From positions 62,001 to 126,000 of the forward strand of contig LCPR01000005.1 in NCBI GenBank assembly GCA_001003725.1: a stretch of 64,000 nucleotides of DNA. Reading direction: 5' to 3'. This stretch comes from Candidatus Saccharibacteria bacterium GW2011_GWC2_48_9. Its GTDB lineage: Bacteria; Patescibacteriota; Saccharimonadia; Saccharimonadales; Saccharimonadaceae. This document shows positions 1-64,000 of the stretch, piece after piece. Position numbers and translations under genes: made by a program. Every line of letters starts with the position of its first letter. Positions within the stretch are counted from its first letter, which is position 1. Under the pieces are notes generated by a model. It was not told where the DNA came from. It worked only from the letters and a program-made list of their open reading frames with translations, and searched no databases.

Positions 1-145
1 TAAATATCTTAACTGTACGCAGTTGCTTATTTTTGGCGTGCTCTTGCAGTAGGCTCTCCTGAGCGTTCAGGGAGTAGCCTTCTTCTTCCTGTGTCTTACT
101 GGACACTCGTGCGAGTAAAACTGCACGGTTTTGCTTTGAAATCAT
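1..145 (-). CDS. Site-specific serine recombinase, N-terminal fragment (continues beyond left edge)
   Basis: Minus-strand translation from CAT at 143-145: MISKQNRAVLLARVSSKTQEEEGYSLNAQESLLQEHAKNKQLRTVKIF; ARVSS...EEGYSLNAQ is typical of the serine recombinase N-terminus. Not in ORF track because truncated. Confidence 0.85.
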   Translation of the reverse strand, partial: MISKQNRAVLLARVSSKTQEEEGYSLNAQESLLQEHAKNKQLRTVKIF

Positions 146-165
146 TATATATCTTTCTGCCGTCC

Positions 166-274
166 AAAAAGGGACAGCCTGTTGCACACAACCCCGAAAG
201 ATTGTACAGACTGCCCCTTTTCAGGACAGAAAATAAAAAGTCTTTCGGATAAGTTGTGTGCAGTAACTATTATA
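166..274 (-). promoter_or_regulatory. Structured 5' leader of recombinase gene: -10-like TATAAT (269-274, minus) and two interleaved inverted repeats
   Basis: 183-201 (TGCACACAACcCCGAAAGA) pairs with 241-262 (TCTTTCGGataaGTTGTGTGCA); 167-177 (aaaaGGGACAG) pairs with 211-221 (CTGCCCCTTTT, one G-U). Arms are interleaved A-B-A'-B'. Confidence 0.55.
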
Positions 275-277
275 CTC

Positions 278-574
278 TTAAGGTTCGTCAAAATACAGTG
301 CTAGATAGAGATCCGTAAGGGCATTTCCTATCTGTTCTGCTTGCTCGATTGTAATAGCTTTATCCATCTCTTCGCGGAGTATATTGCGGAGTGAAAGATA
401 GTCGTATTTATCGCTAAGAATCTTTATAGAAGTATCTATATCTGGGTGGATCTTTAATGCTTTATCTTTATTAGGAGGAACCTTTATAGAGGTATCTTTA
501 TATATAGAGATATCTTGAGATAAAGTTCTATTAAGTAAAGATTTGTCAGGTAATTTAGTATCATTGGTTTTCAT
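278..574 (-). CDS. Hypothetical protein with internal ~20-aa repeat (DTSIKV/DTSIKI)
   Basis: ORF 278..592; likely start MKTNDTKL at 574, overlapping the upstream gene's stop by 14 nt. Confidence 0.6.
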   Translation of the reverse strand: MKTNDTKLPDKSLLNRTLSQDISIYKDTSIKVPPNKDKALKIHPDIDTSIKILSDKYDYLSLRNILREEMDKAITIEQAEQIGNALTDLYLALYFDEP

Positions 575-923
575 CGGGCCATACCTTGTCAAGCTGTCGC
601 TTTAATTTCTCTTGACTCCAATCTTCAGGATCGTCCAGTTCAGTAGGGGTATCGTAAGATTGCTCGAGCTTTACGGCTTCAGTGCACGCCTGGTGTATCT
701 CGCTCCATAACGTTTCCTTCTTGTTAAATTCCGCTGGATAAATCTTTTTATAGCCTATTTTTATCACTGGTGGATAGGTGATCCATTCTTCGTGTTGATC
801 GTTAGGCGGAAACACTAAGACACCGTTTAGAAACATACCGAGATCAAGTACGGATACTTTTACCCGGAAGCCGTCGTTCACGGGTTTGTGAATCTGCACC
901 TCTATGATGTGCAAGTTGCTCAT
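561..923 (-). CDS. Hypothetical protein (MSNLHIIEVQIHKP...)
   Basis: ORF 561..998; start at 923 preceded by GAGGA-type RBS on minus strand. Confidence 0.65.
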   Translation of the reverse strand: MSNLHIIEVQIHKPVNDGFRVKVSVLDLGMFLNGVLVFPPNDQHEEWITYPPVIKIGYKKIYPAEFNKKETLWSEIHQACTEAVKLEQSYDTPTELDDPEDWSQEKLKRQLDKVWPDENQ

Positions 924-954
924 ATGACTTTTCCTCTTTTTTAAGAAATGAAAA

Positions 955-1016
955 GTCCCCGCTACTTGCACCGCAAACGGGGACATTTCAGGGTGCAAGT
1001 ACTATGTACCACTATA
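955..1016 (-). promoter_or_regulatory. Structured 5' leader with two interleaved perfect inverted repeats and a -10-like TATAGT
   Basis: GTCCCCG 955-961 / CGGGGAC 978-984 and TACTTGCACC 963-972 / GGTGCAAGTA 992-1001; TATAGT (minus) at 1011-1016. Confidence 0.55.
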
Positions 1017-1056
1017 TTTAGCAGATAAAACTTACACGCATAGTGTTAGAAAAGTC

Positions 1057-1608
1057 TTATTTAATGCTTTTCTTGTGCTCGGACACTATTGTGCGTATAT
1101 TTGGCTCTTCAATATCAATACCGTTATCCAAAAGGTAGTCTGCAATCTGTTTGTACGACAAACCATCATTTAACCGTCTGCTTATGATGAGACTTCTACG
1201 AACTGAGGCACGAGCGTTCACTCTTTGTTTGCCTTCAGGCTTTTTAGTCTTGTATTTAATACGAATAAATTCAGAAAGCTCTTCTTTTGTGGTTAGCGGC
1301 GAAGCATTGATGATAGTCTTGTCACTTTCGTGACATATAACGATAGGTTCAATCTGGTCAACTACTTCTATTAGAGCAGGTGTCGGGGTTGAGTAGTACC
1401 TGACAACTGCATTCCAGCACTCATTCGGCAGTCCATAACGTTTCGCACAGTCTAGAATCTTATCAATCATCTGTTGGTTTGTCAGAATAGAATCATCAGA
1501 ACGAGTGATTATAGGGCGGATTTCATTATAAACTAATTCACTTCGAATAAAATCATACCAAAGTACGACGAAACGCTTCTTCCAGAGAGGTATTGCGGGG
1601 CTATTCAC
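1057..1608 (-). CDS. Hypothetical protein, possible C-terminal helix-turn-helix (DGLSYKQIADYLLDNGIDI)
   Basis: 183-aa ORF; C-terminal recombinase/regulator-like HTH pattern. Confidence 0.6.
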   Translation of the reverse strand: MNSPAIPLWKKRFVVLWYDFIRSELVYNEIRPIITRSDDSILTNQQMIDKILDCAKRYGLPNECWNAVVRYYSTPTPALIEVVDQIEPIVICHESDKTIINASPLTTKEELSEFIRIKYKTKKPEGKQRVNARASVRRSLIISRRLNDGLSYKQIADYLLDNGIDIEEPNIRTIVSEHKKSIK

Positions 1609-1787
1609 TTGGTTATATTATAAACTTTTTCTATGCAAGATAGTACCCCCTAGTACTCCTTCTGTCTCTATAAGTCCCCGAAGTCTATTTCTATTTTTAT
1701 ATACGATTAGGTATCTATGGTACAGGTGTACGAGGCAAGTAAATGATAACGTCGGTAATATTTTTGTATTTCGGGTATAATCAACAA

Positions 1788-1941
1788 CAAGACTTGCACA
1801 AGTCTACGACCTAACCCCCTTTATGGGGCACGGTTAATAAAATCCATCGTGAAATAACAGCTCGTCATAGGGTTACTATTTCACGATGGTCATACTGGAA
1901 ACGGTATCGGAGCTTAGGCTTCGCTCTGTGGCGAGCTTTTT
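1788..1941 (+). ncRNA. Candidate structured non-coding RNA or long leader
   Basis: TATAAT at 1776-1781, dyad GACTTGcaCAAGTC 1791-1804, perfect 13-bp stem CCATCGTGAAATA 1844-1856 / TATTTCACGATGG 1877-1889, terminator-like GCTtCGC-tctgtg-GCGAGC-TTTTT 1918-1941; no ORF of 60 aa or more. Confidence 0.4.
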
Positions 1942-1978
1942 AGTTTGGCACGGATCAATAACTTAACAGGAGATTATA

Positions 1979-2149
1979 ATGCTACAAGTAGGGATCATAT
2001 TGATAATGGGTGCAACGCTTTATTCACGAGTTAAACACCCAGTCTTAACAACACCAGACGGCGGGACAAAGAAAAGAATGCGCCCTGCATTATATTGGAC
2101 GTTTATGGCCATTGGATTACTTTTAGTAGTTGCAATTTCACTCGGCTAA
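1979..2149 (+). CDS. Small two-TM protein (56 aa, MLQVGIILIMGATLYSRVKHP...ISLG)
   Basis: Read directly; AGGAGA RBS upstream, two hydrophobic stretches. Below ORF-track size cutoff. Confidence 0.6.
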   Translation: MLQVGIILIMGATLYSRVKHPVLTTPDGGTKKRMRPALYWTFMAIGLLLVVAISLG

Positions 2150-2184
2150 TCAAAACGCATAGCGTATTAGAAAGGGTTATGTAG

Positions 2185-3126
2185 ATGGGGTTATTCTCTA
2201 AAAAATATTCAGTGGATACATTAGTTCAGTTAGCAATTGATCAGTGGAATAAAAAGATAAGCGCTAAATCAGATCATAAGAAAATGCTCTTAGAAGCAGA
2301 TATTAAAGGTTTAGAATTTCTTTCAAAACTTGTTAATGAATCAGAGGGTAGTAAAGACAGCAAGTACAGCAAATGGCTAATAAACGAAATCAATCAAGCT
2401 ATTCATACGGATCTTTCGAGAGTTATGTTTATGGGCTCTGTTAGTAGTTGTCTTGCGCTTACTGACGAGAAAACTGCACCTAAAGAATTACGAAGTCTAT
2501 CAACCTCAGAATCTTTTCATACCGTATATATGGCAGGTCTACATTCATTTCGATCTACGCCATTAGTAAGTCTAGAAGATAGTATTAGAAAGTCAGAGAC
2601 GGATAGCATCATTAATTCTGATGAGTCAACAGATAAAGATATTCAGCATATCATCAAGACCTATGATAGCGTGTACGAAGAATATTCCGATATATTGATT
2701 AACGAAAAACTTGCGTATCTAATTAAAAAGCACCCTAAGCTGACAGAAGGTATTCAGCTTTGGTTTATAGTACTTCTATACGCCACTGCGTCCCTCTCTA
2801 ATCCTTCCGAAGAAAGTCTTAACCAACCGACTAATCTTATGTCACTATTCCTTATTAAGAAATACCCCATTAGTGAGCTCTCTAAGGTATCTGACCTTAT
2901 TAGCCCGCATATACAAATGCTTTCCGATGCTAGCGAGAGTGGAAATCTCAAAGACTATGAAGAATTATTCAGTAGTTGTTTATATGCATACGATGAAAAC
3001 GCAAAAGAGTATATTAATGAAGCCTTAACAGAATTATCTGGCGAAAAGCTAATTAGCGTACAGGAGGCTGTCGTAAACAATTTTCTATTGCTATGGGAGA
3101 GGATTAATTTAAACACTGGCCAGTAA
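2185..3126 (+). CDS. Hypothetical protein
   Basis: 313-aa ORF with upstream GAAAGGG. Confidence 0.65.
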   Translation: MGLFSKKYSVDTLVQLAIDQWNKKISAKSDHKKMLLEADIKGLEFLSKLVNESEGSKDSKYSKWLINEINQAIHTDLSRVMFMGSVSSCLALTDEKTAPKELRSLSTSESFHTVYMAGLHSFRSTPLVSLEDSIRKSETDSIINSDESTDKDIQHIIKTYDSVYEEYSDILINEKLAYLIKKHPKLTEGIQLWFIVLLYATASLSNPSEESLNQPTNLMSLFLIKKYPISELSKVSDLISPHIQMLSDASESGNLKDYEELFSSCLYAYDENAKEYINEALTELSGEKLISVQEAVVNNFLLLWERINLNTGQ

Positions 3127-3158
3127 CCTCGGCTTCAGAAAGCGTTATATTACTAACT

Positions 3159-3803
3159 ATGACAAAGCTTCTATTGATACATAACTCTGACAATCTTTTT
3201 GAAACGCATAGAGTGCGGGAAGGTAGTGAGCGACCTGTCTTTCATTGGTACACGGATCGGTTTGTGTCATTTCAGGGTACGCAAAAGTACCTATACATCT
3301 TCCTTGTTGATCCGATAGAGGATAGCGTAGAACTAAGATCAAGAAGCCAAGATCAGGGCTTTAACGGACTTCATAAAGACTTTTTGCATTATAAAGCTTG
3401 GATTGAAGGTAGACACGATGAAGAATGTTGGTGTGTTTCAAGAAACCTCGGCTATGCAGAGTCTGGTATTGCTATGACATTTAGTAACATTAAACCAGTG
3501 GTTACGTTGATGAATCGATATTATGGCTCAAGCCGTGAAGAGTGGATGGCGACGGACTTCGAGATCATATCTCCTGTAAAACCCTTCAGTAAGCGTGTTA
3601 TAAAGCTTTTTAATAAGCCTTACGACGAACTGCACAAATGGGAGCCTACACCTTTCGCTGATATACCTGAGCTTGTAGATCTCATTCCTGAGCTAAAAGA
3701 CGCTTATCCAATAAAAGAACTGAAGCGCGGAGAAGATGCTAAGTACCATTACGATAAATGGAACCCTATGAGCACAGTAAAAGAAGGTGTTTGGTGGATA
3801 TAA
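3159..3803 (+). CDS. Hypothetical protein
   Basis: 214-aa ORF, no recognised family. Confidence 0.65.
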   Translation: MTKLLLIHNSDNLFETHRVREGSERPVFHWYTDRFVSFQGTQKYLYIFLVDPIEDSVELRSRSQDQGFNGLHKDFLHYKAWIEGRHDEECWCVSRNLGYAESGIAMTFSNIKPVVTLMNRYYGSSREEWMATDFEIISPVKPFSKRVIKLFNKPYDELHKWEPTPFADIPELVDLIPELKDAYPIKELKRGEDAKYHYDKWNPMSTVKEGVWWI

Positions 3804-3966
3804 GCAAAAATAACCACAAAATACTACATTTCGACAGAGGCTAGCATCTTAACCGCTCATCGCTTAATTGATAAGAAATGATAACTAAAAGTAACGTTAC
3901 TAGAAAACGTGATCATTCCCGCATACCTCTACCTCAAGTGATCTTTACTAATGGTACAGCACATAA

Positions 3967-4386
3967 TTAGACAGGGATCGGAAAGTCTTGAACGAAATTT
4001 TCTAAACTATTAGGCTTGTCTTTGAGATTCACCAGAATCATATTCTCCAGAGCATTATTCTGTTCCAAAATCATCTTTTCACCGTAGAGAAGATTGTCAT
4101 CAAACCATATAAATGGTTGATCCAGGTCAATACCTTCAGTCTTCGCTACATTCCACTTTGTAGGCTTAATGTGTCCCATAGCCTTTAGTGTTTGTTCATT
4201 GCCTACAAACTGCTTTAAGTAGCTTATTACGCTATCGTTGGATCCTTTGCAGTGTGTGGTTAGCCAATACACATTACCCTGATGTTTATCATCTAGGTAC
4301 GCAATAAAGCTATCTAAACCTATAGCGGACTTACCGTTGCTCAAAAGCACGCCATCAATATCTAAGTAAATGTTTGGACTCATCAT
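3967..4386 (-). CDS. HAD-like hydrolase domain protein
   Basis: N-terminal IYLDIDGVLL (DxDG motif I) and later FDDN motif. Confidence 0.7.
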   Translation of the reverse strand: MMSPNIYLDIDGVLLSNGKSAIGLDSFIAYLDDKHQGNVYWLTTHCKGSNDSVISYLKQFVGNEQTLKAMGHIKPTKWNVAKTEGIDLDQPFIWFDDNLLYGEKMILEQNNALENMILVNLKDKPNSLENFVQDFPIPV

Positions 4387-4482
4387 ATAAGTATAGTTTA
4401 ATTCTAGTAGTATTTGAATTAGCTAACTAAAGCAAGTTCGTCGCTAGTAATAGTTCGAAATACTGACTCTATGTCCAGCCAT

Positions 4483-4520
4483 GAAAAAAGTCTTAGATCT
4501 TCTGATTTAGGACTTTTTTC
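4483..4520. terminator. Long hairpin, probable intrinsic terminator
   Basis: GAAAAAAGTC(TTAGATC)TTCT(GATTTAG)GACTTTTTTC: 10 perfect bp plus 7 more allowing two G-U pairs. Confidence 0.65.
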
Positions 4521-4544
4521 TTTGTCCTAGGTTGCGGCTCAGCC

Positions 4545-4575
4545 CCCGAATGTTTTTACGGAGTAAAAGTTCGGG
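4545..4575. repeat. Inverted repeat hairpin
   Basis: CCCGAAtgtTTTTACggaGTAAAAgTTCGGG. Confidence 0.6.
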
Positions 4576-4724
4576 TGGTTCGGCACAGTGCAGCTGACTG
4601 CGATATTTCCTCCACTCCAACAAGTATAGTCATTATGAGTATTGGGGCGTATGTGCGCGCTTGGCTTAGCGTATTGTCTTTGCTCCTGCAAGCTGTCGAT
4701 GTGTATTATGATATACTGCTACAC

Positions 4725-4973
4725 ATGAAATCTAAGTATGTTGCTATTATTGCCACCGGCTTTCTCTTGATAGCTACTGGTCTAATGGTCGTTATCCCTA
4801 TTCAGACAAATGCTGATGATTGTGGACTAGGGGAGAGGTTCAGTCTTGCGCGCGGTCAATACGAAGAATTTAAAAAAGCCGAGGATATTAGTAATAATTC
4901 TTTTAGCATGTCCAATGGTGCATGTCCTGCTTATAATCATGATTATGTTAAAAATCGTTTGTATATTTTATAG
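4725..4973 (+). CDS. Small secreted/membrane-anchored hypothetical protein, possibly frameshifted into 4846..5154 frame
   Basis: MKSKYVAIIATGFLLIATGLMVVIPIQ signal/TM segment. Confidence 0.5.
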   Translation: MKSKYVAIIATGFLLIATGLMVVIPIQTNADDCGLGERFSLARGQYEEFKKAEDISNNSFSMSNGACPAYNHDYVKNRLYIL

Positions 4974-5253
4974 AATCATCTTGCAATATCACCCAAAACA
5001 CATCCAGTATTCCCAGTCAATCCTAAAGAATGTTGCCTTGATAGAGCGGGTGTCTGATACACGAGGTTATATGACATTTCGTAATCTAGAAGAAATTACG
5101 TCAGACGAAGAGGAGATTGTGCGAACAATTCGTAAATGGCTTGTCCTAGTATAGGTGCTGTAGGCTCGTAGTGGTTATGGAACGTCGGTGCAGTAGATTG
5201 TGGCATTGCATACGTGAGATGTTTTTGCACTTGGGTTGTTGTATAGTCATGAT

Positions 5254-5508
5254 ATGAAAACAAAGAAAAAGATATTGATCATAGTAGCAATCATAGCTAT
5301 GCCATTTATTGGACTTGGTATAGTGATGCAGGCGGCATACTATTCTGAAACGATTAGTTATATACACTGTTCGGGAGATGATTGTAGCGATGGCGTGAGG
5401 GTGGATGTATACAAGAACATTCCCTCGGAAGGTGTATGTAAGCTGTATGGAGGAAGTCCGCTCCACGCTGGGCATCAGTCGCGATATACGGGTTGCGAAG
5501 CTAAGTAG
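5254..5508 (+). CDS. Small Cys-containing secreted/membrane hypothetical protein
   Basis: MKTKKKILIIVAIIAMPFIGLGIVM then soluble Cys-containing domain. Confidence 0.55.
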   Translation: MKTKKKILIIVAIIAMPFIGLGIVMQAAYYSETISYIHCSGDDCSDGVRVDVYKNIPSEGVCKLYGGSPLHAGHQSRYTGCEAK

Positions 5509-5602
5509 GACTCCTGGTCAACTTCTACATTTGAGTGTCGTTTTGTAGTAGTAGCTTAACGCGTCTGATAAAAGGTTATTATTTTTGTTACAATAGGGCC
5601 AT

Positions 5603-5863
5603 ATGGCAAAACAAGATGATTTACTACAAAGAATTGAAGCGATAGAAAGGCGCAACGAAGCGGTGACGCTGGATAAGAAGTGGGAGACAAGCTGGGTGCG
5701 CAGGGTGTCGATTATTATGTTCACCTACATAGTCGTACTAGCGTATTTATTTGTCATCGGCAATGAAAATCCTTGGATTAATGCGATTGTTCCACCTGTT
5801 GGATTCTTTCTCTCTACGTTAGCCCTCGGTTGGCTACGGAAGAACTGGCAAGAGCAATATTAA
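5603..5863 (+). CDS. Small two-TM membrane protein
   Basis: 86-aa ORF with two hydrophobic segments. Confidence 0.6.
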   Translation: MAKQDDLLQRIEAIERRNEAVTLDKKWETSWVRRVSIIMFTYIVVLAYLFVIGNENPWINAIVPPVGFFLSTLALGWLRKNWQEQY

Positions 5864-6003
5864 CTCGCTAGTGTATATATACCCCCCGAGTAGAGGTGCG
5901 TTTAGATATACTACGCAAGCTTGAAGACGGTACTTGCACTTTGCCGTCACCATAAGCGTAAAGTTTTACCCTAAATGTATCTTTCATTTGTTATGATTAT
6001 GTT

Positions 6004-6585
6004 ATGACAAAAAAACAAACCTCTCGGAAACGTTCATTCGCGCTAGATAGTACATTTATTCTTTGGGTGATCATTTTATTGTTGGTCGTGGCGCAAGGTC
6101 TAAGCGCATGGCATATAACGAAATTGAAAGAGTACAGCGATAACTCTGATATATCAATGAGTTTCTTGCTAAGGAATGCTGAAGAAGACCGCTATAAATA
6201 CCCCGTTATAGATATTTCGGAAAATAGAGTTTACATACCCGAGGCTCGGATATACCTGCCATTGAACGATACAAGTCGTAACCTGAGGTACGAGTACACT
6301 AAGCATGGCGCTGATTTTAAATCGAGAATATTGTACATCAGCGACTCATCAGTGGTTGGTAGGCAAACTGATGAACGATACGCGTCGTGCGACAAAGTAG
6401 TTACGTTGTCACCTCGTACTGACGCACAGCCAGTGATCGGTAGCGTTGTTGGTAGTATCGTGCCAACAAAAGACGGTCTGCGAGATATTTACATGCATCC
6501 TAGCGAAGGCTGCGGTGGTAAAGAGTGGTATGCAAATATGAGTCAGAAACTAGCGGAAGTAGTGAAAGAGGCAAAGAGTTATTAG
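6004..6585 (+). CDS. Membrane-anchored hypothetical protein
   Basis: 193-aa ORF, single N-terminal TM. Confidence 0.65.
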   Translation: MTKKQTSRKRSFALDSTFILWVIILLLVVAQGLSAWHITKLKEYSDNSDISMSFLLRNAEEDRYKYPVIDISENRVYIPEARIYLPLNDTSRNLRYEYTKHGADFKSRILYISDSSVVGRQTDERYASCDKVVTLSPRTDAQPVIGSVVGSIVPTKDGLRDIYMHPSEGCGGKEWYANMSQKLAEVVKEAKSY

Positions 6586-6593
6586 GGTCTGGT

Positions 6594-6776
6594 ATGCAGT
6601 TTGATATCCTTTTCGCAGTCGCGGTTATTTTACTGGGAATACGATTGCCGTCGTATATGCGTAGAATGCAGATGCCTATCGGCGAGCGACTAATGTTTGT
6701 TATTGGTGCATTTGTAATTTTAGTGAGTGCGTGGTTGGCCTGGCGTATTATAGGCGTCCTCGCAAGCTTTGTGTAA
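6594..6776 (+). CDS. Small membrane protein
   Basis: In-frame ATG at 6594 of ORF 6525..6776; two TM segments. Confidence 0.5.
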   Translation: MQFDILFAVAVILLGIRLPSYMRRMQMPIGERLMFVIGAFVILVSAWLAWRIIGVLASFV

Positions 6777-6962
6777 GCGTTTACGCTGCGGTATATGTTG
6801 GCGAGCGTGCTTTAGTCTGTGAACATACGGGCGCTACGTAGCTTCAATATATTGTAATATAATTAGAAATATTGTATAGTACACATGATCTTTAACAATC
6901 AGTGCTAAGCTATAGACTTCTCGTCTAGATGCTTGCAGACCATTCTACAGGAGAGGCCTACC

Positions 6963-8318
6963 TTGAAAAAATCTTCCGAGATATTTGAAGGCAGATGGGA
7001 TTGCAGCGATTGCGGTCAGACCAGGATCTCAGGATCCGATCCGGTTTGTCCACGCTGTAAATATCCGCAAGACTCAGTTCTAACCCCGAGTGAGCAATGG
7101 TATCTGCCGCATGATGCCAACATCGTCACAGATGGAGTACAGCTGGAGAAGTTCAATGCTGGTGCTGCTTGGAACTGCGGAAGGTGTCAGACGCTCAACT
7201 ACGGGAATTCAAAAAACTGTAGTAGCTGCGGGCGTCCGCTTGACTTCGACGACACCGTCAATCGTACTATCACGTATGACGGCAGCTCGAGCCACTTCGA
7301 CACATTGCCGGATCCTCGCGATGAAATTATCGAGAGCGACCTAGACAAGGCGATCCGTACTATCAAAGGCAAAGCATCCGAGCCTCGAGTCATGAAAGAC
7401 CTTGTTTTGCCCGGGACTGCTCCGGATACAGGGAGAGACACGAAGTTCTACGAGGAAATCCGGGCTCAATCGCAGCGCGAACACGAAACGCGCGTGCGGT
7501 TGAGTAAGCTGCCGAGGCTCTTACAAGCGCTGCACACGCCACACGGTAAAAAGCTGCTTTTGCTAGCTGCCATAGTCCTGGCGATTGTGCTAGCATTCGT
7601 TGGTTTCCAGGTGGTGCGGTACTACACGGCAACAGTAGAGGGCGTCGTGACCGCAACCGAGCGTCACTGGCAACGTAGTGTCGAAGTAGAGCAGTACAGA
7701 ACGCTCACGGACAGCGGATGGGATTATCCCGGCGATGCTCGTGTTGCAAGTAGCGAACGCCGCATCCGTGACTACAGGACGGTGATCGACTCTTATCGAA
7801 CGGAGCTGTACACAGACTACGAAACCAAGTATCGTGCCGGATCGGAGAATTATGTTTGTGGGTCCAAAACTGTCGACAACGGAAACGGTTCGTTCCGGGT
7901 GGAGACCAAAACATGCACACGATCGGTGCAGGTTCCATACCAAGAGCCCGTTCAGAAGTCGAGGCAGGTGCCAGTGACGCATCAAGAGCCAATCTACGAC
8001 GATTGGTATGTCTATCTGTACGATCGTTGGCAGACAGAAAGATGGGTTAGTGTCTCAGATGCAACCTCATCTGAAGTCGCGTGGCCGGAGAAATTTGCGC
8101 TACGCAGAAACGACGGCTCTATAGGAAGCGAGCGAATTGGAGACGAACGTCGTGAGACGTACGAAGTCGTGTATCTCGATGCAAACCAGAATCGACATTC
8201 CGAGAACATCAGACAGGAGGTTTGGGTGAGAGTCCAGGTCGGCGAGGTGATTGCAGCTCGCTACTTCCAGCGAAACGGGCAGCTCTCCTCGGTGGACTGG
8301 AGTTCTGTATCTGATTAG
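6963..8318 (+). CDS. Membrane protein with two N-terminal zinc ribbons
   Basis: CSDCGQ..CPRC and CGRCQ..CSSCG pairs, then TM; TTG start at 6963 has AGGAGAGG RBS (ORF track starts at 6933). Confidence 0.7.
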   Translation: MKKSSEIFEGRWDCSDCGQTRISGSDPVCPRCKYPQDSVLTPSEQWYLPHDANIVTDGVQLEKFNAGAAWNCGRCQTLNYGNSKNCSSCGRPLDFDDTVNRTITYDGSSSHFDTLPDPRDEIIESDLDKAIRTIKGKASEPRVMKDLVLPGTAPDTGRDTKFYEEIRAQSQREHETRVRLSKLPRLLQALHTPHGKKLLLLAAIVLAIVLAFVGFQVVRYYTATVEGVVTATERHWQRSVEVEQYRTLTDSGWDYPGDARVASSERRIRDYRTVIDSYRTELYTDYETKYRAGSENYVCGSKTVDNGNGSFRVETKTCTRSVQVPYQEPVQKSRQVPVTHQEPIYDDWYVYLYDRWQTERWVSVSDATSSEVAWPEKFALRRNDGSIGSERIGDERRETYEVVYLDANQNRHSENIRQEVWVRVQVGEVIAARYFQRNGQLSSVDWSSVSD

Positions 8319-8338
8319 CGCTATCGATTGTTAAAGTA

Positions 8339-8390
8339 GCCGTGTACTTCTTGGCCTTCGGGCCATCGAAGTACACGGCGCTTTAATTTT
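8339..8390 (+). terminator. Strong intrinsic terminator
   Basis: GCCGTGTACTTCttGGCCttcgGGCCatcGAAGTACACGGC followed by T-rich tract. Confidence 0.8.
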
Positions 8391-8470
8391 GATTTTTGTC
8401 CTTACTTCACCAATCACTTTGATCGTAAATCTTGGTAATTCCTTGCATAAGCAGTACACTAATATTATTC

Positions 8471-9217
8471 ATGAAAAGCCCATTAACAATATCCCTTGTC
8501 ATTCCAGTATTTAATGAAGAGGATACAATTGTGCGCTGCCTCGATGCGATAGCTGCGCAAACAGTGACGCCAAGCCAAGTGATAATTGTAGATAATAATT
8601 GTACGGATGCTACTATACGACTTGTCAGAGATCACGGAAACTATATGATCGTGCATCAGCGTACGCAGGGGATAGGTATTGCTGCTGCAACTGGTTACGA
8701 CGCGGCAACGGGTGATATCGTTGTGCGTTGCGACGCAGATTCTGTGGCGCCTGTGGATTGGATCGAGCGCATACACCAGCAATTCAGCTTAAACTCTCAG
8801 CTCGACGCACTCACGGGGCCTGGTGAATTTTACGATACCGGACGTCTGCAGGCGACACTAGCGAAGTATTTATATATGGAAGCATATTTTTATCTTGTTG
8901 GCTTGGCGCTTACGCAGCCACCACTTTTTGGGTCAAACTTTGCAATCCGAAGGACTACCTGGCAAGCCATTCACCCTTATGTTCATGTCGATAAAAATGA
9001 TATTCATGATGATATCGACCTCAGTTACCATTTAATTGGCCGCAGTGTGATATATGACAGGTCCCTTGTGATCGGTATTTCTGCCCGTCCGTTCAAGTCC
9101 TTTTCGGGCATGGTACTGAGATACAGACGAGGATTACAATCGATTGCACTACATAAGGATTCTTATTCTTTTGTGTCGCTATATCGACGTAAGTTGACGA
9201 CTGTACTGAAAAGATAA
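8471..9217 (+). CDS. Family 2 glycosyltransferase
   Basis: SLVIPVFNEEDTIVRCLDAIAAQT...VIIVDNNCTDAT; C-terminal region typical of GT2. Confidence 0.85.
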   Translation: MKSPLTISLVIPVFNEEDTIVRCLDAIAAQTVTPSQVIIVDNNCTDATIRLVRDHGNYMIVHQRTQGIGIAAATGYDAATGDIVVRCDADSVAPVDWIERIHQQFSLNSQLDALTGPGEFYDTGRLQATLAKYLYMEAYFYLVGLALTQPPLFGSNFAIRRTTWQAIHPYVHVDKNDIHDDIDLSYHLIGRSVIYDRSLVIGISARPFKSFSGMVLRYRRGLQSIALHKDSYSFVSLYRRKLTTVLKR

Positions 9218-9283
9218 CACGCAGTAACATGTACTTGACCTGATATAGTTTTAATTATATAAAAAGTAAGCTATACTAAGGAG

Positions 9284-9898
9284 ATGATATCTCGCTACGC
9301 GCTCTACACTACAGCTGATTTAAGTAAACGTTTTGACATTCCAGATGGACTACCAAAAGGAATTAAACCTTCATATAACATAAGCCCAACCGTCAGTGCG
9401 CCAGTGGTGACTGCGACTGACGGCAAGCGCGCCGTGTCCTTAATGAAATGGGGGCTTGTAGCGAAGGGTGCGAAAGATACCAACTCGGTATTTCGCTACA
9501 AAACGTATAATATCTCATCTGAAAATATACTATCTCGACATAGCTGGGAGCGTGCAGTGCGCGAGAGTCGCTGTCTAGTGCCCGCTAATGGCTTTTATGA
9601 ACTCAATGGTAGCGGTAAAAAACTTGCTTATTATGTGCAGCCAGGTGATCAAGAACTTGTCGCATTTGCTGGTGTGCACAGTTCTTGGCAAGACCCAGAA
9701 GGCGTCACGCATGGAACGTTTTCAGTGATCACAATCGATGCAACATCTGAGATGCCTGAATTTAGTACGGTGACCGACACAAGCTCGCTATACGATATGC
9801 TTCGTCCGTGCCCAAGAGGCTTTTTAGCTTTACATGAAGTAGGCGCCGCTATACACTCGCCGAAGCCAGATACCCCGAATCTTATCGACAGTATTTAA
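9284..9898 (+). CDS. SRAP (YedK/HMCES)-family protein lacking canonical Cys2
   Basis: RCLVPANGFYEL, KWGLV and SPKPDTPNLI motifs; N-terminus MISRY instead of MCGRY. Confidence 0.8.
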   Translation: MISRYALYTTADLSKRFDIPDGLPKGIKPSYNISPTVSAPVVTATDGKRAVSLMKWGLVAKGAKDTNSVFRYKTYNISSENILSRHSWERAVRESRCLVPANGFYELNGSGKKLAYYVQPGDQELVAFAGVHSSWQDPEGVTHGTFSVITIDATSEMPEFSTVTDTSSLYDMLRPCPRGFLALHEVGAAIHSPKPDTPNLIDSI

Positions 9899-9958
9899 GT
9901 ATAGCTTTGTCTTAGCGTTGTAGCGAAATTGTAATAAGCATAGTATACTCAAAAGCAT

Positions 9959-10690
9959 ATGCGGAATGCACGTGGCTTTACTATTGTCGAACTACTCATT
10001 GTTATCGTCGTGATAGGCATTCTTGCTGCCATCACTATTGTGGCTTTCAACGGTATTCAGGAGCGGGGGCGTATTGCGAGTGGAACTGCATTTGCTGCGC
10101 AGATAAAGCGACAAAACTTACAGGATGCCACTGGGTCGTGGGCATTCAACGAGTGCTCGGGTACGACACTCAATAACGCAGCTGAGGGCAGTACGACACC
10201 TGCTACGATGACGTCTGGCGTGACATGGTCTACGGATACGCCGTCCGGCTCTGGCTGCTCACTGGCTTTTAATGGTGCGGGCGGTACGAGGGTGTTGACG
10301 GATGCAAGGCTCAGTGCGACCTACTACATGAAAGCAGCGTGGATAAAAATGACGAGCTGTAGTACTGGCAATAATGTACTATCCATGCCTGCGACTGGTT
10401 CACCGGATTCTGCTATGTACGCGCCTGGGTGTCGGCTACAAGCCGGCCACAATGGCTCATACAGTGTCGCAATCATGAATGGGGCGCTTAGTGCGGGTAA
10501 ATGGTATCATGTTGCTGTTGAGTATGTTGATTCTTCGTTGAAATTGTATGTGGACGGAAAAGTTGTTGCAACTGCAAGCTCGGTGTCACCACCGACTGAT
10601 GCGACTGCTACGGGAGTAACTATCGGCTCGCATGGCAACGGCAATACTATGACCGGATTAATAGATGACCCGATTATCATAGCTCGGTAA
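9959..10690 (+). CDS. Type IV prepilin-like protein with C-terminal LamG/concanavalin-like domain
   Basis: GFTIVELLIVIVVIGILAAITIVAFNG; later WYHVAVEYVDSSLKLYVDGKVV...IGSHGNG..GLIDDPIII typical of LamG. Confidence 0.85.
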   Translation: MRNARGFTIVELLIVIVVIGILAAITIVAFNGIQERGRIASGTAFAAQIKRQNLQDATGSWAFNECSGTTLNNAAEGSTTPATMTSGVTWSTDTPSGSGCSLAFNGAGGTRVLTDARLSATYYMKAAWIKMTSCSTGNNVLSMPATGSPDSAMYAPGCRLQAGHNGSYSVAIMNGALSAGKWYHVAVEYVDSSLKLYVDGKVVATASSVSPPTDATATGVTIGSHGNGNTMTGLIDDPIIIAR

Positions 10691-10723
10691 ATAGCAATGA
10701 AATGCTTATGCTATACTGAAAAT

Positions 10724-11341
10724 ATGAAAAAAAGCTACGGGTTTACGATAGTCGAACTACTTATCGTTATTGTTGTGATTGGCATTCTTGCTGCCATCAC
10801 TATTGTGGCGTTTAACGGCGTACAAGAAAGAGCTCGTGCGACAACCGCATCGTCTGATATTGCGGGCGCAAATAAAGTTGTGAAGCTTGCCGAAGCGACT
10901 GCAGGAAGCCCTGTGACTACGCTGGCTGTGCTGCAAGAAAGTAGCAAAATTAATGCCACGAAAGGCTTGTACAAAGTCCTGACAGTATGTACCGCATCGC
11001 AAGGCTATGCGGTAGCTGCGGAACTCAATTCGGGTGATGTGTATTACTCTCGAAACGGAGCGCCAGCCGTCAAGGATAATAGTGTTAACGCGCTTGATCC
11101 GTGTCCAGGTTTTGGGTGGACGACGTCTACAAGGATTTACGCAGGCATGCCAACCACCTCTTGTGCAAATGAAAATGGTACGTGTACATTTAGCGGCGCC
11201 GCTACTGTGGCATATGGCTCTTTGGCTCAAGGAAGGTTTACTGCGATGAAAGATCAGACGAGTCCAGTAGCATGCACCAACCCGTATTTTGGAGATCCGG
11301 CGAGCGGGTTTGCAAAAGCATGCTACGTGATGTCTAATTAA
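10724..11341 (+). CDS. Type IV prepilin-like protein
   Basis: MKKSYGFTIVELLIVIVVIGILAAITIVAFNGVQERA. Confidence 0.85.
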   Translation: MKKSYGFTIVELLIVIVVIGILAAITIVAFNGVQERARATTASSDIAGANKVVKLAEATAGSPVTTLAVLQESSKINATKGLYKVLTVCTASQGYAVAAELNSGDVYYSRNGAPAVKDNSVNALDPCPGFGWTTSTRIYAGMPTTSCANENGTCTFSGAATVAYGSLAQGRFTAMKDQTSPVACTNPYFGDPASGFAKACYVMSN

Positions 11342-11387
11342 CCGCCTTCTCTTGCGTCACTACGGCTTGTACACTAAAATACCTGAC

Positions 11388-11774
11388 ATGACAGTATGGG
11401 AATCAGGTCGCGAATCGTATCTTGTGGACGACATCATTGCAGGACGCAAGACTATTGAAGGTAGGCTGGATAGGGATAAGTTCTCGCAGTACCAGCCGGG
11501 CGATCAGGTGTGGTTACGACGAGACTACCGCGATGGTGCTGGCCACTTGCAGGAAGGTGAGCCTCGCCAAGTGTTGGTCGAAGTGAAAGATATTCGTAAG
11601 TACGCTTCGTTCATTGATATGACACGTTCTGAAAACTATAAAAATATACTCCCCGCTACTACGTCCGCCGAGGAAGCGGCATCACTGTACGATACTTACT
11701 ACAGTGCGCAAGATCAACTGAAACATGGGGTACTCGCTATTGAGGTGGCGGTAGTTTCGGTCGCGCAAAAATAA
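11388..11774 (+). CDS. ASCH-domain-like protein
   Basis: GRKTIEGRL...YQPGDQVWLRRD...VEVKDIRKYASF pattern. Confidence 0.6.
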   Translation: MTVWESGRESYLVDDIIAGRKTIEGRLDRDKFSQYQPGDQVWLRRDYRDGAGHLQEGEPRQVLVEVKDIRKYASFIDMTRSENYKNILPATTSAEEAASLYDTYYSAQDQLKHGVLAIEVAVVSVAQK

Positions 11775-11838
11775 CTGTTTTTTAAGCTGACGAAAAAATG
11801 CTTTATAATAGTTAATATACAGCTTAAGGAGGAAAAGT

Positions 11839-12306
11839 ATGAAGCTTATTCAGCATGTTGGTTTTGTAGTAGGGATTGGTATCGTAGGCGCAATAGGTGG
11901 CGTCTTCGCAGGATTGGGTGCAACGGTATCTGCACATGACGGAGAGCCTCACGAGCATGCGCAAGTAGCCGCGGTTGAGAAGTCGAGCGAAGACAAACAA
12001 ACTACCGTATATTCATATACCGCGCAAGCGGGTGACGCATACACACAACTGGTGCGTAAGGCGGTACAGACCTATGGGATAACACACGACAAGCAAATTG
12101 GTGCTGCACGCATTGTCGCCATCGAAACGCAAGCCTCTGAGCGAGCTGGCTGGCCTGAGCTTAATCAGGGAGAGGTGGTATCGTTTGACGAAGCGCTGCT
12201 TAGGACATGGGTTGATGCTGCAATGAAACTATCCGATAACGATATAGCGGCGTGGCAAACATACGTGGCGTACATAGATTTCAATACCAATTCTATAGGC
12301 GAGTAG
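11839..12306 (+). CDS. Secreted hypothetical protein
   Basis: AGGAGG RBS, N-terminal hydrophobic signal. Confidence 0.6.
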   Translation: MKLIQHVGFVVGIGIVGAIGGVFAGLGATVSAHDGEPHEHAQVAAVEKSSEDKQTTVYSYTAQAGDAYTQLVRKAVQTYGITHDKQIGAARIVAIETQASERAGWPELNQGEVVSFDEALLRTWVDAAMKLSDNDIAAWQTYVAYIDFNTNSIGE

Positions 12307-12348
12307 CTCTGTAGCCGGCCTCGCTCGTAGAGGGTGTATACTAAGTAC

Positions 12349-12843
12349 ATGGAAGAAAGCTTTGTTCAGTTGATTGCCGATGGATTGGTATTTCCGCTGG
12401 TGATACTAGCCGCGGCAACATTGCTGCTATACGTGCCAAATAGACGAAAATTTTCTGTGTACTCGCGCATGCTTGTGGCGGGGCTTACGTCGTACTTGGT
12501 TGCAAAGTTATTCTCGCTGCTATATCAGCCGAGTGCACAGCGACCCTTCGAGCTTCTAGGGGTTGAGCCGGGAGCCTCATATCTTGATAATCCGGGATTT
12601 CCGTCGGATCACGCTCTATTTGTATGGGTGATTGTATTTGCTATCTGGTATGGGACGCGTAAACCCTGGGTGGTAGCGGTTGCGTTAATTATAGCCTTAT
12701 TGGTGTGTGTCGGTCGCGTGCTCGCGCTAGTGCACACGCCTCTCGATATTTTTGGCGGGGTAGCAGCTGCATGTATTGGCGCATTGTGGTATTTAGACGA
12801 AAAGCGTGCAAAATCAGCTGACTTGCAAAAAAATGATCAATAG
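12349..12843 (+). CDS. PAP2-family phosphatase
   Basis: QRPFE, PSDHA, GRVLALVHTPLD correspond to the three PAP2 motifs. Confidence 0.8.
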   Translation: MEESFVQLIADGLVFPLVILAAATLLLYVPNRRKFSVYSRMLVAGLTSYLVAKLFSLLYQPSAQRPFELLGVEPGASYLDNPGFPSDHALFVWVIVFAIWYGTRKPWVVAVALIIALLVCVGRVLALVHTPLDIFGGVAAACIGALWYLDEKRAKSADLQKNDQ

Positions 12844-12885
12844 TGTATGATAGTATAAATTAAACTGTGTAAATCGGAGTTACCT

Positions 12886-13371
12886 GTGGCTGACTATGTC
12901 GTAGAAACAAAGCCTGCAATTATCGATCAAGATCAACGCTTGATGCTTAAAGCTGCTTCATCGGGGTTACTACTTGGTGTGTTCGTATGGGCGATTGCAT
13001 TTGTGCTGGAAAACTACATACTGCGCGCATTTTTTTGTAATGACCCAGGTGCTGCCGCCTGTGTTAATATTACGACATATTCGGGTAATATCGCCGCCGT
13101 CATTGTCGCACTGATAGGTCTGGTAACACTTGTACGACTATCGATATTTCGCCCGCTGCTCATCGTGCTAGGTGCGGCTATCAGCTTATGGGGACTTGCT
13201 GCTTGGTTGGCAGATTTGCATGTAGTTGAACAGATTATCTGGTCAATTGTGCTATATGCGCTATTCTATAGTCTTTACACGTGGATTGCACGCATCCGCA
13301 ACCCCGTAGTTGTGCTCATTGTGTTCGCACTGGTGGCGGTTTCTTCGCGCATCATCCCATCTGTAATCTAG
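12886..13371 (+). CDS. Multi-TM membrane protein
   Basis: 161-aa ORF with several TM segments. Confidence 0.65.
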   Translation: MADYVVETKPAIIDQDQRLMLKAASSGLLLGVFVWAIAFVLENYILRAFFCNDPGAAACVNITTYSGNIAAVIVALIGLVTLVRLSIFRPLLIVLGAAISLWGLAAWLADLHVVEQIIWSIVLYALFYSLYTWIARIRNPVVVLIVFALVAVSSRIIPSVI

Positions 13372-13387
13372 TGGTATACTAGACACT

Positions 13388-14461
13388 ATGGATATGCTTA
13401 TTTTGATTGTACTCGGCGTGCTAATCGTCGGTGGTTTTGTTGTGACAATAGTGATACTTCTACAAAGAATACAAAAGGTAGAAGATAAAGACAGCGTACA
13501 TATGCTCAAGACAGACCTTGTAGAGATGAATAGGTCCATGGCGAGAATGCAGCAACACATGGGCGAGAAGCTCGATAATAGCTCTCTACGTATGCAACAG
13601 TCGATGCAGCGACAGCTTAGTGAGAGCGCACGGCTAGTAAGCGACGTGAGTAATCGGCTTACGAAGCTCGATGAAACCAATCGTCGAGTAGTTGATGTGG
13701 CAGATGAACTTAAGACACTGCAGAATGTATTACAAAATCCGAAACAGCGAGGCGTGTTTGGGGAGTACTATCTTGAAAGTGTTCTGGAGAATGTTTTGCC
13801 TCCTGGTCAATTTGAGATGCAATACAAGTTTAAAGACGGACAGATTGCCGATGCTATTGTGCGCCTGCAGGACAAAATGATCTTACCTATTGACAGTAAG
13901 TTTAGTCTTGAAAACTATAATAGGATGGTAGCGAGCAAGAGTAAGTCTGAGCGTGAAGTGCTGCTCGCGAAAGTGCGTAACGACCTTAAGGGGCGTATCG
14001 ATGAAACAAGTAAATATATTCGCCCAGACGAGCAAACTATGGACTTTGCATTCATGTTTATACCGAGCGAGTCACTATACTACGATCTGTTAATTGGTGA
14101 TGTAGGAACGGGTTCGAGTGCGCGTGATCTGGTGGAGTATGCGTTTCGTGATAAGCGAGTGATTATTGTAAGTCCTACGAGTTTCATGGCATATTTACAA
14201 ACGGTTTTACAGGGTCTGCGGAGTTTGCAGATCGAAAAGCAGGCCAAAGACATACAGGTGCGAGTTGGCCAATTGGGACGACATATAGCAGCATACGAAC
14301 TCTTTATGCAGAGGCTCGGCAATAGTCTTGGGACGACGGTCAACCATTACAACAATGCTCACAAAGAACTGAAAAAGATAGACAAAGATATCGTTAAAAT
14401 TGCCGATGCCGAGCCGAGCGTCGAGCCGTTACTTGTCGATAGACCGCAGCAAGATGAATAG
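13388..14461 (+). CDS. rmuC: DNA recombination protein RmuC
   Basis: N-terminal TM, coiled coil, RGVFGEYYLESVLENVLPPGQFEMQYKF...LPIDSKFSLENY. Confidence 0.9.
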   Translation: MDMLILIVLGVLIVGGFVVTIVILLQRIQKVEDKDSVHMLKTDLVEMNRSMARMQQHMGEKLDNSSLRMQQSMQRQLSESARLVSDVSNRLTKLDETNRRVVDVADELKTLQNVLQNPKQRGVFGEYYLESVLENVLPPGQFEMQYKFKDGQIADAIVRLQDKMILPIDSKFSLENYNRMVASKSKSEREVLLAKVRNDLKGRIDETSKYIRPDEQTMDFAFMFIPSESLYYDLLIGDVGTGSSARDLVEYAFRDKRVIIVSPTSFMAYLQTVLQGLRSLQIEKQAKDIQVRVGQLGRHIAAYELFMQRLGNSLGTTVNHYNNAHKELKKIDKDIVKIADAEPSVEPLLVDRPQQDE

Positions 14462-14482
14462 AAGACGGACACAGGCGATATA

Positions 14483-14517
14483 CAAAATACACCCCGCAAT
14501 GCGAGGTGTATTTTTGT
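14483..14517. terminator. Bidirectional terminator
   Basis: ACAAAATACACCccgcaatgcgaGGTGTATTTTTGT. Confidence 0.8.
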
Positions 14518-14533
14518 GTACCGCAGATGAATT

Positions 14534-15406
14534 TTAGAGTGTGTCTGCGAGTAGCTTGTCGTCGCCGCCGTCGCTTTCGCCACGAAGTACGTCGTACAAG
14601 AAGAACCCAATCGTACCACCGATGATCGGTGCAACGATATAGCTCAATATCGCCCATAGGTCGAGGCTAGTGAATGACACTGCCTGAACTGTGAATGCGA
14701 CAGCTGGGTTTAGGACCACGCTTCCGCTCACTGCACTTACCGTAAGGCCAGCGATCATGAGTGAAACGAAGAAGCCAAGACCAACCGTAAGCGCTTGTGC
14801 AGCACGATTGCGCTTTTCGCGGATCGCGCTTGATACTGCGAGTGCAAAGATTGCAGCACCGAGCATTTCGGCGAAGAACACGTAGAATTCTTTACCTGCT
14901 GGAATTGGATTTGCCTTAAACATCTCGGTTGCTTGCTGACCCATCATAGCTGCTTCTTGGCTCACCTGAGGCGCAGCGTTGAAGAATGCAGATACAACCA
15001 CAAACGCAAGTAGCGCACCAAGTATTTGAGCTGCTACGTAACCGAGTGCACGCCTGCCGGTGATTTTGCGTGTTGCCCACGCACCAACGGTAACAAGCGG
15101 GTTAATGTGCGAGCCTGAAAGTGTACCAACGATGAGTACGACAGCAATCAGGGTGAAACCAACATACAAAGGCTCACCACGAGTAAGTACCGCTGCTGAT
15201 GCTAGGATGAACGCTCCGATAAACTCAGCGATAAATGCGCCAAGAATAAATGAACGACCCTGAAACAGTTTCGGTGTTTTGCTACGTGATGATGTTGCAG
15301 GTGTAGCGTCGGCAGCAACCGCTTTGACAGTCGTTACTTTAGTTTTCATTTGCTTCGCCACAGTCGGTTTCGACTTCTTGGCGGAAGCGGTTTTTTTAGT
15401 TGCCAT
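14534..15406 (-). CDS. Aquaporin/MIP family channel with Lys/Ala-rich N-terminal extension
   Basis: GSHINPLVT and VLNPAVAF (NPA boxes), six TM-like segments. Confidence 0.85.
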   Translation of the reverse strand: MATKKTASAKKSKPTVAKQMKTKVTTVKAVAADATPATSSRSKTPKLFQGRSFILGAFIAEFIGAFILASAAVLTRGEPLYVGFTLIAVVLIVGTLSGSHINPLVTVGAWATRKITGRRALGYVAAQILGALLAFVVVSAFFNAAPQVSQEAAMMGQQATEMFKANPIPAGKEFYVFFAEMLGAAIFALAVSSAIREKRNRAAQALTVGLGFFVSLMIAGLTVSAVSGSVVLNPAVAFTVQAVSFTSLDLWAILSYIVAPIIGGTIGFFLYDVLRGESDGGDDKLLADTL

Positions 15407-15493
15407 GTATTTCCCTCCTTATCGTGAAATATGGGTCTAGTATACACCATAGCTAGACTGGCCGCAAAGTGTGACGCGTGTTACACTACAGAT

Positions 15494-15748
15494 ATGGGAA
15501 TGTATATACGACAAGACGAGCAGCGTTCAAAGCTTCAAGAGAAAATAGCGGCTGATTTGCGCGCTAAATCGGCGGCCAAGGCGAACGGTGCTGGCGGAGA
15601 TTTCGAAGCACCAAAACTAGATGGGGCAGAAGATGCGGGAATAGTCGAAAATACACATACAAGTTCTCCGATACTGCTAGCTACCTGGCTCATTGTTGGT
15701 GCGGCGGCTGTTGGAACAATCATCTTCTTGGTTATTCAGTCGAGCTAA
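15494..15748 (+). CDS. Small C-terminally anchored membrane protein
   Basis: 84 aa with C-terminal TM. Confidence 0.55.
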   Translation: MGMYIRQDEQRSKLQEKIAADLRAKSAAKANGAGGDFEAPKLDGAEDAGIVENTHTSSPILLATWLIVGAAAVGTIIFLVIQSS

Positions 15749-15785
15749 TGCGGCCGCATGACTTTTGCGGTATACTGTATATAAT

Positions 15786-16829
15786 ATGGAAAAAATTGCA
15801 GAAACAGAGGCGTTGTTACTTGAGCGAATTGCCCAATTAGACCAGCCGCGTGACATATTGAAAGCTGTCGAAATTAAACAGCTTTACGCACGCTTGCCGA
15901 GCCTCGATCCTAGCGAGCGGGGCGCGTACGGTAAGCGTATCAACGATCTCAAACATACACTCGAACAAGCAGTTGCATCAATTGAGACAGAAAAAGATCA
16001 GGCGGCGAGCGTACCTATTGATGTTACTGCGCCGTTCGATGTAAACGGTAGTCTGCCGAGCCTGCTCGCGACAGAACGGGGCACGATCCATCCACTCACG
16101 AGGGAGATTGCACGTCTTCGTGGCATATTTGCACGCATGGGATTCGTAAGCGAAGAGTCGCGCGAAATCGACGATCAGTTCCATATGTTTGAAACTCTCA
16201 ACTTCCCCGCAGGCCACCCGGCGAGAGATGACTATGACACATTCATGACTCTCCAGCGAGACAAAGATGGCGAGCCGTTTGTTGCCCCCGCACACACCAG
16301 CACCATGCAACACCGAATACTGCTTAAATACCACGCAAACCTGGAAGCTGGCGAACCGATTGCTGCGGTTGTGCCAGATCGTGTATTCCGCAACGAAGAT
16401 CTAGATGCAAGGCACGAGCATACATTTTACCAAGTTGAGGGTGTCTATGTAGCTCGAGATGTGCATGCAGGTATGCTCATTGCGACACTTCAAAAATTTC
16501 TCGAAGAATACTACGGTAAATCTCTTAACGTGCGCGTTAATCCATTTTATTTTCCGTTCACCGAACCATCGTTTGAGTTTGCGCTCAGCTGTCCGTTTTG
16601 CGAAGGTAAAAATCCTGACTGCAAAGTATGTAGCGGTGAAGGGTGGATAGAGCTACTTGGTTGCGGTATGATTCATCCGAACGTACTACGTGCCGCTGGC
16701 ATCGACCCAGAAGTGTACACGGGATTTGCGTTTGGCTGTGGTATCGACCGACTTGTCATGATGAAATACGGTATTGAAGACGTTCGGCATTTGGAAAGTG
16801 GAAAATTAGATTTTTTGAGGCAATTTTAG
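15786..16829 (+). CDS. pheS: Phenylalanyl-tRNA synthetase alpha subunit
   Basis: Class II aaRS motifs: HTSTMQHR, FRNEDLDARHEHTFYQVEGVYV, GCGIDRLVMMKYGI. Confidence 0.95.
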   Translation: MEKIAETEALLLERIAQLDQPRDILKAVEIKQLYARLPSLDPSERGAYGKRINDLKHTLEQAVASIETEKDQAASVPIDVTAPFDVNGSLPSLLATERGTIHPLTREIARLRGIFARMGFVSEESREIDDQFHMFETLNFPAGHPARDDYDTFMTLQRDKDGEPFVAPAHTSTMQHRILLKYHANLEAGEPIAAVVPDRVFRNEDLDARHEHTFYQVEGVYVARDVHAGMLIATLQKFLEEYYGKSLNVRVNPFYFPFTEPSFEFALSCPFCEGKNPDCKVCSGEGWIELLGCGMIHPNVLRAAGIDPEVYTGFAFGCGIDRLVMMKYGIEDVRHLESGKLDFLRQF

Positions 16830-16830
16830 T

Positions 16831-18630
16831 ATGAAAGTTAGTGTACAAATACTCCAGCAATTTATTGGTAAGGCGCTACCATCAGTCGACGAATTGGTTG
16901 ATATTATCAATCGTCAACTTGGTGGCGTAGAGAACGTATCGGACCTCGCAGCCATATATAAAGACGCTAAGATCGTAAAAATAGTAGAATGCGAAAAACA
17001 CCCGAACGCCGATAGGCTCAATGTGTGCAAGATAGACGCAGGCACTGGAGAACTAATCCAGGTAGTATGCGGCGCGCCAAATGCTCGTGCAGATATGTGG
17101 GCAGTATGGTTGCCGCCAGCTTCTGTCGTACCTGCAACATATGCCGATGCTGAGCCATTTGTGCTTGATGCGCGCGAACTGCGAGGTGTCATGAGCCACG
17201 GTATGTTGGCAGCAGGTGACGAGTTGGCTATCAACGCCGATCATGACGGCATTGTTGAGGTAACACTCGAAGACTTGCCGCAAAATGCAGAGTTACGAGC
17301 GGGTATAGAATTTGCTCAAACATTTGGCTTAGACGATACGGTTATCGAGATAGAAAACAAGATGTTTACGCATCGACCTGATTGCTTCGGACAGCTGGGT
17401 GTGGCGATAGAACTTGCGGGTATTCTCGGCGAACGCGAGCCGACTTTAATTGACCATGAGGACGTATATAATCACCGCGCGAAGCTACCGGAATGGTACT
17501 GGGGCGCAAAGTCGTTTACTCGTGCAACTGGGTTGCCTCTAGAGGTGCGCAACGAGGCGGGGAGTAAGGTGCCGCGTTTGATGGCGGTTGCGCTAAAAGA
17601 TGTAACTATCGCACCGAGTCCTTTGTGGCTTCAGTGTGCGTTGGTTGCGCTTGGTTCAAAGCCTATCAACAACGTAGTTGATATTACCAACTACCTAATG
17701 CTCATGACTGCACAGCCTTCGCATGCGTACGACTACGACAAGCTACGCGGTGCTACACTGACGGCTCGTTTGGCTAGTGACGGTGAAAAGGTCGAACTGT
17801 TGAACGGTAAGACATATGAGCTTCATGTCGATGATGTAGTGATGGCGGATGAAGGCGGCGCAATAGGTGTTGCTGGCATCATGGGGGGAGCGAATAGTGA
17901 TATTACACATGAGACAAAAAATATCGTCCTTGAAGTAGCGACGTTTGACATGTATGGTGTGCGAAAAACAAGTATGCGACACGGGCTATTTACCGATGCA
18001 CTTACCCGCTTTAACAAAGGGCAATCGCCACTCCAAAACGATCGTGTGATGGGCCAGCTTATAGCACTCATTACACAGATGGCTGGTGGTTCGCAGGCAT
18101 CGGACGTCGCCGATATTGTAGATCCTGCGCTCGACCAGGCTCGAGCGGATAGTTCATTCCGAGCTGAGCTCAAGGTTGAGCCAGACTTCATAAATACACG
18201 CCTTGGACTCACGTTGAGCGGTGCACAAATCGAGCAGCTGCTACGCAATGTGTGGTTTGCGTGCTACGCAGAAAAAGGCGAGTCTGCGATTAGTTTTACG
18301 GCACCATTTTGGCGCACGGATATAGAAATACCAGAAGATATTGTTGAGGAAGTCGGACGCCTCTATGGGCTCGATAAACTGCCGCGAGAACTGCCACAAA
18401 AAAGCATATCCCCCACAGTTAAAAACGTGTCGATTGAGGCAAAGCAGCACATACGTGAAGCGTTGAGCCGTGCTGGCGGTAACGAAGTATTGACATACAG
18501 CTTCGTGCATCACGATGTCGAACGCATTGAGTCCCGATCTGCAGTACTACCGATTGAGCGTCTTGCCCAGTCTGCTCGACAAAGTACATATGAACATCAA
18601 GGCAGGTCACGCTGCGTTCATGCTGTATGA
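16831..18630 (+). CDS. pheT: Phenylalanyl-tRNA synthetase beta subunit, 5' part (reading frame breaks near 18510-18520)
   Basis: tRNA-binding domain and B3/B4 region; PheT homology stops after TYSFVHHD. Confidence 0.9.
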   Translation: MKVSVQILQQFIGKALPSVDELVDIINRQLGGVENVSDLAAIYKDAKIVKIVECEKHPNADRLNVCKIDAGTGELIQVVCGAPNARADMWAVWLPPASVVPATYADAEPFVLDARELRGVMSHGMLAAGDELAINADHDGIVEVTLEDLPQNAELRAGIEFAQTFGLDDTVIEIENKMFTHRPDCFGQLGVAIELAGILGEREPTLIDHEDVYNHRAKLPEWYWGAKSFTRATGLPLEVRNEAGSKVPRLMAVALKDVTIAPSPLWLQCALVALGSKPINNVVDITNYLMLMTAQPSHAYDYDKLRGATLTARLASDGEKVELLNGKTYELHVDDVVMADEGGAIGVAGIMGGANSDITHETKNIVLEVATFDMYGVRKTSMRHGLFTDALTRFNKGQSPLQNDRVMGQLIALITQMAGGSQASDVADIVDPALDQARADSSFRAELKVEPDFINTRLGLTLSGAQIEQLLRNVWFACYAEKGESAISFTAPFWRTDIEIPEDIVEEVGRLYGLDKLPRELPQKSISPTVKNVSIEAKQHIREALSRAGGNEVLTYSFVHHDVERIESRSAVLPIERLAQSARQSTYEHQGRSRCVHAV

Positions 18631-19318
18631 GATTGGCAAAGCACATCACAATGAATTGTTCGATGAGCAAGGTTTACCGAAAGAACTAGACAGAGTTGCG
18701 GGTGTGTATGCGCAGAAAGCAAGTGGCGATGGATCGGCGTACTATGCAATACGGCGAGTTGTGGACTTCCTGACTAGCGCTGTAGTGCCAAATGCGCGAG
18801 TGACATATACCCGTCTTGATAGATTTGAAGTGCCGCATTTTGCACCGTTTGAGCAAGCGCTGGCTCCGTTCGATCCACTTCGTTCTGCTATCGTAGAAAT
18901 CGATGGAAAGCTAGCGGGAGTTGCGGGCGAATTACGAGCAGCGGTACGAAAAGCACACAAGCTCCCGGACACAACGAGCACATTTGAGTTGTTTTTGTCG
19001 CCATTTGTGGGTGAGCAGATACCTCGCTACACGCCGCTTTCGCGATATCAAAGTGTGGAGCGAGATGTTACGTTTCGAGTAGACGAAAGCATCACGTATG
19101 GCCAAGTAGTGGAGGCGTCTGCCTACGAAGAAGATGGCCTAGCGCTTGAGTGCCGCGCGCTAGATATATATCAAGCTGAGGGTGGCTCGCACAAAAACAT
19201 CACACTCCGTTTTCTCATCACGCCGTACAATAAAACATTAACCGCCGAAGACGCAACACAAGTGACTGATGAAATTGTGAAACGTGTAGTCGCTGCAACT
19301 GGCGCACAGGTGCTATAG
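18515..19318 (+). CDS. pheT: Phenylalanyl-tRNA synthetase beta subunit, 3' part in +1 frame
   Basis: SNALSPDLQYYRLSVLPSLLDKV...; C-terminal FDX-ACB-like domain. Confidence 0.85.
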   Translation: MSNALSPDLQYYRLSVLPSLLDKVHMNIKAGHAAFMLYEIGKAHHNELFDEQGLPKELDRVAGVYAQKASGDGSAYYAIRRVVDFLTSAVVPNARVTYTRLDRFEVPHFAPFEQALAPFDPLRSAIVEIDGKLAGVAGELRAAVRKAHKLPDTTSTFELFLSPFVGEQIPRYTPLSRYQSVERDVTFRVDESITYGQVVEASAYEEDGLALECRALDIYQAEGGSHKNITLRFLITPYNKTLTAEDATQVTDEIVKRVVAATGAQVL

Positions 19319-19321
19319 CTC

Positions 19322-21106
19322 ATGCGCGAACTCTTGCGACTGTTTAGCTATACACGTGGACTCAAGTGGCTTGTCGTTGTAGTCGCTGGCATGGCGATTG
19401 TCGCTGCGCTCCTGAGTCTTGCATCTCCTTTTATCATCAAGATGGCGACTGACACTATCGTAGCTGGACTTGAAAGTGGTAACAGTGTTGATATTACATT
19501 TCTCATATGGCTCGTCGTAGGGATGCTAGGGGTGTCGCTTGTGGCTACTGCGGTAAGTGATGTAAGTGGAGTGCTCGGAGATATGTTGGCGGTTCGGATG
19601 CGTCGACAACTCTCGAGCCGTTACTATGAACACCTGCTTTCACTGCCCCAACGCTATTTCGATACAGAGATCACCGGTAAAGTTATCAATCGACTCAATC
19701 GCGCGATTGTAAGCATCACTTCGTTTATTCAGTTTTTTTCAAATAACTTGCTTAGTACGCTACTTACCGTTCTGATTGCACTCGGCATCATGCTCTGGTA
19801 TAGCTGGCTCGTGGCAGTAAGTATGTTGCTACTTATCCCGATATTCCTCTATGTCACTGCACTCACGAGTGTTAAATGGCAAAAATACGAGAAACGTATT
19901 AATAAGCATTTTGATATTGCAAGTGGTCGATTTACTGAGGTTGTTTCACAGGTCCGTCTTGTAAAAAGCTTCAATACTGAACGGCGCGAATATACATCAT
20001 TTGATACACGATTTAACAAAATGGTGGGTATTACGAAAAAACAATCGATTTACTGGCATAGCATGAATGCTATTCGTGGCGTAGCGCTGGGCATAGTGTA
20101 TGCCATTGTGTTTGGGACACTTTTTTATCAAACTGCGACAGGTGTGCTGACGATTGGTGAAATGGTATTACTTATCGCGTTAGTCCAGCAGATTTCTGGG
20201 CCGATGCAATCTATGAGTTTCTTTATTGATTATTATCAGCGGGCAGCAGCAAACAGCAAAGATTATGCCGAAGCGATGGCTGAAGAGCCCGAAGTCGTTG
20301 ATGAAAAGGGTAAACGCAAACTGGATGCAGAAAGTGCAGTCGTGGAGTTTCGCGACGTCGAATTTGCGTACGATGATAACAAGCGTGTGCTACACGGTAT
20401 CTCGTTTACAATCGACGCAGGCAAAAAACTTGCGCTCGTCGGCGAAAGTGGGGGCGGTAAATCTACTATATCGAATCTGCTCATGCGCCTATACGCGCCG
20501 TCGGGTGGCGATATTTATATCAATGGCTTGAATATTCATGACGTGACGCAAGCAAGTTTACGCGACTCAATTGCGACCGTGTTCCAGGATGCGTCTCTTT
20601 TTAGTGGTACTGTCCGTGAAAATATTGCGTACGGCCGACCGAGCGCAACCGACCAAGAAATACGACAAGCAGCAAAAGCAGCCAATGCCTGGTCGTTTAT
20701 TCAAGATTTGCCAGATGGGGTAGAAACAGAAATAGGCGAGAGGGGCGTCAAACTTAGCGGTGGTCAGAAGCAGCGTCTCGCTATTGCGCGCGCAATACTC
20801 AAAGACGCACCTATTTTAATCCTCGACGAGGCGACCAGTAGCCTGGATAGCCGCAGCGAAATAGTTGTGCAAGACGCACTCGAGCGACTCATGAAGAATC
20901 GCACTGTCCTTATCATCGCGCACCGCCTCAGTACAATCGCACATGTCGATACTATCGTTACCCTGAAGAAGGGTAAGGTCGATGAAACAGGCTCGCCCGC
21001 GCAGCTTGCCACGTCTGCCGGCATCTATGCCCAGCTTCTTGAGCTCCAGACGGCCACTACAGAGCAAGCGCGCAAAAAACTGGCAGAGTTCGATATGGCG
21101 GGTTAG
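19322..21106 (+). CDS. ABC transporter, fused permease-ATPase
   Basis: TM domain, GESGGGKST Walker A, LSGGQKQR signature, ILDEATSSLD Walker B. Confidence 0.95.
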   Translation: MRELLRLFSYTRGLKWLVVVVAGMAIVAALLSLASPFIIKMATDTIVAGLESGNSVDITFLIWLVVGMLGVSLVATAVSDVSGVLGDMLAVRMRRQLSSRYYEHLLSLPQRYFDTEITGKVINRLNRAIVSITSFIQFFSNNLLSTLLTVLIALGIMLWYSWLVAVSMLLLIPIFLYVTALTSVKWQKYEKRINKHFDIASGRFTEVVSQVRLVKSFNTERREYTSFDTRFNKMVGITKKQSIYWHSMNAIRGVALGIVYAIVFGTLFYQTATGVLTIGEMVLLIALVQQISGPMQSMSFFIDYYQRAAANSKDYAEAMAEEPEVVDEKGKRKLDAESAVVEFRDVEFAYDDNKRVLHGISFTIDAGKKLALVGESGGGKSTISNLLMRLYAPSGGDIYINGLNIHDVTQASLRDSIATVFQDASLFSGTVRENIAYGRPSATDQEIRQAAKAANAWSFIQDLPDGVETEIGERGVKLSGGQKQRLAIARAILKDAPILILDEATSSLDSRSEIVVQDALERLMKNRTVLIIAHRLSTIAHVDTIVTLKKGKVDETGSPAQLATSAGIYAQLLELQTATTEQARKKLAEFDMAG

Positions 21107-21152
21107 TCGCTCGTGGTATAATAATACAAGTAATATTTCAGAGAGGGAGACA

Positions 21153-21773
21153 ATGGCAACATCGAAAGCGCAACGCATCGGGATCATTGTGATCGCGGTG
21201 GTCATGACGGTTGGTACAATCGGCTCGTTTTTTATCATGATTTTGGCAAACGAAAATCAAGTAGCTGACCAGCAAAAAGAACAAGAGCAATATCAGCAGC
21301 AACTCAAGGAGTACGAAGAGCAAATGGCTGAAGCTCAAAAAGAGCAAGAAAAAGTGGCAAAACAATTATCTGCCGAGTATTACGATGACTTCAAGCAATA
21401 CGAATCACTGCCTGAGCCATTTGACGCAAGTAAGGTAAAGTCTCTTGTGAAAGATGATTTGAAACAGGGTAACGGCGAAACACTCGATGAAAATACACGA
21501 TACCGGGCGTATTACATTGGCTGGAATCAAGAAGGTAAAGTATTCGATGGCTCGATTGACGGGAGCGCGCTCAAAGCACCTCTAGAGGGCGGTACGTCGC
21601 TTATAGAAGGTTGGGTACAAGGTGTGCAGGGGATGAAAATTGGTGGCGTACGTGTCATCTCTATTCCCGGTGACCTAGCAAAAGGCTTGACGCCAAGTGC
21701 AGACATCAAAGAAGGTGCGCCACTTAAGTTCGTCGTGATGGCTATACCACCTGCTAGTGAGACGGAGAGCTGA
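21153..21773 (+). CDS. FKBP-type peptidyl-prolyl isomerase, membrane anchored
   Basis: N-terminal TM, coiled coil, GKVFDGS..PLEGGTSLIEGWVQGVQGMKIGGVRVISIPGDLAKG. Confidence 0.85.
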   Translation: MATSKAQRIGIIVIAVVMTVGTIGSFFIMILANENQVADQQKEQEQYQQQLKEYEEQMAEAQKEQEKVAKQLSAEYYDDFKQYESLPEPFDASKVKSLVKDDLKQGNGETLDENTRYRAYYIGWNQEGKVFDGSIDGSALKAPLEGGTSLIEGWVQGVQGMKIGGVRVISIPGDLAKGLTPSADIKEGAPLKFVVMAIPPASETES

Positions 21774-21780
21774 TCTAACA

Positions 21781-22716
21781 ATGGATGATATTAAAGATGT
21801 CGTGATGGTGGGTGCTGGTCCTACGTCGTTGGCCGCGGCCATTTACACTACTCGCGAAGATATCGACACGACGCTTTACGAAAAAGCATCAATTGGTGGA
21901 TTGGCTGCAATCACCGACCTCGTAGATAACTACCCGGGCTTCCCGGAAGGTATTGCAGGTATGAAGCTAGCGTCGCAACTGCAGGCGCAGGCAGAGCGCT
22001 TTGGTGCCAATATCGACTTTGGCGATATATCTGCAATCACTCGCGATGACGAAGCTATTACTCTCACTGTAGATGGCAAGCCGGTGAGGGCTAAGGCTGT
22101 ACTCATCGCAACAGGTAGTGATTACAAAAAACTCGGTATACCAGGAGAAGCTGAATACTACGGTCGCGGTGTGCACTACTGTGCCACGTGCGACGGGGCG
22201 TTTTATCGTGACAAACAACTTGTGGTGATCGGCGGCGGCAACTCGGCTGTGCAGGAAGCCTTGTTTTTGACTCGTTTCACTACGCATATAGATTTGCTAG
22301 TACGCAGTACACTGAAAGCCAGTGAGGTGCTGCAGCATGAACTCCAAAAGTTCGTTGATGACGGCAAGATATCTGTTCATTACGGCGTAGTGCCAGAAGA
22401 GATTGTGACAGAAGACAATAAGGTAGTGCGGGTGACAGCAAAGAAAGCTGGAGAGTCTGTAGCATATCCTACAGACGGCGTATTCGTGTTTATCGGCTTA
22501 ATGCCAAATACGGCGTTTCTCGAAAATTCGGGCGTCGAGCTAGATGAAGTTGGTCTGGTAAAAACCGACCTCAAGCTAGCAACGAACGTACCTGGCATCT
22601 ACGCTGCCGGTGACGTGCGAAGTGGCGCAACAATGCAGATAGCTAGTGCGGTGGGCGAAGGTGCAACTGCTGCACTTTCTATGCGCGAGTATCTAGAAGC
22701 GCTTGAACGCGAATAA
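21781..22716 (+). CDS. trxB: Thioredoxin reductase
   Basis: GAGPTSLAAAIY, CATCDGAFY, IYAAGDVRSG. Confidence 0.95.
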   Translation: MDDIKDVVMVGAGPTSLAAAIYTTREDIDTTLYEKASIGGLAAITDLVDNYPGFPEGIAGMKLASQLQAQAERFGANIDFGDISAITRDDEAITLTVDGKPVRAKAVLIATGSDYKKLGIPGEAEYYGRGVHYCATCDGAFYRDKQLVVIGGGNSAVQEALFLTRFTTHIDLLVRSTLKASEVLQHELQKFVDDGKISVHYGVVPEEIVTEDNKVVRVTAKKAGESVAYPTDGVFVFIGLMPNTAFLENSGVELDEVGLVKTDLKLATNVPGIYAAGDVRSGATMQIASAVGEGATAALSMREYLEALERE

Positions 22717-22718
22717 CT

Positions 22719-23408
22719 TTAGCCGCGTAATGCATCAATAATTCGACGTGGATAATCTGTGATTACCGCGTCGATTTGCTTTAGACGCATCAGATGTGCA
22801 CCACCCGGCCTATTGACTGTATATGCGTACGTAAAAACCCCAAGACGCTTCGCAATCGCGAGAGAAAGTAAACTCACGTAGAGTCGATGGAAACCTAAAC
22901 CTGAAAATTTTAGGGAACGTTGATATAGCAGAAACGTGTATGGATTGTGGTCATGAAGGAGCGCCAATCGAGCATTTGACGAGTGACTGCGGACCGATCG
23001 CAGCTCCTTGATTTTAAATGACGATACTAAGCAATTATCCCACCCACTTTCTTGAGTGATGTAGTATTTTTCTAGAAGAGCTGCTACTGTTTCGCCACTA
23101 CCGTGTGATTTGAGTTCGATATTGAGATATGTGCGTCCCCAGAAATTATCTAACACTTCGGTGAGTGTAGGAATAGGGTCTTTTGTTGTGATAGCTAGTA
23201 GTTCTTGGTAGGTTGATGTATGTACAGAATGCATAGTACCACGGGTAAATAGTAGACGATCGTCGTGTATCACGATAGGTGTGCCATCTTTAGTGAGTCG
23301 TACGTCAAACTCTAGTCCATCCGCACCCTGTTCGAGCGCGTACTGCATGGCTTCAATGGTGTTGACGGTGCCTCGCCCTTTAGCGCCGCGGTGTCCTATA
23401 ACAAGCAT
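22719..23408 (-). CDS. Glycerophosphodiester phosphodiesterase
   Basis: GHRGAKG..NTIEAMQYALEQGADGLEFDVRLTKDGTPIVIHDD. Confidence 0.92.
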   Translation of the reverse strand: MLVIGHRGAKGRGTVNTIEAMQYALEQGADGLEFDVRLTKDGTPIVIHDDRLLFTRGTMHSVHTSTYQELLAITTKDPIPTLTEVLDNFWGRTYLNIELKSHGSGETVAALLEKYYITQESGWDNCLVSSFKIKELRSVRSHSSNARLALLHDHNPYTFLLYQRSLKFSGLGFHRLYVSLLSLAIAKRLGVFTYAYTVNRPGGAHLMRLKQIDAVITDYPRRIIDALRG

Positions 23409-23459
23409 GTGTATAGTATACTAGAGACAAGAGATAACTGACAGATAAGGAGTATATGT

Positions 23460-23990
23460 ATGGCAGACTTTAACCAAATTCTCACCCCAGGGCCGGTCGA
23501 TGACGGCATCGTCAATGTGGTTGTCGAGATACCACAAGGTAGCTCGCATAAAATAGAATGGAATCGTGAGCTAGCGGTGATGCAGCTAGATCGAGTAGAG
23601 CCGGCTATTTTCGCAAAGCCGACCAACTATGGCTTCATACCGCAAACGCTCGATGAAGACGGTGACGAGCTTGATGCATTGATTGTCACTAACGAGCCAC
23701 TGCCAACGGGTATCTACTTAGAGGCTCGTATTATCGGTGTAATGAAATTTGCAGATGACAGTGAAGTCGATGACAAGGTGGTAGTGGTGCCTGCGGACGA
23801 TCGTAATACAGGTAATGCAATACGCACTCTCGATGATCTTTCTCCGCAGCTGATCAAGCAAATCGAATTTCACTTTAATCATTACAAAGACTTGAAGAAA
23901 CCAGGTACTACCGTAGTCGAAAAGTGGGCAGATATAGACGAGGCAAAAGCTGTTATTCACGAGGCAATTGAGCGCTGGAACAACCGCTAA
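23460..23990 (+). CDS. ppa: Inorganic pyrophosphatase
   Basis: VVVEIPQGSSHKIE, YGFIPQTLDEDGDELDALI. Confidence 0.95.
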   Translation: MADFNQILTPGPVDDGIVNVVVEIPQGSSHKIEWNRELAVMQLDRVEPAIFAKPTNYGFIPQTLDEDGDELDALIVTNEPLPTGIYLEARIIGVMKFADDSEVDDKVVVVPADDRNTGNAIRTLDDLSPQLIKQIEFHFNHYKDLKKPGTTVVEKWADIDEAKAVIHEAIERWNNR

Positions 23991-23993
23991 TAT

Positions 23994-24404
23994 ATGCAAG
24001 ATAGACGTTCAGTTAAGTTGCTACTTCATAACAACCAGGGGGAGTTTCTTGTGTTGCGAAGGAGTGATACGCACCCGACTATGCCTCGTGCATTTGATTT
24101 GCCGGGAGGCGATGTTGAGCCCGGTGAAACGGATCTTGTTGCGCTTGACCGTGAGATATCCGAAGAAATCGGACTCGTGTTCAACACGGAAGATGCGGTA
24201 CACATCGGCTATGACGCCGAGTATGAGCCCGGCGAAGGCTTAATGACACGAGTGCTGTATATGCTCAAGATAGAGACCTCTCGTCCACTGGTGCGCCTGA
24301 GCTGGGAGCATGAGTCGTTTGATTGGGTGGACAAAGAGACGCTTCGAGGCTTTGAGCCGCCTTTTCAGGTGTTAGTGCGAACTGCCTTAGATTTTTACCT
24401 ATAG
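23994..24404 (+). CDS. NUDIX hydrolase
   Basis: Nudix box GGDVEPGETDLVALDREISEEIGL. Confidence 0.92.
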   Translation: MQDRRSVKLLLHNNQGEFLVLRRSDTHPTMPRAFDLPGGDVEPGETDLVALDREISEEIGLVFNTEDAVHIGYDAEYEPGEGLMTRVLYMLKIETSRPLVRLSWEHESFDWVDKETLRGFEPPFQVLVRTALDFYL

Positions 24405-24407
24405 CTA

Positions 24408-25925
24408 CTAGTTGCGGCGTGAGGCCTTGTCGCGTATGATTGCCGCCGCGTGGGAGATGCCTTCGATAAGGCCTAGTTGCTTAAGATGACCACGCAGCTT
24501 GCTCTTGGCGTGAGAAGTAACCACGAGCTCGAGCCATGCCTTTTTCGCCTGGGGAAGTTTTCGCGTGACTACTTCTACGACGTCACCGTTTTGCAGAGGT
24601 TTGTCGAACGCATTGATGTTGCCGTTAACCCTAAAACTATAGGCGTGTTTTCCAATGTCGCTATGCACAAGATATGCGAAGTCAAGCGGATATGCACCTT
24701 CTGGTAAGTTATAAATATCACCCTTTGGGGAGTATACAAAGATACGATTGCCAAACAAGTCTATATTGAGCTGACTTTCACTGATATCTTCACCTTCGCG
24801 TAGCCGAGCTGCGACCTCCTGCATTTGGGTAATCCATTGTAGTTCCGCGGGTAACCCCCCGTTACCTCGTTTGTTTTTTGTATAATTCTTAGTAGCTTTA
24901 TGTTCGTGATAATGAAAGCTTGCCGCAAGACCACGCTCTGCATAGTCGTGCATTTCCTGGGTACGAATCTGAAATTCAACAATCTGCTTACTCGGCGTGA
25001 TAACTGTAGTATGGAGGCTTTGATAACCGTTTGGTTTAGGTACGGCGATATAATCTTTGATGCGTGCGAGCATGGGTTGATACATGCTATGGAGAATACC
25101 AAGTACTCGGTAACAATCTTCTTTGTTGTCGACAATAATACGAAGCGCCATAAGATCGTAAATGTCATCTATGTTGCCATCTACTTTTTTGAGTTTTTTG
25201 TACAAACTATATATGCTTTTGACTCGTCCATTCACCTCGAAATCAAAGCTATGCTTGGTAAGCTCTTTTTCTACTTCTGTCCTGACGGTGCCGAGTTTTC
25301 GCGTACTGCGCCCCAAGCGTTTACGCATCATTGATTGAAGATGTTTAAATTCCTGAGGATCGAGATAGCTGAAGGCGAGTTCTTCCATTTCCATGCGTAC
25401 GCGCCCCATACCAAGTCTATCCGCCATAGGGGCAAACACTTCGAGTGTTTCGCGAGCAATTTTCAGCTGCTTGTCTGCTGGCATGTACTGTAGCGTCGAC
25501 ATGTTGTGTAGTCTGTCGGCGAGCTTGATGATGATAACGCGCACGTCTTGGCCGACCGCAATGAGAAGCTTCGAAAGGTTATCTTTTGTTTGAGGAAGGT
25601 AGCTTGAAAGGTCGCGCATGCCTGAACGCGCCTGAGATACCTTTGTCACTCCGTCCACGAGAAACGCTACGTCGCGTCCAAACAGGTTTTCTATCTCTTC
25701 AAGTGTTGCGTCGGTATCTTCTACAGTGTCGTGCAGTACGCCGGCAAGTACAGTGTCGACGTCCATGCCCCAGTCTATGAGACTATATGCTACAGAGAGG
25801 GGGTGTGTGATATACGCCGCCCCACTTTTGCGTTTTTGGCCGTGGTGGTGCTTAGTCGCGTAATCGATGGCATGCTCGAGCTCGAGGACTTGATTTTCCT
25901 CGTACACGCTTGTCGCGAACGTCAT
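24408..25925 (-). CDS. RelA/SpoT-family (p)ppGpp synthetase/hydrolase
   Basis: HD domain (HDTVEDT), synthetase domain (KPNGYQSLHTTV), TGS region; likely start MTFATSVYEE. Confidence 0.93.
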   Translation of the reverse strand: MTFATSVYEENQVLELEHAIDYATKHHHGQKRKSGAAYITHPLSVAYSLIDWGMDVDTVLAGVLHDTVEDTDATLEEIENLFGRDVAFLVDGVTKVSQARSGMRDLSSYLPQTKDNLSKLLIAVGQDVRVIIIKLADRLHNMSTLQYMPADKQLKIARETLEVFAPMADRLGMGRVRMEMEELAFSYLDPQEFKHLQSMMRKRLGRSTRKLGTVRTEVEKELTKHSFDFEVNGRVKSIYSLYKKLKKVDGNIDDIYDLMALRIIVDNKEDCYRVLGILHSMYQPMLARIKDYIAVPKPNGYQSLHTTVITPSKQIVEFQIRTQEMHDYAERGLAASFHYHEHKATKNYTKNKRGNGGLPAELQWITQMQEVAARLREGEDISESQLNIDLFGNRIFVYSPKGDIYNLPEGAYPLDFAYLVHSDIGKHAYSFRVNGNINAFDKPLQNGDVVEVVTRKLPQAKKAWLELVVTSHAKSKLRGHLKQLGLIEGISHAAAIIRDKASRRN

Positions 25926-26057
25926 GATGTCACTTTTATGCATAGTATGCATAGTATATCGTACATCCGTCTCAAAGTAGAGTTGCAACGCGGCTTGCGG
26001 ATGCTATAATTATATCCAAAGCACTAATGTTTATAGAAGAGAGGGGCACATTCTATA

Positions 26058-27077
26058 ATGAGTCAGACAAAAATCGCAATTAATGGATTTGGACGAATCG
26101 GGCGCAACGCGTTCAAGATTGCATTTGAACGAGGTGACCTCGAGGTCGTAGCGATCAACGACCTGACCGACACAAAGACACTCGCGTATTTGCTCAAACA
26201 CGATAGCAACTACGGTACGTATCATCATGAGGTGACGGCCGAAGACCAGGGCATTGTTGTTAATGGCAAGCATATTAAAGTACTTGCTGAGCGCGATCCA
26301 TCGGTACTACCCTGGGGCGATTTGGGCGTAGAGCTCGTTATCGAATCTACAGGATTCTTTACCGATAAAGAAGGGGCGGAAAAGCATATTGTAGGCGGTG
26401 GAGCAAAGCGCGTCGTCATCAGCGGTCCAACAAAAAGTGATGGAGTCGATACAATAGTACTCGGCGCCAACGATGACAAGATACCTACGGCTACAGACGT
26501 CATCAGTAACGCAAGCTGTACTACCAATAGCCTGGCCGCAGTGATGGCAGTGCTCGATGCAGAGTTTGGTGTCGAGAAGTCACTGCTGACCACAGTACAT
26601 AGCTATACAGCCAGTCAGGCGCTACAAGACGCGCCAAAGAAAGACCTTCGTGAAGGTCGAAACGCCGCTGAAAATATGGTACCAACATCTACTGGTGCCG
26701 CAATTGCGGTGACAAAAACACTCCCTCAACTTGAAGGCAAGTTTGATGGGCTGTCGATTCGCGTGCCGACACCGGTCGTGTCAATCAGTGATGTTACGGC
26801 ATTGCTAAGCCGCGATGTAACAGTCGAAGAGCTCAACGAGACATTTCGTAAAGCTGCCAAGGAGCCATACTACCAAGGTATTCTTGCGGTTAGCGACGAG
26901 CCACTAGTTTCTCGCGACTACATTGGTAATAGCAACTCGGGAACAGTCGACTTATTGCTCACAAAGGTTGTTGGCGGTAATCTCATTAAGATTGCCGTAT
27001 GGTATGACAACGAATGGGGCTATTCAAACCGTCTTGTTGAATTAGTTGCAGACGTTTCAAAATCAATCGAGCGCTAA
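26058..27077 (+). CDS. gap: Glyceraldehyde-3-phosphate dehydrogenase
   Basis: INGFGRIGRNAFK, SNASCTTNSLA, WYDNEWGYSNR. Confidence 0.97.
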   Translation: MSQTKIAINGFGRIGRNAFKIAFERGDLEVVAINDLTDTKTLAYLLKHDSNYGTYHHEVTAEDQGIVVNGKHIKVLAERDPSVLPWGDLGVELVIESTGFFTDKEGAEKHIVGGGAKRVVISGPTKSDGVDTIVLGANDDKIPTATDVISNASCTTNSLAAVMAVLDAEFGVEKSLLTTVHSYTASQALQDAPKKDLREGRNAAENMVPTSTGAAIAVTKTLPQLEGKFDGLSIRVPTPVVSISDVTALLSRDVTVEELNETFRKAAKEPYYQGILAVSDEPLVSRDYIGNSNSGTVDLLLTKVVGGNLIKIAVWYDNEWGYSNRLVELVADVSKSIER

Positions 27078-27104
27078 AAGCATTGCTATGCAGTAGCGAT
27101 AAAT

Positions 27105-27140
27105 GAATAAACCACCGTGTAAATATACGGTGGTTTATTC
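27105..27140. terminator. Bidirectional terminator between gap and DUF454 gene
   Basis: GAATAAACCACCGT / ACGGTGGTTTATTC, 14-bp perfect arms. Confidence 0.85.
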
Positions 27141-27545
27141 GTCGCTATGCGTAGTTGCGCCGGTCGGCTGCGAACTCGGAACGATGTACATGAACACACT
27201 GCACGATAGCGCGACAAGGGCCAATATGAGTGCGAGCACCATGTTTTGGGTGAGTGCGGTGACAATAGCAAATGATAGCCATGCGCTACCCTGAGAAATG
27301 AATTTGACCCGGGGGGCAAGCGTACCCTCACGTTGAAAGCGATGAGACTCGCGAATTGCAAGCTTCAGGAGCGGAATGCGTGTAAACCACCTATAGAGTC
27401 GCTTGCTGGATTTGGAGAATGCCCATAGTGCGATCAACACGAATACAGTGGTAGGGAGTCCAGGTAGCCATATGCCTATAATTCCCAGTCCTGTGCAGAT
27501 GAGCCCAAGTAGCGCGTAGAGAATTTTTCTAACAATTTGTGGCAT
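27135..27545 (-). CDS. DUF454 (YbaN-like) membrane protein
   Basis: GIIGIWLPGLPTTVFVLIALWAFSKSSKRLYRWF. Confidence 0.85.
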   Translation of the reverse strand: MPQIVRKILYALLGLICTGLGIIGIWLPGLPTTVFVLIALWAFSKSSKRLYRWFTRIPLLKLAIRESHRFQREGTLAPRVKFISQGSAWLSFAIVTALTQNMVLALILALVALSCSVFMYIVPSSQPTGATTHSDE

Positions 27546-27658
27546 AAAACCTCATAGTAGTGAGATGTAATCGCATTACTCACCAGTATAAACCGCACTT
27601 GGTTTGCCTGCAAGTCTGACGCTTGCTACTGCGCTCGATAACGCTTATACTAAAGGAC

Positions 27659-28111
27659 ATGAAGATATTCCTTGGTTCCGACCACAACGGCTTTTATATG
27701 AAAGAAAAAGTGTTTGCCTACCTGGCAAAACGCGGATATGACGTCGAAGATGTCGGTGACAAAGAACTTGACCCAGAGGATGATTTTCCTCACTTTGCTC
27801 AAATGGCTGCACTTAAAGTACTTGGCGAAGATGACGCGGTAGAACCCCGTGCGATACTGCTATGCGGTGGTGGCCAAGGTATGGCTATGGCTGCAAATCG
27901 TTTTCGAGGTATACGTGCAAGTGTTATCTGGGACGATTATGAGGCGAAAATGACTCGCAATGACAACGACAGTAATGTGCTGTGTTTGCCGTCACGAGTA
28001 CTTGAAAAAGAAGAACACGAATGGAAAGCAATTATAGATGTATGGCTGGAAACGCCATTCGCCGCTGCTCCGCGCTATAAAAGACGTAATGCACAGTTAG
28101 ATGAGGTATAA
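27659..28111 (+). CDS. rpiB: RpiB/LacAB-family sugar-phosphate isomerase
   Basis: IFLGSDHNGFYMKE, LCGGGQGMAMAANRFRGIRA. Confidence 0.88.
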   Translation: MKIFLGSDHNGFYMKEKVFAYLAKRGYDVEDVGDKELDPEDDFPHFAQMAALKVLGEDDAVEPRAILLCGGGQGMAMAANRFRGIRASVIWDDYEAKMTRNDNDSNVLCLPSRVLEKEEHEWKAIIDVWLETPFAAAPRYKRRNAQLDEV

Positions 28112-28113
28112 AA

Positions 28114-28761
28114 ATGAGTAGTATCGCACCAGCAATTTTGGCAGAAAATGCCGAATTATATAAACAAGCAATCGACAAGATACAGCCGTTTGCGCAACGT
28201 GTCCATATAGATGTGAGTGATGGAAATTTTGCTCCAACTTTTACTGTTGGACTTAATGAGATCTGGTGGCCGGAGGGTTGGGAGGTTGATATCCATGCGA
28301 TGGTGGCACAGCCAACAGAGCATCTGCAAACACTCGTACAGCTCAAGCCAAGCATGGTGATTTTTCATGTCGAGGCGGACGTGGCGCAATTACCTTCTGT
28401 ACTCGCGACACTCAAGCAGTATGACATTAAGGCAGGCATATCACTATTGAGGTCGACGGTCCCTTCTTCTGTTGCCTCGCTTATTGAACAGGCGGATCAT
28501 GTGATGGTGTTTACGGGCGAGTTAGGAAGATACGGTGGTACCGCAAATCTCATGCAACTAGAAAAAGTTCGACTTATTAAGCAAATTAACCCAGATGTAG
28601 AAATCGGCTGGGACGGCGGTGTTAATTTGGATAACGCCTATACACTCACGCAAGGTGGCGTAAATGTGCTAAATGTGGGTGGAGCGATTCAGAAAGCGGA
28701 AGACGCGGGTGTTATGTACGCTAAGCTTGTCGACGAGATAAATAAACAGGGAGTATTGTAA
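28114..28761 (+). CDS. rpe: Ribulose-phosphate 3-epimerase-like protein
   Basis: APAILAENAE, RVHIDVSDGNFAPTFTVG, EIGWDGGVNLDNA. Confidence 0.85.
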   Translation: MSSIAPAILAENAELYKQAIDKIQPFAQRVHIDVSDGNFAPTFTVGLNEIWWPEGWEVDIHAMVAQPTEHLQTLVQLKPSMVIFHVEADVAQLPSVLATLKQYDIKAGISLLRSTVPSSVASLIEQADHVMVFTGELGRYGGTANLMQLEKVRLIKQINPDVEIGWDGGVNLDNAYTLTQGGVNVLNVGGAIQKAEDAGVMYAKLVDEINKQGVL

Positions 28762-29618
28762 TGGGTCAACAATTAACCGTCTCGCAGCTTGAGGCAAAAG
28801 CAAATACTATTAGGCAAGATATTATCACGATGCTTGAAGCCGCGGGTAGCGGACACAGTGCGGGGCCACTCGGTCTTTCTGATATTTTCGCAGCGCTTTA
28901 TTTTGACATTATGAACTACGACGCTAAGAATCCTGATTGGGAAAAGCGCGACTATTTCTTTTTGAGTAACGGACATACAGTGCCGGTCCAGTATGCAGCT
29001 ATGGCAGAAGCGGGCTTTTTCGAAAAAGCTGAATTACAAACACTTCGTAAGCTTGGTAGCCGCTTGCAGGGCCACCCTGAGCGCACGAAGCTACCTGGAC
29101 TTGAAAATACCAGTGGGCCGCTGGGTAGCGGGTTAAGTCAGGCATCTGGTGTCGCGTATGCGCTGCAGTATCTCGACCGCGAACCGCACCGTTTTGTATA
29201 TACGGTGATGGGCGACGGCGAGCTCAACGAGGGCAATATATGGGAGGCAGCCATGTTTGCTGGTAAATATAAGCTCGCTCAGCTCATTGGCTTTATCGAC
29301 CGCAATAACATTCAGATTGATGGTAACACAGAAGACGTCATGCCGCTTGAAGACCTACGTGGTAAGTGGGAAAGTTTCGGTTGGCACGTGCAAGAGGTTG
29401 ATGGTCATAATATCGAAAGTATCATTGACGCGGCAAGTATGGCTCGCGCTATTAGCAATAAGCCAAGTGTCATCATCGCGCACACCATACCGGGCAAGGG
29501 TGTTGACTTTATGGAATACGACTATCACTGGCATGGTGCACCGCCAAACCATGAGCAGGCAAAAGAGGCGCTTACAAAGCTACGAACCCTCAATGGCAAG
29601 ATAAAGGCAGGAGAATAA
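28761..29618 (+). CDS. Transketolase, N-terminal subunit
   Basis: GSGHSAGPLGLSDIFAALY, GDGELNEGNIWEAAMFAGKYKL. Confidence 0.92.
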   Translation: MGQQLTVSQLEAKANTIRQDIITMLEAAGSGHSAGPLGLSDIFAALYFDIMNYDAKNPDWEKRDYFFLSNGHTVPVQYAAMAEAGFFEKAELQTLRKLGSRLQGHPERTKLPGLENTSGPLGSGLSQASGVAYALQYLDREPHRFVYTVMGDGELNEGNIWEAAMFAGKYKLAQLIGFIDRNNIQIDGNTEDVMPLEDLRGKWESFGWHVQEVDGHNIESIIDAASMARAISNKPSVIIAHTIPGKGVDFMEYDYHWHGAPPNHEQAKEALTKLRTLNGKIKAGE

Positions 29619-29620
29619 AT

Positions 29621-30619
29621 ATGAGTTCATATCCACTACGAGATGATATTTTTTCTGAAAAACCGACAGAAGAACCGACGCGAGCAGGATTTGGGCGTGG
29701 CCTCAAAAAAGCCGGCGAAGCAGATGAGCGCGTGGTCGCATTGTGCGCCGACTTGACAGAGAGCACACAGATGCATCACTTTAAGGCGGCATTCCCTGAA
29801 CGCTATATAGAAATAGGCGTCGCTGAACAGAATCTTGTGACTGTCGCGAGCGGACTTGCTCGTGCAGGAAAGATACCGTTTACAAGTAGCTACGCTGCTT
29901 TTAGCCCCGGGCGAAACTGGGAACAAATCCGCACCACAATTACGCTTAACGAGCAGCCTGTAAAAATAATCGGGTCTCATGCGGGCGTGAGCGTAGGGCC
30001 GGACGGTGCGACGCATCAAATGCTTGAAGATATTGCCTTGATGCGAGTACTACCTCATATGGTTGTTGTTGTGCCGGGTGATAGCGTTGAGGCTGAAAAA
30101 GCTACTCTTGCAATCGCTCAGAACGGTGAACCAAGCTACCTACGACTCGCACGCGAGAAGACACCAGTATTTAGCACGGACGACTCTCCGTTTACAATAG
30201 GTACGGCGTACGTGCTGCGCGAAGGCCGCGACGTAACGCTCTGCGGCACCGGTACTATGACTTTTCAGCTATTAAAGGCGGCTCAGCTGCTAGAACAACA
30301 GGGTGTATCTGCTGAGGTTGTCCATGTGCCAACTGTGAAGCCGCTTGACGAAACTGTTATCTTGGCGAGCGCACGCAAGACCGGGCGTGTGGTGACGGCA
30401 GAGGAAGCGCAAATTGCAGCTGGATTTGGCGGTGCTGTAGCTGAACTTTTGAGTGAAAAACTACCAACACCTCTCAAGCGTATCGGTATGCTCGATCGTT
30501 TCGGTGAGTCCGGGCAGCCAAATGAGCTTCTTGATTACTTCGGCTTAAACGCAGAGAAGATGAAGCCTGTTATTCAAGAATTTATCAACGCAACATCGCA
30601 GTACCACAGGGAGGGCTAA
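29621..30619 (+). CDS. Transketolase, C-terminal subunit
   Basis: IEIGVAEQNLVTVASGLARAGKIPFTSSYAAF. Confidence 0.92.
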   Translation: MSSYPLRDDIFSEKPTEEPTRAGFGRGLKKAGEADERVVALCADLTESTQMHHFKAAFPERYIEIGVAEQNLVTVASGLARAGKIPFTSSYAAFSPGRNWEQIRTTITLNEQPVKIIGSHAGVSVGPDGATHQMLEDIALMRVLPHMVVVVPGDSVEAEKATLAIAQNGEPSYLRLAREKTPVFSTDDSPFTIGTAYVLREGRDVTLCGTGTMTFQLLKAAQLLEQQGVSAEVVHVPTVKPLDETVILASARKTGRVVTAEEAQIAAGFGGAVAELLSEKLPTPLKRIGMLDRFGESGQPNELLDYFGLNAEKMKPVIQEFINATSQYHREG

Positions 30620-30620
30620 T

Positions 30621-31532
30621 ATGGGTCAAACAATCGGTCAGATACGAGACAATACCACGCGTGCGCGACATCTGTATCAGCGCTCAAAACAGCAGCACTT
30701 TGCTGTGGGCGCTTTTAATGTCGACAATCAGGAGACGATGATCGCTATTGCGCTTGCTGCACAGAAGCTAAATTCACCGGTACTTATCGAGGTGAGCGAC
30801 GGCGAAGTGAAGGCAATCGGACTACACAACATTCGTGATATGGTTGACAACTATAAGCAAGAATATGGTATCGAGGTGTACTTAAACTTGGACCACAGTC
30901 CTTCTGTCGACGCGTGTAAGCGTGCAATAGATGCGGGTTACGAGTTTATACATATTGATATTTCGCAGGCAGATCACAACGCGAGCGAAGAAGAGATTAT
31001 CGCGAAAACGAAAGAAGTAGTTGAATATGCAAAATTTACAGGTGCACTTATCGAAAGTGAGCCGCACTACTTCGGCGGTAGTAGTAATGTTCACAATGAA
31101 GATATCGACTACGAAGAAATCAAGAAAACATTCAGTACACCAGAGGGTGCGCGTAGCTTCACTGAGGCAACCGGAATTGATACACTCGCAGTTGCTATCG
31201 GTAATTTGCACGGAAAATACCCCGTACCGAAAGAACTCGATCTTGAGCTACTCGAGCGTATTCGCGAAGTCATAGGCTGCGGTATCAGCCTACATGGCGG
31301 TAGCGGTACGCCGCTACACTACTTCGAAGATGCTGCTCGTATAGGCGTCAGCAAGATCAATATTAATAGCGATATGCGCTACGTCTTTCGCAAAACCCTT
31401 GAAAAAGTGCTTGCCGATAACCCCGACGAATACGCGGTAGTTAAACTTATGCCCGAAGTGTATGGCGCAGTTCAGGCGGTGGTAGAAGAAAAGATTAAAG
31501 CATTCGGTAGTGCTGACAAAGCCATAGTGTAA
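30621..31532 (+). CDS. fba: Class II fructose-bisphosphate aldolase
   Basis: GAFNVDN, YLNLDHSPSVDACKRAIDAGYEFIHIDIS, LHGGSGTP. Confidence 0.92.
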   Translation: MGQTIGQIRDNTTRARHLYQRSKQQHFAVGAFNVDNQETMIAIALAAQKLNSPVLIEVSDGEVKAIGLHNIRDMVDNYKQEYGIEVYLNLDHSPSVDACKRAIDAGYEFIHIDISQADHNASEEEIIAKTKEVVEYAKFTGALIESEPHYFGGSSNVHNEDIDYEEIKKTFSTPEGARSFTEATGIDTLAVAIGNLHGKYPVPKELDLELLERIREVIGCGISLHGGSGTPLHYFEDAARIGVSKININSDMRYVFRKTLEKVLADNPDEYAVVKLMPEVYGAVQAVVEEKIKAFGSADKAIV

Positions 31533-31625
31533 GCACGCTTGGCTACGGGCGTCGATAAGCATAGGCTGTATGGTATACTATGCTCAGAAATGGGCGTCGT
31601 AACACAAGCAAAAAGGAATAATTAA

Positions 31626-32594
31626 ATGAACACACCAAAAATATTGGCTATTGGCAAAGCGACGCAAGACGTCTTCTTGAAAAGCGACGAGTTTAGTCCA
31701 CAAATGGAAGGTAAGGTTGCGTATACGCACCTTCCGCTCGGTGTAAAAATGGAAGTAGAAGATATCGTGTTTGCGACTGGTGGAAACGCAAGTAATGTCG
31801 CCGTCACCTTGGCCCGTCAAGGCTTGCACAGCAGTTACATGTGGACGCTCGGGTATGACCCTGCATCGGAAACAGTGCTGCGCGACCTTGATTCGGAGGG
31901 TGTAGATACATCTCACGTAGTGCGCCGCGACAAATACCGCGCGGGGTACTCTAACATTTTGATTGCTACAGATGGTGAGCGAACCATCCTCAATAACAAA
32001 GGCGTGTCTACAGATGCTCACGATGTGGATATTGATCTTGATGCAATAGCTGACGTAGATTGGGTGTACCCAACATCGCTAGCTCTGGGCGGTATTGATC
32101 TACTGCGCATCATTGTCGACCGAGCAGATGAAGCTGGGGTAAAGGTTATGCTCAACCCCGCTGGCCCGGAGCTTGCTGAGCCAAATAAGCTCAAGTCACT
32201 GCTCAGTAGTGTTGAGGTGCTGTGTGTCAATAAAGAAGAGATGCAAATGCTCGTTGACGGCGAATCGCTCGAAGAACTTGTGCGTCACGCGCTACACTAT
32301 GTGCCAGTAGCAATTGTGAGCGACGGACCTCGTGGAGTAATTGCAAGTGATGGCAAAACTATTGTCACAGCGGGTATGTATGAAGACGTGCCGGTAGTGG
32401 ATCGTACCGGCGCGGGAGACGCATTTGCGAGCGGATTCTTGAGTCAATGGGCTGCTGGTAAGAGTCTTCGTGACTCTGTGATATTTGCAAGTGCGAATTC
32501 AACATCTGTCGTGACGCAGTTCGGCGCAAAAGCCGGCATTTTGAGATCAAACGCGGATCTGCACGATATGCCTATCGAGGAAAAGCCGTTCTAA
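31626..32594 (+). CDS. PfkB-family carbohydrate kinase
   Basis: GGNASNVAVTLARQG, VDRTGAGDAFASGF. Confidence 0.92.
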   Translation: MNTPKILAIGKATQDVFLKSDEFSPQMEGKVAYTHLPLGVKMEVEDIVFATGGNASNVAVTLARQGLHSSYMWTLGYDPASETVLRDLDSEGVDTSHVVRRDKYRAGYSNILIATDGERTILNNKGVSTDAHDVDIDLDAIADVDWVYPTSLALGGIDLLRIIVDRADEAGVKVMLNPAGPELAEPNKLKSLLSSVEVLCVNKEEMQMLVDGESLEELVRHALHYVPVAIVSDGPRGVIASDGKTIVTAGMYEDVPVVDRTGAGDAFASGFLSQWAAGKSLRDSVIFASANSTSVVTQFGAKAGILRSNADLHDMPIEEKPF

Positions 32595-33052
32595 TGTCCA
32601 GAGCACTCATGACGCTACTTGGGCGACCTTCGGATAAGATGTTGGAAATATCTTTCGATGATTTAGAGAAGGCTACTGGTAAACAGGCTATTGATGCACA
32701 ATTGGTTGGCGATATACTCCATGCTGCGCATGGCACGATACGTGAACTGGGGCTAGAGGGAGACGTGACGGCCAAAGAGCTGTATCAAGCGCTGCGCGTT
32801 CACGAAGACATGCTCGATGATTCAACGGCATTTGTAGGCCTCGTGATAGACAAAGAGGTTGTTTCGTTGAATGCTCAAGATATCGCGCACGATCATAGCG
32901 AAGCGGGGCGATTTGAGACGCGGAGTCTGGTGCATCTGCGCAAAAAACTGACCAGCGAAATAGTGAAACGATACACGGAGTGGGCTGCTCATCCCGAGCT
33001 GCTCGAGCCAATTACGCGGCATATACAATTAACACACAAGGAGACAGTATGA
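32594..33052 (+). CDS. Hypothetical protein
   Basis: 152-aa ORF, tightly packed in operon. Confidence 0.7.
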   Translation: MSRALMTLLGRPSDKMLEISFDDLEKATGKQAIDAQLVGDILHAAHGTIRELGLEGDVTAKELYQALRVHEDMLDDSTAFVGLVIDKEVVSLNAQDIAHDHSEAGRFETRSLVHLRKKLTSEIVKRYTEWAAHPELLEPITRHIQLTHKETV

Positions 33053-33657
33053 GGTATCAGATTTGCGTATCAGGCGCAGCGAGCGGAGAAACGGTACAGG
33101 CGTCGCACCATCTCGCCTTCGAACTTGGCAAAGAAATTTCTCGGCGAGGTAAAACTCTTACAACAGGTGCGACTGTAGGTCTACCGCATTATGCGGCCAT
33201 GGGCGCAGTGAGCGTCGAAGGCAAAAGAGGGGTATCGATAGGCTTCTCTCCGGCAAGCTCGTTTCGCGAACATGTCGCCACGTACCGACTGCCAACCAAA
33301 GAATTTGATTATATCAATTTTACTGGCATGGAGTATGTAGGACGCGACGTGCACTTGGTACGCAGTAGTGATGCAATCATAACCGTAGGTGGTCGTATGG
33401 GCAGCCTCCACGAACTCTCTACAGCGCTAGAAAGCCGAAAGGTGTGTGGTGTGTTGCTTGGTAGCGGCGGGCTTGCGGATTACACAAAGACGTTACTTGA
33501 AAATATTGAAGCTCCTGGCGCAAGGGATATTATTTACGAAACAGATCCTGCGACACTTGTTGAAAAAGTGATAGCACGACTCGATGAAAAATATGCAGAC
33601 TTCATCCATGATGCAGAAGATAGCCATGTGAGCGCAAAGCGTGCAGGACAAGGCTAG
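33049..33657 (+). CDS. LOG/SLOG-like nucleotide-binding protein
   Basis: GKTLTTGATVGLPHYAAMGAV, DAIITVGGRMGSLHELSTALESRKVCGVLL. Confidence 0.75.
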   Translation: MRYQICVSGAASGETVQASHHLAFELGKEISRRGKTLTTGATVGLPHYAAMGAVSVEGKRGVSIGFSPASSFREHVATYRLPTKEFDYINFTGMEYVGRDVHLVRSSDAIITVGGRMGSLHELSTALESRKVCGVLLGSGGLADYTKTLLENIEAPGARDIIYETDPATLVEKVIARLDEKYADFIHDAEDSHVSAKRAGQG

Positions 33658-33682
33658 CGACTCAGTGTTATACTAAGAGTCT

Positions 33683-35653
<1,971 letters not shown>

Positions 35654-35681
35654 CATTATATGCTACACTAGTGCATAGATT

Positions 35682-38158
35682 ATGCAACCACAACAAAATT
35701 ATCCTCAGTCGCCAATGCAGCCAGCTCCAGTTAAGAAACGCAGGAGCCTAAGTGGCTACGTGACGTGGGCAATTATTGCAGTCGCCTCCATTTTGATTAT
35801 TACGCTCATAGCATGGCTCGTGATTGTACTGATGGGTAAAACCAGCTCCGACACAGGTAAGACGCAAGCAGGGATGGCCGCAGTTTTAGAACCTGCCGAT
35901 ATAGCGCCAGTCGAGCGAACTATACGCTCGCAACTAGGTGTGCAAGTTTCGTACAATGCTCGCGAGCTTGAAGGGTATGGATTTGCCGAAGATGTTACTT
36001 TTTCCGCATCGGACTTAGACGAGTCTCGCCCATATAGTGTGATGCGCGTAAGGCCAGTGGAAACTAGCCAGGCGACTCGTAGCGAGGTAACACTTGAGTC
36101 ACCCGAACTTCGCGTTACCTCGAGTACAAATGGATCCTACTGGGACAGTCTATCGAGTAAAAAGACGTATGCGGACTTGTCAAAAATTGACATGCTTGTC
36201 AAAGAAACTGTTGCAGCAAGAGAAAAAGACAAAATGATAACTGCGTCTGATGCCGAAGTTGAAAATATTAACGATGTGGATTACCGTAAGGTCTCATTCA
36301 CTTATACAAATGACCTGTATGGCGTGAAGACAGAGCGTAGAGAAGACTGTTATATGACCGTACAGAATGATCGACCATACGTTGCTTGCATTAATAATAT
36401 ACGCGCCTCAAACTTTTCCGTTGTTCCGCAGCTAGAAAATGTGCTTGCAGGTGTGGTGTATGAAGGATTGGACACCGAGCTACTGGAAGTAGCTAGCAAA
36501 GAGGGTGAGCAAGACACAGCGACGCTTGATGGTGAAGACGATGAGCAGGTGGCAGCTAGTAATACAGAGAATATGCAAGCTTCCGTTCCAAAGCGAGATA
36601 CAAATAAGGTTCAGTCATATTTAGCGGATACGCAAAACTTTAAAGTTATGGCTGCGAGCGCGCCATCTGTTGTGCGCGTCGGTGCGATTTACTGTGCGGA
36701 TATTAAGCTGTCACTGCCAAATGGAGGTGATGGCCCGACTCTTACGGGTGCCTGTGTCAATAAAGCCGGTTCTGGATTCTTTATATCTCGCGATGGTCTG
36801 GTGGCGACATCTGCAAGTGCTACCCAAGTGAAGCCGCAAGAGGCAATTGCCGCGTATATCACGAATGCACCTGATTCAGCTGCGGTGATAGTGCGCCTCG
36901 AGCGAGTTTTGAACTACCTCGTTGAAGCACGTGTATTGATGCAGACAGATGCCGATGCGTTAATTGCAGGAGTTGAAGAGCGTAATCAAGATATTATAGA
37001 TAAAGTAAATGCAATCAGTACTCGTATTGCGCCCGAGGATATAGCAATAACAGCTGAAAATTATTCTTATGCTGTGCAGCTAGCAGACCGACCGATCGTC
37101 GTGAATCAAAATAGTAATGGATCTTCGGCTTTTGCCTTGACAGATACGGTCGTCGAAGCCGAAATTGAAGGCCAGCAATATTCGGCGGATGTTAGCCAAG
37201 ATAGTATTTTTAAAGGCGAACCTGTAGAAGAGGATACGACACTCTTAAAAGTTAAAAAAAGTGCAACATACCCAACGCTAAAACTTGGCCTATCTGGCGA
37301 AGGTGTTGGTGAAAAAGCAGTAATTAATGTTGTAGGTATGCCGATGTATGCATTTGGTACATTAGGTTCAGCTCAGTTCAGAGATACACCGCTTTATCGT
37401 TCAGGAGCAATAAATGAAACATTTAATGCGGAGGCCGGTCAAAAAGTCCGTTCCATTTCTACCTCGTCGCATGCAGGGTTTGCTGGTGCACCTGCACTCG
37501 ATCAACAAGGAAGTGTCGTTGGCATGGCTACCTATAACAACCTCAACTGTCCAGATAGAAAATGCTTTGGTAGTACGGTATTACGCGATACGTCTGGTAT
37601 AGCTGCACTCATAAAATCTCGTAATATTTCACTTGAGTCCGTAAGTCTGTCATCTGATGTATGGCGTTCGGCAATTGACGAGCTAGTGAAGGGCAACTAC
37701 CGCCAGGCAACACAACTATTCGATCGCGCCGGTAGTCTGTATGCTCGGAACTCGCTTGCACCTAAATTTTCTGCATACAGCAAGTCGCAATATGGATCGG
37801 CAAGCGATACATCGACTATGAATACTGTTGTTTCGGCGCTTAAGGTAATAATCCTGATAGCGGTTGGTATTCTCGTGTTACTCGCTATCTTCAAAACTGC
37901 GCTCAAGCTCTTTGTTCATCCGCACGCCGAGACGCAATACGGTGAAATGGCGGGTGGGCAGTACATCGACCGCAACCTCAGCCATATGCGCCGCCAACGA
38001 CACAAGTGCCTCAACAGACACAGTGGCAACCCCCGGTGCAGCAGTATCCGCCACAACAACTTCAGCAGCAGTACGGTAATCCTTCGCAGCCACCAGCCCA
38101 GCAGACCAGTCCACCGTCACCAAGTGGCTATAGTCAGACACCTCCACCTCAAGTATAA
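35682..38158 (+). CDS. Membrane-anchored HtrA/trypsin-fold-like protein with Pro/Gln-rich tail; frame-disrupted near 37945-37985
   Basis: GSGFFISRDGLVATSA and GFAGAPALDQQGSVVGMATY resemble HtrA core. Frame 3 after ~37970 encodes QPQPYAPPTTQVPQQTQWQPPVQQYPPQQLQQQYGNPSQPPAQQTSPPSPSGYSQTPPPQV*, ending at 38158; the 866-aa track ORF reads past this. Confidence 0.6.
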
Positions 38159-38211
38159 AACTATCTTCTGCAGGCGTTTAATCTTCGTGACATCTACGTT
38201 ACAATGTATAT

Positions 38212-38505
38212 ATGACAAAAATATCTTTGCAAGATGTGCGTTCGTTGGCACAGCTAAGTGCTCTGCGTCTTACAGACGATGAGGCAGAGCGTTTAACGAG
38301 CGACATAGAACATATACTTCAGTACTTTGAACAGCTAAATGAGCTTGATACCGATGGCGTACCGGCTACTTATTATGGCATGGATCTTGTGAATAGCTCT
38401 CGGGCTGATGAGGTATCTGATACGCAGTTAAGTCGAGAAAGCTTGGTGGAGTTGTCTGAAGGCGGAAATATCGCCGGTCAAGTGATGGTTCCGAAGGTAT
38501 TATGA
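38212..38505 (+). CDS. gatC: Asp/Glu-tRNA amidotransferase subunit C
   Basis: VRSLAQLSALRLTDDEAERLTSDIEHILQYFEQLNELDTDGV. Confidence 0.93.
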   Translation: MTKISLQDVRSLAQLSALRLTDDEAERLTSDIEHILQYFEQLNELDTDGVPATYYGMDLVNSSRADEVSDTQLSRESLVELSEGGNIAGQVMVPKVL

Positions 38506-39896
38506 GCATGAACACTATTTCTCACTATAAACAAACAATACAAGAGCATTCTGCCGAATACGCAGTCCGTGAAGCGCTTGAGAGTGGGCGAAAAGATACG
38601 CACAACGTATTTATCAGCCTGTATGAAGAACGAGCACTTGCGCGCGCCCGACAAGTGGATGAAGGAACGGTGAGCGGGCGACTTGCTGGGGTGCCGTTTG
38701 TGGCAAAAGATAACTTTTTAACACTAGGCGGTGCGACGACTGCGGCAAGCCATTTTCTAGAAAATTTTCATGCTCCACTGCAGGCTACTGCTGTCGAGAA
38801 GCTTGAGGCGGAAGGTGCGATTTGCATAGGAAAAGTTAACCTCGATGCGTTTGCTCATGGTGGTAGTACAGAGAACTCGGCGTATGGCGTCACTAAGAAC
38901 GCGCACGACACGGCGCGTGTTGCAGGCGGTTCTAGTGGTGGTTCGGCTGTCGCAGTGGCACTTGGTACGGTTCCCTTTGCGCTAGGCACAGATACAGGCG
39001 GCTCTATACGGCAACCGGCTAGTTTCAACGGTGTAGTTGGCATTAAGCCGACCTATGGCGCCGTGAGTCGCTACGGCGTGGTTGCGATGGCGAGTGGTAC
39101 AGATACGATTGGTGTGCTCGCATCGACCGTGTCAGACACCGAGTTGCTACTCGAAGTTCTTAGCGGTCAAGATGAGCGCGATATGACTACATTACCGGAT
39201 TATTTTATACCGCAAGACAAGCCTACTGGTAAAAAGATCGGTTTGATCAAAGAGTTTATGGCCGATGGAATTGACGAGGAAGTGAGCGCACAAATTCTTA
39301 GTGCTGTTGAAAAATTACAGTCAGATGGGTATGAAATAGAAGAAGTGAGTATGCCGATGCTCAAGTATGCACTTGCGATCTACTACATTGTAGTGCCAGC
39401 TGAAATCAGCAGTAACCTGGCAAGGTACGACGGTATACGATACGGTACGCAAAAAGGCAACGACGGTAGTTTGCAGGATGTGTATGAAATGAGTCGACAA
39501 GCTGGGTTTGAAGCGGAGAATAAGAGACGTATTATCATAGGTAGTTTTGTGTTATCAAGTGGCTCATTTGACGCCTATTACCAAAAAGCACAAAAAGCAC
39601 GTACGTTACTCATTCGCGAATTTAACGATCTTTTTGAGCGGTATGATGCTTTGATAGGCCCTGTCGCGCCAGAAACTGCATTCAAGATAGGGCAAAATAC
39701 CGAGGATCCTCTTAAAATGTATCTAGAAGATGTCATGACAGTGCCGCCAAGTTTGGCGGGCTTACCTGCAGTGAGTGTTCCGGTTGGCAAGACCAAAGAT
39801 GGACTTCCAGTTGGACTTCAGATTATCGGAAAACGCCGCGATGATGCACAAATATTAGCGGTTGCTCGTGACGTAGAGGCTCAGTATGGACAATAA
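38502..39896 (+). CDS. gatA: Asp/Glu-tRNA amidotransferase subunit A
   Basis: Amidase signature GGSSGGSAVAVALGTVPFALGTDTGGSIRQPASFNGVVG. Confidence 0.96.
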   Translation: MSMNTISHYKQTIQEHSAEYAVREALESGRKDTHNVFISLYEERALARARQVDEGTVSGRLAGVPFVAKDNFLTLGGATTAASHFLENFHAPLQATAVEKLEAEGAICIGKVNLDAFAHGGSTENSAYGVTKNAHDTARVAGGSSGGSAVAVALGTVPFALGTDTGGSIRQPASFNGVVGIKPTYGAVSRYGVVAMASGTDTIGVLASTVSDTELLLEVLSGQDERDMTTLPDYFIPQDKPTGKKIGLIKEFMADGIDEEVSAQILSAVEKLQSDGYEIEEVSMPMLKYALAIYYIVVPAEISSNLARYDGIRYGTQKGNDGSLQDVYEMSRQAGFEAENKRRIIIGSFVLSSGSFDAYYQKAQKARTLLIREFNDLFERYDALIGPVAPETAFKIGQNTEDPLKMYLEDVMTVPPSLAGLPAVSVPVGKTKDGLPVGLQIIGKRRDDAQILAVARDVEAQYGQ

Positions 39897-40308
39897 CGTT
39901 GTACTACTAGCATTTTTTGCAGCTATATTGATAGTAGCTGGTATAGTGCTTGTGATTATTGTCTATACGAAGGGCGGGTCTTCGCTCAATCAAGAGAAGT
40001 ATCGTACAAAGTGGCTACAAATCGAGCATTCACTCAAAAAAGATCAGCCAGCAAGCTATCATTTATCCGTACTTAATGCTGATAAGTTGCTAGACTATGC
40101 CATGAAAGAAGCAGGCTATAAAGGTAAAACGATGGGTGAACGACTCAAAGCTGCGTCGCCTCGACTTACCAATCGCAACGCAACATGGTCTGCGCATAAG
40201 CTGAGAAACCAGATTGCGCACGAACAAGACGTCTCGGTTAGTTATGACACCACAAGGCGTGCGCTCGCAAGTTTTAAACAAGCACTCAAAGACGTAGGAG
40301 CAATTTGA
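39886..40308 (+). CDS. Small membrane-anchored hypothetical protein in gat operon
   Basis: N-terminal TM then basic soluble domain; overlaps gatA end. Confidence 0.7.
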   Translation: MDNNVVLLAFFAAILIVAGIVLVIIVYTKGGSSLNQEKYRTKWLQIEHSLKKDQPASYHLSVLNADKLLDYAMKEAGYKGKTMGERLKAASPRLTNRNATWSAHKLRNQIAHEQDVSVSYDTTRRALASFKQALKDVGAI

Positions 40309-40309
40309 T

Positions 40310-41761
40310 ATGGTAAGCAAAGATATTTTAGATACATACGAAATGACGATTGGCATAGAGTGTCACGTACAACTTGCTACAAAAACTAAATTATTTAGTC
40401 GTGCAAACAACGATGCACGCTCCGCGGAGCCGAATACTAACCTAGTGCCCATAGATTATGGGCTACCCGGCATGCTACCTGTGCTCAACTGGGAAGCTGT
40501 CCGTTTGGCGGTACGTGCCGGTAAAGCGCTCGGTAGTGAGGTTGCACTCGAAAGTCATTTTGACCGCAAACACTATTTCTATCCAGACTTACCTAAGGGC
40601 TACCAAACTACACAGATGTATCGTCCTATTATCGGGTCTGGTAAGATTAGTGTTCCCGTAGAGGGCGGCGAAACTATTGATGTTCGTATACATCATGCGC
40701 ACATGGAAGAGGATGCCGGTAAACTGACGCACTACGACACCTACAGTTTAGTCGATCTTAACCGTGCGGGAACGCCACTTATAGAGATTGTGTCTGAGCC
40801 TGATATTCACTCTGCTGCAGCAGCTCGCGCGTACGCAACAGAACTGCATCTTTTAATGACATATGCCGAAGTCACGCGCGGCGACTTGTATCACGGTAAC
40901 ATGCGCTTTGACGTGAATATTTCTGTGGCAAAAAAAGGCGCACCTCTTGGTACTCGAGCCGAAATTAAAAATTTGAATTCGTTTCGTAGTGTTGAGCGTG
41001 CTGCAGAGTACGAATTTACTCGCCAGGTCGAGCTCTTGGAGCAAGGCGATTCGATTGTACAGGAAACAAGGGGCTGGGATGATGAAAAGCAGCTTACTAT
41101 CAGCCAGCGTAGCAAGGAAGATGCGCAAGATTATCGCTATATGCCCGATCCAGATATTCCTCCTATCGTTTTAACAAATGATGAGGTGGAGTCAATCCAA
41201 GCTGATATGCCAGCACTGCCTCAGGCGTATCGTGCCTCCTGGAAAGATCTCAAGATTGATTCATCGGTTGTGAATACACTACTCAGTGTGCGCCGTCATG
41301 CGGAGCTAGTACACGCGGTCCAGCTTCGGGCTGGCGACGAAGCCGCCGTACGCATTGCGAATTTGTTTGCGAGTGGACTCGGTAGCAATACAGCAGGAGA
41401 GCAAGTAGCAGCAATGCACGAAGAGGTGTCGGCTGAAGAGTTGATTGTTTTGGCTGAGATGGTCCAAAAGTCTGAAGTATCTTCAAATGGCGCAAAAGAG
41501 ATATTCAAGGCACTCTACCTAGGAGAGCATGACCCGCGTGCTATTGCTACGGCAAAAAGCTTGCTGCAGAACAGCGATACCGACGCTATCGCGGCGGTGG
41601 TCGACGAAGTACTGGCTGATCCCGCTTCTGCCAAGGTTGTTGCAGATATTCGAAGTGGCAACGACAAGGCTATCGGCTATTTAGTCGGGCAAGTGATGAA
41701 GAAGTCGGGTGGCCAGGCGAATCCCTCGCTTGCACAGCAATTGTTACGTGAGCGCCTATAG
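40310..41761 (+). CDS. gatB: Asp/Glu-tRNA amidotransferase subunit B
   Basis: TIGIECHVQLATKTKLFSRA, DYRYMPDPDIPP, C-terminal YqeY-like domain. Confidence 0.97.
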   Translation: MVSKDILDTYEMTIGIECHVQLATKTKLFSRANNDARSAEPNTNLVPIDYGLPGMLPVLNWEAVRLAVRAGKALGSEVALESHFDRKHYFYPDLPKGYQTTQMYRPIIGSGKISVPVEGGETIDVRIHHAHMEEDAGKLTHYDTYSLVDLNRAGTPLIEIVSEPDIHSAAAARAYATELHLLMTYAEVTRGDLYHGNMRFDVNISVAKKGAPLGTRAEIKNLNSFRSVERAAEYEFTRQVELLEQGDSIVQETRGWDDEKQLTISQRSKEDAQDYRYMPDPDIPPIVLTNDEVESIQADMPALPQAYRASWKDLKIDSSVVNTLLSVRRHAELVHAVQLRAGDEAAVRIANLFASGLGSNTAGEQVAAMHEEVSAEELIVLAEMVQKSEVSSNGAKEIFKALYLGEHDPRAIATAKSLLQNSDTDAIAAVVDEVLADPASAKVVADIRSGNDKAIGYLVGQVMKKSGGQANPSLAQQLLRERL

Positions 41762-42333
41762 TGGAGATTTTCGGCCGCAAGCCACTTATCGTGTACGTGA
41801 GTGGCGCGCCAGGCTCTGGCAAAACTACACTTGCTAGCAAAATAGCTACTGAGTTGTATCTTCCGCATATCTCCAGCGATTTAGTGCACGCAGGAGTGCG
41901 CTTAACAAAAGGTTCGCCAAACGACCGGCACGCATCGCTACATGATGTGTTTGTGCCCTTGCTGTTGCATATGGCGCGCGCCAACGTGAGCTTTGTAGTG
42001 GATCAAGTGTTACAACAGTCTTTTTCTGAGCGAGATATCATTGCTAAATTACGCGAGCATGCGCAGATCGTGAATGTTCATACTGTCTGCCATGAACCTA
42101 TCGCTAGACATGCTGCAAGGGAACTCTCTCGCACAGACCGAGGTGTGTATATGAGTCCTATCGAAGTTGATTCAAGGGCGAATTATCACAAAAATAACCT
42201 TGGTGAGACGAGCCGACCACTTGAACTTACGCTGCCACAAATTATAATACAAACAGACGATGGCTATAATCCATCGTTTCCCGATATCATAGCATTCATC
42301 GAACATCAGTATAGTAGAGAGGATATATCATGA
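41761..42333 (+). CDS. P-loop kinase-like ATP-binding protein
   Basis: Walker A GAPGSGKTTLASKIA; GTG start. Confidence 0.75.
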   Translation: MEIFGRKPLIVYVSGAPGSGKTTLASKIATELYLPHISSDLVHAGVRLTKGSPNDRHASLHDVFVPLLLHMARANVSFVVDQVLQQSFSERDIIAKLREHAQIVNVHTVCHEPIARHAARELSRTDRGVYMSPIEVDSRANYHKNNLGETSRPLELTLPQIIIQTDDGYNPSFPDIIAFIEHQYSREDIS

Positions 42334-43214
42334 AAAAACCAACCAAAGCAATTATTTGCGCGGCCGGACTAGGTACACGATTTTTGCCTCAGACGAAGGC
42401 GATGCCAAAAGAAATGCTACCAATTATCGATCGCCCGGTTATTCAATTAATCGTAGAAGAAGCCGTGTCGGCTGGCGTGACGGAAGTAATTATTGTCACT
42501 GGTAGTACGAAACGTGCTATCGAGGACCACTTCGATCGTAGTGATGAGCTAGAGGCCGAGCTTCGCGAAAAAGGAAAACATGACAAAGCCGATCAGATTA
42601 AGGCAGTTGCAGAGCTCGCAAATTTTGTATATGTTCGACAGAAGGGCACTCCTAAGGGCAATGCACGACCCGTATTGAACGCACAGCATTTGATAGATGA
42701 TGACGAGCCATTCTTCGTGTTCTTTGCAGATGATTTCTTCCGTAGTGAGGTTCCCCGCGCCAAGCAGCTACTCGATGTGTACGAGGCAACGGGAAAGTCG
42801 GTCATATCCCTTATTGAAGTTGATAAAAAAGATGCCGACAAATATGGCATGGCAGCTATCAAAGAAGAGGCAGCGGGCGGAGCTTACCAGCTAACGCAGC
42901 TTATCGAAAAGCCTGGTGAAGCGGCGGCGCCCAGTAACCTAGCGTCTGTTGGTGGCTACTTGCTGACCCCAGACATTCTGCCTATTATCGCGGACGAGAA
43001 GGTGGACAAAAATGGGGAGATTACTCTCGCTGACAGCATCAATGAACTGGCACAAAGAGACGAAGTCTATGGTCGCATTATAGACGGCGTGTGGCACGAC
43101 ACTGGCAATCAGCTCAAGTATATCAAGGCAGTAGTTGATCTTGCACTTGAGAGTGATGAGTACGGTGCTGAGCTTCGGACATATCTGCGCGGCCGTATCG
43201 ACACTGACGCGTGA
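42330..43214 (+). CDS. galU: UTP-glucose-1-phosphate uridylyltransferase
   Basis: AIICAAGLGTRFLPQTKAMPKEMLPIIDRPVIQ. Confidence 0.93.
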   Translation: MKKPTKAIICAAGLGTRFLPQTKAMPKEMLPIIDRPVIQLIVEEAVSAGVTEVIIVTGSTKRAIEDHFDRSDELEAELREKGKHDKADQIKAVAELANFVYVRQKGTPKGNARPVLNAQHLIDDDEPFFVFFADDFFRSEVPRAKQLLDVYEATGKSVISLIEVDKKDADKYGMAAIKEEAAGGAYQLTQLIEKPGEAAAPSNLASVGGYLLTPDILPIIADEKVDKNGEITLADSINELAQRDEVYGRIIDGVWHDTGNQLKYIKAVVDLALESDEYGAELRTYLRGRIDTDA

Positions 43215-43252
43215 TATACTAATAAGACATAAGTATAGCGGAAAGGACAAGT

Positions 43253-43495
43253 ATGGATGGAGCTTCGGGCGTACTGGTAATAATACTCGGTGTGACACTC
43301 GCAATCTTTTTGGTGCTGGCAGTGGTGCTCATGATACTACTGATTCGTGTGACGCAACAGATAAAAAGTATCACAGATACGGCTGAACGAACTGTGACGA
43401 AGATGGAGAGTGCAGCGGGTAATGTATCTAAATTTACCAACCCACTCACGGTAGTGAGTATACTGAGGAAAACGTTGTTTCGTAAAAAACGATAA
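43253..43495 (+). CDS. Small single-TM protein
   Basis: 80-aa ORF directly upstream of YtxH-like gene. Confidence 0.6.
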   Translation: MDGASGVLVIILGVTLAIFLVLAVVLMILLIRVTQQIKSITDTAERTVTKMESAAGNVSKFTNPLTVVSILRKTLFRKKR

Positions 43496-43505
43496 GGAGA
43501 ATTAT

Positions 43506-43790
43506 ATGTCAAAAGGAAGTAAAGTAGCATTAGGCGCAGTAATCGGTGCTGTTTCGGGTATCGTAGCAGGAATCTTGACCGCTCCAAAGAGTGGTAAAGA
43601 AACAAGAGAAGATATTAAGAGAAAAGCTGAAGAGCTGAAAGATCAGGCACTTGATACTGCTGATGATGTGCGTGCAAGTGCAGAAGCAAAAGCACGTGAA
43701 TTCGACGCAAAGGCAAAAGAGTTGCGCGATGCGGCCGAGAAAAAAGCTCGTTCATTGCACGATGAAGTCAAGAAAGAAGCTAACCGCTAA
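43506..43790 (+). CDS. YtxH-domain protein
   Basis: GAVIGAVSGIVAGILTAPKSGKETREDIKRKAEE. Confidence 0.82.
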   Translation: MSKGSKVALGAVIGAVSGIVAGILTAPKSGKETREDIKRKAEELKDQALDTADDVRASAEAKAREFDAKAKELRDAAEKKARSLHDEVKKEANR

Positions 43791-43818
43791 TATTGCTTGT
43801 CGATATGTACAATAACTA

Positions 43819-43846
43819 CAACAGTCCCGTTCGCTTGGGGCTGTTT
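43819..43846 (+). terminator. Intrinsic terminator-like hairpin
   Basis: AACAGTCCCgttcgcttGGGGCTGTTTT. Confidence 0.65.
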
Positions 43847-43869
43847 TGCTATGCTACAATAGAAGGTAC

Positions 43870-46800
43870 ATGGGAGCGGTAGAAGAGAGCACATTAACCT
43901 CTGTTAAGGGCGCATTGGCACCTTCTGATTACGTGCACTTGCACAATCACACTCACCACAGTCTTTTAGACGGCTTGACGAAGATTCCTGCGCTTGTAGA
44001 CCGAGTAAAAGATCTCGGCATGGAAGCGATTGCCATAACGGATCACGGAACCATGAGCGGAGCAATTGAGTTTTATAAAGCGGCAACTGCTGGTGAGATA
44101 AAGCCTATCATAGGTATGGAAGCATACGTCGCCGCGCGTAGCAGACACGACAGGGATCCGCAGAAAGATAAAGCCCGCTACCACTTGATCATACTTGCTA
44201 TGAACAATACTGGCTACCAAAACCTCATGAAGCTATCTACTCAGGCAAACCTTGAAGGTATGTACTATAAGCCACGTATCGATCACGAACTTCTTGAGCA
44301 GTACAACGAGGGGTTGATTATTTTAAGTGCCTGTGCGAGCGGTGAAGTGGGTGAACAGCTCCGCTTTGATAATTACGAAGAGGCAAAGCGCATTGCTTCG
44401 TGGTATAAGTCTGTGTTTGGCGATAGGTATTATCTTGAGATGCAAGACCATGGTCACCCAGAGTGTCCGAGCAAGTGGGATGTGCAAGTGGGTATTAATG
44501 CACACTTAGAGAAATTATCTCAAGAGCTCGACATACCCTGTGTTGTTACAAGTGATGGGCACTATTTGGATCATAGCGACCAAGAAGCACACGAAATACT
44601 TCTTTGTGTTGGTACGGGCTCGTATCTTTCGGACGAAAAGCGAATGAGTCTAAAAGATTTCGAGTTGCATGTAACGGACCCTGCGGAAATTATTGAGCGT
44701 TGGAGCCGGACAAATCCAGAAGCTGTCATAAACACGCGGCGCATCGCCGATAGGTGTAATGTGGAAATCGAGCTAGGAAAGATCTTGATTCCAAAATTTC
44801 CTACTCCCAATGGTCAGACCGAAAAAGAGTACCTCGACCAACTTGTGTATCGCGGCATGGCCATGCGATACGCCGAAAAGTCATCTGGAGAGGCCATTGC
44901 GTTAAAAAATGACGATATCAGAACATTGCTTAGTGACGCACAAAAAGAACGGCTCGATATGGAATTTGGTGTGCTCGACAAAATGGGCTACAACGGCTAC
45001 TTCCTGATCGTGCAGGACTTCATCAATTGGGGTAAAGATCAGGGTATCATTTTTGGCCCGGGTCGCGGTTCGGCCGCTGGTTCTATCATCGCCTACGCAC
45101 TTAATATTACCGATTTGGATCCGTTAAAGTACGACCTACTATTCGAGCGTTTTCTTAACCCAGACCGCGTCTCTATGCCCGATATCGATATCGATATCCA
45201 GGATACCCGCCGAGGAGAGGTGATCCAATACTGCGCCGACAAATACGGCCACGACCGAGTAACAAATATTGGTACATTTGGTACTATGGCTGCACGTGCT
45301 GCAGTGCGAGACGTAGCGCGCGTCTTACAGGTGCCATATGGTGACAGTGATCGTCTTGCTAAATTAATCCCGCCACCTGCACAAGGACGCCACATCCCTC
45401 TTGCGGTGAGTGTCAAAGAAGATGCTGACTTAAAGAAAGAGTACGAATCGAACCCGACTGCCAAGCGGGTGTTCGATTTCGCGATACGACTTGAAGGTAC
45501 TATGCGTTCACACGGAGTGCATGCGGCCGGTGTAGTAATCGCTCCCGAGGCGGTGGTCAACTATGTACCGCTTGAAATGGCACAAAAAGGCGTTGTGGCT
45601 ACCCAGTTTCCGATGGGGCCTGTCGAAGAACTCGGCTTGCTCAAGATGGACTTTTTGGGCCTGTCGAACTTAACGATCATCAACAATGCGCTGCGTATTA
45701 TTCGAAAAGTATATGAAACAGAAATCAATCTTTCGACTATTCCACTCGATGACAAGAAGACGTATGAGCTGTTTCAGCGCGGAGACACGACAGGAGTGTT
45801 CCAGCTGGAGTCTGCGGGCATGAAGCGGTATCTGCGGGAGTTAAAGCCTACTGTCTTCGACGATATTATTGCGATGGTGGCGTTGTATCGACCGGGGCCG
45901 ATGCAGTTTATTGATAGCTTTATTAAGCGAAAACACGGCCAAGAAGAGATTACCTATTTGCATAGTGGCATGGAAAATTCGCTTAAAAACACCTATGGTA
46001 TTTTGGTCTATCAAGAGCAGTTCATGCAGATATCGAAGGAATGGTGCGGGTTTACTGGTGGGCAGGCAGACACACTACGAAAAGCCGTGGGTAAGAAAAA
46101 GATCGATCTGATGCGCAAAGTAAAAGTTGAATTCGTCGACGGTGCTGTCAAACATGGTGGTGCAACTAAAGACGTTGCCGAGACATTCTGGGATCAGCTC
46201 GAAGAGTTTGCCAACTACTGTTTTAACAAATCACACGCCGCCTGCTACGGGTTGATATCGTATTGGACTGCATATCTCAAAGCTCACTATCCAGATGCGT
46301 TTATGGCGGCTCTTATGACAAGCGACCAAGATGACACCGAACGACTTGCGATTGAAATGAACGAATGTAAACATATGGGAATAGAAGTGTTAAACCCCAA
46401 TGTTAATGAATCGTTCGTGGAGTTCGCCGTGGTGCCAGGTAAAAAACAAATTCGTTTCGGTATGGCTGCTGTGAAAGGTGTTGGTGTCGGCGCGGTAGAA
46501 GAAATTCTGCGCGCTCGTGACATAGATAGGTTTGTGAGTATCGAGGACTTCGCGAAACGCGTGAGCACCAGTAAGTTTAACCGAAAAGCTTGGGAGTCGC
46601 TTATAAAAGCAGGCGGGTTCGATGAATTTAATGATCGCTCAGATCTACTCTACAATCTCGAGACCATACAGGCTTTCGCCAGTAAGGTACAGAAAGAGGC
46701 AGCGAGCGGCCAGACTGATCTATTTGGCTTGATGGGTGATTCTGCGGCAAGTATACAGCCGACAGTCACGCTCCAGCAAGCTCCGCAGCGACATACCGAC

Positions 46801-47589
46801 AAAGAGCGTCTTATGTGGGAGCGTGAGTTGCTCGGCTTATATATCTCAGCGCATCCGCTCGACCCATATGCCACGTATCTAGAGGAGCAAACTCAGCCGC
46901 TCACGCAGCTCGTGCCAGAGTACGACAGTCGCCGTATGACAGTTGGCGGTATCGTGAGTACAGTGCGGACTATCGTCACGAAGAGCGGCACAAAGATGGC
47001 GTTTGTTGGTCTCGAGGACAAGTTCGGTGAAGGTGAGGTGATTATTTTTCCTAACCTCTACGAGCTTGTTGGTGCAAAGCTAGTGCAAGATGCTGTGGTC
47101 AGAATATCTGGTAAAAATTCGGCACGAGACCGCGATGGCAATCTGGGCAATGAAAGTAAGATGATAGCTGATGAAATCGTAGTGCTGTCTGACAAAGACG
47201 CACAGGAGTATCAAACGACAGGTCGTAAGATGGATGGGCCAAAGATGAGTTCGCAGGTGAAAAAGGAGCGACGCACTGCATATAAGAACGGAGGGGTATT
47301 ACCGAAAAAACAACCAGCTGCCGAGGCTGAAAAGCCTATTACGCCAATTCCCGTTGCCGCGCTACCTACGCGAAAGCTCTACGTTAACATTAAGAATCCC
47401 GAAGACCACGAGGCTCTCATGAACCTTAAGTCGATTTGCAAAGAGTTCCCTGGTGTGACTGAGGTGGTATTAGTGCTTGGTGTAGAGAAGAAATCGGCCA
47501 TACGGCTACCGTTCAAGATAGATGAGCATGGAGCCGTGATGGGGCGACTAGTGAAATCACTCGGTGAAGATGCTGTGGTGCTAAAGTAG
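43870..47589 (+). CDS. dnaE: DNA polymerase III alpha subunit
   Basis: PHP domain YVHLHNHTHHSLLDG, GPGRGSAAGSIIAYAL, PDIDIDIQDTRR. Confidence 0.97.
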   Translation: MGAVEESTLTSVKGALAPSDYVHLHNHTHHSLLDGLTKIPALVDRVKDLGMEAIAITDHGTMSGAIEFYKAATAGEIKPIIGMEAYVAARSRHDRDPQKDKARYHLIILAMNNTGYQNLMKLSTQANLEGMYYKPRIDHELLEQYNEGLIILSACASGEVGEQLRFDNYEEAKRIASWYKSVFGDRYYLEMQDHGHPECPSKWDVQVGINAHLEKLSQELDIPCVVTSDGHYLDHSDQEAHEILLCVGTGSYLSDEKRMSLKDFELHVTDPAEIIERWSRTNPEAVINTRRIADRCNVEIELGKILIPKFPTPNGQTEKEYLDQLVYRGMAMRYAEKSSGEAIALKNDDIRTLLSDAQKERLDMEFGVLDKMGYNGYFLIVQDFINWGKDQGIIFGPGRGSAAGSIIAYALNITDLDPLKYDLLFERFLNPDRVSMPDIDIDIQDTRRGEVIQYCADKYGHDRVTNIGTFGTMAARAAVRDVARVLQVPYGDSDRLAKLIPPPAQGRHIPLAVSVKEDADLKKEYESNPTAKRVFDFAIRLEGTMRSHGVHAAGVVIAPEAVVNYVPLEMAQKGVVATQFPMGPVEELGLLKMDFLGLSNLTIINNALRIIRKVYETEINLSTIPLDDKKTYELFQRGDTTGVFQLESAGMKRYLRELKPTVFDDIIAMVALYRPGPMQFIDSFIKRKHGQEEITYLHSGMENSLKNTYGILVYQEQFMQISKEWCGFTGGQADTLRKAVGKKKIDLMRKVKVEFVDGAVKHGGATKDVAETFWDQLEEFANYCFNKSHAACYGLISYWTAYLKAHYPDAFMAALMTSDQDDTERLAIEMNECKHMGIEVLNPNVNESFVEFAVVPGKKQIRFGMAAVKGVGVGAVEEILRARDIDRFVSIEDFAKRVSTSKFNRKAWESLIKAGGFDEFNDRSDLLYNLETIQAFASKVQKEAASGQTDLFGLMGDSAASIQPTVTLQQAPQRHTDKERLMWERELLGLYISAHPLDPYATYLEEQTQPLTQLVPEYDSRRMTVGGIVSTVRTIVTKSGTKMAFVGLEDKFGEGEVIIFPNLYELVGAKLVQDAVVRISGKNSARDRDGNLGNESKMIADEIVVLSDKDAQEYQTTGRKMDGPKMSSQVKKERRTAYKNGGVLPKKQPAAEAEKPITPIPVAALPTRKLYVNIKNPEDHEALMNLKSICKEFPGVTEVVLVLGVEKKSAIRLPFKIDEHGAVMGRLVKSLGEDAVVLK

Positions 47590-47598
47590 TTAGCTCTA

Positions 47599-48093
47599 CT
47601 AGTGGCATGCGAGGTAATACAGTGCGATTCCCGCTGCCACACTGACGTTGAACGATTCTTTTTGACCCTCCATGGGAATCTCGATGAGCGTATCACACTG
47701 ATCACGGTATTCTGGGTAGATGCCGTCGATTTCGTTTCCAAGAAATAATGCAACTTTTTCTGTTGGCCGATAGTCTGGTAGTAGTATTGATCGCTCATCT
47801 TGCTCTAAGCCGACGATCGCATATCCGTCTGCCTGAAGTTGTGCGATTGGTGGTAATGCATACTGCTCGAACGGAACGGTCATCTCAGCTCCGAGAGCCG
47901 TTTTGTGAATTTGGCGTGTTATCTTATCGGCAAAGTGCGGTAATCTCGTGTCATCTTCAAGTGTTGGATATGGAGTGTAACCGCTAAATATTAGCTTTTC
48001 AACGCCGAATCCATCGCAGGTACGTAAAAAAGCCCCTACGTTATGGGTAGAGCGGATGTTGTGGGCGATGAGGATAATTTTTCTTTTTGTCAT
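47599..48093 (-). CDS. SpoU/TrmH-family RNA methyltransferase
   Basis: NIRSTHNVGAFLRTCDGFGVEKLIFSG, FLGNEIDGI, IPMEGQKESFNVSVAAGIALY. Confidence 0.9.
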   Translation of the reverse strand: MTKRKIILIAHNIRSTHNVGAFLRTCDGFGVEKLIFSGYTPYPTLEDDTRLPHFADKITRQIHKTALGAEMTVPFEQYALPPIAQLQADGYAIVGLEQDERSILLPDYRPTEKVALFLGNEIDGIYPEYRDQCDTLIEIPMEGQKESFNVSVAAGIALYYLACH

Positions 48094-48215
48094 AGTGTAT
48101 ATATAGTATGTGCCGTGCCAGTCTTTCCATCATAAAATGTTACGGCTATAAAAGCTAGTAATTCACGCAAAAGGTCATTGTTTAGCGTAAGCGTTTATAT
48201 GCTATAGTAATAGCA

Positions 48216-49841
48216 ATGGACGAAAAAAAAATTCAAGAAACGCGTCGTGATCACGACGAAAAATCAACGCAAAAGCGTTCGACGATTCTTGGTCTGCAAT
48301 ATTTAGATACTCGTGAGATAGAACTTAATTTGCCACTTGCCATGGATGTGATTTCTATAAAAGAGATGCACATGAACAAGATGGTGCCACTTGTCAAAGG
48401 AGATGAAAGTACCCAAACTCGGTTTGGTGTGACGAGTATCACTCCACAATCTATTATCAAGAAAATCGAAGGGGAATACGTCGAAGACGGTAGAAGCGTG
48501 CAGTTTCTACTGATTAGTCAATCGGGCTACAAGGTACTGATGAATCGCTTTGACCCTCCGAAAGAGGTTATCTATGATGATATTGAGATCGCGAAGGCTG
48601 GTGACAGTGAAACTATTGCTTCGGTATCTCAAACACTTAACTCCGTGGGCACAGACCTTGTATTCGATTACTTGATAGATCAAGCAGACAAGCTAGGCGC
48701 TTCCGACATTCACATAGAAAATCAGCGCACATTTATTCGTATTCGTATGCGTATCGACGGTGCATTGCACTCTGTAGCGAATCTTGAAAAAGATCGTTAT
48801 CGTGTGCTCATGGCTGCACTGAGCTCTCGAGCAAATATCTCGACTGCCGCTACAACACCGCAATCTGGACACATGAACAAAGAGGTGACGCGTGATGGGG
48901 CTACGCATCTATTGAATTTGCGTATTGAGGCCGTGCCGACACTGTATGGTCAAGATGTGGTAATGCGACTCTTCAACTTTGACACAGCGCAGCTCAACCT
49001 TGATTTTCTGGGCATTGCCGAAAAAGAAATGAAAGAAATTAAAGAAATCGTTGGCCATCCGCGAGGCATGTTACTTATGGTGGGGCCTACTGGTAGCGGT
49101 AAGTCCACTACTTTGTATAGTATTCTGAATGCTCTCAATAGCGATGACCGTAAGATCATAACGCTGGAAGATCCTGTTGAAAATACCATTCCGGGTATTA
49201 CTCAAATTCCTATCGACACAACTGCTGGACATCATTTTGCCGATGGTCTACGCTCTGTATTGCGACTCGATCCAGATGTGGTGATGGTTGGTGAGATTCG
49301 TGACCAGGAAACGGCGAAGACGGCGATACAGGCATCAATTACGGGTCACCTTGTGCTCAGTTCATTTCACGCGAACTCTACCTCGGCGGCGTTTAGCCGT
49401 ATGATTGATATGATTGGACAGAACCCTATATTTAGCTCGGCAGTTCGCTTACTAATTGCACAGCGCCTCGTGCGCAGGCTTTGGGACGAGAGTAAGGAAG
49501 AATATGAGCCGGACGAAGCAACTCGCGCATGGGTGAAAAAAACTCTCGAAGGTATACCTGCCGATACGCCCAATGTGCCGGATCTTGACACGTTCAAACT
49601 CTGGAGGCCCGTGGCGACACCGGAAGTACCGTTTGGATTCAAAGGTCGTGTGCCGGTAATGGAGCAGATGGTCGTGAACCCGGAGATACAAAAATTCCTT
49701 CGCGGCGATGTGGTCGACGTGCATACAGAATCTATCGAAAAAGTAGCCCGTGAAAATGGCATGATTACTCTTATACAAGCTGGCGTGTTGGCTGCACTCC
49801 GTGGAGAGACAACACTCGAAGAAGTAAATCGATCGATATAG
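48216..49841 (+). CDS. Type IV pilus assembly/type II secretion ATPase (PilB/GspE)
   Basis: GPTGSGKSTTLYSIL, ITLEDPVENTIPGITQIPID, GEIRDQETAKTAIQASITGHLVLSSFHAN. Confidence 0.95.
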   Translation: MDEKKIQETRRDHDEKSTQKRSTILGLQYLDTREIELNLPLAMDVISIKEMHMNKMVPLVKGDESTQTRFGVTSITPQSIIKKIEGEYVEDGRSVQFLLISQSGYKVLMNRFDPPKEVIYDDIEIAKAGDSETIASVSQTLNSVGTDLVFDYLIDQADKLGASDIHIENQRTFIRIRMRIDGALHSVANLEKDRYRVLMAALSSRANISTAATTPQSGHMNKEVTRDGATHLLNLRIEAVPTLYGQDVVMRLFNFDTAQLNLDFLGIAEKEMKEIKEIVGHPRGMLLMVGPTGSGKSTTLYSILNALNSDDRKIITLEDPVENTIPGITQIPIDTTAGHHFADGLRSVLRLDPDVVMVGEIRDQETAKTAIQASITGHLVLSSFHANSTSAAFSRMIDMIGQNPIFSSAVRLLIAQRLVRRLWDESKEEYEPDEATRAWVKKTLEGIPADTPNVPDLDTFKLWRPVATPEVPFGFKGRVPVMEQMVVNPEIQKFLRGDVVDVHTESIEKVARENGMITLIQAGVLAALRGETTLEEVNRSI

Positions 49842-49924
49842 CTACATGACGACTTGGAAATATAGTGAAGCTATGCTATAGTTGGTAGTTGATTGTAGTT
49901 ATAAAATAGTAAAGCGAGAGACAT

Positions 49925-50350
49925 ATGAGTTTTGCACTAATCAAGAAAGTGAACGACGAACAGAAAAAACACGCTGTTGTCGATGTTCGTAGCGGTGACA
50001 CAGTACGTGTGCACCAAAAAATTAAAGAAGGTAGCAAAGAACGTATTCAGGTTTTTGAAGGCGTTGTTATCCGTACAGACAACAAAGATTCACACACGAG
50101 TCGTATTACTGTACGTAAAATTACTAGCGGTATCGGCGTTGAAAAAAGCTTCATGCTACACAGCCCATTGGTTGATAAGGTAGAAGTGACGCGTCGCAGC
50201 AAGGTTCGACGAAACTACTTGAGCTTCCTACGTGATAGAAGCGGTAAAAGTGCTCGTCTCAAGGCTGTCAAATTTGACCGCGAGGCTATCAATACGGTTG
50301 CTGAAGCTCCAAAAGCCGAAGAACCAGCTATCGAAGAAGCCAAAGCCTAA
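49925..50350 (+). CDS. rplS: Ribosomal protein L19
   Basis: VRSGDTVRVHQKIKEGSKERIQVFEGVVI...SKVRRNYLSFLRDRSGK. Confidence 0.96.
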   Translation: MSFALIKKVNDEQKKHAVVDVRSGDTVRVHQKIKEGSKERIQVFEGVVIRTDNKDSHTSRITVRKITSGIGVEKSFMLHSPLVDKVEVTRRSKVRRNYLSFLRDRSGKSARLKAVKFDREAINTVAEAPKAEEPAIEEAKA

Positions 50351-50380
50351 ATACCTCTAAGGTATCTGGTTTAGTACATA

Positions 50381-50406
50381 AAACATCCTCGCTCGGGGAT
50401 GTTTTT
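50381..50406 (+). terminator. Intrinsic terminator after rplS
   Basis: AAACATCCtcgctcgGGGATGTTTTT. Confidence 0.75.
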
Positions 50407-50462
50407 CTTGAAATTAGAGAGAACGTAGGCTGTATACGCGCACTGTACTACAATAGAAGTAT

Positions 50463-51425
50463 ATGATTCTTGGTATTGATGAAGTGGGACGAGGACCTTG
50501 GGCGGGACCCCTTGTTGTAGGTGCGGTAGTACTTGGCGGTTGTGAGATCGATGGTTTGACGGATAGCAAGAAACTCTCGAAAAAGCGACGCGATGCACTT
50601 GATGTTGAGATTCGTGAAAAGGCGAGTGGCTACGGGCTTGGCTGGGTGCACGCACATGAGATCGATGATATCGGACTCAGTAGCGCATTGGTGCTCGCAA
50701 CAAAGCGGGCTGTCGAGCAGGTGAAGGCACCATATCACGAGATTATCATCGACGGAACAATTAACTTTCTTGCAGCTACGTCAAAAGGCCGGTATGTGAC
50801 AACAATGAAAAAAGCTGACCTGCTTGTGCCGAGTGTGAGTGCGGCATCAATCATCGCTAAAGTGGCGCGCGATACCTACATGTCGCAGCAGGACGAGATA
50901 CACCCTGGGTATGGCTTTAGTAATCATGTAGGGTACGGCACGGCCGCGCATAGAGCCGCCATTAACAGCTGCGGGGTAACGCCACTGCATCGATTGAGCT
51001 TTGCGCCACTAGCAAAATATCGCAACGATTCACCGCCGACTGCCTATGGGCAGGGTGTAGTAGTTAATGCGAAGACCACAGACACTACTACGCGGATTGG
51101 TGATGAGGCGGAAGATGAGGCCGCTAACCATCTTATTCAACTTGGTCACGAGATCGTCGAACGCAACTGGAAAACGAAATACTGCGAAATCGACATCGTG
51201 TCACGAAAAGATGAAGTTGTATATTTTACTGAAGTGAAATATCGTCGACAGCCCAACCAGGGTGGCGGCTTTGCAGCTATTACCTCAAAAAAGCTCAACC
51301 AGATGCGTTTTGCCGCGAAACTGTTTGCACATACTCATAAGATCACAGATACGCAACTTGCAGTATCTGCCGTTGCGCTTACCGGATCACCGCCGATGGT
51401 GGAAGCATATATTGAATCCGTCTAG
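50463..51425 (+). CDS. rnhB: RNase HII fused to a C-terminal UPF0102/YraN endonuclease-like domain
   Basis: ILGIDEVGRGPWAGPLVVGAV (RNase HII) then GDEAEDEAANHLIQLGHEIVERNWKTKYCEIDIVSRKDEVVYFTEVKYR (YraN). Confidence 0.92.
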   Translation: MILGIDEVGRGPWAGPLVVGAVVLGGCEIDGLTDSKKLSKKRRDALDVEIREKASGYGLGWVHAHEIDDIGLSSALVLATKRAVEQVKAPYHEIIIDGTINFLAATSKGRYVTTMKKADLLVPSVSAASIIAKVARDTYMSQQDEIHPGYGFSNHVGYGTAAHRAAINSCGVTPLHRLSFAPLAKYRNDSPPTAYGQGVVVNAKTTDTTTRIGDEAEDEAANHLIQLGHEIVERNWKTKYCEIDIVSRKDEVVYFTEVKYRRQPNQGGGFAAITSKKLNQMRFAAKLFAHTHKITDTQLAVSAVALTGSPPMVEAYIESV

Positions 51426-51432
51426 CGTGGAT

Positions 51433-53949
51433 TTATAGCTGTTTAAGCGCAGCGATGACAGCAGGTTGATCGCGCGCAATCAGTTCGACCTTACCCTCAA
51501 TTTCACTTATGCCGAGTTGAATTGCACGCGTGAGCGCAGGGATGTCTTGCTTTGGAGTAAAAAACTCCTTGTATTCGGCAAGTTGCTGCTTAGTAGTAAG
51601 GCCACCGGCACTATAACGAGGGTAGTCATCGTAGCTCTTGTCACCCCCAAAGGTCTGTTCGATCCACTGCCAGTTGTCGCGCATCCACTGCCACGCTTGC
51701 GCCCGCGATTCGCGCCCACGCACCAGATATACAAACCAGCGCGCTACATCTTGAGGTTTGATTATTTCGGTGTTCTTGATTGAAGCGAGTAGCAAATCAA
51801 TTTTTTCGGCTACACGCGTACTGGTGATCCCGATGGCGATATCTTGTTTGAGCTCTGCACTCGAAGTGCTACGGTAACGTTCTAGCAATGAATCGACTAT
51901 ATGTCCGTCTCCATAGCGTGCAACTGAACTGATGACAAGCGCACGAAGCTCAGGATCGATCTCTTCTAGTGAGGTGGCCTCATAGATTGATTGAGCGGTT
52001 GCAATTGCTTCAGTGTCCTCTCCATATAGCGTAAGACCTAAGATTGTACTGCGAAGTTTAGTTCTTTCCTCTGACTCGCCTTCCTGCGGCTGCCAACCGA
52101 GCTCTTTGTAAAGTGTTGAGGAGATATCTTTTGAAAACAGGCGTAACTTTTGCTCTGCTTCTGTATCGTCTTGTACAAACTTTTTGAGCTCTCCGAGTGC
52201 AAGCGATATGATATTCCAGACAGGTTCACTTGTCTCGTGTTTGTAGGCGTCCAGAAGTGGTAGTAGTTGATCGGACGCAAGTACCCCGCCGCGTGCGAGA
52301 AGTGTTGCTTCGTGCAAGAATTGAATTTTCGAAAGACTATCGATTGTGCCGTGCTGCACGGAGCCTACGATACGTGCAAAAAGCTCATTATCGTAGTGGG
52401 TGATAAAGTGTGCTGTATCGCCGGAATTCAGCGCAAAAGCTGTGTCGGCAGGAACTGTGAAGGAGATGCTTTCTTCGGTTAGCAGCTCGGGTGCTGACTC
52501 TGTCGTAGCATTGAGAGGGATAGGCCACCTCGCACCCGTATTGGTATGGCTGCCGATAAAGAATTGTTCCTGCGATAGTGTCGCTTTACCGTCTGACAGA
52601 GAAGCGTGTACGACGGGATATCCAGGCTGAGACGTCCATGTATTCATCATCTCAACAATGTTTTTTCCGCTTGCGTTTGAAAGCGCCTGCCAAAGATTGT
52701 CGCCAATTGTGTTGTCGTATGAATACTCTTTAAAATACTGCGCGAGACCGCGTTGAAATGCATCTTCGCCAACAAAATGCTGTATCATGCGGAGTAGGCG
52801 AGCTCCCTTGGCGTAGACGATTGCTGGGTCAAATAAGGTGCTGATTTCGTCCGGATGATTGACGTCTACCTGTACCGCCTGTACTCCATCGAGCGCATCG
52901 CGTCTGAGTGCGGCAATAGACTCGTGTGTCGCAAAATCAAGCCAAATATTCCATTCTGGGTGTAGTGCGTCAACTGCCACGTATTCCATAAGCGTTGCAA
53001 AACTTTCATTGAGCCAGAGATCATTCCACCACTTCATGGTCACAAGATTGCCGAACCACTGATGCGCAAGCTCATGTGCAATAACGGTTGCAATGTATTG
53101 TCGACTTGAGATGCTGGTGGTGCGTGGGTCCGCGAGTAAGGCCATCTCGCGGTAGGTGATAAGCCCCCAGTTTTCCATAGCTCCAGAGCTAAAGTCGGGT
53201 AACGCGACATGGTCGGCCTTCGGTAGGGGGTAGGATGTGCCGAAATAATCGTTGTAAAACTCAATACTGCGTACGGCTATATCAAGAGGAAAATCTAGCG
53301 ACGCGGTAGGTTGTGCATGTGTTGCCCAGATGTTCACTTCGACGCCGTCTTTGGTGGTGGCGGATTTTTTCTGAAGCTCACCTACGACAAAAGCAAGCAA
53401 ATAGCTGCTCATTTTCGGGCTTGTTTGAAACTTCGTTACTAAACCCTCGGGCTCGTTTCGTTGCCATTCGATAGGCATGTTGCCAAGTACTGACACGTCA
53501 TTTTCGGTGGTGAGCGTCAGGTCGAACGTTGCTTTGGCCGCAGGTTCGTCAACACAAGGAAACACCTCGCGCGCATGATGGCTTTCGAACTGAGTTGCAA
53601 GTAGCTCTTTTTTCTTGCCTTCAACTTCAAAATAGCACGGGTACAGGCCATGCATCGCATCGGTTATTGTGCCGGAAAATTGAATCACGGCGATATGCTC
53701 ACCCGCGGTTATGGAGTTGCTTGTAATACGTAGCTCATCGTTGTCCTTTAGTTGCCACTCTGCAACCTGGCCATCAATGGTGGTCGAAGTAATGTCGAGG
53801 TCTTTTGCGTGAAGGGCTATGTGCGTACCATGTACGTAACCAGCGACGCTAACCGTGCCGTGGAAAGTACGGGCTGTGCGATCAAGAGTGAGTGATAAAT
53901 CATAGTGTTCGGGTACGAATGAATCGAGTAGATGAGAAAAAGTTTGCAT
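51433..53949 (-). CDS. pepN: M1-family aminopeptidase
   Basis: SGAMENWGLITYRE and VIAHELAHQWFGNLVTMKWWNDLWLNESFA. Confidence 0.95.
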   Translation of the reverse strand: MQTFSHLLDSFVPEHYDLSLTLDRTARTFHGTVSVAGYVHGTHIALHAKDLDITSTTIDGQVAEWQLKDNDELRITSNSITAGEHIAVIQFSGTITDAMHGLYPCYFEVEGKKKELLATQFESHHAREVFPCVDEPAAKATFDLTLTTENDVSVLGNMPIEWQRNEPEGLVTKFQTSPKMSSYLLAFVVGELQKKSATTKDGVEVNIWATHAQPTASLDFPLDIAVRSIEFYNDYFGTSYPLPKADHVALPDFSSGAMENWGLITYREMALLADPRTTSISSRQYIATVIAHELAHQWFGNLVTMKWWNDLWLNESFATLMEYVAVDALHPEWNIWLDFATHESIAALRRDALDGVQAVQVDVNHPDEISTLFDPAIVYAKGARLLRMIQHFVGEDAFQRGLAQYFKEYSYDNTIGDNLWQALSNASGKNIVEMMNTWTSQPGYPVVHASLSDGKATLSQEQFFIGSHTNTGARWPIPLNATTESAPELLTEESISFTVPADTAFALNSGDTAHFITHYDNELFARIVGSVQHGTIDSLSKIQFLHEATLLARGGVLASDQLLPLLDAYKHETSEPVWNIISLALGELKKFVQDDTEAEQKLRLFSKDISSTLYKELGWQPQEGESEERTKLRSTILGLTLYGEDTEAIATAQSIYEATSLEEIDPELRALVISSVARYGDGHIVDSLLERYRSTSSAELKQDIAIGITSTRVAEKIDLLLASIKNTEIIKPQDVARWFVYLVRGRESRAQAWQWMRDNWQWIEQTFGGDKSYDDYPRYSAGGLTTKQQLAEYKEFFTPKQDIPALTRAIQLGISEIEGKVELIARDQPAVIAALKQL

Positions 53950-53981
53950 ATACCCATTGTAACAAAGTTAAATAGGAGTAT

Positions 53982-54704
53982 ATGAAACCAAATCTCAAAG
54001 TTCGCCGACTCGTTGTAGTACTTATCGTAGCGATAGTAAGCTTATCTTCCTTGGCATATGATATGGCCCAAGATGAATTGCTTGTAGTGCAGGAGCCACG
54101 TCATGCGCCCGATGCCCCAGCAAAGCAGGAGCTGTCGGATTCGCCCACCGCGCAGAGTATTTTAAGTAGTCTTGAGGTAAAGGGACGTGCACCCAAAACA
54201 GGCTACGAGCGCGCGCAATTTAGTAGCGGATGGGGTAGGTTAGCCGAGTGCGATCTTCGCAATATTATATTGCGGCGTGATCTAGACGACACTCAGACGG
54301 ATGACAACTGCAGGGTAGTGAGTGGTACGCTACAAGATCCATACACAGGTGCACAGATTGAGTTTACTAGGGGTAAGACGACGAGCGATGATGTGCAGAT
54401 TGATCATGTTGTAGCACTGAGTAATGCGTGGCAAACTGGCGCCCAGCAGCTGTCGAGCGAGCAGCGCCGTTCGTTTGCGAATGATCCGCTTAATCTTGTA
54501 GCTGTCGACGGCGCGGCAAATCAGCAAAAAAGCGATGGAGACGCGGCCACGTGGCTACCTGCAGACAAGTCGTTTCGCTGTCAGTACGTTGCCCGGCAGA
54601 TTGCGGTAAAGCAAGCCTATTCTCTCTGGGTTACGTCTGCTGAAAAGTTGGCGATGGAAACGGTACTACGACGTTGTCCGGGTCAACAAATTCCGGTTCA
54701 GTAA
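53982..54704 (+). CDS. Secreted HNH/DUF1524-like nuclease
   Basis: N-terminal signal/TM; QIDHVVALSNAWQTGAQQLSSEQRRSFANDPLNLVAVDGAANQQKSDGDAATWLP. Confidence 0.88.
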   Translation: MKPNLKVRRLVVVLIVAIVSLSSLAYDMAQDELLVVQEPRHAPDAPAKQELSDSPTAQSILSSLEVKGRAPKTGYERAQFSSGWGRLAECDLRNIILRRDLDDTQTDDNCRVVSGTLQDPYTGAQIEFTRGKTTSDDVQIDHVVALSNAWQTGAQQLSSEQRRSFANDPLNLVAVDGAANQQKSDGDAATWLPADKSFRCQYVARQIAVKQAYSLWVTSAEKLAMETVLRRCPGQQIPVQ

Positions 54705-55242
54705 ATGCGTCTGGCTGGAACTCGCGTTCGATTGCTCTGGAGCCCATGGTACGTAGGTCTTGCTCTGTGTAGCGAATTCTATTAACGCCTCCATTGTAGC
54801 GGTATCGCGTAAGTAGCGCGTCGAAACTATTTGTGTCGGAGCTATCGATTGATAAAGAAGCTGACGCGCCGTTGCGGCGTGAACGCGCGCCGTATATGAT
54901 AGAACGCGCGACGTGATCTACTAGTTGTATCGGCGATGTGTAGCTCTGGCTTTCGTCTGCGTACAGGTGTGTGAGCTCGAATGCAGAACGTCTGCTTTCG
55001 GGGTTAAGCGAGAATACTCGCTCCATATGCGCCATGCCGACGGGTGTGTTGTCAGGGGTTGTGGCAACGAATATCTGCTCGTTGCCACTGGAGTTTTCAA
55101 TAATGTGGCCTATTGCCTTATGAAATGCTTTCGAACGAAATGCGGGATAGCTTTGAAACTGTTTGAGTGTGTCATACATGCCGCGAATTGCAGGTATGTC
55201 GTCGGCCGTAGCGAGCCTGGTGTGAATTCTTTCTGTTGTCAT
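54631..55242 (-). CDS. GNAT acetyltransferase-like protein
   Basis: IHTRLATADDIPAIRGMYD...VATTPDNTPVGMAHMERVF pattern; convergent overlap with nuclease gene. Confidence 0.6.
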   Translation of the reverse strand: MTTERIHTRLATADDIPAIRGMYDTLKQFQSYPAFRSKAFHKAIGHIIENSSGNEQIFVATTPDNTPVGMAHMERVFSLNPESRRSAFELTHLYADESQSYTSPIQLVDHVARSIIYGARSRRNGASASLSIDSSDTNSFDALLTRYRYNGGVNRIRYTEQDLRTMGSRAIEREFQPDAFTEPEFVDPDNVVVPFPSPTFQQT

Positions 55243-55333
55243 GGTACGAAGTATAGTGCGCTATATTGACATATGACAAAAATATATTTATTATGATCAA
55301 TATTAGTACTAATTGTTTAGAATTGATCAGATA

Positions 55334-55966
55334 ATGATAACTGTCACCGATAGAGTCCGCAGCTGGGTACAGAGAAATCCGTCGTACGCGCTACATATGC
55401 GCCATGGTATCATCAACTACTCATCGCTTGCGCGGCGTATTAAGCCGGACATTGAGCATGATGTGGGCGAGCGCGTATCAGTAGAGGCCATTACTATCGC
55501 GCTCAACAGGGTGGCAAAAACCTTGACTGACCAAGACGCTGTAGATTACAGCGCGTACTTAGGGGAGGTTTCGGTGCAGTCTGGGCTGGGGGTTTTGACT
55601 ATTCCTCAGTCTGAGACGAGTATGGATCAGTTCTTTACTGCGGCGAAGAGATTGCACGAGCAAAATGAATACATGGTCTACACGCGAGGTTTATGGTATA
55701 CGGCGTTGATCGGACGTACCGAAGTAATCGATGAACTTGAGACAGCCCTCCAGGGGACTGTAACCTCAAGGGATATCGTAGGTATTACTGTAAAACTGCG
55801 GATAGGACACTTACCGGTTCCAGGAGTGTGTGCGTATGTGCTACAAATTCTCGCAAATCGAGGTATAAACCTTGTCGAGGTGACTTCGTCACACAATGAG
55901 CTGACTGTGTTCGTGCATAATAACCGCACTAGCGAAGCGGTCGCCCTTCTCGTTATGAATGACTAG
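55334..55966 (+). CDS. ACT-domain-like regulatory protein
   Basis: GHLPVPGVCAYVLQILANRGINLVEVTSSHNELTVFVHNNRTSEAVALL. Confidence 0.65.
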   Translation: MITVTDRVRSWVQRNPSYALHMRHGIINYSSLARRIKPDIEHDVGERVSVEAITIALNRVAKTLTDQDAVDYSAYLGEVSVQSGLGVLTIPQSETSMDQFFTAAKRLHEQNEYMVYTRGLWYTALIGRTEVIDELETALQGTVTSRDIVGITVKLRIGHLPVPGVCAYVLQILANRGINLVEVTSSHNELTVFVHNNRTSEAVALLVMND

Positions 55967-57972
55967 AATATTGTTTTAATAGAATCTTGCTGAATAGTCG
56001 CGTTGCTATTGGCTTGAACGAGTTTTTTAAACAGGTCCTGTGCATGTGACAGGTTCTCGGACTTACCGCTCCATGCTTGGATAACGGGCTCTTGTAGCGC
56101 GCGTGAATAGCTAAATGTGATTGGCCAGGCCTGCGCACCCTTGTTGGTGATAGCTTGCAGGTTATTCGTAGCCTGCAGTGGTTCTTGGCCACCTGACAAG
56201 AATACGATTCCTGCGAGGTCGTGTGGAACATGGTGAGAGAAGACGTCTACCGTGGCCACCGCAACTGCTTCGGGCGATGACTGAGGCTGCTTGCTGCCAG
56301 CCAGTACCATACTGGTCTTGAGTAGCATTGCTTTTCGATGTACGCCAAGGAGTGCAAGCTCTTCAAACAGTGCATCGAGCACACGAGAGCTTACCGCTTT
56401 GGCGCGCTCTATGGTGAAATCACCTTCATGAACAATCTCTGGTTCAACAATCGGCACGATGCCGGCGTTTTGACAATCGAGCGCGTAGCGGGCAAGAGCA
56501 TGCACGTTTGCTGCTATTGCCGCATCGCTCGGCAGAGTATCGGTTACGGTAAATGCTGCTCTCCATTTTGCAAAGCGAATGCCCATAGCGTAATATTCGG
56601 CGAGTCGCTCTGGTAGCCCGTCGAGTCCACTGGTGACTCCTTCGCCCTCAAAGCCCGGAAGTGGCACGATGCCTTTGTCGACTTTTACGCCAGGGATAAT
56701 ACCACGTGACTGTAGGAGCTCCGGAAACGGTGTGCCGTCGTCAGCTTTTTGCCGTGCTGTCTCGTCGAATAGAATAACGCCGCTGAGGTGGGTCTCGATA
56801 CCAGGTGAGGTAAAGAAAAGCTGTCGGTATGTGCGACGAACCTCTTCGCTGTCGTCGATGCCGTATTGTTCGAATCGCTTGTGGATACTGCCACCGCTTT
56901 CATCGGCTGCAAATATTCCCTTGGGGTTCTCAACAAGCGATTGAGCAATTTCTTCGGGTGACTGCTCCGAAGAGCCAGATATGACAGTGGGAATATATTC
57001 TGCTGGAGCGTCTGCCAGAAGTTGCAAGATGTCATCCTTACTGAGTAGGCCTGCCTGGGCGCCAAGATGCTGACACACATTCATGCTGTTGATAGGTGCC
57101 CAGCTAAGGGCGGTCTCAAGACTCTCACCCTGAGCGAGAGCGGTTGTTATGGTTGAAGCAAATGCGTCACCGGCTCCCGTCCTGTCGAGTGGAGGCTTAG
57201 GATCAGGGTAGTTGGGGATGGAGATGATTTTCTTGCCATCTGAAGCATATGAGCCATTTGGGCCATCAGTTATGACTACGACCTCCGGCCCAAGATTGTG
57301 GAGCCCATCGAACAAGTCTTCGAGATTCTCTAGCGCGCGCCCAGTCACGTCAGCAGCCTCTTCTTTGTTCATACATACCATGTGTGAACGTGCGTACACC
57401 TCAGCCAGTTTTTCTGCACCCCATTTGAAATGGAATGTTCCAGGTTGAAACACAAGTTTTGTATCTGGGTGTTTGCCAAGATACTCGAGAAGTTCCATGT
57501 GAAGCTGCCAAGAGGCGCCATCGAGGGCACTAAGATAAATCCATTCGGGCACTTCATTCGGTTCTTGCCAGGTATAGTCGTACTTTTCATTCTTAACTAG
57601 GATAGTTCGTTCTGCGCCGTATCGTAGGACATACCAGTAATTTGACTTTTCCCCTTCTGCGATTGAGATAGTCGATGTGTCGACGTGCTGCTCCTTAAGG
57701 TAGCCAAGCATATCTTGGCCAGGAGTGTCGTCGCCCATATACGCCATGAGGCCAGCATTAGCGCCTAGACGGGAGAATGCCACTGCTGCATTAGGCGAGG
57801 GGCCGACCGCTTGCACGATATCAACATGATCATATGGCGGTTTGGTGCCGAAAGGGAGGATGAGTTTTTTATTGCCGTGTTCATCTGTAATTACTTCGGC
57901 TTCGTCGTCTTTGAGCTTAATAAATGCATCGGTCACGATATCACCAATCGCCAATATATACGGTTTGTGCAT
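55963..57972 (-). CDS. Fusion of PfkB-family sugar kinase with class I fructose-bisphosphate aldolase
   Basis: N-terminal half: PSPNAAVAFSRLG and LDRTGAGDAFAS; C-terminal half: NPKGIFAADESGGSIHKRF, FAKWRAAFT, IVEPEI, MLLKTSMVL, GIVFLSGGQ. Confidence 0.92.
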   Translation of the reverse strand: MHKPYILAIGDIVTDAFIKLKDDEAEVITDEHGNKKLILPFGTKPPYDHVDIVQAVGPSPNAAVAFSRLGANAGLMAYMGDDTPGQDMLGYLKEQHVDTSTISIAEGEKSNYWYVLRYGAERTILVKNEKYDYTWQEPNEVPEWIYLSALDGASWQLHMELLEYLGKHPDTKLVFQPGTFHFKWGAEKLAEVYARSHMVCMNKEEAADVTGRALENLEDLFDGLHNLGPEVVVITDGPNGSYASDGKKIISIPNYPDPKPPLDRTGAGDAFASTITTALAQGESLETALSWAPINSMNVCQHLGAQAGLLSKDDILQLLADAPAEYIPTVISGSSEQSPEEIAQSLVENPKGIFAADESGGSIHKRFEQYGIDDSEEVRRTYRQLFFTSPGIETHLSGVILFDETARQKADDGTPFPELLQSRGIIPGVKVDKGIVPLPGFEGEGVTSGLDGLPERLAEYYAMGIRFAKWRAAFTVTDTLPSDAAIAANVHALARYALDCQNAGIVPIVEPEIVHEGDFTIERAKAVSSRVLDALFEELALLGVHRKAMLLKTSMVLAGSKQPQSSPEAVAVATVDVFSHHVPHDLAGIVFLSGGQEPLQATNNLQAITNKGAQAWPITFSYSRALQEPVIQAWSGKSENLSHAQDLFKKLVQANSNATIQQDSIKTIF

Positions 57973-58078
57973 TGAGTCCCACCTCCTAGAGTGTTGCTAA
58001 TTTCTTTTATAGCTATGGTATCACGCTTGTGGCAATAAATAAACAAAGGCAAGCAGTATGTGGTCAACGCATTAGTGT

Positions 58079-58165
58079 TTGACAAAGTTACATCCAGCGC
58101 GTACTATAAAGGAGTACAACTCCGGCCAGCAGGTCGGATTTTTTCATAGCTAAACAAAAGGAGTT
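58079..58165 (+). promoter_or_regulatory. nusA promoter and possible attenuator leader
   Basis: TTGACA 58079-58084, 17-nt spacer, TACTAT 58102-58107; GGAGTacaACTCC 58111-58123; TCCGGCC-agca-GGTCGGA-TTTTTT 58121-58144; SD AAGGAGTT 58158-58165. Confidence 0.55.
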
Positions 58166-58173
58166 TTATATAC

Positions 58174-59292
58174 ATGGAAGACATTAATCTTAAACAACTG
58201 CTTCTTGCGGTTCGTACAATCGCAGAAGAAAAAAACCTACCAGAAGAAACGGTGATGAGTGTTATTGAACAGTCAATCGCAGCTGCATGGCGTCGTGATA
58301 ACGGTGAGCGTGAGCAGAATGTGCGCGCAGAGCTCAATACCGTAGAAGGAACGGCAAAGGTATACGTTGTGCGTGAAGTCGTCGAAGACCCAATCAACGA
58401 CGCAATTGAACTTGATGTTGAAGAAGCCCAGAAGTACAAAGCAGGCGCGGTCGTAGGCGATGAAGTCGAAGAGATGTTCGAAGTGACGAAATTTGGTCGT
58501 GTTGCAGCACAAACTGCCAAACAAGTGGTGTTGCAGCGTCTACGCGAAGCAGAGCGTGAAATCGTCCTCGAAGAGTACGAAGATAAGATTGGCACAGTCG
58601 TGACTGGTGTCGTGCAGCGTGTTGAGCCACGAGTAGTGCGCGTAGAGCTCGGGAAAGCTACGGGTATTTTGCCACATAGCGAACAAATACAAGGCGAGTT
58701 CTACAGCGTTGGCGCGCGCATTAAAGTATTCATCAAAGATATCGAACGTGACAATCGTGGTCCTCAGTTGATTCTTTCTCGGGGTAACGAGGCGTTTATC
58801 GAATATTTGTTCCGTCAAGAGGTTCCAGAAATGGAAACAGGAGCAGTTGAAATCAAAGGTATCGCTCGTGAAGCTGGCCGACGCACGAAGATCGCGGTTG
58901 CAAGCACTGTTCCGGGCGTTGACGCTGTCGGTACATTCGTTGGCGGACACGGTACTCGTGTTCAGGCTGTAATGAACGAAGTAGGCGATCAAGAGAAGAT
59001 CGACATTGTGCCTTACGACGAGAACATCGATATGTATATTCGCAATGCACTTAGTCCGGCAGAGGTTGTTGGCCTTGATATTGACGAGGCTGATAAGCGA
59101 GTGAAAGTGTATGTGGCGGAAGATCAGCAGTCGATCGCTATCGGCCGTGGTGGACAGAATGTTCGCCTGGCTAGTCAACTGAGCGGCTATGAACTTGATA
59201 TCGAAGCGAAAGAAGTGACACCAACAGAGCCGAAATCTAAGAAGAACATCGAGGACAGTCTGCTTGATGCACTCGAAGGTTCTGACGAATAA
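58174..59292 (+). CDS. nusA: Transcription termination/antitermination protein NusA
   Basis: N-terminal NusA domain, S1, KH: GTRVQAVMNEV.GQEKIDIVPYDEN-type and IAIGRGGQNVRLASQLSGYELDI. Confidence 0.96.
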   Translation: MEDINLKQLLLAVRTIAEEKNLPEETVMSVIEQSIAAAWRRDNGEREQNVRAELNTVEGTAKVYVVREVVEDPINDAIELDVEEAQKYKAGAVVGDEVEEMFEVTKFGRVAAQTAKQVVLQRLREAEREIVLEEYEDKIGTVVTGVVQRVEPRVVRVELGKATGILPHSEQIQGEFYSVGARIKVFIKDIERDNRGPQLILSRGNEAFIEYLFRQEVPEMETGAVEIKGIAREAGRRTKIAVASTVPGVDAVGTFVGGHGTRVQAVMNEVGDQEKIDIVPYDENIDMYIRNALSPAEVVGLDIDEADKRVKVYVAEDQQSIAIGRGGQNVRLASQLSGYELDIEAKEVTPTEPKSKKNIEDSLLDALEGSDE

Positions 59293-59319
59293 ACCCGAGC
59301 TTGCTTATTTAGAATATAC

Positions 59320-59346
59320 AAAACCGCTCCGCATGTGAGCGGTTTT
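59320..59346 (+). terminator. Intrinsic terminator after nusA
   Basis: AAAACCGCTCcgcatgtGAGCGGTTTT. Confidence 0.85.
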
Positions 59347-59360
59347 GGTATAATGGAGGT

Positions 59361-59855
59361 ATGGGAATATTTGATTTTATGGGCAAAATGGCAAAAGGGG
59401 AGCCAATATTTGACGAAAATAACGCGCATCGGCAATCTACGGACACAGGCGCTTCTCAGCAGGTACCTACCGTAGATGCTATCCGTCAAAACGGCCACAA
59501 AGTTATACCTGAAATCCGAGTAACGCGCCTTGTCTCTCGGCGCAACGGTTCGAATATGACGACGCACGTATGGTTGCAGAATGATGCGCCATTTGCCGTA
59601 GAAGTACGTAGCTTTCGCGTCATGGGGCAGGCAACCTCGATGAACTACCGGCTTGAACCTGCTCAGGGCAGGGAAGTGAATATCTACAGTGGCCCTGTAG
59701 CTTCGCACGACGACGAAGACGACGCCTATGTCGACTACAGAATTGTGCAAAACGGAGATTACTTTCAGCAACATTTTCATGTTGAGTTCGACCGCCAGTC
59801 GGATGGAATGTACCTACTGGAAGAATTGCACCCCGAGCACGTAAAAGATACTTAG
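59361..59855 (+). CDS. Hypothetical protein
   Basis: 164-aa ORF with GGAGGT RBS. Confidence 0.7.
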   Translation: MGIFDFMGKMAKGEPIFDENNAHRQSTDTGASQQVPTVDAIRQNGHKVIPEIRVTRLVSRRNGSNMTTHVWLQNDAPFAVEVRSFRVMGQATSMNYRLEPAQGREVNIYSGPVASHDDEDDAYVDYRIVQNGDYFQQHFHVEFDRQSDGMYLLEELHPEHVKDT

Positions 59856-59856
59856 T

Positions 59857-59897
59857 TGGCACTCGCTTGACTCGAGTGCCAGAAAGCATGTATACTG
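59857..59897 (+). promoter_or_regulatory. CIRCE-like (HrcA) operator overlapping clpC promoter
   Basis: TTGGCACTC-N9-GAGTGCCAG (59857-59883) vs CIRCE TTAGCACTC-N9-GAGTGCTAA; -35 TTGACT 59868-59873 and -10 TATACT 59892-59897. Confidence 0.7.
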
Positions 59898-59962
59898 AAA
59901 AGTATAAGATTATCGTATAATGTGAAGTAGCACACTTGCGGTTACAACACGGAGGAAACATT

Positions 59963-60340
59963 ATGTCTGATGAATTTGCAGAGTTTGTCGCCCATTTGAC
60001 GGACAACGCCCGTACTAGCCTGTATCATGCAGATTCTATTGCCCGTGGCTATGGCAGTAAATTTATAGGTACAGAACATCTGCTGCTCGGTGTACTCGCG
60101 CAAGGTTCTAGTGTTGGTGCGAAGGTATTGGCCGATGCAGGGGTTACTCTCGATAAAGCCGAGGTCGCTTTAGGCTTAAAGCCGGTAGTGCAGGCGGTAC
60201 ACGTAGGGGTTAATACACTTAGCGAGACCGCAAAAGTGACGCTCCGTATGAGCTGGCAGGTCGCACAGGAGTACAATCAGGACTCGCTTGGCACAGAGCA
60301 TATTCTACAGTACTGCTTGCCGATATGGGCGTTGACGTAG
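59963..60340 (+). CDS. clpC: ClpC ATPase, N-terminal Clp_N part (frame breaks near 60305-60320)
   Basis: FAEFVAHLTDNARTSLYHADSIARGYGSKFIGTEHLLLGVLAQ; second repeat ends at GTEHIL then shifts frame. Confidence 0.88.
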   Translation: MSDEFAEFVAHLTDNARTSLYHADSIARGYGSKFIGTEHLLLGVLAQGSSVGAKVLADAGVTLDKAEVALGLKPVVQAVHVGVNTLSETAKVTLRMSWQVAQEYNQDSLGTEHILQYCLPIWALT

Positions 60341-62406
60341 AGGCTGTATCTGGCGACCTCGAGTCGTTCTTTACGCGGCAGAACAATCTAGAGTCACAAG
60401 ATATCGTCATAGAATCGGAAAAACAGCGACGAAAGCCAAGTATACTTGATACGTTTGGCGTTGATCTTACCGCGAAGGCGCGAGCCGGTGGATTAGACCC
60501 CGTGATAGGTCGCGATGCGCAGGTGGAGCGCATGGTGACAATACTGAGCCGCCGCACAAAAAACAATCCCGTGCTGATAGGTGAGCCGGGAGTTGGTAAA
60601 ACGGCAATTGTCGAGGGACTTGCGCAAAGGATTGCAACCGAAGAGGTACCAGACCATTTGCTCGATAAGCGGATCGTGCAGCTCGACCTTGCGGCTATGA
60701 TAGCTGGCACGAAATATCGTGGAGAGTTCGAGGATAGGCTGAAGAAGGTTGTTTTGGCACTCAAAGAACAACAACACTCGATTGTGTTTATAGACGAGTT
60801 GCACTTGCTCGTAGGTGCCGGGGCAGCAGAGGGCGCACTCGATGCCGCAAACTTACTGAAGCCTGCACTCGCACGTGGTGAGATGCGCCTCATAGGGGCA
60901 ACCACGCTCGATGAGTACCGTCGGCATATCGAAAAAGATTCAGCACTTGAACGACGTTTCCAGACGATTAAGGTGCCAGAGCCAAGTATTCGCGATACTA
61001 TCGCTATTGTTAAGGGGCTACGACCGTACTACGAAAAACATCATGGAGTAAGCATGAGCGACGAGGTAATCGAAGATGCCGTGCATATGGCCGATCGTTA
61101 CATCAAGGACAGGTTTATGCCCGACAAAGCTATCGACGTGATAGACGAGGCGGCAGCACTTATACGGGTGAAGCACGGCAAGAAGCCGAGCAAAATTCGC
61201 GATTACACCAGAGAGCTAAAGCAGCTGAATGAGAAAATGGAAGAAGCTGTGGCCAGCGAAGAGTATGAACGTGCGGCGCTTTATAAAACTCGCATAAGCC
61301 AACTGCAGTCACAGGTAAATGAGTTGCGTGAAGAGGCTGAGAAAAAATCACCCGTCAAGCTGCTAAGCGATGACGCGGCGCGCGCTGTATCGGTAATGAC
61401 GGGCATACCCGCTACTAGAGTTCAGAAAAATGAAGCCAGAATTCTGTCACAACTTGAAAAGCATTTGTCCAAGCAAGTTATCGGCCAAGATGAAGCCGTA
61501 GCCAAGGTGGCGCGTGCGATTCGCCGTAGCCGTAGCGGAGTCGGTACCGATAAGCGACCGATCGGTTCATTTGTATTTATGGGTCCAACCGGAGTGGGCA
61601 AGACAGAGTTAGCTCGGGTGATAGCGCGCGAGGTATTTGGTAGTGACGAAGCACTTATCAAGATAGATATGAGTGAGTTTGCCGAAAAGCACAATACATC
61701 GCGACTGCTTGGTGCGCCTGCAGGCTATGTGGGTTACGAAGACGGTGGCCATTTGACCGACAAAATACGACGACAGCCATATAGCGTCGTACTATTTGAT
61801 GAAATCGAAAAAGCGCATCCTTCGGTGTTCCATATGCTGCTGCAGCTACTCGAAGACGGTAAACTGACCGACGCTTCTGGCCGCACGGTTGATTTTACCA
61901 ACACGGTGATTATTCTCACTAGCAACCTTGGTGCAGAAGCAATGCGACGAGAAGCAACACTCGGGTTCGACTTGAAAACTAAGCAAGATGAAAACGAACT
62001 CGATCAATTGCATGCCCGCAATGCCGCGTCGGCTCGAGAAGCGCTGGCTGATTTCATGCGACCAGAGCTTATTAATCGGTTTGACGGCATTATCACATTC
62101 CGTGCACTGACCCGCAAAGAGGTGTCAAGGATATTTGACCGTCTTATAGATGAGCTAAGGGAGCGATTGGTGAAGAAGGGTGTTGCACTGGTCGTCAAAC
62201 CGGCAGCAAAGCGTTTGCTCATAGACCATGGGTACGACCGCGACAATGGCGCACGGCCACTGAGGCGTGTTCTTGAGGATGAGTTAGAGCACGAGATAGC
62301 CGAAGGCGTGATAAGTGGCGCATTTGCAAAAGGTGCCATAGTGACGGCGAGTACAAAACAAGGAAAAGTGGTGGTGGCAGGTGATTACGAGCACGCGTCG
62401 AAGTAG
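60325..62406 (+). CDS. clpC: ClpC ATPase, AAA1/AAA2 part
   Basis: GEPGVGKTAIVEGLA, UVR-like middle motif, GPTGVGKTELAR, C-terminal ClpB D2. Confidence 0.93.
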   Translation: MGVDVEAVSGDLESFFTRQNNLESQDIVIESEKQRRKPSILDTFGVDLTAKARAGGLDPVIGRDAQVERMVTILSRRTKNNPVLIGEPGVGKTAIVEGLAQRIATEEVPDHLLDKRIVQLDLAAMIAGTKYRGEFEDRLKKVVLALKEQQHSIVFIDELHLLVGAGAAEGALDAANLLKPALARGEMRLIGATTLDEYRRHIEKDSALERRFQTIKVPEPSIRDTIAIVKGLRPYYEKHHGVSMSDEVIEDAVHMADRYIKDRFMPDKAIDVIDEAAALIRVKHGKKPSKIRDYTRELKQLNEKMEEAVASEEYERAALYKTRISQLQSQVNELREEAEKKSPVKLLSDDAARAVSVMTGIPATRVQKNEARILSQLEKHLSKQVIGQDEAVAKVARAIRRSRSGVGTDKRPIGSFVFMGPTGVGKTELARVIAREVFGSDEALIKIDMSEFAEKHNTSRLLGAPAGYVGYEDGGHLTDKIRRQPYSVVLFDEIEKAHPSVFHMLLQLLEDGKLTDASGRTVDFTNTVIILTSNLGAEAMRREATLGFDLKTKQDENELDQLHARNAASAREALADFMRPELINRFDGIITFRALTRKEVSRIFDRLIDELRERLVKKGVALVVKPAAKRLLIDHGYDRDNGARPLRRVLEDELEHEIAEGVISGAFAKGAIVTASTKQGKVVVAGDYEHASK

Positions 62407-63397
62407 CGGTAGTGCCCCGGCGATAGTAAGCCTTATCGCGACTATACTGTTTTTGGCTGCGGCAGGTTGGCTATTTCTCAATCGCCAGTATGTTCTTGAC
62501 CAGATTGTCGTGTGGCAGTACTCGCCAACCAAAAGTATCGAACAGCTGGTAACAGAATCAGGCATGGGTGAAAAAGGAAGGTTCTATTTCTACGCTTCTC
62601 GTCCCGTACTCAGCGATGCATCGAGTTTTAACCAGGAGTGCAAGCGCCAAGAGGAAAGCAGTGCCATCTTAGGATGTTACAGCGGCAGGAAAATATTTAT
62701 CTATGATATTGCCGATGAGCGACTGGCCGGTATTAAAGAAGTGACGGCTGCTCACGAGATGCTACATGCCGCCTATGAACGTATGCCAGAGGAGGAGAAG
62801 TCGCGCGTCAATTCGCTGCTCGACGTGGAGTACCAAAAAGTCCTCGCCCAGTCCGACGACGACGCACTGAAAGAAAGGATGGCATATTATGCCAGAACTG
62901 AGCCGGGTGAGCATAATAATGAACTACATTCTATTATTGCGACAGAAGTAAAAACTGTGAGCTCAGGGCTCGAGGAACACTATGACACCTACTTCGACGA
63001 CAGGCAGAAAGTCGTCGCTCTGCATGGTTCATATAACTCAAAGTTTGAAGAACTGAGGCAAAGCTCTGAGCAGCTTAAGACTGAGCTCGAAACACTGTCC
63101 GATGATATTAACATCTCTTCTGATCAATATAACGCCGATATTTCTTCGCTCAACGCCGACATTGAACAGTTCAATGCACAAGCAGACACGGGAACTTACG
63201 CCACCGAAACAGAGTTTCAGGCTGCACGAGCTGCGTTGCTCTCGCGTGTCGATGAGCTGAAGCAGCGGCGAGAGGTAATAGATGTCAAAATAGCAAATTA
63301 CGAAGCAAAGAGACTCTCGTACAACAAAACAGTCGATGAATCGAACAGTTTAACGCGCTCACTTGATAGTAGCTTGGCCCCTGCGCCAAGTATCTAA
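62381..63397 (+). CDS. Membrane-anchored coiled-coil protein with HExxH metallopeptidase-like motif
   Basis: N-terminal TM, VTAAHEMLHAAYERM, long coiled-coil C-terminus; GTG start overlapping clpC. Confidence 0.7.
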   Translation: MITSTRRSSGSAPAIVSLIATILFLAAAGWLFLNRQYVLDQIVVWQYSPTKSIEQLVTESGMGEKGRFYFYASRPVLSDASSFNQECKRQEESSAILGCYSGRKIFIYDIADERLAGIKEVTAAHEMLHAAYERMPEEEKSRVNSLLDVEYQKVLAQSDDDALKERMAYYARTEPGEHNNELHSIIATEVKTVSSGLEEHYDTYFDDRQKVVALHGSYNSKFEELRQSSEQLKTELETLSDDINISSDQYNADISSLNADIEQFNAQADTGTYATETEFQAARAALLSRVDELKQRREVIDVKIANYEAKRLSYNKTVDESNSLTRSLDSSLAPAPSI

Positions 63398-63417
63398 GTA
63401 GGGTATACTTGTGATAT

Positions 63418-64000
63418 ATGGCAAAGCCAAAACAACAATTTGTGTGCCAGCAGTGTGCAGCAACGTATTCAAAATGGATGGGACGCTGTGAGAACTGCGG
63501 CGAATGGAATACGCTTGTCGAACAAGCACCCGTGCAAGCGGGCAAGTCTGCTGTAGATCGCAGTAGCGCGAGTGGTTCGGTGTTGGCCGCTCAAACGCTG
63601 GGCTCTATCGACCCAGAAGAGCGTATAGGCCGCTTAGCGACTGGTATTGCTGATTTGGATACGGTGTTAGGCGGTGGTGTGCTCCCTGGGGGTGTGACAC
63701 TGCTAGCTGGTCAACCGGGTATGGGTAAAAGTACGCTTTTGCTGCAAGTTTCGGCACACATCGCGAAAAGCCATAGCGTACTGTATGCCAGCGGTGAAGA
63801 ATCTGCACATCAAGTAAAGCAGCGGGCGGAGCGTCTTGGCGCGCACGGAGAAGAGCAGCTGGGATTTGTCTCTTCTACGAGTGCAGATGATATTGCTGCG
63901 ACCATAAGAAGCGGTAAGTACCAGCTAATCGTCATCGACTCAATCCAAACATTAAGTCTCGCTGAGATAAGTTCTGCACCCGGAACGGTCAGTCAGATTA
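63418..64000 (+). CDS. radA: DNA repair protein RadA, N-terminal part (truncated by window edge)
   Basis: FVCQQCAATYSKWMGRCENCGEWNTLVEQ zinc finger; GGGVLPGGVTLLAGQPGMGKSTLLLQVS. Confidence 0.93.
   Translation, partial: MAKPKQQFVCQQCAATYSKWMGRCENCGEWNTLVEQAPVQAGKSAVDRSSASGSVLAAQTLGSIDPEERIGRLATGIADLDTVLGGGVLPGGVTLLAGQPGMGKSTLLLQVSAHIAKSHSVLYASGEESAHQVKQRAERLGAHGEEQLGFVSSTSADDIAATIRSGKYQLIVIDSIQTLSLAEISSAPGTVSQI

Follow-up and report, generated by a model that had tools for sequence, protein, structure and literature searches.

A clade of Saccharibacteria SRAP-family proteins without the crosslinking Cys2

Results

The 64,000-nucleotide stretch of Candidatus Saccharibacteria DNA analysed here, hereafter the window, carries a gene of the SRAP family (Table 1). 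The Pfam SRAP profile covers residues 1–158 of the encoded protein and scores 127.6 bits against a cut-off of 27.1; because of the accompanying E-value, the open reading frame is an SRAP gene and not a chance reading frame, in agreement with the original prediction of an SRAP/HMCES homolog. Human HMCES is among the PDB sequence matches of the protein. The genome, 98% complete, contains no other SRAP copy.

Table 1. Positions of the SRAP-family gene, its active-site residues and its start region in the window.
Feature	Position	Strand	Evidence or remark
Cys2-less SRAP-family protein, 204 residues	9284..9898	+	Pfam PF02586, E 6.5e-37
TATACT at −12 from ATG; predicted −10 element of a leaderless start	9272..9277	+	like element in 28/29 clade members
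AAGGAG abutting ATG; probably a spacer between −10 box and start rather than a working Shine-Dalgarno	9278..9283	+	spacer varies in homologs
Ile2 codon, in place of catalytic Cys2	9287..9289	+	
Asn76, equivalent of YedK Asn75, kept	9509..9511	+	
Ser78; Arg in canonical SRAPs (NAR motif)	9515..9517	+	
Glu106, equivalent of YedK Glu105, kept	9599..9601	+	
Junction of private 54-nt in-frame gap; RMPVIIKPEDEARWLDPA of L002 missing; His position just before is Ser	9767..9768	+	alignment with L002; lowest fold confidence here

Crosslinking SRAPs expose a Cys at position 2 after removal of Met1. The window protein starts with MISRYALY and has lost this Cys, as was first noted. It retains the Asn and the Glu of crosslinking SRAPs, and at the position of the active-site His (YedK His160) it has a Ser, which lies just before a gap. 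Ser also occupies this position in L002, the nearest relative (71% identical; Candidatus Saccharibacteria isolate RYN_401, JAUCSC010000001.1), which is otherwise full length. The C-terminal motif HSPKPDTPNLI is kept, as predicted, and aligns with HSPKADNPTLI of L002. We read the residue equivalences off the Cys2-bearing relatives L063 and L026, and the YedK residue numbers were assigned by motif. Methionine aminopeptidase normally leaves Met in place ahead of Ile or Phe, so Met1 is expected to be retained in the Ile2 branch of the window protein and a free amine at position 2 to be absent.

Is the missing Cys2 peculiar to this gene? A local error would lead one to expect MCGRY and IHxRMP in Saccharibacteria relatives. 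The nearest relatives, 71%, 60% and 57% identical to the window protein, likewise start with MISRY, a start common to L002, L042, L009 and L012, and L002 reads ISSRMP at the site of the canonical IHxRMP. Sampling covered Saccharibacteria and the phylum to which they belong, together with a few phage contigs. SRAP profile searches over overlapping genome samples (1,571 genome look-ups altogether, with fewer distinct genomes) found SRAPs in about 5–13% of genomes per sample. They yielded 29 Cys2-less SRAPs usable in a tree, with Ser (8), Thr (10, L034 and L035 among them), Ile (9), Pro (1) or Phe (1) at position 2. In a maximum-likelihood tree of 57 proteins all 29 form one clade (support 100/99, found in 100% of bootstrap trees), nested beside the Cys2-bearing L026 and L063, which amounts to one change on the tree. 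Members of this clade were seen solely in the Saccharibacteria family of the window, and within the order, class and phylum the SRAPs of other families keep Cys wherever the N-terminus is confidently readable. SRAPs on phage contigs also retain it, some with a start codon other than ATG, and in L067 a short extension precedes CGRY. A few fragments or very divergent matches (e.g. L086, L020 and L044) were left out as unjudgeable for a Cys near the start.

Because its nearest relatives also start with MISRY and all Cys2-less SRAPs form one clade, the absence of Cys2 from the window gene is, on this tree, an ancestral single loss and not local damage; the clade-level finding is well supported by the sequences compared. 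The original prediction had offered a non-catalytic paralog or a damaged gene. The crosslinking Cys is indeed absent, but lone damage does not fit a loss that is ancestral to a 29-member clade of single origin under purifying selection. Nor does the notion of a paralog apply widely: just two carrier genomes (G255 and G196) were seen with a Cys2 copy as well, 31–41% identical to the Cys2-less one, so in most carrier genomes the Cys2-less SRAP is not a spare paralog.

The gene has a patchy distribution (about 10% of genomes), and on the tree L014, which comes from the same genus as the window gene, is not its sister; this pattern fits transfer or repeated loss. A recent phage or plasmid origin was considered and rejected, as phage and plasmid records held no relative above 35% identity and PADLOC gave no match. 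Among the genomic contexts read by eye, no conserved neighbour or operon partner was seen around clade members.

Some SRAP copies in the samples are irregular. In the clade member L018 (G041:C1), SRAP matching ends after about residue 115 and the C-terminus is scrambled, probably marking a frameshifted or broken copy. In L044 (G190:C3), a transporter-like open reading frame that begins at the locus start continues, without a change of frame, into a Cys2-less SRAP of which only the C-terminal half is present; a fusion, decay of the copy or a join made in assembly would account for it. A genome of the same phylum (G627:C37; loci L084, L088 and L090) has two or more SRAP stretches broken by TAA and TGA codons, representing either decayed genes or another reading of stops.

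The start region was the source of a further claim, namely that AAGGAG, which does lie directly 5′ of the ATG, would fit a deletion of the true start. Of the 29 clade members, 28 have a TATAAT-like box (at least 5/6 matches) beginning at −12 to −14; among 31 Cys2 proteins, 13 have one beginning at −12 or −13. Within the window, 12 of 62 open reading frames have TATA(A/C)T starting −14 to −12 from the candidate start, compared with 0–3 at twelve other offsets, which suggests that leaderless transcription is common in this genome. Open reading frames with such boxes include those near 33676, 13366, 10690 and 54630. From the consensus spacing, the SRAP transcript is predicted to start at or near the ATG; a second candidate promoter, TTGACC (9235–9240) with TATAAA (9258–9263), would possibly give a short leader. 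Under either promoter, the contact of AAGGAG with the ATG gives no support to a lost start, because the box lies at a fixed upstream distance in nearly all clade members. That Cys2 and the start codon were lost together, through a small local deletion or an assembly error at the start of the gene, is next to impossible in our estimation: AAGGAG abuts the ATG as such a loss would have it, but the MISRY start is shared with four relatives, the whole clade is without Cys2, and the spacing of the upstream box is conserved.

The clade shows signs of being maintained. The eight clade pairs for which dS could be estimated give dN/dS values of 0.03–0.12 by the Nei-Gojobori method, several of them rough because dS is high; the value for L037 and L038 (0.11) is sound, with an unsaturated dS of 0.33, and dS is saturated between the window gene and L002. 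Private changes on the window branch number 15, 10 and 37 at codon positions 1, 2 and 3 (third-position excess p 2e-5, for the whole branch, before and after the deletion described below taken together), a preference as strong as that of L002. Given the low dN/dS of the close pairs, the clade is under purifying selection.

Active-site residues have been lost unevenly. The basal group (L027–L029) has Ser2 together with Asn, Arg/Lys, Glu and His. The His is lost in 23 of the 27 members with a readable site, and the Arg two residues beyond it is kept in 25 of 27, being lost in L014 and, through the gap, in the window protein. Glu is absent from L009, L012, L014, L015 and L039 and replaced by Asp in L043, Asn is lost in many members, the Trp67 equivalent is absent from the clade, and the Arg of the NAR motif is lost in the window's branch. 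Read by parsimony, this suggests that Cys was lost first, then His, then Glu, the last repeatedly in several later lines. Position 2 is Ser or Thr in 18 of 29 members, nearly all of which keep Glu. We also considered covariation between residue 2 and Glu. Of the 19 Ser/Thr/Pro2 members, 18 keep Glu and one has Asp, compared with Glu in 5 of 10 Ile/Phe2 members (Fisher p 0.01, phylogeny ignored); with only three well-supported independent pairs, the association is not significant once relatedness is counted, and we rejected it.

The missing IHxRMP...WL segment corresponds, against L002, to a single clean in-frame gap of 54 nt (18 residues). It occurs in no other clade member and is private to the window copy. 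The gap deletes RMPVII...ARWL, a block that includes the conserved Arg and that forms a strand and a helix of the core in the L002 model. Because L002 has ISSRMP, the His had already gone before the gap arose, and on this alignment the missing His segment is the product of two events: an earlier replacement of His and a later private deletion. The reading of a damaged gene is thus possible for the 54-nt gap alone.

Predicted folds match only SRAP structures below E 0.001 in Foldseek, with TM scores of 0.59–0.72 for the window protein and 0.69–0.83 for L002. The L002 model (pLDDT 85) has TM scores of 0.79–0.81 against the DNA complexes of YedK and HMCES. Has the deletion then turned the window copy into a decaying gene within an otherwise functional clade? 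We regard this as possible, though more doubtful than not. Loss of a core strand and helix, the fall in agreement with SRAP structures from a TM of about 0.80 for L002 to about 0.65–0.72, the drop in model confidence around the gap (lowest at residues 156–166) and the existence of other damaged members (L018 and L044) all point that way. Against it, the gap leaves the reading frame intact, with no stop or frameshift after it, and the private changes of the window branch show a third-position preference as strong as that of L002. An assembly fault in the window's genome would explain why no other member shares the gap; we hold this to be quite improbable for so clean an in-frame gap, the ends of which show no obvious short repeat in the alignment with L002.

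Discussion

Cys2 of SRAP proteins has been described as "absolutely conserved" (PMC3765255). In YedK its N-terminal amine attacks the abasic aldehyde, and ring closure by its thiol gives a stable thiazolidine; the steps are driven by Glu105, the most important residue, with a minor role for His160 in aiding ring opening (PMC9436759). Our search, which covered part of the literature, turned up no natural SRAP described as lacking Cys2.

With YedK of E. coli and human HMCES the clade shares the fold, as modelled for L002, and the family profile, as well as the kept Asn and Glu, Arg4 and the YN-x-x-P, WG, RC-x-x-P and GFYE motifs. It differs from them in lacking Cys2 and the Trp67 equivalent and in a replaced or deleted His, and the window copy additionally lacks the 18-residue core block. 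The nearest outgroup, L026 and L063, shares with the clade a VFKYKT loop two residues longer; unlike the clade, these Cys2-bearing Saccharibacteria SRAPs carry MCGRY and the complete set of Asn, Arg, Glu and His, and they are 37–39% identical to the window protein. The laboratory mutants C2A and C2S of YedK (PMC9436759; PDB 8d2m is C2A) likewise combine an SRAP fold with the absence of the Cys2 thiol. L027–L029 and L005, with Ser2 and intact Asn, Glu and His, are natural counterparts of C2S, whereas the window protein and its Ile2 relatives are expected to keep Met1 and are without His.

What could a maintained SRAP without Cys2 do? SRAPs without the thiol form no stable crosslink, and active-site mutants still bind DNA (PMC9436759). 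Because the thiol-less YedK mutants form no stable crosslink, a Cys2-less protein is not expected to form a stable adduct; the thiazolidine would be out of reach. The best explanation we can offer, with somewhat less than even confidence, is that the clade has been retained for a non-covalent binding of single-stranded or abasic DNA by which the lesion is shielded. On the sequence evidence, Cys2 was lost once, followed by the active-site His and, in some lines, by Glu and Asn, with the fold and most of the core kept. In the window's Ile2 branch, where Met1 presumably stays, the N-terminal amine chemistry of the family would be gone too, and the window copy, which has also lost the conserved Arg along with a strand of the core and a helix, may be either a stripped-down binder or newly inactivated. 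Several observations sit uneasily with this explanation. DNA binding may be changed or gone with loss of the Trp67 equivalent and, in the window's branch, of the NAR Arg; the prevalence of Ser/Thr2 with Glu mostly kept is more easily reconciled with retained N-terminal chemistry than with pure binding; and the distribution of the gene is patchy, with no conserved neighbour among the contexts read.

Retained N-terminal chemistry could make the clade a natural abasic-site lyase. Met1 would be removed from members that have Ser2, Thr2 or Pro2, their free N-terminal amine and Glu would open the abasic sugar, and a Schiff base would lead to strand cutting; the Ile2 copy of the window would be a derived, inactive offshoot. 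Both C2A and C2S of YedK give Schiff bases that can be trapped, and abasic DNA is cut by C2A (PMC9436759); both the weight of Glu105 over His160 in YedK and the uncorrected association of Glu with residue 2 agree with such an activity. That association does not survive the correction for relatedness, however, His is absent from most members, and cleavage at abasic sites would be the reverse of the protective role of the SRAP family. We consider a lyase unlikely. Taking the two proposals together, a clade that gave up its crosslinking Cys naturally, was kept for another activity on abasic DNA (a Ser/Thr N-terminal lyase or a non-covalent shield), and lost Cys, His and Glu in a traceable order is an account that we put forward tentatively.

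Cys2 has also been described as required for stable crosslinking, and the maintenance of a natural clade that lacks it suggests that the SRAP fold can have a crosslink-independent role. The natural series of variants (Ser2 with intact Asn, Glu and His; Thr2 and Ile2, both without His) could separate the steps of binding, ring opening, lyase activity and crosslinking.

Elsewhere in the window, two adjacent pilin-like genes at 9959–10690 and 10697–11341 have near-identical N-termini, the first with a laminin-G/concanavalin-like domain.
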